Shown here in pieces: positions 1 to 24,332 of a DNA stretch of 24,332 nt (position 1 is the stretch's first letter; each line of letters starts with the position of its first letter). Under the pieces are notes generated by a model, which saw nothing but the letters and a program-made list of their open reading frames with translations, was not told where the DNA came from and did no database searches. The DNA is from a virus. The DNA lies in the IMG/VR virus record IMGVR_UViG_3300020421_000136, positions 1-24,332 of that record. One strand, written 5' to 3'. The position numbers were made by a program, and so were the translations under genes.

Positions 1-407
1 TCGCTGAGAGTAGGAGTATCACTAAAGGCCCTTACGTACTGAACTACCTTAGTTAAAGACTCAGAAATACCAACTGTGTCTGATTTACCACTAGCAAAAG
101 CAAGTGCTGTTTCTTCTGCTATAGAAACAGTTTCTGTTTTAGTAGTTACAAAAGTTAAAGCTGGCGCGTCTGCTAAGCTAACAGTTTCTGCGTTCGGTGA
201 GTTATATTGTGCTGTAAAGTACTTGTTTAAGGTATCAGCATCTACACTTAGTTCTGCGGCTACAAGTTGTTGAAAAGCTACGACCTGTTTAAGATCTATA
301 GAAGCTACAGTAGCTTTTAGGTGTTGGAATAAATTTACAGACTCAGTAGAGTCTGTCTGAATTATCAGCCGTAGCTGTTGGTAGTCTACGGTAAACTTGA
401 ATGCCAT
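1..407 (-). CDS. Repeat-bearing tail-fibre-like protein, partial (C-terminus off left edge)
   Basis: Reading leftwards from an ATG at 407, 135 codons stay open to the window edge, so only the N-terminal part is here. The protein starts MAFKFTVDYQQLRL. From about residue 77 it shows three short degenerate repeats, ETVSLADAPALTF, ETVSIAEETALAF and DTVGISESLTKVV, about 18 residues apart. Such short beta-type repeats occur in phage fibre and appendage proteins, but this is a pattern-based inference. The start codon overlaps the stop of the upstream gene by one base (TAATG), which suggests translational coupling and a shared operon with the virion genes. Position after the ejection and BppU-like proteins fits a tail or adhesion role. 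I do not recognise a named family. Confidence 0.7.
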   Translation of the reverse strand, partial: MAFKFTVDYQQLRLIIQTDSTESVNLFQHLKATVASIDLKQVVAFQQLVAAELSVDADTLNKYFTAQYNSPNAETVSLADAPALTFVTTKTETVSIAEETALAFASGKSDTVGISESLTKVVQYVRAFSDTPTLS

Positions 408-781
408 TAATCAAAGTCGTCACGGACTTTAAACTTAACTAGGTCTTGTACAGTCTGAATATTGCCATCTGATTTAGTAAACTCTAGTTCTCCTTCAAAC
501 GTGCCTGCCGTTGTCCAAGTCCCTGATGGGAATATTAACGTACACGTACCAGAAGAAGGAGCAGATATAGTAGCAGTTATTGTTTTTAAGACTGTAGTAG
601 AGCCTACTTCTCTAATTCTTAATTTGACAGCCCCACCTGTTAAATTTATAGGGGCCCATGTTGAACTATCTTCTACATCTAACGTAGCTCCAGAAGCTGC
701 GGTATTACTGTCTTTTAAGTTAAAAGTAAGTTCTGGTAGAGTGTCTCCAACTACTAACTTTATTGTATCTGAATATGCCAT
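407..781 (-). CDS. BppU N-terminal-like (Ig-like) phage tail/baseplate protein
   Basis: The 124-residue protein opens with a beta-rich pattern (IKLVVGDTLPELTFNLKDSN, residues 7-26). Alternating hydrophobic strands follow, with a later GTWTTAGTFEGELEFTKSDG segment (about residues 87-106). This resembles the N-terminal Ig-like domain of BppU-type upper baseplate and neck proteins, which act as attachment platforms for receptor-binding parts. The resemblance is from memory of the family. No signal peptide or membrane segment is visible. It lies eight bases after the giant-protein gene, and its stop overlaps the start of the next fibre-like gene, so it probably belongs to the same late operon and serves the tail tip or fibre attachment. 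The match to BppU is moderate; it could be another small Ig-like virion decoration. Confidence 0.72.
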   Translation of the reverse strand: MAYSDTIKLVVGDTLPELTFNLKDSNTAASGATLDVEDSSTWAPINLTGGAVKLRIREVGSTTVLKTITATISAPSSGTCTLIFPSGTWTTAGTFEGELEFTKSDGNIQTVQDLVKFKVRDDFD

Positions 782-789
782 AATTAATT

Positions 790-3700
790 TTACCTTCCTA
801 ATGCTCTAGTGTCGAGTTGACTATATACTGGTATAAAATCCGAGGGTCTCCAATCTAAAGTTACTCCGTCCCAGACTCTTTCTGCTGTAGGCCCTAGTGG
901 CGGTACCCAAAAAGGATTTCCGTATCTGTGACTTTCTAAAAATACAGGCAAAGCTAAACTTGCTGGGCCTAGCATACCACTTCTGTCTATTATTTCGGTC
1001 ATGTATTGGCCAGTGCTCATGTCATCTGTTTTAAAGTAATTTACTCCTGGGTCATCTGGACTTACTCCAGGTAACACCCAAGCTAAAAATGCTTTAAAAG
1101 CTTCTCGTATTTCTAAACCTAACATAGTTATAGGTAACAACATACCTGCCATTAATAAAATAGGCATAACGCCAGCTCCTGCTCCGTTATTTACAAATCC
1201 TCTATGCGATTCTTTTAGTGTTGGAAATACAATGGTTTTGCCATAAGCATAGAAGAATGACTTAAGTTGCCAGACAAGAGCATACCTGGGGTCGTTTGCA
1301 TACTGAGGTCTTTGTGCTGGGTTAGGTCTGACGATAGATTCATCAACAAATTGCGCTAAAGACTCATTTACTTTTTCTCTTGTAGCTTTATCCGCTTTGC
1401 CTTTTTCCCAAGCTAAGACTTCTTCGGCTGTTACATTTAACTCTTTTAAATAAAGTTGAGATGTAGTATCGCCAGCTTGGGCCTTTCGTGCGTGGTTCTG
1501 CAAGAATCTTGTGCCCATGCCCGTAGCAAATACTCTAGTAAACCTAGTATACGCTTCTAATCCAGTAACCCTAAACCAAGCATCAGATACATTTTTAGCT
1601 GATTGGCTCATAAAATCTTGTTCACCAGCTAAAACAAAAAAACTAGACATAGCATCTACGCCTATAACGCCTATCTCTCTAGCTATATCTGCAGCCTCTT
1701 GTGGACTTTTTATCATATCTTTTATGACACCAAACACATCGCTTACTTTTGCTGTTCCTCTAGCTCTTAAAACTGGACCCGCTGTGTCTTGCAAAGAAGC
1801 TATTACAGTAAGACCGAGTAAAGTAACTATATTTAAAGTCAGGCCTATATCATTTGCTTTCTTAAGTAACCCGCTTTGGATCGGTTTAATCTTACCAAAC
1901 ATAGAGTCAATCATGTCTCTAGCTTCTTCTTGTTGGGCTGGAGTTAGTTTACTTAGTAGCCTATCAAGTTCTTGAGTACCGCCGGATTGTTCAAACTCAT
2001 ATCTAAGAGCTAATTTATCAAAATATTTTTTTAAACTTATTTCTGGAGCATCAGCAAGACCTAAGTCCATAAGGGCTTTGTTAGGCACATTTTTATAGAG
2101 TTCTTTCCTAGCTTGCAAAGTTCCTATCTCTATTTCATCTTTAGCAGTAAACTCAATATCACCATTGTTTTTGTTTATTAAAGACTGAACTGCGTCTTGT
2201 ATTTGCGAGTCTGTTGCTTTCGGGTTATATCCTTTTAATAATTTTTTAAGTTGTGCTTGTTTAGCTGGATCAGATGCAATCTCAGCCACTGCAATAACAC
2301 GAGGAAAATAGTTCTTTCGTTCTGCTACGCCCATGCTTTCTAGACCTAACTCAAAATATAACGCTTGTAAATATTCTCTAACTTTTACCGCTTGCGGATT
2401 TGTAAGGTCTTTTGTATCTATCTCATCATTTGCTGCTTCATTCAGTATAGCTTTTTGTTCTTCATTAAAAGTAGAATAAAACCAACCGTCTTCTACTCCC
2501 AATATCTTGGCTACATCATTTAACATAGAATTAGCTCTTCGAGTTTTTAAAGTTATTATTCCAGCTCTGCCTGCCTTAGAAGTAGTTCTAGGATCTAAGT
2601 TAAAGAAATCTGCAATAGCAACCCCTGCTGGACCCATTTGTCTAAACCTAGTATCAGTAGTGATTAAAAGATTTCGTAACCAAGTAGGTAAGTTTTTGGT
2701 AGTTAAAAGTTTCCCAGCATTGTCTAGCACTTTTCTTATCTGTTTATCAGTATACGTTTGTGGGCCTAAGAGGCTTTCTATTTGTGTTTCTATTTTTGCC
2801 TTTACCTCATAGGGCACCTGTTCTAAGGTGGGGTTTTGTATAGAATCTTTTATTTGATCTGCATAGTCTTGGAAAGTGTCATTAACCTCTAGTCTCTTTC
2901 GTTGTGCTGGACCTAATGCATTAAATAGTTTTTGTTGAGAGTTTGCTAGTCGTTTAAACCAGGATTTAGCAGGCCCTTGGATATTACTATAAGTGGTGCC
3001 ATCAACATTTAAACCTAACTTTTCTCTTATAGATAGAGAGTATTGGTCTGCTACAAAATTATAAAACCCTTTCTTAGGATCTGAATAGTTAGCAGGGACA
3101 GTATCACCTTTTTTAATTTCTTCAAACGCTTTTAGAAGGGCTTTTCTAGTAGCAGGGACTTTTAAACTTTTTTCTAATTCTTGAAAAACAAAAGAATTGC
3201 CTAGTTCTTTTAAGTAAGCAGCATAATAGGCTCCTTCATTTACTTTAGCATTAGTCTTCATGAGAATTACATCAAAATGTCTATACTGAAGGGTCATAGC
3301 TAAAGCGTTTTCGTTATCTAAAAGTTCTTGTCTTCTTTGTTCAAAGTCTTTCATATCCAAAGTTTCTTTGATTGAATTTGGTAGTTGTGAATCCTTTAAA
3401 TTCGTCTCAGCAGATAATACTTTTAAATTTGTTGAAAGGCCAAGTTGTCTAGCTGCGGTAGTTAAACCTTTTAATATTTGTTGTCTAAAAGGTAACTTAG
3501 CTCTTTGAGAAGTATCAGATGGAGATAAAGAAGAAGACAGAGCACGTCTTCTTTTTAAACCGGTTTCTTGTAACAAAAACAAAGTTCCAGGAATGTACTT
3601 ACGATTATCTTTAAAACTAGGTTTTACGTTAGGGGTTCTAGATAGTTCATAATACTTATTTCTGCCTCTGTACTCTTTGCCTTCTTGTTCTTGGTAACTT

Positions 3701-6700
3701 TCAAATAAATTCCTATCTTGGATATCCATTTTTACAGCACTATTATCTGCAGGAGCTCCCATTGTTGGGTCATCAGTATTAAACAATCCAGTATCTTCTA
3801 TCCAAGAACTTTCTTTTTCCGAAGCAATGGCTGCTATATCATCAATATAAGTTTCTATTGGTACTTCTCTATTAATACTGCCCCCAGCTCCTCTAAAAGC
3901 TAAATTGGGCCTATTAGCAGGTATATTTACTTGTTGTTGTCTTATCTCTACTTCACCTGTAGGGCTACCAAACGCTACATCTCTTGTGACAGGCTGTCCT
4001 AGTGGAGCGGATATTTCTTGCAATTTTCCTGGCTCGTTTCTTATATCTTGAGATTCTATTGCTGCTATAACACTGGCAATAGGTTTTAAAAAATTTAATA
4101 AGACTTTGTCTTGGGTTTGCAAAGTTTCAGCGTAGAGTCTAGCGGCTTCTGCTTCTGAACCACCTTCCATTTTTGGGTCTTTTTTGTCACGCGAAACAAA
4201 AAATGGGCCTTTTAAAGTATTTATATACTTGCCTTCGCCTTCAAAAGGCATAGGCCAAGATATACTTATAAAATCTTCTACGTTTTCTTTTAACTCTACT
4301 AGTTGGTCTAAACTCATTTCAGCCATAGTGTTTTGTTCAAAGTCTTTTAAAAAAGGCGCAACTAAAGCTCTATTGAATGTAATTTGTTCTTGGCGAGCTT
4401 GGGCGTCTTGTAGCTTGCTATCTAGTTGAGGGAAGTTTAGGAAAGGTGTATTAAGCAAAGCAAAATCATCTTTACTAAACATGTCAAAACTTAACTCAGT
4501 TAACGCAAATCTATTCTTTAATTCAGCAAGTTGAGCAGATAGCTTTTCGGGATCTTTAGTCTCTAAAACTACTTTTAGAACTTGGGCTCCAGCGGGGCTA
4601 GTTATAATGTTATCTAATAAAACATTTACGGACACGGTCTCTTGCGGGGGGCCCACCGTTGGACCGCGTCTTTCTCCCGGGCCTGCTTTTCTTTTAATTT
4701 TACTTGTAATCGTAACAGGAGCGGCTGTCCCTCTAACCGTATCTGGATAGTACTCTAAAGCAAAACCTTGTTCTTCCATCAAAACAACCGCATCTAACAA
4801 AGCTGCTACCCTTTGAGCTTCTGAAGTTTTTAACTCATCTTGATCTCGTCTACGGGTTCTTTTAGTAATACTGGTTATACCTTCTAACAAAACAGCTATA
4901 TCAACCCTGCCTCCTGGAACGCCTTCGGAAAGCCCTGCCTCTAAGTCTTTAGCTGTAAAATAAATTGGAGACTTATAACCTTTTCCTTTTACTCTAGCTT
5001 TTGCCTGTTCTACCCTAGTAATTAAATCTTGTTTTATATTCCTTACTTCATTGGGATTTCTACCAGTTGCTTGTATAAATTGTTTTTCTTCGGGTTGCAT
5101 CCTAACTAAAACATACTTACGGTCGTTAAATGCTTTCATATCAGCAATATACTTTTTATCTACTTTTTTAGCCTTGTAAGTTCGTGCGTCTGGTTTAGTT
5201 TTTGTTGATGCTTGGAACACTTCACCCTTTTTAGAAGCTGTTTTTAGGGCAGGCAAGTCTTGGGTATCTACTATTCGCATGTAACCTATACCCTCGGTAC
5301 GAACTGCTTCATCTTTTGATTTAAGTTCAAAGGCTTGTAATAAATCTCTAGAATAATACTGCTTATTATTTTCAAACTCTTGTCTTAGACTTGGGTGTAT
5401 ATATTGCCTAACGCCTGCAATATTTGATGCAGTTGCTTTCGGGTCTCCGACTTTAGTACTCTTAAGAGCTACTTCATTCATTCTGTTTTCGTAATCAGGA
5501 GTAGACTCTTTAGCTTTTTGTGGGAACTTAGCGTGGGCTGATTCATGTGCAATAATAAACTTTCTCCACTCAGGTAGAGTAGTAAATAAGTTTCTAGGTA
5601 AAGCATTAACACCCTTTACTTTTGGTTTAGTCCAAGCTTTTTCGTCAAACGTACGTTTTAATTCTGATTCATCTAAATAAATAACATTGTCTTTTCTATT
5701 ATAAGCAGCCCACCCACCCTTAGTTTTATCTCCTTTGTTTTTAGAATCTCTAAGTTCTATAGGGACATCAGGTAAAGTAATTGTGCCTTGTATTGACCAA
5801 GGTTCTTTTGTTTTTATATTTATGTAAGGGTTTTCTACCGTGCCTGACCCTCCTCTTTTAGTAATTAAAGGCGACTCTGACCCTATGTCTACTTTCGTGC
5901 TGCTTACGTCCTCCTGATTTTCAACCTGTACGTTTGTTCTTTTTAATATTTCAGTTACACCTACTAATGGGATATTTCTAACATCTGCTCCTTCTTCCGC
6001 CATTCTAGACATCGAGCTAGTTATGGGGTCACGGGTCTCTACCCCACTGCCTAACTCTGCTATCTCATCTAATAAAAGACCCATTTCTTCTAATGGTTTT
6101 TCTTTTACCCTTGTTAAATACCTAGCATCTTCATTAGTAAGAGCAGATCCTATAGTCGTGCCTGCATTAGTTATAGCGTTGTAGATCCTGGCAAGCCTTT
6201 GTTTAATTTGCGGAGCAGCTTTTGATATGACAGAGGTTATATCTTTAACAGTTTGAGCCCCCTTAGTAGCTGCAGACGTTAGATTTACAAAGAAAGCAAG
6301 GTCTGAAAAATTAATAGGAAGTTTATAAACATCTTGTATATAGGTGGTGTACCCCGATTCTTCCTGTTTAGATACTCGGCCTTTTCTTATATCTTGAGCT
6401 GTTGCAGAAACAGATGTATCTACATTACCAACTCCTTCTTCGCCCGTGTCATCCTCAGAGGTATTCATCTCTGATTGATCATCCATCTCTTGGAATAGGT
6501 CACGAACACTAGTAAATGGTGTAGTTGCAGTGCTATCTAAACCTTCAGTTCTATAATCTGCGTGCTCTTTGAGGGTTTGAGTTATTATTTCATACCTAGC
6601 AGGGTCTGCGTTCCCAAGTATTTCTTGCATTTTATTTTTTGCTTTTTCAAAATCATTTTGATATGTACTAGAGGCAGATTGGTAGTGCACTAATTCGTTA

Positions 6701-8370
6701 GCTTGTTTATCAAAAATCCCAACTACTATGTCGTCACCTGTCTTTCTAGTCCTGCTATATCCTAAACCGTTTTCTGCTAGCCATGCATCTTGCACTTCTG
6801 TGTTAAAAGGGTACAAAGTAACAAGGTTTTGGAACTCTCTTGCTTTTCTTTCGTTGGTTGTAAAGTAGGCTCCCTGTGGGCTAGCTACTCGTATTGCGTT
6901 AGGCAATACATTTTCTAGTTCAGAAAAATTTACATCCTTTGAGCTATCAATATCTATAAAATTACTATCTTTATTGGACTGGGGATTAGCCGTAAACTCA
7001 AATTGTGCTTTTAAAGCAGTTTGTCTTTCACGCATGATCCTACCAAGCTCGTTCTCTTTATACCGTTTTAAGAACATTTTTTGAGCATCGCCTTCTGCTA
7101 GGCTGTAGTTTGTAAGTTCTCGTGCTTTATTTAAAACGCCAGTACCAGCACCCAAAGCAGAACCAACACCTAAACCACCAAAGAAACCTGCAAATATAGC
7201 ATTTAACCTGTCTAGCTTTGCATTAGCCTTCGTGTAATCGTCATCTATCCTAAATTTCTGTTGCACGGATAGTTCTTCTTGCAAGCCCTCTGCTACTCCT
7301 TCTGAGATAGAAGTAACCGCCATAGCTTTAGTTAAATCTCCAAAAAACGTAGAGCTGGGAGCGAGGTTAGGTTGTAGGGGGCTGTCACCCGTACGTACTT
7401 TAAGCTTACCGCCTCGTTTGAGTTGTCTAGCAATAACTGCTGCAGTTGCAGCTTCTGAACCAAGCCCGATGGCACCAAACACTTGCCCCTGGCCAATCGC
7501 AGCAATTGCATCTTGCGGTGACTTCATACCTTGATCTGCGTAATCACTAAATGCTATACCTGTACCCATACGTTGTTCTTGACTATATGCTCCTGCAAGT
7601 GCGCCTTGGGTAAACCTACGTCCTAGTTTTTGACTACGCAGTTGTCCATAGATATCTGCTAGATCTTGTTGTGCTTTTTTGTCGGTTGGTAATTTAGGAA
7701 AAGGTAAGGGCCTGCCTTGTTTTTCTGCTAAAACATTTTTGTATTGTTTATTTAAGAGGTCTTCTGCATCTTCTTTTAATATATTGGGTTTTCTATTTCT
7801 TAAAGCACTAGGCACAGTTTTTAAAGCTTGTTTTCGTGTTATGGCTGCTCCCGCCCCTGCTAACAAAGCCGGAGTTGCAGTACCACCCGTTAAGATTGTG
7901 CCCCCCGCTACAGCAGCCCCAACGACTGCAGCCTCAGCAAGACTGGCTGCTAAAGAAGGCACGAACTGCCCAGTAGCCGAAGCTACTTGATTAAAAAAAC
8001 CTCCTGCAGTGGGTTCGTCTAGGAACTCTCCAAAACTTTCCATACCCGCTAAAGGTATGCCCGCTTCAGTCTCTAGTCGATTTGCTTCTCGCAATATGTT
8101 TTCAGCGTCTTCAGTGTTGCCACGCAGAGTAGCAATAGCAGCTCTAAAGTTCCTATTTTGTGCGGATATGTTAGCTGCACCAGAAACTGCGCCTGCACGA
8201 AGTGCTTGTATAGGCCCTTCGATGGGCTCTACCCTGTCGGGAGCGCCTGAGTAAGTAGGTAGGGTGGGGTCGGCTTGGAGTTGTCTGTTTTCTAAATTTC
8301 TATCAGAAGTTTTGGGGGCTAAAGAACCAGCTTTAATTCTTTGTATAATATCTTGTTCGTTAACAGCCAC
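790..8370 (-). CDS. Giant 2,526-residue probable ejection/internal virion protein with HExxH motif
   Basis: This single frame fills nearly a third of the window. Near the N-terminus are Gly/Ala-rich hydrophobic stretches (about residues 140-175, and FFGGLGVGSALGAGTG near 395). The middle carries a zinc-peptidase signature, HESAH at 942-946 within WRKFIIAHESAHAKF, followed by NEVAL with Glu966 as a possible third metal ligand. Two hydrophobic segments lie near 2175-2195 and 2400-2420 (VMPILLMAGMLLPITMLGL). I see no single-subunit RNA polymerase motifs. Length, position after the internal virion genes and membrane-active stretches fit a large polyvalent protein ejected with the DNA, in which the protease may open the cell envelope; this is inference. 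The start is GTG, chosen because AGAGG lies six bases upstream. It directly follows the stop of the previous gene. Confidence 0.85.
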   Translation of the reverse strand: MAVNEQDIIQRIKAGSLAPKTSDRNLENRQLQADPTLPTYSGAPDRVEPIEGPIQALRAGAVSGAANISAQNRNFRAAIATLRGNTEDAENILREANRLETEAGIPLAGMESFGEFLDEPTAGGFFNQVASATGQFVPSLAASLAEAAVVGAAVAGGTILTGGTATPALLAGAGAAITRKQALKTVPSALRNRKPNILKEDAEDLLNKQYKNVLAEKQGRPLPFPKLPTDKKAQQDLADIYGQLRSQKLGRRFTQGALAGAYSQEQRMGTGIAFSDYADQGMKSPQDAIAAIGQGQVFGAIGLGSEAATAAVIARQLKRGGKLKVRTGDSPLQPNLAPSSTFFGDLTKAMAVTSISEGVAEGLQEELSVQQKFRIDDDYTKANAKLDRLNAIFAGFFGGLGVGSALGAGTGVLNKARELTNYSLAEGDAQKMFLKRYKENELGRIMRERQTALKAQFEFTANPQSNKDSNFIDIDSSKDVNFSELENVLPNAIRVASPQGAYFTTNERKAREFQNLVTLYPFNTEVQDAWLAENGLGYSRTRKTGDDIVVGIFDKQANELVHYQSASSTYQNDFEKAKNKMQEILGNADPARYEIITQTLKEHADYRTEGLDSTATTPFTSVRDLFQEMDDQSEMNTSEDDTGEEGVGNVDTSVSATAQDIRKGRVSKQEESGYTTYIQDVYKLPINFSDLAFFVNLTSAATKGAQTVKDITSVISKAAPQIKQRLARIYNAITNAGTTIGSALTNEDARYLTRVKEKPLEEMGLLLDEIAELGSGVETRDPITSSMSRMAEEGADVRNIPLVGVTEILKRTNVQVENQEDVSSTKVDIGSESPLITKRGGSGTVENPYINIKTKEPWSIQGTITLPDVPIELRDSKNKGDKTKGGWAAYNRKDNVIYLDESELKRTFDEKAWTKPKVKGVNALPRNLFTTLPEWRKFIIAHESAHAKFPQKAKESTPDYENRMNEVALKSTKVGDPKATASNIAGVRQYIHPSLRQEFENNKQYYSRDLLQAFELKSKDEAVRTEGIGYMRIVDTQDLPALKTASKKGEVFQASTKTKPDARTYKAKKVDKKYIADMKAFNDRKYVLVRMQPEEKQFIQATGRNPNEVRNIKQDLITRVEQAKARVKGKGYKSPIYFTAKDLEAGLSEGVPGGRVDIAVLLEGITSITKRTRRRDQDELKTSEAQRVAALLDAVVLMEEQGFALEYYPDTVRGTAAPVTITSKIKRKAGPGERRGPTVGPPQETVSVNVLLDNIITSPAGAQVLKVVLETKDPEKLSAQLAELKNRFALTELSFDMFSKDDFALLNTPFLNFPQLDSKLQDAQARQEQITFNRALVAPFLKDFEQNTMAEMSLDQLVELKENVEDFISISWPMPFEGEGKYINTLKGPFFVSRDKKDPKMEGGSEAEAARLYAETLQTQDKVLLNFLKPIASVIAAIESQDIRNEPGKLQEISAPLGQPVTRDVAFGSPTGEVEIRQQQVNIPANRPNLAFRGAGGSINREVPIETYIDDIAAIASEKESSWIEDTGLFNTDDPTMGAPADNSAVKMDIQDRNLFESYQEQEGKEYRGRNKYYELSRTPNVKPSFKDNRKYIPGTLFLLQETGLKRRRALSSSLSPSDTSQRAKLPFRQQILKGLTTAARQLGLSTNLKVLSAETNLKDSQLPNSIKETLDMKDFEQRRQELLDNENALAMTLQYRHFDVILMKTNAKVNEGAYYAAYLKELGNSFVFQELEKSLKVPATRKALLKAFEEIKKGDTVPANYSDPKKGFYNFVADQYSLSIREKLGLNVDGTTYSNIQGPAKSWFKRLANSQQKLFNALGPAQRKRLEVNDTFQDYADQIKDSIQNPTLEQVPYEVKAKIETQIESLLGPQTYTDKQIRKVLDNAGKLLTTKNLPTWLRNLLITTDTRFRQMGPAGVAIADFFNLDPRTTSKAGRAGIITLKTRRANSMLNDVAKILGVEDGWFYSTFNEEQKAILNEAANDEIDTKDLTNPQAVKVREYLQALYFELGLESMGVAERKNYFPRVIAVAEIASDPAKQAQLKKLLKGYNPKATDSQIQDAVQSLINKNNGDIEFTAKDEIEIGTLQARKELYKNVPNKALMDLGLADAPEISLKKYFDKLALRYEFEQSGGTQELDRLLSKLTPAQQEEARDMIDSMFGKIKPIQSGLLKKANDIGLTLNIVTLLGLTVIASLQDTAGPVLRARGTAKVSDVFGVIKDMIKSPQEAADIAREIGVIGVDAMSSFFVLAGEQDFMSQSAKNVSDAWFRVTGLEAYTRFTRVFATGMGTRFLQNHARKAQAGDTTSQLYLKELNVTAEEVLAWEKGKADKATREKVNESLAQFVDESIVRPNPAQRPQYANDPRYALVWQLKSFFYAYGKTIVFPTLKESHRGFVNNGAGAGVMPILLMAGMLLPITMLGLEIREAFKAFLAWVLPGVSPDDPGVNYFKTDDMSTGQYMTEIIDRSGMLGPASLALPVFLESHRYGNPFWVPPLGPTAERVWDGVTLDWRPSDFIPVYSQLDTRALGR

Positions 8371-8371
8371 A

Positions 8372-10510
8372 TTAGTCCTCTGCTCTTGTTAAAACAGATA
8401 AAGCCATACCAGAAAATTGTGCATCTGGGAACTGTTCTCTAAATTGATTGCCAGTCATTATAGGTACATATTGATTATTTCTAGGGTCTTTTATAACTAT
8501 TTCTTTTATTTGTTCTCTGCCATTTACAACTTCAGTTCTAATCTCTGTTTTGGCTGCAATATCCCCTACAATGTTAGGTAAATTTTCTCTATCAGAAAAA
8601 AGACCAGTACCAAACAAGCCACCTTCTTGTGCAGTTCCTTCAGCAACTGCAAAAGCACCAATGTATCTACCTATTTCTTGGCTTAGTATTTCTTTAGTCC
8701 CTGCCGTTATACTGTTTGGGTCAACGAGCCCGTTTTTATCAAAACGTATTCTACTCTTACCTGGCCCGCCAAAGTTTCTAACATTGTTTAAAAGCGCTCT
8801 AAAATCTCTTTTTACTTTAGGGCTTGTCTTTAAGTATTTAGACACATCTCCTTCATAGTCTACAAAGTAATCAAGCTCTTGTGCATCTTTAATAATTCCG
8901 CTAACAAAATCAGCTTCATCCTCTCTGCCTTGTTGCCTAAGTTCAAGTAATATGGCGTTTTGGCTATCAATTCTAGCTTGGTTAGTTTGTTGTATGTCTA
9001 ATAGCCTATCCGCTCTATCTGTAGCACTTATATTAACGTCGCCAGCAGGGTTTGTAATCATGTTTAAACCAGCTTGATAGTTTTGAAGGAAGTTTGCAGG
9101 ACTATCGGTGCCACCTGCCGCCATAGCATATGCTAAAGCTGCATTTACTCTACCAAACCCTACACTAGGGTCATTTAATTTAACCATGTCTTGAGGAGTA
9201 TTTATTTCAAGTCGATTAAATACTGTTTCCGCTTGTTTTAAGAACTCTTCATTAACACCTATTTTTAATAACTCATCTTGATTCTCTGTAATAAACTGTT
9301 CTTGTTCTGCGATCGTTCCTTCAGTAGGGAACTTTAAGTCAGTGCCTTGGAATACGTCTGGATTTGGAGTTGTTCTTTGATATTCTACTCCGCCTTGAGT
9401 AATGGTATCTGGCTGGGGTTCAGTTAAAGCTGTGGTAGTCGTAGGCCTTTCTGATTGTACAGGCTGGCCAAACAGTCCTTTTGTTGGGCCTTCAGGACCT
9501 GTTTTCCTCTCCATTTTTTGGTCGCCAGTACTATCACGTAATTGACTTATCTCTTCTTTATTTAAGCCGGTTCTAAGACCAATTAGGTTATTCGGTAAAA
9601 GACTTAACATCTGTCTTTGTATATCGCCCGGTTGGTCAAAGAACTGCCCATCCCTAAGTATGTTCTCTGCTTGTTCTTTTGTAAGAGTTTGGCCTGCTCT
9701 ATCAAACTCTTCGCTAGCAGCATCGGTCTTTTCAGATTGAGCTACATTAAAAGCATCAATAGTATCTGAAATTTCTGTACCTATCATTCCTATAGCTTGA
9801 AAAGCCTCTGCGGGTTTCATGTTGCCTAAAGATACTTGCCTGTCGAAGTAAGCTATAGACTCGAGGGCATTTCCCCCAGGTCCTTCTGATCCAGGAAGTG
9901 GTTTACCCCCAAATTTTTTAAAGTTATCAGCGGCTACTTGATACTGCCCTTCATACGAAGCTTGTTTTGAATTAAAATAAGTTGCATTTACTGCAGTGTT
10001 AAACAATGTCCTAAAACCTTCTAAGTCAGAAGACATAACTACATCTTTAGGGTCGTTACTAAAACCAAGTGTTTTTGGCACTATGCCTTGGTCAGTTTTA
10101 AGATCGTAATGGATAGCGCCATTACTTTTATTTACACGAACATTAACAACTGTTCCTTCTTTAGTTTTTTGATCATTTATATCTGTATAAGACCTAGCGG
10201 TGCTCAAACTATTTATGGTCCTAGTAATTAAGTCATTGTTATTAACTTGATAAAAGTTTTCATCTATACTTTTTAAACCGCTGTAATCTAACTCCCCAGA
10301 TTCTGTTCGTTTTATGCCTGTTAGCTTCAAAAAGTTATCGGAGCTTACATCTTTAAAATCTTCTTGTTCAGACCCATCGTCTCCAAACTTATAATTTTTA
10401 GTATAGGGCGTTAATAGATTTACTAATTTAGTAGCTTGTGTATCTCTACGCTCTTCTTGGTCTTCTCTAAACCTTTGTCCTGCCGCTAATCCTGATAAAT
10501 ATTGACTCAT
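8372..10510 (-). CDS. Probable internal virion protein, about 712 residues
   Basis: The start chosen is ATG at 10510 (MSQYLSGLAAGQRFREDQEE), four bases after the upstream stop; a TTG at 10525 would add five residues, and neither has a convincing ribosome site. The protein is hydrophilic, rich in Asn, Gln, Asp and Glu, with predicted-looking helices and a Pro/Thr-rich linker near residues 340-390. No signal peptide, membrane span or catalytic motif is visible. It sits between small internal-protein-like genes and the giant gene, the usual place for core or ejection proteins of podoviruses, so a role inside the capsid is inferred from position only. Its stop leaves two bases before the GTG of the giant gene, implying coupled translation. 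I do not recognise its family. Confidence 0.8.
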   Translation of the reverse strand: MSQYLSGLAAGQRFREDQEERRDTQATKLVNLLTPYTKNYKFGDDGSEQEDFKDVSSDNFLKLTGIKRTESGELDYSGLKSIDENFYQVNNNDLITRTINSLSTARSYTDINDQKTKEGTVVNVRVNKSNGAIHYDLKTDQGIVPKTLGFSNDPKDVVMSSDLEGFRTLFNTAVNATYFNSKQASYEGQYQVAADNFKKFGGKPLPGSEGPGGNALESIAYFDRQVSLGNMKPAEAFQAIGMIGTEISDTIDAFNVAQSEKTDAASEEFDRAGQTLTKEQAENILRDGQFFDQPGDIQRQMLSLLPNNLIGLRTGLNKEEISQLRDSTGDQKMERKTGPEGPTKGLFGQPVQSERPTTTTALTEPQPDTITQGGVEYQRTTPNPDVFQGTDLKFPTEGTIAEQEQFITENQDELLKIGVNEEFLKQAETVFNRLEINTPQDMVKLNDPSVGFGRVNAALAYAMAAGGTDSPANFLQNYQAGLNMITNPAGDVNISATDRADRLLDIQQTNQARIDSQNAILLELRQQGREDEADFVSGIIKDAQELDYFVDYEGDVSKYLKTSPKVKRDFRALLNNVRNFGGPGKSRIRFDKNGLVDPNSITAGTKEILSQEIGRYIGAFAVAEGTAQEGGLFGTGLFSDRENLPNIVGDIAAKTEIRTEVVNGREQIKEIVIKDPRNNQYVPIMTGNQFREQFPDAQFSGMALSVLTRAED

Positions 10511-10514
10511 GTTT

Positions 10515-11138
10515 CTATAATGCAAATGCAGCTAAAATGCTGGTACCCATGTTTACTAACCCACTTCTATACGAGGACTTTGCATTTTTAAATGCAGCAT
10601 CACGAGAAGCTTTACCTTGTGCCGCTGTAGCTAGACCACCCAATGCAGAAGAATTAACCCCTTGCCCTATTCCAATCAAATCTCGTAAGAGCGCTTGGTT
10701 TACGTCTCTTTGCCGAATACGCGCATTGTTTACTGTATTAGCCATAGATAACTGCCCGCCTCTTTGCGCAGACCTTTGTTGTTGTTGGATCTGTGCTTGG
10801 GATAAACCCCCACCGCCATAACGTTCTAAATTTCTAGCTTGTATCTCCGCCGCTGTTTTAGCTTGCGTAGCTGCAGTTTTTCTACCCCTATCAATTAAGG
10901 TAGTATCATTAGTTTTACTTAACAGTCTATTTTCAAATCCCCTAAAATTGTTAATGTAACTTGCGTAATCTTCACGCGTTATATCCGCAAAAACTTGATC
11001 GGGGTTTTCTACAGTAGGTAAATTTAATTGGTCAAAGCTAGCAGAGCCTCTTCTAGTAGGTTGAGTTACATCTGACCCCAAAGCTATAGGGGCTGAAGTC
11101 ATGCCCATGTAATAATCTTCTGTGCTTAAAACTGCCAT
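10515..11138 (-). CDS. Small probable internal virion protein, 207 residues
   Basis: The ATG at 11138 follows AGGA four bases upstream. The N-terminal half is polar. A helical central part contains Gln-rich SQAQIQQQQRSAQRGGQ (about residues 112-128), and the C-terminus is hydrophobic and Ala-rich (LVNMGTSILAAFAL). This makeup resembles small internal or head-core proteins found just before the large ejection proteins in marine podoviruses. That is an inference from composition and order, not a recognised domain. It is separated by one base from the upstream gene and abuts the next one, so it belongs to the same operon. An alternative is a neck or tail-assembly protein. Confidence 0.75.
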   Translation of the reverse strand: MAVLSTEDYYMGMTSAPIALGSDVTQPTRRGSASFDQLNLPTVENPDQVFADITREDYASYINNFRGFENRLLSKTNDTTLIDRGRKTAATQAKTAAEIQARNLERYGGGGLSQAQIQQQQRSAQRGGQLSMANTVNNARIRQRDVNQALLRDLIGIGQGVNSSALGGLATAAQGKASRDAAFKNAKSSYRSGLVNMGTSILAAFAL

Positions 11139-11139
11139 A

Positions 11140-11694
11140 TTATCCTATTCCTTCATCCTCGCCTTCAGGTGCTTGATTTGAGCCTTTATAGTAACCTAAA
11201 CCATAAGCTGCTCCCTTACCTAAATTAGTCGCGCCTTTCATAAAACCTAAACTCTTATTTAAATTAGCTTGGGCGATGCTTAACTCTCTAGTGCCTTCTA
11301 TTTTAGCTATCCTAGACAAACCAGTTTGAGTATCTGACATCATTTTATTAGCAGCTTTTATAGACCCGACTTGGTCGCCCCTTGCACCAATATAACCTTG
11401 GTCTGTGCCTTGAGCTACCATACCACTAAGAGCGGAGGCTAAATCAGCTTCTGTATTAACAGAGGCCACTGCATTCCTGTTTGGGTTTGAAGTAAGAGTT
11501 TGCATTGTGTCTGCATTCGCTCTGCCCTCTGCGGTTTCTATTAAGGTGTCTTCATCTTGAAATGCGTTTTCAGTCATTTGTATCTGTCTAGGCAGATAGA
11601 CATCATCAAAATAATTTTTTTGCGCTAAAGCAACGGAAGCGTTTGCTTTCTCAGATGGGCTCGCTTTATAGTCTGACTGTTTAGGCTTACTCAC
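11140..11694 (-). CDS. Small probable internal virion protein, 184 residues
   Basis: Start is GTG at 11694 (SKPKQSDYKASPSEK follows), overlapping the end of the upstream gene by eight bases; AGGAG lies about eleven bases upstream. The protein is rich in Ala, Asn, Gln and Thr. It has long helical stretches and a glycine-rich C-terminal segment (MKGATNLGKGAAYGLGYYKG, about residues 152-171) that could associate with membranes, then an acidic tail. No catalytic motif is visible. Its place between the adaptor region and the larger internal proteins suggests a head-internal or ejection role, by position only. The family is unknown to me. Confidence 0.75.
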   Translation of the reverse strand: MSKPKQSDYKASPSEKANASVALAQKNYFDDVYLPRQIQMTENAFQDEDTLIETAEGRANADTMQTLTSNPNRNAVASVNTEADLASALSGMVAQGTDQGYIGARGDQVGSIKAANKMMSDTQTGLSRIAKIEGTRELSIAQANLNKSLGFMKGATNLGKGAAYGLGYYKGSNQAPEGEDEGIG

Positions 11695-12136
11695 TTTTTA
11701 CTGTTCTCCTATATATCCTTGTATCAGTATGCCAGCCTTTTGCTATCGCATACGGTTCCAATTCAGGTACATGAGATTGTGCTTCTATATACTTACAATC
11801 GGATTTCCTAGCTAAACTTTCAATCCAATCTTGGTGAGCTAACCACTCATGCCCGCCTTTTTCATAAGTATACGCTATCCACATATACAATGTCTTGTCT
11901 TTTGTGTACCTATCCATCTCTATGGTAAGTACTAAAAACCCTATTGGTGAGGTAAATAAAAACGCTTTTTCATTTACGCAATCACTATAAACATCTTCGG
12001 GAATAAAGGTTAGACTTGGGTTGTCTGCTAATATACTTTCTATGCCAGGTTTAACAATGTTCCACGTGGAACGTATGTCAGTAAGTACTGGTTCAATAAA
12101 GTCATTAGTAGTCGATCTCCCTTCCGTATCTTCCAT
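11687..12136 (-). CDS. Possible GNAT-fold phage protein, 149 residues
   Basis: The ATG at 12136 is supported by AGGAGG four bases upstream, which lies inside the end of the preceding adaptor gene (32-base overlap). The beta-alpha pattern, with a hydrophobic strand (GFLVLTIEMDR), another strand (LYMWIAYTYEKGG) and then helix ESLARKSDCKYIEAQS and YAIAKGWHTDTRIYRRTV, resembles the second half of an acetyltransferase (GNAT) fold. Proteins of this look occur near adaptor genes in podoviruses. The usual acetyl-CoA loop (R/Q-x-x-G-x-G/A) is not evident, so an enzyme role is doubtful and a structural role is possible. A parS-like palindrome lies within its codons at 12058-12073. Confidence 0.72.
   Translation of the reverse strand: MEDTEGRSTTNDFIEPVLTDIRSTWNIVKPGIESILADNPSLTFIPEDVYSDCVNEKAFLFTSPIGFLVLTIEMDRYTKDKTLYMWIAYTYEKGGHEWLAHQDWIESLARKSDCKYIEAQSHVPELEPYAIAKGWHTDTRIYRRTVKSE
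12058..12073. promoter_or_regulatory. parS-like palindrome inside a coding region
   Basis: The 14-base perfect palindrome GTTCCACGTGGAAC (12059-12072), with flanking T and G, matches the chromosomal partition site consensus TGTTNCACGTGNAACA at 13 of 14 fixed positions; only the last A is G. Sites of this form bind ParB and seed its spreading along DNA in many bacteria. It codes for Arg-Ser-Thr-Trp-Asn in the 149-residue protein. No ParA or ParB gene is in the window, so any binding would be by the host protein. Function is inference. Confidence 0.45.
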
Positions 12137-12779
12137 AGCGCCTCCTTGGCTTACCTACTCCTTTGTATTTTACGGTTCGTTTTACGCCCAGGTCTCCGCC
12201 TCTTGCACGAAGTTCTGCTTGCATTATTTCATTATTAAACTGTGCTAAATACTCTCTAGCTGCACCCACATCTGTCCATTCTCGGCCGGGCATACGAAGT
12301 AGCCTATATAAAGCACCATAAAGAATTGCGTCTCTGTATTGGTTAGAAACTGTGCTGTCAATGTTATTGCTGGTTCTAGTTGGTTTTAAAGCCACACTAG
12401 CAATAACTTCTTTAGACCCGCTTGGCACGGGCACTATCCAAAATAAACTAGAAGACTTTTGTAAGTAAACATGCGGACTGCCTGTTCTATTTCTCCAGTC
12501 TGGATAGTTTAACTCTAGGCTACGCGGACTAATAGGGTCCATATCATTGCCATCGTGAGTCATATATAAAACTTGATGTACTTCTGTAGCAACTGGAATA
12601 TCAAAATCATATTCATAAACACCCGCAGTAGTGTTGAATGGGTCCATATCTAGTATGTAAGCCTTTGATCTCTCGCAGAATTCTATAGTCGCAGCTCTGA
12701 TGTGCTGTTCAACCAAAGCATCTGGGCATAAAGGTACGTAAGGTAGAATTTCTTTTACTAAGGAAGTATAAGTTGCCAT
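12105..12779 (-). CDS. Head-tail adaptor-like protein, 224 residues
   Basis: The ATG at 12779 is preceded by GAGGAGGATAGG, a very strong ribosome site formed from the end of the upstream gene. The N-terminus is a helical segment (SLVKEILPYVPLCPDALVEQ), then comes a beta region (GVYEYDFDIP), and a helix near the end (YRDAILYGALYRLLRMPGRE, about 143-162). This order, with a late helix bearing aromatic and leucine residues, is the pattern I associate with phage adaptor proteins that sit under the portal and build the connector. The C-terminus is basic (KPRRRYGRYGR). It pairs with the neighbouring 239-residue protein of similar layout. Family assignment is by pattern memory. Confidence 0.75.
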   Translation of the reverse strand: MATYTSLVKEILPYVPLCPDALVEQHIRAATIEFCERSKAYILDMDPFNTTAGVYEYDFDIPVATEVHQVLYMTHDGNDMDPISPRSLELNYPDWRNRTGSPHVYLQKSSSLFWIVPVPSGSKEVIASVALKPTRTSNNIDSTVSNQYRDAILYGALYRLLRMPGREWTDVGAAREYLAQFNNEIMQAELRARGGDLGVKRTVKYKGVGKPRRRYGRYGREIDY

Positions 12780-12780
12780 C

Positions 12781-13500
12781 CTATCCTCCTCGCTGCATTA
12801 AAGATGGTGTTAACCCTTTATTAGATACTGCATCATTATTAGGGTCTAGTAATAATTGGGCTTGTCCGCCTGCACCAATGCTACTTAAAAATAACTGGTA
12901 GTGGTTGTTGGCTCTTTGTGCGTTGCCTGCGTACTCTGCGTCTTTCAGATAGGCCCTATATAACACGAAATCTACGATGGCATTGCCATACGTATCATCT
13001 ATATCAATAGTACTGCTACCTGTGGTTAAATCTGTAGGGGATGCAGAGTAAACTATCTCTACGTACGCATTACCAGAAACACCCGGGTACACGTAAAACT
13101 TTCGTGGATCATCGTCATCAAAAATATAATTTTTAACAACAGTCCCATGCGCAGAAGACCCTGTTGCGGTAGGATCGTGCCAGTCGGGATCTTGTGCATT
13201 TAAAATGTCGCTATTTACCAACCTAATTGCTCTTTTCCCTGTCGCACTTGAGCCAGCTGCTGACATATTACGAACTACTTTTATTAAACGTAAACCAGAT
13301 GTTGGTATGGTTTGTTCAGTTCCGGCAGCTAATTGGACATTAGCATGATCTGCAGACGCTGAAGGCCTAAAGTTAACAATTTCTCGTTGAGCGTCGTTAA
13401 TGTAACGACGCAATTCAGCATCTGACCAACGAACACTAGTGGTATCTTGTAGGGTGTCTCTTATTCTAGCTAATAAGTTAGTCTCTGTTAGCGTGCCCAC
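12781..13500 (-). CDS. Head-tail adaptor-like protein, 239 residues (DUF6682-like)
   Basis: Start is GTG at 13500 with AAGG about seven bases upstream. The N-terminus (LLARIRDTLQDTTSVRWSDA, then ELRRYINDAQREIVNFRP) is the typical opening of phage adaptor proteins, which I recall as the DUF6682 group. A beta-rich middle (RKFYVYPGVSGNAYVEIVYS) and a late helix (NAIVDFVLYRAYLKDAEYAG) follow. Such proteins bind the portal ring and join head to tail tube. It lies two genes after the major capsid gene and directly before a second adaptor-like gene, the common podovirus order. The C-terminus (SLMQRGG) carries the ribosome site for the next gene. Confidence 0.8.
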   Translation of the reverse strand: MGTLTETNLLARIRDTLQDTTSVRWSDAELRRYINDAQREIVNFRPSASADHANVQLAAGTEQTIPTSGLRLIKVVRNMSAAGSSATGKRAIRLVNSDILNAQDPDWHDPTATGSSAHGTVVKNYIFDDDDPRKFYVYPGVSGNAYVEIVYSASPTDLTTGSSTIDIDDTYGNAIVDFVLYRAYLKDAEYAGNAQRANNHYQLFLSSIGAGGQAQLLLDPNNDAVSNKGLTPSLMQRGG

Positions 13501-13514
13501 GGTTTACCTTGATA

Positions 13515-13871
13515 TTAGTGTAGGCAGTCTTCTATTTCTGCAATAAGGTCTGCTTTTTTCTTACGTCTATCTAACTCAATGCCAATAGTACGGCCGTATT
13601 CCTCAAGCTCGATTTTACTCATGCCTTTAAGATTTGGCTTAGGCTCTTCTACTACGGCCGTTTCTTCTATTGAAACTTCTTCTTCAACGACGGGCTCTGG
13701 AACTTCTTCTACGTTTACATCAGGAACTCCGCCTTTAACTTCTGTACATCCCTCTTGTAAGCATAGTAAACCTAAGTCATCACCGACTTGTCTAGGTTCG
13801 TTTGCTTTTAAATGTATTACTGCGCCCCAGGTAGAGGCTATTGACTTATCTTCGTTTGATACTATCCACAT
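13515..13871 (-). CDS. Small virion-associated protein with HeH/SAP-like C-terminus, 118 residues
   Basis: The ATG at 13871 has GGAG about nine bases upstream. Residues 1-50 form a compact-looking domain (MWIVSNEDKSIASTWGAVIH). Then comes an acidic, Val/Pro/Glu-rich linker (about 50-80). The end, MSKIELEEYGRTIGIELDR followed by RKKKADLIAEIED, looks like the short helix-extension-helix (HeH/SAP/LEM-type) motif often seen in phage proteins beside capsid genes. Such motifs bind nucleic acid or protein partners. Exact role is unknown; a head-completion or decoration function is suggested only by its place just after the major capsid gene. Confidence 0.72.
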   Translation of the reverse strand: MWIVSNEDKSIASTWGAVIHLKANEPRQVGDDLGLLCLQEGCTEVKGGVPDVNVEEVPEPVVEEEVSIEETAVVEEPKPNLKGMSKIELEEYGRTIGIELDRRKKKADLIAEIEDCLH

Positions 13872-13886
13872 AATTTTCTCCTAAAT

Positions 13887-13913
13887 ATGGGTGACTACTA
13901 ATTAGCCACCCAT
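13887..13913 (-). terminator. Hairpin between capsid gene and downstream genes (weak terminator or mRNA stabiliser)
   Basis: On the minus strand ATGGGTG and CACCCAT form a perfect seven-base stem around a 13-base loop, 14 bases after the capsid stop. No T tract follows (ATATTTAGG), so it is not a classical intrinsic terminator. Partial termination or 3'-end protection of capsid mRNA would lower expression of the genes beyond it; this is inference. Confidence 0.5.
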
Positions 13914-13927
13914 AAAGAATAACACAA

Positions 13928-15073
13928 TTAGTATGCTACATCTAATCTAATAACACCGAAGTCTTCAGACTGTCCTGTGACATCTGAATGATACTTAGGT
14001 TTCTGTAGACCAAATATCTTACCAATTGATATACCGTTTTGGTTGCCATAGTCGAAGGTGTCTTCTACTATTTCAGGAATACCAATGTCGGCCATAGCTA
14101 ATGCTTGAGCACCGCAGAATAAACATGCAGAACCGTTAACATCAGCGTTAGCACCCCATTTGTACCCAGCAGCACCAGCATTTGATGATGTGCCAGTTGT
14201 AGCGCCCGTAGTGTTAAACACGTGTCTAAACTCGTGAATCATAACACCGTCAACCATTAGACTTGAAGAGCCTGAGAACAAGCTTGACTGAGGTCCTCTG
14301 ATTCCAGCTTGTCTTACGTTAGCAAGAAAATCTGAATCAAGTTTAAGGTCAGCCATTACTTGTGGAGTTACGAAGAGATGGAACATCTCGTCATTACCCG
14401 CACCCCTTAGCCCTCTGATGTACTGATCTTTAGCATAAGCTTTTAGATCAACGATAGCGCTATAGCTTAGTTTGTCAGCTGCAACAGTTGCAGTAACATC
14501 ACCGGCTACGATACCGTTTGTAGCATCAAATCTTCTATGTCTATTAGAAGTTGGAGCAGTTACATTACTTGAAAACTCTAAGTCATTTAGATTTTGACCT
14601 GAAGTTAATGATGCTCTTAGACCACCATTGTTCTTGAGGTTATATCCAATACCACTTAAAGTAAGGAACGCTAATTGGTCCATTCTGTCAGCCATTGCAT
14701 AAGCAAGTGCATCTCTAGAATGTTCCCTGAAGTTTACAACTGATTTTTGATCAGCAAGACGACCCGAAAGTCTGTTTGCAAATCTTAATTGATCAATTGT
14801 TACGACGATGTCGAAAGCTCTTAGTGCCTCTTCATTACCTTCTAAGGTGTTGTCTCCAACAATACCGTCACCAGTCATATCGGCTAAAAGTGTTAATACA
14901 GCTCTAGCTCCTTTTTCTGATTGAGTAAGTTCAGATATTCTCTGAACCATAGCATTGGATCCGCTACCCGCGAATTGGTTAATAAAGGACATATTTCTTG
15001 CAACACGCCAAAAGTCACGAGACCAGATCGTTAATTGTTCACTGGTCAACGAAGCAAAGTTTGTATTTGCCAT
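13928..15073 (-). CDS. Major capsid protein, N4 gp56 type
   Basis: The 381-residue protein carries the family's signature in order: N-terminal helix with WSRDFWRVARN (17-27), TGDGIVGD (67-74), LEGNEE (77-82), TIDQLRFANRLSGRLADQ (92-109) and a helix with MADRMDQLAFLTLSG (127-141). These match what I know of the N4-gp56 / DUF4043 capsid family, which builds the icosahedral shell. Length is normal for the family. The ATG at 15073 has GGAG eight bases upstream. It follows the scaffold-like gene across a structured leader with its own promoter-like signal, consistent with high, separately tuned expression, and is followed by a hairpin. Confidence 0.93.
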   Translation of the reverse strand: MANTNFASLTSEQLTIWSRDFWRVARNMSFINQFAGSGSNAMVQRISELTQSEKGARAVLTLLADMTGDGIVGDNTLEGNEEALRAFDIVVTIDQLRFANRLSGRLADQKSVVNFREHSRDALAYAMADRMDQLAFLTLSGIGYNLKNNGGLRASLTSGQNLNDLEFSSNVTAPTSNRHRRFDATNGIVAGDVTATVAADKLSYSAIVDLKAYAKDQYIRGLRGAGNDEMFHLFVTPQVMADLKLDSDFLANVRQAGIRGPQSSLFSGSSSLMVDGVMIHEFRHVFNTTGATTGTSSNAGAAGYKWGANADVNGSACLFCGAQALAMADIGIPEIVEDTFDYGNQNGISIGKIFGLQKPKYHSDVTGQSEDFGVIRLDVAY

Positions 15074-15171
15074 GATAATGTCTCCATTAATTAAAATTAA
15101 CCAGTCGACTTATTGGAGCGACTATTTGTCCGTATACCCTTTGTCGTTGGGGTTACGTTATCGTTTTGATA

Positions 15172-15186
15172 CGGGTTGCGAACCCG
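15172..15186 (-). other. Hairpin CGGGTT-CGC-AACCCG
   Basis: Six perfect pairs close a three-base loop, about 100 bases before the capsid start. The geometry resembles the hairpin promoters used by the N4 virion RNA polymerase (5-7 pairs, 3-base loop), but no such polymerase is visible in this window. It may instead just fold in the capsid mRNA leader. Confidence 0.4.
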
Positions 15187-15226
15187 GCCAATTTTACGCC
15201 TTGTGCCGGCGAGTAACGATTTTTTA

Positions 15227-15240
15227 TAGGATCGATCCTA
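15227..15240. other. 14-base perfect palindrome TAGGATCGATCCTA
   Basis: The site is fully symmetric and lies in the gap before the capsid gene, followed by TAAAAAA on the minus strand. It could be an operator for a dimeric regulator or an RNA stem with a TCGA loop. There is no direct evidence for either. Confidence 0.4.
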
Positions 15241-15274
15241 GTAAGATATCGCTCTTACGTGCGAACTTATTTAA

Positions 15275-15283
15275 TTTATACCA
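15275..15283 (-). promoter_or_regulatory. Possible extended -10 promoter for the capsid gene
   Basis: TGGTATAAA on the minus strand matches the extended -10 form TGnTATAAT with one difference. No good -35 is visible at 17 bases. It would place the transcript start near 15268 and give a leader of roughly 195 bases. Weak evidence in AT-rich DNA. Confidence 0.3.
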
Positions 15284-15287
15284 CACT

Positions 15288-16328
15288 TTATCCGAAATCA
15301 CCACGCATTCTTCTTAAAGTTTCTTCTGGCAATGCAGCAAATTCCTCTGTAGATAAAGCATTAACATCAACTTTTTTATCAGTTTTGTTTTTGCCTTTCA
15401 TAGCAGGCGGTTGTTTTTCTGCAGCTTCTATCTTCTTGTTGGTGTTTGCAATTTTTTTCTTTTGCACTATTTCTTTTTGGACTGGGTCAGCTTTGTTTTC
15501 TTGGGTTTGCGGTTGTCCCATCAATAGATCCACTGCTTTTTGTAAAGCGTCTGCGCCTAAATACCCCTGTGTCATATAAGCATCTCTCAACTCTAACACT
15601 TCATTAGTTTTGTCTTGGTCAAAACTTGGGTCTGCTTGATTAAGGGTGGGGTGAAGAGCTTCTAATGCATTAGCTTTAGTTTGTAAATCAACCATTTCTT
15701 GATTTTGGTTAACTGTTTGGCCCATCTTAGTTTGCACTTCAAACATCATTTGTTGTTTTTCAGCGTCTCTTATTTCTTTTCTAAGTTGAGTGGCTTTTTC
15801 TGTTTCACCTTCCATCAAAAGATTTTGGTATTCAATTTCTTTAGCATCAAAATCAAACTCGGGTGCTTCTTTTACATCCTCTATTTTAGGAGCTAAAGCA
15901 TCATCTAGTTTTTTCTGGAGGGCTTTCTGTTTAGCTAAAACTTCATCAAACCTAGACTTAGGAATCATCGGTTCTTTTTGAGCAAGTCCTCCCTCATCTG
16001 TTGTCTCAGGTTGTTGTGTATCTCCCTCATCTTCTGCCAATACTGTTTCTTCTCCTGTGTCTTCTGCGACTTCAGTTTCAGGTTCAGGTTCTTCCTCCTC
16101 TGTTTCCTCTTCAGGCTCTTCAGATGATTCTTCTTCAACCTCGACTTCATTGGTCTCCTCCTCTTGAGTTTCTTCGGTTTCTTCTTCGTCTTCCTCATCT
16201 TGAACGGGGTCGTCGAAATTTAAATCCACTTCGAATGGTTTTACTTCTTCTTCGGTCTTTGGATCTGATCCGGGCATCGTGCTTAACACGACATCGTCAT
16301 TAGTTTCTGTTTCTGGATTCTTAGCCAT
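15288..16328 (-). CDS. Capsid scaffolding-like protein, 346 residues
   Basis: The first 110 residues are extremely acidic, with long Glu runs and many Glu-Glu pairs. The middle is helical and charged (about 115-260, for example SRFDEVLAKQKALQKKLDDA). The C-terminal 70 residues turn basic and end with a helix EEFAALPEETLRRMRGDF. This acidic-helical-basic layout, and the place between portal and major capsid, are typical of phage scaffold proteins, whose C-terminal helix holds coat subunits during shell assembly. The ATG overlaps the portal stop by one base (TAATG), with AGGAGG nine bases upstream in the end of the portal gene. No protease domain is visible, so no prohead protease fusion. Confidence 0.82.
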   Translation of the reverse strand: MAKNPETETNDDVVLSTMPGSDPKTEEEVKPFEVDLNFDDPVQDEEDEEETEETQEEETNEVEVEEESSEEPEEETEEEEPEPETEVAEDTGEETVLAEDEGDTQQPETTDEGGLAQKEPMIPKSRFDEVLAKQKALQKKLDDALAPKIEDVKEAPEFDFDAKEIEYQNLLMEGETEKATQLRKEIRDAEKQQMMFEVQTKMGQTVNQNQEMVDLQTKANALEALHPTLNQADPSFDQDKTNEVLELRDAYMTQGYLGADALQKAVDLLMGQPQTQENKADPVQKEIVQKKKIANTNKKIEAAEKQPPAMKGKNKTDKKVDVNALSTEEFAALPEETLRRMRGDFG

Positions 16329-18445
16329 TATTCAGTACCTCCTGTTTTGTCTAAGTTTTTAAGGGCTTCGACGGCCATCTTGGACGCCGCGGCTGTGTCA
16401 CTTTGTTCCTTACGCATATCGTTTGTCAACGCTGACAATCTTTCACGTAAATTAAGTTCCTCACGTTTAGTTTGCAGTTTACTCTGTAACTCTACAATCT
16501 TCAACTGTGGCTCGCTTTCTATTTGATCTACTTTAGCAACATTTACAGCTGCCTGGGTTTGTAAGTTAGCAACCTCTGCTTCTAGCTTAGCAATCTCAAG
16601 CTGCGTGCTTCTGATCTGTGCTTCCATTTGGAACTTCTGCATTTGCACTTGTTGTTCTGATGGAGGACCAGTGCCTTGTATTTTTCTAATTCTATCGGCT
16701 ATATCTGCCTTACGTGACAAGTGTGAGTACTCAACAATCATATCGTCGGGTATTGGCACTCCAACTTGACGTAAAGATATGGCTTCAGCAAACTGCATCT
16801 CATCGAAGTTATCTCTAGCGGGTGCGCTTGATACTACCACATCATACTCACCGAGTTGTAAGTCATTAATAACTAAACCTTCGGGTGTCATTTGATTTAC
16901 ACGTAACGGTACTCTAGGTTTATACGGATCCTCTTCATCTGTTATTTGTATAACCCGTTCTTCTGTATAAAAACCTTGCACTAAATGTAAAATTGACTCA
17001 GCTAAGTATTGTCTAGTCTTAGATAAATTAGTCAAAGGCACTTGCAATAGCATAGATCCTCTGTTTTGTTTAGCTTGTATAGCTACTCCAGATACTTCTG
17101 CGCTATCTTGACCTAACATAGCATCGGTAATACCACTTATTTGTTTAATGTTTGCCGCAGCTTTTTGGCCCAATCTATCTAAGCCAGTAGGTATTTGATT
17201 AGGTGGTATTTTTGCTGGGGGTGTAGAACCACGATTAAACTCTAGTACTAACCCAGTTTCTGCTCCATGTTCTTCTAAGTCGTCTGCAGTCATACCTGCA
17301 AGAGAACCATTCTCTACGATCCAACCACTGTTTGCAGTTGTGTTTACTATATGTAGTTCTTGAGAAGTGATCTTGTTGAGTTGTTCTTGTGGGGATAATA
17401 AGTTTCGTACCATACCGAATGGTTTACCGCGTCTAAAGTACGGAAAGTAAGGGACAATAGTAAAATTTCTGTAGGGGGACCAGTCGTCAAATAGTACAAC
17501 TGTGTCAGCTGTTACAGTCCAACGTACTTTTCTAACTGTTTTATTTAAAATATCTAAACCGAAAGTATCAGCAAAATTTTCCCTTTTCTTCTTTGACCAA
17601 TTATAAGGAACTTCCCGCATGTCACCTGTAACAGGATCTAAATAAAACATGCAATCTTTAAGTCTGTAATATTGTCTTTCTATAACCCTTATCGACCTAA
17701 GCATACGTGCGTTTTCAGGATCTGTTGGATATTGTTGTCCGTAATTATACTCTTCGGTGTCTCCATACCTTTCTTCTTCAAACTCCATAGAGTCTGCGCC
17801 CAAAGTTGTACCTGTCTCTGCTAGCATTCTTAATTTATCAGCTTGTTCTTGCCCATATATTTCTTCTATCTCATCAATGCTCATCCACTTAGTTTCAAAT
17901 ATCTCATTCCAAGTTCTTGGGTCGTAATGTTTTGCATCTGGATCTATAAGAATATCCAATGGGTCTTTAGCTTCGATTCTTACTTCGCCCATAACGTGAT
18001 CAGAAAAATCTATTCGCACATCAAAGTAACCTCTGTCTTGGATCAACCCATCAGAGAACACTTGGTTCTCTATCCAATCTAACTTATTGTTGTCTGCTAT
18101 CTGTTGGTAAACTTTTGTTAGAACGTCAGCAACATCTTGGTTGCCCCCGCCCCTAGGTTTAAATTGTATGTCTGCTTTTTTCGTGCTTTGTTCTCCAAGC
18201 ACAGCATTAATTGTAGGAAGAATAGTGTTTATAGTTAGAGCAGGTCTGCCCTGATCATCGAGTTCTTGCATATCAAACTCATCCCATTGATCGCCGCGAT
18301 AATACATATCGCATTTTTTAGCCATCTGTATATAGTCTTCGTGGCCATTGTCACGTGCACGCGAATAAGCATTCCATTGGTTTTTTGCTAAGGTAAGTTC
18401 TTCCCCTTTGTTCAGGTTTTTCTTTATCTTTTTTCTGTATGCCAT
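16328..18445 (-). CDS. Portal protein, P22-like
   Basis: The 705-residue protein matches the P22-type portal pattern: GRPALTINTILPTINAVLG (about 66-84), a middle region with DPLDILIDPDAKHYDPRTWN, then PYFPYFRRGKPFGMVRNLL, and GQDSAEVSGVAIQAKQNRGS. About residues 600-690 form a long charged coiled coil rich in Gln, Glu and Lys, comparable to the barrel helix of P22 portals that projects into the capsid. A dodecameric portal forms the DNA entry gate and binds the terminase. It starts one base after the terminase stop and ends overlapping the scaffold-like start. The ribosome site is weak, suggesting coupling to terminase translation. Confidence 0.92.
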   Translation of the reverse strand: MAYRKKIKKNLNKGEELTLAKNQWNAYSRARDNGHEDYIQMAKKCDMYYRGDQWDEFDMQELDDQGRPALTINTILPTINAVLGEQSTKKADIQFKPRGGGNQDVADVLTKVYQQIADNNKLDWIENQVFSDGLIQDRGYFDVRIDFSDHVMGEVRIEAKDPLDILIDPDAKHYDPRTWNEIFETKWMSIDEIEEIYGQEQADKLRMLAETGTTLGADSMEFEEERYGDTEEYNYGQQYPTDPENARMLRSIRVIERQYYRLKDCMFYLDPVTGDMREVPYNWSKKKRENFADTFGLDILNKTVRKVRWTVTADTVVLFDDWSPYRNFTIVPYFPYFRRGKPFGMVRNLLSPQEQLNKITSQELHIVNTTANSGWIVENGSLAGMTADDLEEHGAETGLVLEFNRGSTPPAKIPPNQIPTGLDRLGQKAAANIKQISGITDAMLGQDSAEVSGVAIQAKQNRGSMLLQVPLTNLSKTRQYLAESILHLVQGFYTEERVIQITDEEDPYKPRVPLRVNQMTPEGLVINDLQLGEYDVVVSSAPARDNFDEMQFAEAISLRQVGVPIPDDMIVEYSHLSRKADIADRIRKIQGTGPPSEQQVQMQKFQMEAQIRSTQLEIAKLEAEVANLQTQAAVNVAKVDQIESEPQLKIVELQSKLQTKREELNLRERLSALTNDMRKEQSDTAAASKMAVEALKNLDKTGGTE

Positions 18446-18446
18446 A

Positions 18447-20090
18447 CTATGCGCTCATTGCGGACTTTTTCTTCGGTCCTTTTGCTATATATCTTAACCT
18501 ATCGCGCCACGAAGGTACATGCTCTGGCGCTTCATAAAAAGTTGCGTACTCACTCATCATTAAACCAACCCAAGCCAAGGCATCAACTTGGTCGTCGTGC
18601 ACGCCGTTAGGAAAACGTAAAAGCTCAGCCACGAGTGGGCCCGTCCAAACTGCGTTCTCTGGAAAAAATACTCTTCCCTGTTGCATCCGACCTTGGATAG
18701 CTCTAGCCCTTGCTTCTTTGTCACGCCTACCTACTTTTAAATCTTTAAAATACGCGGAATGTAATCCACGCTCTGAAACCCGTTTCTGTAAGAAAGGCCC
18801 AATAGCCATTTCTATATGTCCCTTCTCTATACCTATAACTCCAGGACGCCATTGCTCATAAAAATCTAGAATTTTTTCTACTAACTCAAAACCGTCATAC
18901 CTGCCGCGGATAACATCGACCACGAACATATTATCGTACTCGTCGATCCCAACAGTCATACCCACTGAGTAGTCATTCCGATCCCTTTGTCCAATCGCCA
19001 AATCCCAAGCGGTATAATATCGAAGTCTATCATAGTCTAAGTCGGGTGGGTCATAATATTGAATCATGTCGCGGGTAAAATAATCCCCTTCATCTGACAC
19101 TGGGTTTTGTTGATACAGAGCCGTCCAGTCTCTGGGCCCGATTGCTTTTTGTATTTTTTCTAAAGATTCTATCGTGTAACGTTCGGGATGCAGCGGCTCG
19201 CCTTCTTTTCTAAACTCTTCGTCTTCTTCAGCTAGCGCAGGGTACTTAACTACTTCCCAATCATCGGCGCCGTTCTCACTGGCCATTAATAGTCTGCCCG
19301 CTAAATCATCATCGTGCCATCTAGTTAAAATAACTAAGATACCCCCACCTGGCGCTAGACGAGTATAAGCTGTTGAGGTATACCAGTCCCAGGTCGCTTC
19401 GCGGTTGTTTTCAGATTCTGCATCCTCTCTGTTTTTTATCGGGTCATCAATTAATAATATGTGCGCACCTTTACCGGTGATACCACCACCGACACCAGCT
19501 GCAACATACCCACCGGCCTGGGTTGTTTGCCAGGACTCTACTGACTGAGAATCTTTGTCCAATCTTGTTTCTTCGAAAACTTTTTTATAGCCCGGCTCTC
19601 TTAGAACTTGTCTAACTTTTCTTGAGAAGCTCATAGCCAAAGATCCAGAGTAGGAACAACTTATAAACTCATGGTCTGGGTTGCGTCCAAGATGCCAAGC
19701 AGGAAAAGCGATACTAGCTAAAGTAGATTTGCCATGCCGCGGGGGCATAAACAACATCAGTCGGGGGGATTCTTTATTAGCTACATCTTGACTAAACTTC
19801 TCTAGCCTTTTACAGATATCTTTATGTACCCAACCTGCTTGGTAATCGGCATTAAACTTTTCTACAAAAGGCAACATGCGTTTTCGCGCTAGTATTCTCT
19901 TCGCGAGCTCTTGCTCGGCCCGTAATTGTGCTGTTTGCGCTGCTTTTTGTTCTTTGTTCTGTTTTTTTGGTTGAGGAAGCTGTTCTGCTTCGTCGGCAGC
20001 ACAATACACGCATAAACCTTTAGGTAATACGAGATTTTCTGCTAAAAGCTTCTTACACTTATAGCATTCTAGCTTTGGAAGGTTTGTCAC
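18447..20090 (-). CDS. Terminase large subunit with N-terminal zinc ribbon
   Basis: Residues 116-123 are PPRHGKST (Walker A), 210-217 HILLIDDP (Walker B) and 256-262 TRWHDDD (coupling motif). The nuclease part has Asp363 in AWDLAIG, Glu422 in GIEKGH and HDDQVDALAW at 498-507. It powers DNA packaging and cuts the concatemer at the portal. The N-terminus carries two CxxC pairs (Cys9/Cys12 and Cys27/Cys30), a zinc-ribbon-like addition before the ATPase. The start is GTG at 20090. It is kept because it includes the zinc ribbon, although no good ribosome site is visible; it lies two bases after the stop of a tiny basic gene, so coupling is likely. Length (547) is normal. Confidence 0.93.
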   Translation of the reverse strand: MTNLPKLECYKCKKLLAENLVLPKGLCVYCAADEAEQLPQPKKQNKEQKAAQTAQLRAEQELAKRILARKRMLPFVEKFNADYQAGWVHKDICKRLEKFSQDVANKESPRLMLFMPPRHGKSTLASIAFPAWHLGRNPDHEFISCSYSGSLAMSFSRKVRQVLREPGYKKVFEETRLDKDSQSVESWQTTQAGGYVAAGVGGGITGKGAHILLIDDPIKNREDAESENNREATWDWYTSTAYTRLAPGGGILVILTRWHDDDLAGRLLMASENGADDWEVVKYPALAEEDEEFRKEGEPLHPERYTIESLEKIQKAIGPRDWTALYQQNPVSDEGDYFTRDMIQYYDPPDLDYDRLRYYTAWDLAIGQRDRNDYSVGMTVGIDEYDNMFVVDVIRGRYDGFELVEKILDFYEQWRPGVIGIEKGHIEMAIGPFLQKRVSERGLHSAYFKDLKVGRRDKEARARAIQGRMQQGRVFFPENAVWTGPLVAELLRFPNGVHDDQVDALAWVGLMMSEYATFYEAPEHVPSWRDRLRYIAKGPKKKSAMSA

Positions 20091-20092
20091 GC

Positions 20093-20197
20093 TTAATAGC
20101 TATAAACTCTTTTCTTTTTAGTCGTTTTTTTCTTCTTCATAGCCGGTTTTTTAGCTTTTTTTACCGACTTTTTAGGGTATCCTTTACCGTAGCCCAT
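20093..20197 (-). CDS. Tiny Lys-rich protein, 34 residues
   Basis: The frame MGYGKGYPKKSV... ends at TAA two bases before the terminase start. It has a very good ribosome site (AGGAG, six bases before the ATG at 20197). Fifteen of 34 residues are Lys or Arg, with runs of four and three Lys and an aromatic tail (VYSY). Likely a nucleic-acid-binding tail-like peptide. No family is recognised. It may also serve to couple translation into the terminase gene. Confidence 0.65.
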   Translation of the reverse strand: MGYGKGYPKKSVKKAKKPAMKKKKTTKKKRVYSY

Positions 20198-20212
20198 AGT
20201 TTTCTCCTTTTT

Positions 20213-20497
20213 TTAACATTTCCAACGTCTTCTGGCCTGTCTTAGCCTAGAATTTGGGTTTTTAGCTGCTTTTGGGAACTTTTTCATCTGTCCTGCGCTT
20301 CTAGCGCAGTAAGATTTACGTCTTTTAGCTGCTTTTGATCCTTTTTTAACTTTTCCTGTTACTGCTGTCTTTAATTTTGACCCAGGATTCTTTCTTCGGT
20401 AGGCTGCTACGCCTGCTCTAGTCATACCGGCGCCAGACTTTGTAGAACGGAAGTTCTTTTTATTCCGTTTAGGCATGTTATCTCTTTTTCTTGGCAC
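20213..20497 (-). CDS. Basic small protein, DUF6321-like, 94 residues
   Basis: The region GAGMTRAGVAAYRRKNPGSK, then KTAVTGKVKKGSKAAKRRKS, then YCARSAGQMKKFP and a C-terminal RRWKC match what I recall of the DUF6321 family, a compact basic domain found in marine phages and large algal viruses. Function is unknown; the charge suggests DNA or RNA binding. The GTG at 20497 was chosen over the ATG at 20476 because AGGAGG lies four bases before it; the spacing is short. It overlaps the end of the previous gene by 20 bases. Confidence 0.78.
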   Translation of the reverse strand: MPRKRDNMPKRNKKNFRSTKSGAGMTRAGVAAYRRKNPGSKLKTAVTGKVKKGSKAAKRRKSYCARSAGQMKKFPKAAKNPNSRLRQARRRWKC

Positions 20498-20798
20498 GGG
20501 TCCTCCTTTTTACTGCAGGTTTTCTTTTCCTAACTATAGTTTTTACGTTGCGTGGTTTTCCCCCTGGGTTGCCCGCTGCACGTTTTCTTTTAACTGCGCT
20601 TTTTCTCTGAGCCGCAGTCATTGAATTAGCTTTTGATCTTGGAACGCATTTTGGGTATTTGCGTTTACCTTTACCTTTAGCGGATTTTCTACCGCAAGCT
20701 TGGTATTTGCCTTTCTTCTTTGGAGCACCGATATCTACCCAATCGCCTTTTGGTCCTTTACCGAACCACGCGGTTAGGCCACCAGTAGGCTTAGCCAT
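20478..20798 (-). CDS. Basic small protein with GGLTAWF and Cys pair, 106 residues
   Basis: The N-terminus MAKPTGGLTAWFGKGPKGDW, followed by VDIGAPKKKGKYQACGRKSA and KYPKCVPRSKA, forms a short conserved-looking module with two Cys (in ACGRK and PKCVP). From about residue 55 it becomes a Lys/Arg tail ending RTRAKKKR. I recall similar modules in marine phages and algal viruses but cannot name the family safely. A DNA-binding role is suggested by charge only. The start overlaps the upstream stop by one base (TAATG). Confidence 0.75.
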   Translation of the reverse strand: MAKPTGGLTAWFGKGPKGDWVDIGAPKKKGKYQACGRKSAKGKGKRKYPKCVPRSKANSMTAAQRKSAVKRKRAAGNPGGKPRNVKTIVRKRKPAVKRRTRAKKKR

Positions 20799-20983
20799 TA
20801 TCTATATCCACCGCCACGCTTTTTATATGTTCTTACTAACCAACCATTGGCATAGGCTGAAGGATAAACTTTAAACTTTCGTTTAGCTTCTGCTTTTACC
20901 CTAGAATATAAACTAGGGTTAGTAGGTGTTGCGCCTTTTTTCTTTGTGCTTTTTCGCTTAGTAGCTTTTCTTTTTACCGCCAC
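20798..20983 (-). CDS. Basic small protein, DUF5872-like, 61 residues
   Basis: A Lys/Arg leader (residues 1-17) precedes a conserved module: SLYSRVKAEAKRKFKVYPSA, then YANGWLVRTYKKRGGGYR. This matches my memory of the DUF5872 group shared by marine phages and large DNA viruses of algae; function unknown. Start is GTG at 20983 with AGAGG six bases upstream inside the end of the previous small gene (26-base overlap). Complete despite its small size. Confidence 0.78.
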   Translation of the reverse strand: MAVKRKATKRKSTKKKGATPTNPSLYSRVKAEAKRKFKVYPSAYANGWLVRTYKKRGGGYR

Positions 20984-21065
20984 GATAACCTCTCTTAGTT
21001 GTGCCTTTAGATTTCTTTTTATTAGCCATCTTCATTTTCTTTGGCTTTTGATTTATACAATGCAT
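20958..21065 (-). CDS. Tiny basic protein, 35 residues
   Basis: The frame MHCINQKPKKMKMANKKKSK continues to GGKKKSY. It starts at the ATG that overlaps the stop of the upstream gene (TAATG), with GGGG eight bases before it. Two later in-frame ATG codons (21035, 21029) are alternatives giving 25 or 23 residues. Its end contains the ribosome site for the next gene. The composition fits its neighbours; family unknown. Confidence 0.55.
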   Translation of the reverse strand: MHCINQKPKKMKMANKKKSKGTTKRGYRGGKKKSY

Positions 21066-21295
21066 TAGTTTTTCCCCTTTTTCTTTTTAATGTAAGTTTT
21101 ACCCTGTTCAGGCGATGGTGTCTTTGGGTTTACTCCCATCATCTTTCTAATAATCTTATCAGATATCCCTGCCGCATCTATTAGTTTTGGTGGGTAAGGT
21201 TTTAATTGATGGTCAATAACATCATAAACTTCGTCTACGGTTTGTACTTTTATTTTTCCAGGTTTGCCTTTGCCTTTGGGTTCACGGGTTCCCAT
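21065..21295 (-). CDS. Small protein with basic ends, 76 residues
   Basis: A Lys/Gly-rich start (GTREPKGKGKPGKIK) and end (TYIKKKKGKN) flank a balanced core of about 45 residues (VDEVYDVIDHQLKPYPPKLI, then DAAGISDKIIRKMMGV), which looks like two or three helices. Unlike its neighbours it could fold on its own. Start and stop both overlap adjacent genes through TAATG. Function unknown; it lies in the block between the two terminase genes. Confidence 0.7.
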   Translation of the reverse strand: MGTREPKGKGKPGKIKVQTVDEVYDVIDHQLKPYPPKLIDAAGISDKIIRKMMGVNPKTPSPEQGKTYIKKKKGKN

Positions 21296-21423
21296 TATTT
21301 TTTGCCTTTCTTAGCTAGTATTTTTTTCTGAAGAAATTTTGGCAAAGTCTTTTGAGCAGACGTTAGTTTACTTTTCTTCATTTTCTTTTTAGTAACTTTC
21401 GCTTGTTGTGCATATTTAGTCAT
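21295..21423 (-). CDS. Tiny Lys-rich protein, 42 residues
   Basis: The frame MTKYAQQAKVTKKKMKKSKL runs to LAKKGKK. It has an excellent ribosome site (AAGGAG, then ATAACA, then the ATG at 21423) and overlaps the small terminase by eight bases. Sixteen of 42 residues are Lys. An Ala/Gln/Leu spacer separates the Lys clusters, giving an amphipathic helix look. Probably DNA- or RNA-binding; no family recognised. Confidence 0.65.
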   Translation of the reverse strand: MTKYAQQAKVTKKKMKKSKLTSAQKTLPKFLQKKILAKKGKK

Positions 21424-21934
21424 TGTTATCTCCTTTTGGTTCTAAGTATGAAGTGTCTACGCCAGCTAGTTTTAAAAGCTCGGCATCCGGCAACCGTTCT
21501 AGTTGTTGGATCTTGTCTACATTTATATTGACCTGGGTCGCTTGTTCAGGAGCGAATAACCCATGTAGTTTACATAAGGAGTCGACCACGTTTTTTTCTT
21601 CTGTGGCGGTGGCCGATTTTCGGTGGGCCTCAAGATACATGGTGGTGGCCGTGTTTCGATCGAACCTGACCTCTTCGCGCATCTCTTCTCTTAGATACCC
21701 AATCGCTTGTTCTATTTTTGGTTTTTTAAAAACCTCGTACACATGATCCATGTTGCGGTAGCCTGCCGCCCGTCCAGCTGCAGCTTTACTTAGTCCTCTC
21801 AAATGAAACAAAACTAGCCTCTCTTCTTGTACAGAAAGCTCGGACAATTTAACTCCGGCATATGGGTAATGTGACTGAAGTTCAATTCTGTCTTCTTCAG
21901 TTACTTGCATTTCTTGATTTGCTACAAGGCTCAT
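21416..21934 (-). CDS. Terminase small subunit
   Basis: Residues 46-75 (RGLSKAAAGRAAGYRNMDHV then YEVFKKPKIEQA) form the helix-turn-helix typical of small terminases, with the signature run 'aaGY...v..v...p.i..ai..lre'. After it come an acidic helix and a C-terminal segment with INVDKIQQLERLPD, which often contacts the large subunit. It recognises the packaging site and regulates the motor. It is the first gene of the leftward block; the large subunit lies seven small genes further on. No strong ribosome site precedes the ATG at 21934; a four-codon frame (ATG at 21945) overlaps it and could couple. Confidence 0.85.
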   Translation of the reverse strand: MSLVANQEMQVTEEDRIELQSHYPYAGVKLSELSVQEERLVLFHLRGLSKAAAGRAAGYRNMDHVYEVFKKPKIEQAIGYLREEMREEVRFDRNTATTMYLEAHRKSATATEEKNVVDSLCKLHGLFAPEQATQVNINVDKIQQLERLPDAELLKLAGVDTSYLEPKGDNND

Positions 21935-22022
21935 ATCGTAAGCATATCTTATTTGTAGATGACTTGTAAATTTTTGCGTGAAAATTTTTTTTGAAAAATG
22001 TTTTCTATACCGCGTTCACATT

Positions 22023-22058
22023 CCCCACTCCCCGTGCCAGCGACCCACCCCCGACCCC
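22023..22058 (-). other. G-run cluster on the minus strand
   Basis: On the minus strand the runs are GGGG, GGGGG, GGG, GGGG and GGGG, with gaps of 2, 1, 10 and 3 bases. The 10-base gap makes it an imperfect quadruplex candidate. It is strikingly GC-rich in an AT-leaning genome and lies about 90 bases before the small terminase start. A packaging site or a transcription-pausing structure are both possible. Confidence 0.35.
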
Positions 22059-22135
22059 GATTCGTTTCTGTAACTACCTTTCTGTTTTCAGCGTTTGGAA
22101 CCTTGTTTCAGTTTTATAGCAGTGGCTCAAGGCAA

Positions 22136-22171
22136 AGGACAGACAAGCTGTCTCTTCCATATAGGTTTATG
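22136..22171 (+). promoter_or_regulatory. Covarying hairpin element, copy 1
   Basis: GACAG / CTGTC close the loop ACAAG (22138-22152), with a G-T pair outside. This is followed by CTTCCATATAGGTTTATG (22154-22171). The same loop and 3' block recur at 23480-23515, where the outer stem bases differ on both sides yet pair. It precedes the first rightward gene by about 50 bases. It may be a phage promoter with a hairpin, a put-like antitermination RNA or a leader element; which one cannot be decided from sequence. Confidence 0.6.
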
Positions 22172-22173
22172 AA

Positions 22174-22194
22174 GTGAGTAATAGGTTTACTCGC
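22174..22194 (+). other. Second hairpin in the leader of rightward unit 1
   Basis: GTGAGTAA and TTACTCGC pair over eight positions (one G-T) around the loop TAGGT. It starts three bases after the conserved block of copy 1 and ends 14 bases before the ribosome site of the first gene, so it would sit in the mRNA leader and could influence translation. Confidence 0.45.
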
Positions 22195-22219
22195 ATAACT
22201 AGCTAAATAGGAGATTATT

Positions 22220-22531
22220 ATGGCTAAACAAAAATATATCACTAGCTTCGATGTTGACACCATCACGGCTAATACTAAAAAAGATAGAGCGTTATCAGTG
22301 TCTAAAGCTGGCAACCTCAATCTGGACGCTAAAGTAGCGAACCCTACCTACGATAAGAAAGCAAAGGAAGGACCTGACATGTACGCGATGAAAAGCATCC
22401 GCGAATGTTTTGACTTCTTTATTCTTAAAGAGGACGGCTCAGTAGCGTTCAAACTCCAAGACCATATCACTCTATCTGGCGGAACAGCAGTTACAGCTTT
22501 CGCTAGAGAATGGTCAACGGAGAGCAAATAA
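22220..22531 (+). CDS. Unknown protein, first gene of rightward unit 1, 103 residues
   Basis: A good ribosome site (AGGAG, six bases before the ATG) supports the start. The protein begins MAKQKYITSFDVDTITANTK, with a polar first half and a more hydrophobic second half (IRECFDFFILKEDGSVAFKL, about 54-73). No motif, signal peptide or membrane span is recognised. It sits directly downstream of the hairpin element, so it should be strongly or early expressed if that element is a promoter. Its stop overlaps the next start through TAATG. Confidence 0.75.
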   Translation: MAKQKYITSFDVDTITANTKKDRALSVSKAGNLNLDAKVANPTYDKKAKEGPDMYAMKSIRECFDFFILKEDGSVAFKLQDHITLSGGTAVTAFAREWSTESK

Positions 22532-22827
22532 TGCAACTAGGATATTATCTTGGTCGCGTAGCAAGAGGGACGGCGAAAGCTGTCCTTCCAGTTACAAAGT
22601 GGGCGGCACAACAAGCAACCACATTTGCATCCGACTTCGGTCGCGGTATGGTCGAACAACCTACTATCATCAGCAACAACTATGATGAACATCGCGAAGA
22701 CACATCTGACTTCGAACAAGAGCTAGATCGTGTCGACGAAGAAATCAGACGGGAACTCCACGAGGAAGAACCTGTCCAACCAGAGCTACCAGGCATGAAT
22801 CCTGAACAACCAGCGAGGCAAGCATGA
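22531..22827 (+). CDS. Unknown small protein with acidic tail, 98 residues
   Basis: The ATG at 22531 is chosen because GGAG lies eight bases upstream and it overlaps the previous stop (TAATG); an ATG at 22510 would add seven residues without a ribosome site. The N-terminal 45 residues (GYYLGRVARGTAKAVLPVTK and on) look like an amphipathic helix. The rest is strongly acidic (DFEQELDRVDEEIRRELHEE) and Pro-rich at the end. It could be a small DNA-mimic-like or protein-binding factor, but nothing is recognised. Confidence 0.68.
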   Translation: MQLGYYLGRVARGTAKAVLPVTKWAAQQATTFASDFGRGMVEQPTIISNNYDEHREDTSDFEQELDRVDEEIRRELHEEEPVQPELPGMNPEQPARQA

Positions 22828-22889
22828 GTAGCCATTACATACCAGAGTCCATATGGGCTCTGGTTGAACATTGGAGAGCGCAATGTTAG
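22824..22889 (+). CDS. Candidate 21-residue peptide
   Basis: The frame MSSHYIPESIWALVEHWRAQ ends with Cys. Its ATG overlaps the previous stop (ATGA), and GAGG lies five bases upstream. The coding is continuous with the operon, and its end contains the ribosome site and start of the next gene, so it may exist mainly to couple translation. Too short to assign. Confidence 0.45.
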   Translation: MSSHYIPESIWALVEHWRAQC

Positions 22890-23020
22890 ACATATTCTTA
22901 GCTCTATTATCCATCTGGATATTCCTACTAATAACCAGCTTCATTTGGGGCGGTTATCAATTCATTAGGTTTATCAAATCTACTTCTCCGGTCAGTTCTG
23001 ACCATTTCAATTCTAACTAA
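22883..23020 (+). CDS. Small single-span membrane protein, 45 residues
   Basis: The ATG at 22883 has GGAG six bases upstream. Residues 2-22 (LDIFLALLSIWIFLLITSFI) form one strong membrane helix, followed by WGGYQFIRFIK and a polar tail. Small phage membrane proteins of this type act as holins, superinfection-exclusion factors or host-envelope modulators, but none can be named here. It is the last gene before the terminator at 23035, closing unit 1. Confidence 0.6.
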   Translation: MLDIFLALLSIWIFLLITSFIWGGYQFIRFIKSTSPVSSDHFNSN

Positions 23021-23034
23021 ACAGTTAGCCATCT

Positions 23035-23065
23035 GGGGCGCCTTCGGGCGTCCTATCTTTTTTTT
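23035..23065 (+). terminator. Strong intrinsic terminator ending rightward unit 1
   Basis: GGGCGCC and GGCGTCC (one G-T pair, an outer G-T possible) close a TTCG tetraloop. After ATC it is followed by eight T (23058-23065). It begins 15 bases after the last gene of the unit. This is a textbook Rho-independent terminator. Confidence 0.9.
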
Positions 23066-23112
23066 AACCAACTTATCCGCCCGCTTCGCGCCCGGAATCC
23101 ACCCGAGGAGAC

Positions 23113-23158
23113 TACTATCATACTATCACCCTACTATCATCACGAGTGCATACGAGTG
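23113..23158 (+). repeat. Short direct repeats TACTATCA x3 and ACGAGTG x2
   Basis: TACTATCA occurs at 23113, 23121 and 23132; ACGAGTG at 23142 and 23152 (10-base spacing). Iteron-like direct repeats can bind a replication or regulatory protein. Only the repeats are seen; the role is inference. Confidence 0.5.
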
Positions 23159-23190
23159 TGCCTGCATGCATATGCCACGCTTGACGATTG

Positions 23191-23470
23191 GTTCCACGTG
23201 TTCCACGGACCTGCCCCGATGTGGAACCGTTTCATGGAACCAGCGAAATGCCTGCCGTTGCAACGAACGGGCGGGGGATACCTGCCTGCGGTTCCACGGT
23301 TCCGCGTAAATCAGAACGTGCTTAATTACGGTCGACCATCGACCAAGGATAAAGAACTATGAATGAATGTTATTTTTACATGGAACCATGGAACCACGAC
23401 CTAGAATCGTTGTTGTTACAGCCCCGATTGTGTTCCACGAGTAATGGAACCATGTGGAACCACGTGGAAC
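23191..23470. repeat. Cluster of eleven TGGAAC/GTTCCA words (parS half-site-like)
   Basis: TGGAAC or its complement starts at 23191, 23200, 23222, 23235, 23291, 23381, 23389, 23432, 23445, 23455 and 23465. Most are followed or preceded by C as GGTTCCA / TGGAACC. Five include the full half-site GTTCCACG / CGTGGAAC. The cluster ends ten bases before hairpin element copy 2. One more copy lies at 22096, near copy 1. This density points to a protein-binding array. Confidence 0.7.
23330..23344. other. Hairpin GGTCGA-CCA-TCGACC
   Basis: Six perfect pairs with a three-base loop in the gene-free region. It shares geometry, not sequence, with the hairpin at 15172-15186. Confidence 0.4.
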
Positions 23471-23479
23471 CAGAACGGG

Positions 23480-23515
23480 GCACCAGACAAGCTGGTGCTT
23501 CCATATAGTTTTGTG
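23480..23515 (+). promoter_or_regulatory. Covarying hairpin element, copy 2
   Basis: GCACCAG / CTGGTGC give seven perfect pairs around the same ACAAG loop as copy 1. The block CTTCCATATAGTTTTGTG (23498-23515) matches copy 1 at 16 of 18 positions. Outer pairs 4, 5 and 6 counted from the loop are C-G, A-T, C-G here versus A-T, G-C, G-T in copy 1, that is, both sides changed while pairing held. It lies 122 bases before the start of the 141-residue gene. Confidence 0.62.
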
Positions 23516-23546
23516 TTGGATGTGGATCACTTCCGACAAACGACAT

Positions 23547-23570
23547 CACGCAGTCGTACTAAAGTGCGTG
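23547..23570 (+). other. Leader hairpin of rightward unit 2
   Basis: CACGCA and TGCGTG pair perfectly across a 12-base loop, in the stretch between hairpin element copy 2 and the next gene. It would fold in the mRNA leader. No riboswitch class is recognised. Confidence 0.4.
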
Positions 23571-23637
23571 GCGGTGTCACCGGAACGACCATGCTGGGAT
23601 GAAAAGCCCACGACCCATTACAAACGAGGAGGTAACT

Positions 23638-24063
23638 ATGGGATTAGACGTATATGCAGGGTATTTACACCCAAAACCGGAGCAACCAGATAACGTTGTT
23701 GATATTAAAGACAATATTGGCGACAGAATGGAGGCTCCATATTACTGGCGTAAGCACGCTCGGCTCCAACAATTTATGACGGAGTTGTGGCACGAGAAGA
23801 ATGGCACAAAGATGCAAGGCATTATGGGACCTGATGGGTTCAATGGTGGCAACGTATTGATCTTGGATAGAGATGACATTCTAAGCTTACAAACACAAGT
23901 GGAGAACGACAGCTTGCCGTTTTGTCCAGATGGTTTCTTTTGGGGACAGCAGTTCCAAGAAGAGGCGATGAAGGATTTCAAACAGCAAGATCTTAAGTTC
24001 TGTAAGGACGCTTTGCAATGGCTCGAAGAGGGCAAAGAAGTCTGGTATGAATCATCTTGGTAA
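23638..24063 (+). CDS. Conserved phage protein of unknown function (MGLD...W family), 141 residues
   Basis: The ATG at 23638 has AGGAGG five bases upstream; an in-frame ATG at 23599 lacks a ribosome site. The protein starts MGLDVYAGYL and has YYWRKHARLQQFMTELW (35-51), VLILDRDDILSLQ, LPFCPDGFFWGQQF and ends ALQWLEEGKEVWYESSW. This order (MGLD-, W-R-K-H-L-hydrophobic, GFF-G, -Y-S-W end) matches a family common in phages and sometimes mislabelled as phosphoglycerate kinase; its function is unknown. It is the first gene of rightward unit 2, after the hairpin element and folded leader. Confidence 0.8.
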   Translation: MGLDVYAGYLHPKPEQPDNVVDIKDNIGDRMEAPYYWRKHARLQQFMTELWHEKNGTKMQGIMGPDGFNGGNVLILDRDDILSLQTQVENDSLPFCPDGFFWGQQFQEEAMKDFKQQDLKFCKDALQWLEEGKEVWYESSW

Positions 24064-24073
24064 GGAGATAACA

Positions 24074-24226
24074 ATGGTTAAAGACTATTTTAGATCTGTA
24101 CTAATGGGCACGGGCGTTCTGTTCGTGCTCTTTGGTATTGCAACGAGTATTCAATACTCACTTTTATTATTCGGTGTCGGGGTCGGCATCGGTTCAATCT
24201 TGTATTTACTATGGAGGTTACTATGA
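24074..24226 (+). CDS. Small membrane protein with two spans, 50 residues
   Basis: AAGGAG, partly formed by the previous stop, lies six bases before the ATG. Two hydrophobic segments, LMGTGVLFVLFGIATSI (about 10-26) and YSLLLFGVGVGIGSILYLLW (about 28-47), are joined by a short turn. The end is basic (WRLL). Its stop overlaps the next start (ATGA). A small two-span protein may be a holin or membrane modulator; the sequence does not decide. Confidence 0.6.
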   Translation: MVKDYFRSVLMGTGVLFVLFGIATSIQYSLLLFGVGVGIGSILYLLWRLL

Positions 24227-24332
24227 ATACAACAACTTTGGTTAGTGCACTGACAACTGCACTTTGGATACTAATCGAGCTTATTCAGTTCGCATACATG
24301 GCCCATTTGGCCTGGAGGAATCGAAATGCTAA
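24223..24332 (+). CDS. Small membrane protein, partial (runs off right edge)
   Basis: The ATG overlaps the previous stop, with GGAGG six bases upstream. Thirty-six codons are visible: MNTTTLVSALTTALWILIEL then IQFAYMAHLAWRNRNA, with one membrane span (about 6-30). Near the edge GGAGG followed by ATG at 24326 may start another gene overlapping this one. Function unknown. Confidence 0.55.
   Translation, partial: MNTTTLVSALTTALWILIELIQFAYMAHLAWRNRNA

Follow-up and report, generated by a model that had tools for sequence, protein, structure and literature searches.

An array of short words at the start of the early genes

The window (the whole stretch of 24,332 nucleotides analysed here) is a 24.3-kb phage fragment in which the terminase, portal and major head genes lie on the minus strand. 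Where the rightward early genes begin, beside a hairpin, 280 non-coding bases (23191–23470) contain 11 exact TGGAAC/GTTCCA words in both orientations, all of which had been reported in an earlier note on this DNA. A near-exact twelfth word, with one mismatch, fills a layout that is conserved in relatives (Table 1). The word is better written as TGGAACC(A); the 6-mer GGAACC is found ten times over the array span, and the five longer copies claimed earlier are present as GTTCCACG/CGTGGAAC. The array had been judged too dense for chance, and simulation agrees: no non-simple 6-mer occurred more than 6 times per 280 bp in 60 Markov-simulated windows, as against 11 here. Across the full window, 24 TGGAAC words were counted, compared with 9.9 ± 3.2 expected. 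In the core, columns 23334–23337 and 23341–23344 of the tandem repeat are conserved in the 35 TGGAACC arrays compared, and the AT-rich part is a modest peak in the profile of the window.

Table 1 Features of the array. Conservation is the mean over columns in 35 TGGAACC arrays.
Feature	Position	Strand	Conservation	Remark
Iteron 1, GTTCCA	23191–23196	-	0.90	
Iteron 2, GTTCCA	23200–23205	-	1.00	
Iteron 3, TGGAAC	23222–23227	+	1.00	
Iteron 4, TGGAAC	23235–23240	+	0.99	
Iteron 5, GTTCCA	23291–23296	-	0.96	First of central minus pair
Iteron 6, GTTCCG	23299–23304	-	0.92	One base off; exact GTTCCA in several relatives
Core repeat, CGACC-AT-CGACC	23333–23344	+		Often CGACCGTSGACCGT; occurs with several different words
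AT-rich core part	23350–23389			Candidate melting region; 75% A+T in 40-bp A+T profile
Iteron 7, TGGAAC	23381–23386	+	0.75	Lowest of the twelve
Iteron 8, TGGAAC	23389–23394	+	0.95	
Iteron 9, GTTCCA	23432–23437	-	0.99	
Iteron 10, TGGAAC	23445–23450	+	1.00	
Iteron 11, TGGAAC	23455–23460	+	0.99	
Iteron 12, TGGAAC	23465–23470	+	0.98	

Open reading frames across the array do not keep their frame in a close relative, and spacer lengths differ among relatives by non-multiples of three. Thus, no gene explains the region, in line with the earlier reading. The array region matched no annotated phage in a nucleotide search, and Rfam reported no family over 21900–24332.

The adjoining hairpin is one of two twin elements, CAGACAAGCTG plus CTTCCATATAG, at 22140–22171 and 23480–23508, ahead of early genes. 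Only seven other IMG/VR stretches contain these elements, and in other relatives the sequence after the array differs from the hairpin of the window; they are possibly a promoter or a processing signal. Elsewhere in the window, two further overlapping GTTCCACG/CGTGGAAC copies make the palindrome GTTCCACGTGGAAC at 12059–12072, inside the minus-strand gene 11687–12136 (codons R-S-T-W-N). It is identical at 14 of 14 bases in seven close phages despite varying synonymous sites nearby, is absent at this gene position from other alignable homologues, and may be due to chance or be a clade-specific extra site.

The layout is conserved among relatives

Relatives were sought in IMG/VR through the 142-aa gene at 23635–24063. 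About 30 of those found have an array whose sites keep their order and orientation (--++--++-+++ over the twelve sites) and are almost identically spaced (for example, 0- 9- 31+ 44+ 100- 190+ 198+ 241- 254+ 264+ 274+). With the early AAA ATPase as a second query, the best 80 of 287 loci were examined and about 70 of the 80, as we read them, carry the array. In the remaining ten, no more than ~3.3 kb separates the ATPase from the contig end on the side where the array would lie, and in one of these (G059) the array is located at the opposite contig end. All 78 loci compared, from related uncultivated phages, have the array in the same place, upstream of the early AAA-ATPase gene, with its order, orientation and spacing unchanged; the comparison of word count and spacing proposed in the earlier note shows a layout that is kept. 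Among the 35 TGGAACC arrays, conservation is 95% in the columns of the words and 62% in the other columns, and long relatives have one such array per genome. Homologues lacking the array in an unchanged gene order were looked for, as was a protein under selection in the region; neither was found.

Oriented short sites in a fixed arrangement over ~280 bp also recall the architecture of an attP in which an integrase would bind arm-type sites, but no tyrosine integrase was detected in 20 records and we consider this reading extremely improbable. The earlier note had further suggested operators of the nearby promoter. An array through which a phage regulator acts on early transcription, as an operator or enhancer, would suit the position beside the hairpin at the head of the rightward early genes, and regulators also bind repeated words. 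However, the next conserved gene lies at varying distances from a constant array: the 142-aa gene is ~0.2 to 3.4 kb away across relatives, and the array is therefore not simply part of the control region of that gene. In addition, the protein region that covaries with the word belongs to a primase-polymerase–helicase (see below). Operators are thus an unlikely explanation of the array, and a role in transcription in addition to origin function is possible.

The word changes between clades

Clustered words were sought in the relatives by an unbiased search. The words assigned at 78 loci are TGGAACC (52 loci), TGGAACA (11), TGTAACA (7), TGGTACA (7) and TGGCACA (one, G016). Some clades have another word at almost every site of the same layout; the tandem CGACC core element recurs in arrays built on several of the words. 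Joint replacement at nearly all sites suggests a single trans-acting reader with changed specificity.

These changes bear directly on the partition array that had also been suggested, in which a centromere-like mimic of chromosomal parS would be bound by host ParB. GTTCCACG does look like a parS half site, and several TGGAACC relatives have the full GTTCCACGTGGAAC at the centre of their arrays, as does the window at 12059, outside its array. But the resemblance is confined to the TGGAAC clades, and the arrays of related phages use TGTAACA, TGGTACA or TGGCACA instead. The sites are mostly half sites and not a set of conserved palindromes as in the bacterial system, and the central palindrome is unconserved even inside the TGGAACC clade. 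ParB_N and ParA-type genes were not found in 20 records, which are possibly incomplete, whereas positive controls were detected; taken alone, this result would be compatible with use of the ParB of the host. A word that changes under one layout is a strong argument against a host ParB/parS ligand, and we regard this reading as very improbable. The striking resemblance to parS can be a coincidence of a single clade.

Some clusters were excluded from the counts. The apparent arrays of G017 (GAAATG) and G019 (TGGAGG) are one-orientation runs within repetitive sequence that is probably coding. One-orientation CTCGTT runs lie near the shared 142-aa gene in L060, L061, L069, L072, L075, L084 and L089; such runs (for example, those of L060 and L075) were set aside because the primase-polymerase described below was not found in the checked records of phages that have them.

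The word varies with the C-terminal region of a primase-polymerase–helicase

Besides PolA, a PD-(D/E)XK nuclease and an SNF2-type helicase, long relatives encode a protein of 829 aa that contains a DUF5906 helicase domain. This protein is an NrS-1-like primase-polymerase/SF3 helicase (hereafter PrimPol–helicase; match to PDB 6k9c, E = 1.7e-30). In relatives, its gene lies ~10–13 kb downstream of the array, which is beyond the end of the window fragment. The best 80 of 357 PrimPol loci were examined, and full-length homologues are found in array-bearing relatives. In L286 (G056), the PrimPol–helicase reading frame contains one internal TAA stop.

We scanned proteins in 40-residue windows for the correlation between their divergence and the change of word, after correction for how far the backbones have diverged. 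The correlation peaks at 0.57–0.63 at residues 751–810, in the C-terminal region of the PrimPol–helicase; its median is -0.01 and the next separate region reaches 0.35. On a shared set, PolA tracks the word at 0.33, compared with 0.61 for the PrimPol–helicase. With the AAA ATPase as backbone for both, the maximum is 0.12 for TerS and 0.42 for the AAA ATPase itself. The PD-(D/E)XK control was left out because two word classes are missing from it. The low TerS value concerns a further reading, in which the array is a pac site recognized by TerS, the small subunit of the terminase. Some pac sites are repeat arrays, and terS is nearby (21416–21934, ~1.3 kb from the array), but no TerS window tracks the word and we regard this reading as very improbable.

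The AlphaFold2 model of residues 751–810 (mean pLDDT ~76) has the element order helix–strand–helix–helix–strand–strand–helix, and the region is, according to this medium-confidence model, a winged helix. A Foldseek search with the domain model returned nothing significant; ORC/Cdc6 winged-helix proteins lead the list, with a best E of 0.14. At 80–90% backbone identity, the predicted winged helices of same-word pairs are 88.7% identical, compared with 70.2% for different-word pairs; at 66–70% backbone identity, the values are 79.5% and 67.6%. On a backbone tree built from residues 1–700, which leaves the winged-helix domain out, TGTAACA occurs twice, both times with the same shortened wing (TAVKRI/TSVKRI). 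In L283, TGGAACC recurs inside the TGGAACA/TGTAACA clade, together with the KDR wing typical of TGGAACC. There are two independent contrasts per test (sign test, p = 0.5), so that the link between word and domain is strong in pattern and not in number. A strict code of Arg for C and Lys for A was dropped, as G062 (word GGTACA/C, KDR wing) does not fit it. Repeat word and predicted DNA-binding domain thus match by covariation over few independent events.

A probable replication origin

The array is probably a replication origin of the phage, with iterons that would be bound by the primase-helicase of the phage. As the layout is kept and changes of the word go along with changes in the putative DNA-reading end of the primase-helicase, an origin, and not a bacterial partition site, is the most likely function. 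Of the options in the earlier note, the origin is therefore the best supported, and host ParB/parS falls away because the words differ across clades. The sequences themselves show that the layout is conserved, that the word changes in concert across the sites and that the winged-helix region diverges with the word; from this we infer iteron binding, melting and initiation as follows. Twelve iterons of fixed orientation flank a core that combines the tandem CGACC element with AT-rich sequence. The phage-encoded PrimPol–helicase (~829 aa) would bind the iterons through its C-terminal winged-helix domain, and the helicase, once assembled at the core, would melt it. The N-terminal primase-polymerase domain would then start synthesis at the melted core.

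The cumulative GC skew, which the earlier note had proposed as a check, has its minimum at the array or within ~2 kb of it in four long relatives (G001, G008, G012 and G013), and G016 has a local minimum. These minima support an origin but are only suggestive, since they coincide with the point of transcription divergence. A comparable array with a related word is also present in an isolate, Pseudomonas phage KPP25: 14 CGTRAC words lie between early genes, in an intergenic stretch of 677 bp, with an AT-rich core (72–78% A+T) and the same central '- - core + +', and KPP25 encodes a helicase homologue that is ~30% identical. In phiA008, no clear word array was found, although the helicase is present. 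KPP25 contains in addition 17 AGCCCAG words, 16 of them in a 9-bp tandem repeat AGCCCAGCC (L108:29864–30126).

We propose, with slightly less than even confidence, that the array and the winged helix are a matched pair whose specificity has switched several times, partly in a joint change that runs against the descent of the helicase backbone. If so, these phages would provide a natural series of re-targeted origins from which a protein–DNA recognition code could be read, and the switches might form a barrier to related phages initiating on each other's genomes. Word and putative reading domain differ in an ordered way across clades, so that the pairing is directly testable by comparing binding. 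The origin reading proposes an origin and an initiator for uncultivated phages of a widespread group and for the culturable KPP25 group, and offers a model for NrS-1-like primase-polymerases, for which, to our knowledge, origins have not been established.

Comparison with known replication systems

In the P4 alpha and SaPI Rep systems, the DNA-binding domain of the initiator helicase reads the repeats of the origin (PMC4234260, PMC7581432). The phages described here share with these systems a non-coding cluster of short words in a conserved arrangement, an AT-rich region within the repeats (75% A+T at 23350–23389) and, in the relatives only, a primase/helicase with a predicted C-terminal DNA-binding domain. 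P4 alpha, however, has a bacterial-type (Toprim) primase, whereas the relative of the enzyme here is the NrS-1 primase-polymerase; the two systems also differ in word, layout and type of genome, and binding is a prediction here. The SaPI origin is directly downstream of rep, whereas the array is ~10–13 kb from the helicase gene, and SaPIs are satellites, whereas the elements studied here encode a terminase, a portal and head proteins and are phages.

The closest solved relative of the helicase part is the NrS-1 primase-polymerase (6k9c). As far as the available part of its published description goes, NrS-1 priming needs an 8-nt template sequence that occurs twice in the genome, an origin role is only proposed, and no comparable array is described (PMC7102993). 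The replication protein of the archaeal plasmid pRN1 resembles the PrimPol–helicase in combining a primase, which is of the archaeo-eukaryotic type, with a helicase and a C-terminal winged helix, but its origin contains a large stem-loop and lacks iterons (PMC4234260).

In G011, a phage protein with CHASE2 and adenylate/guanylate cyclase domains is encoded next to a FecR-domain protein (L106:597–2348 and 2345–3550); homologues of this gene pair, at 73–82%, are present in G008, G012 and G013.
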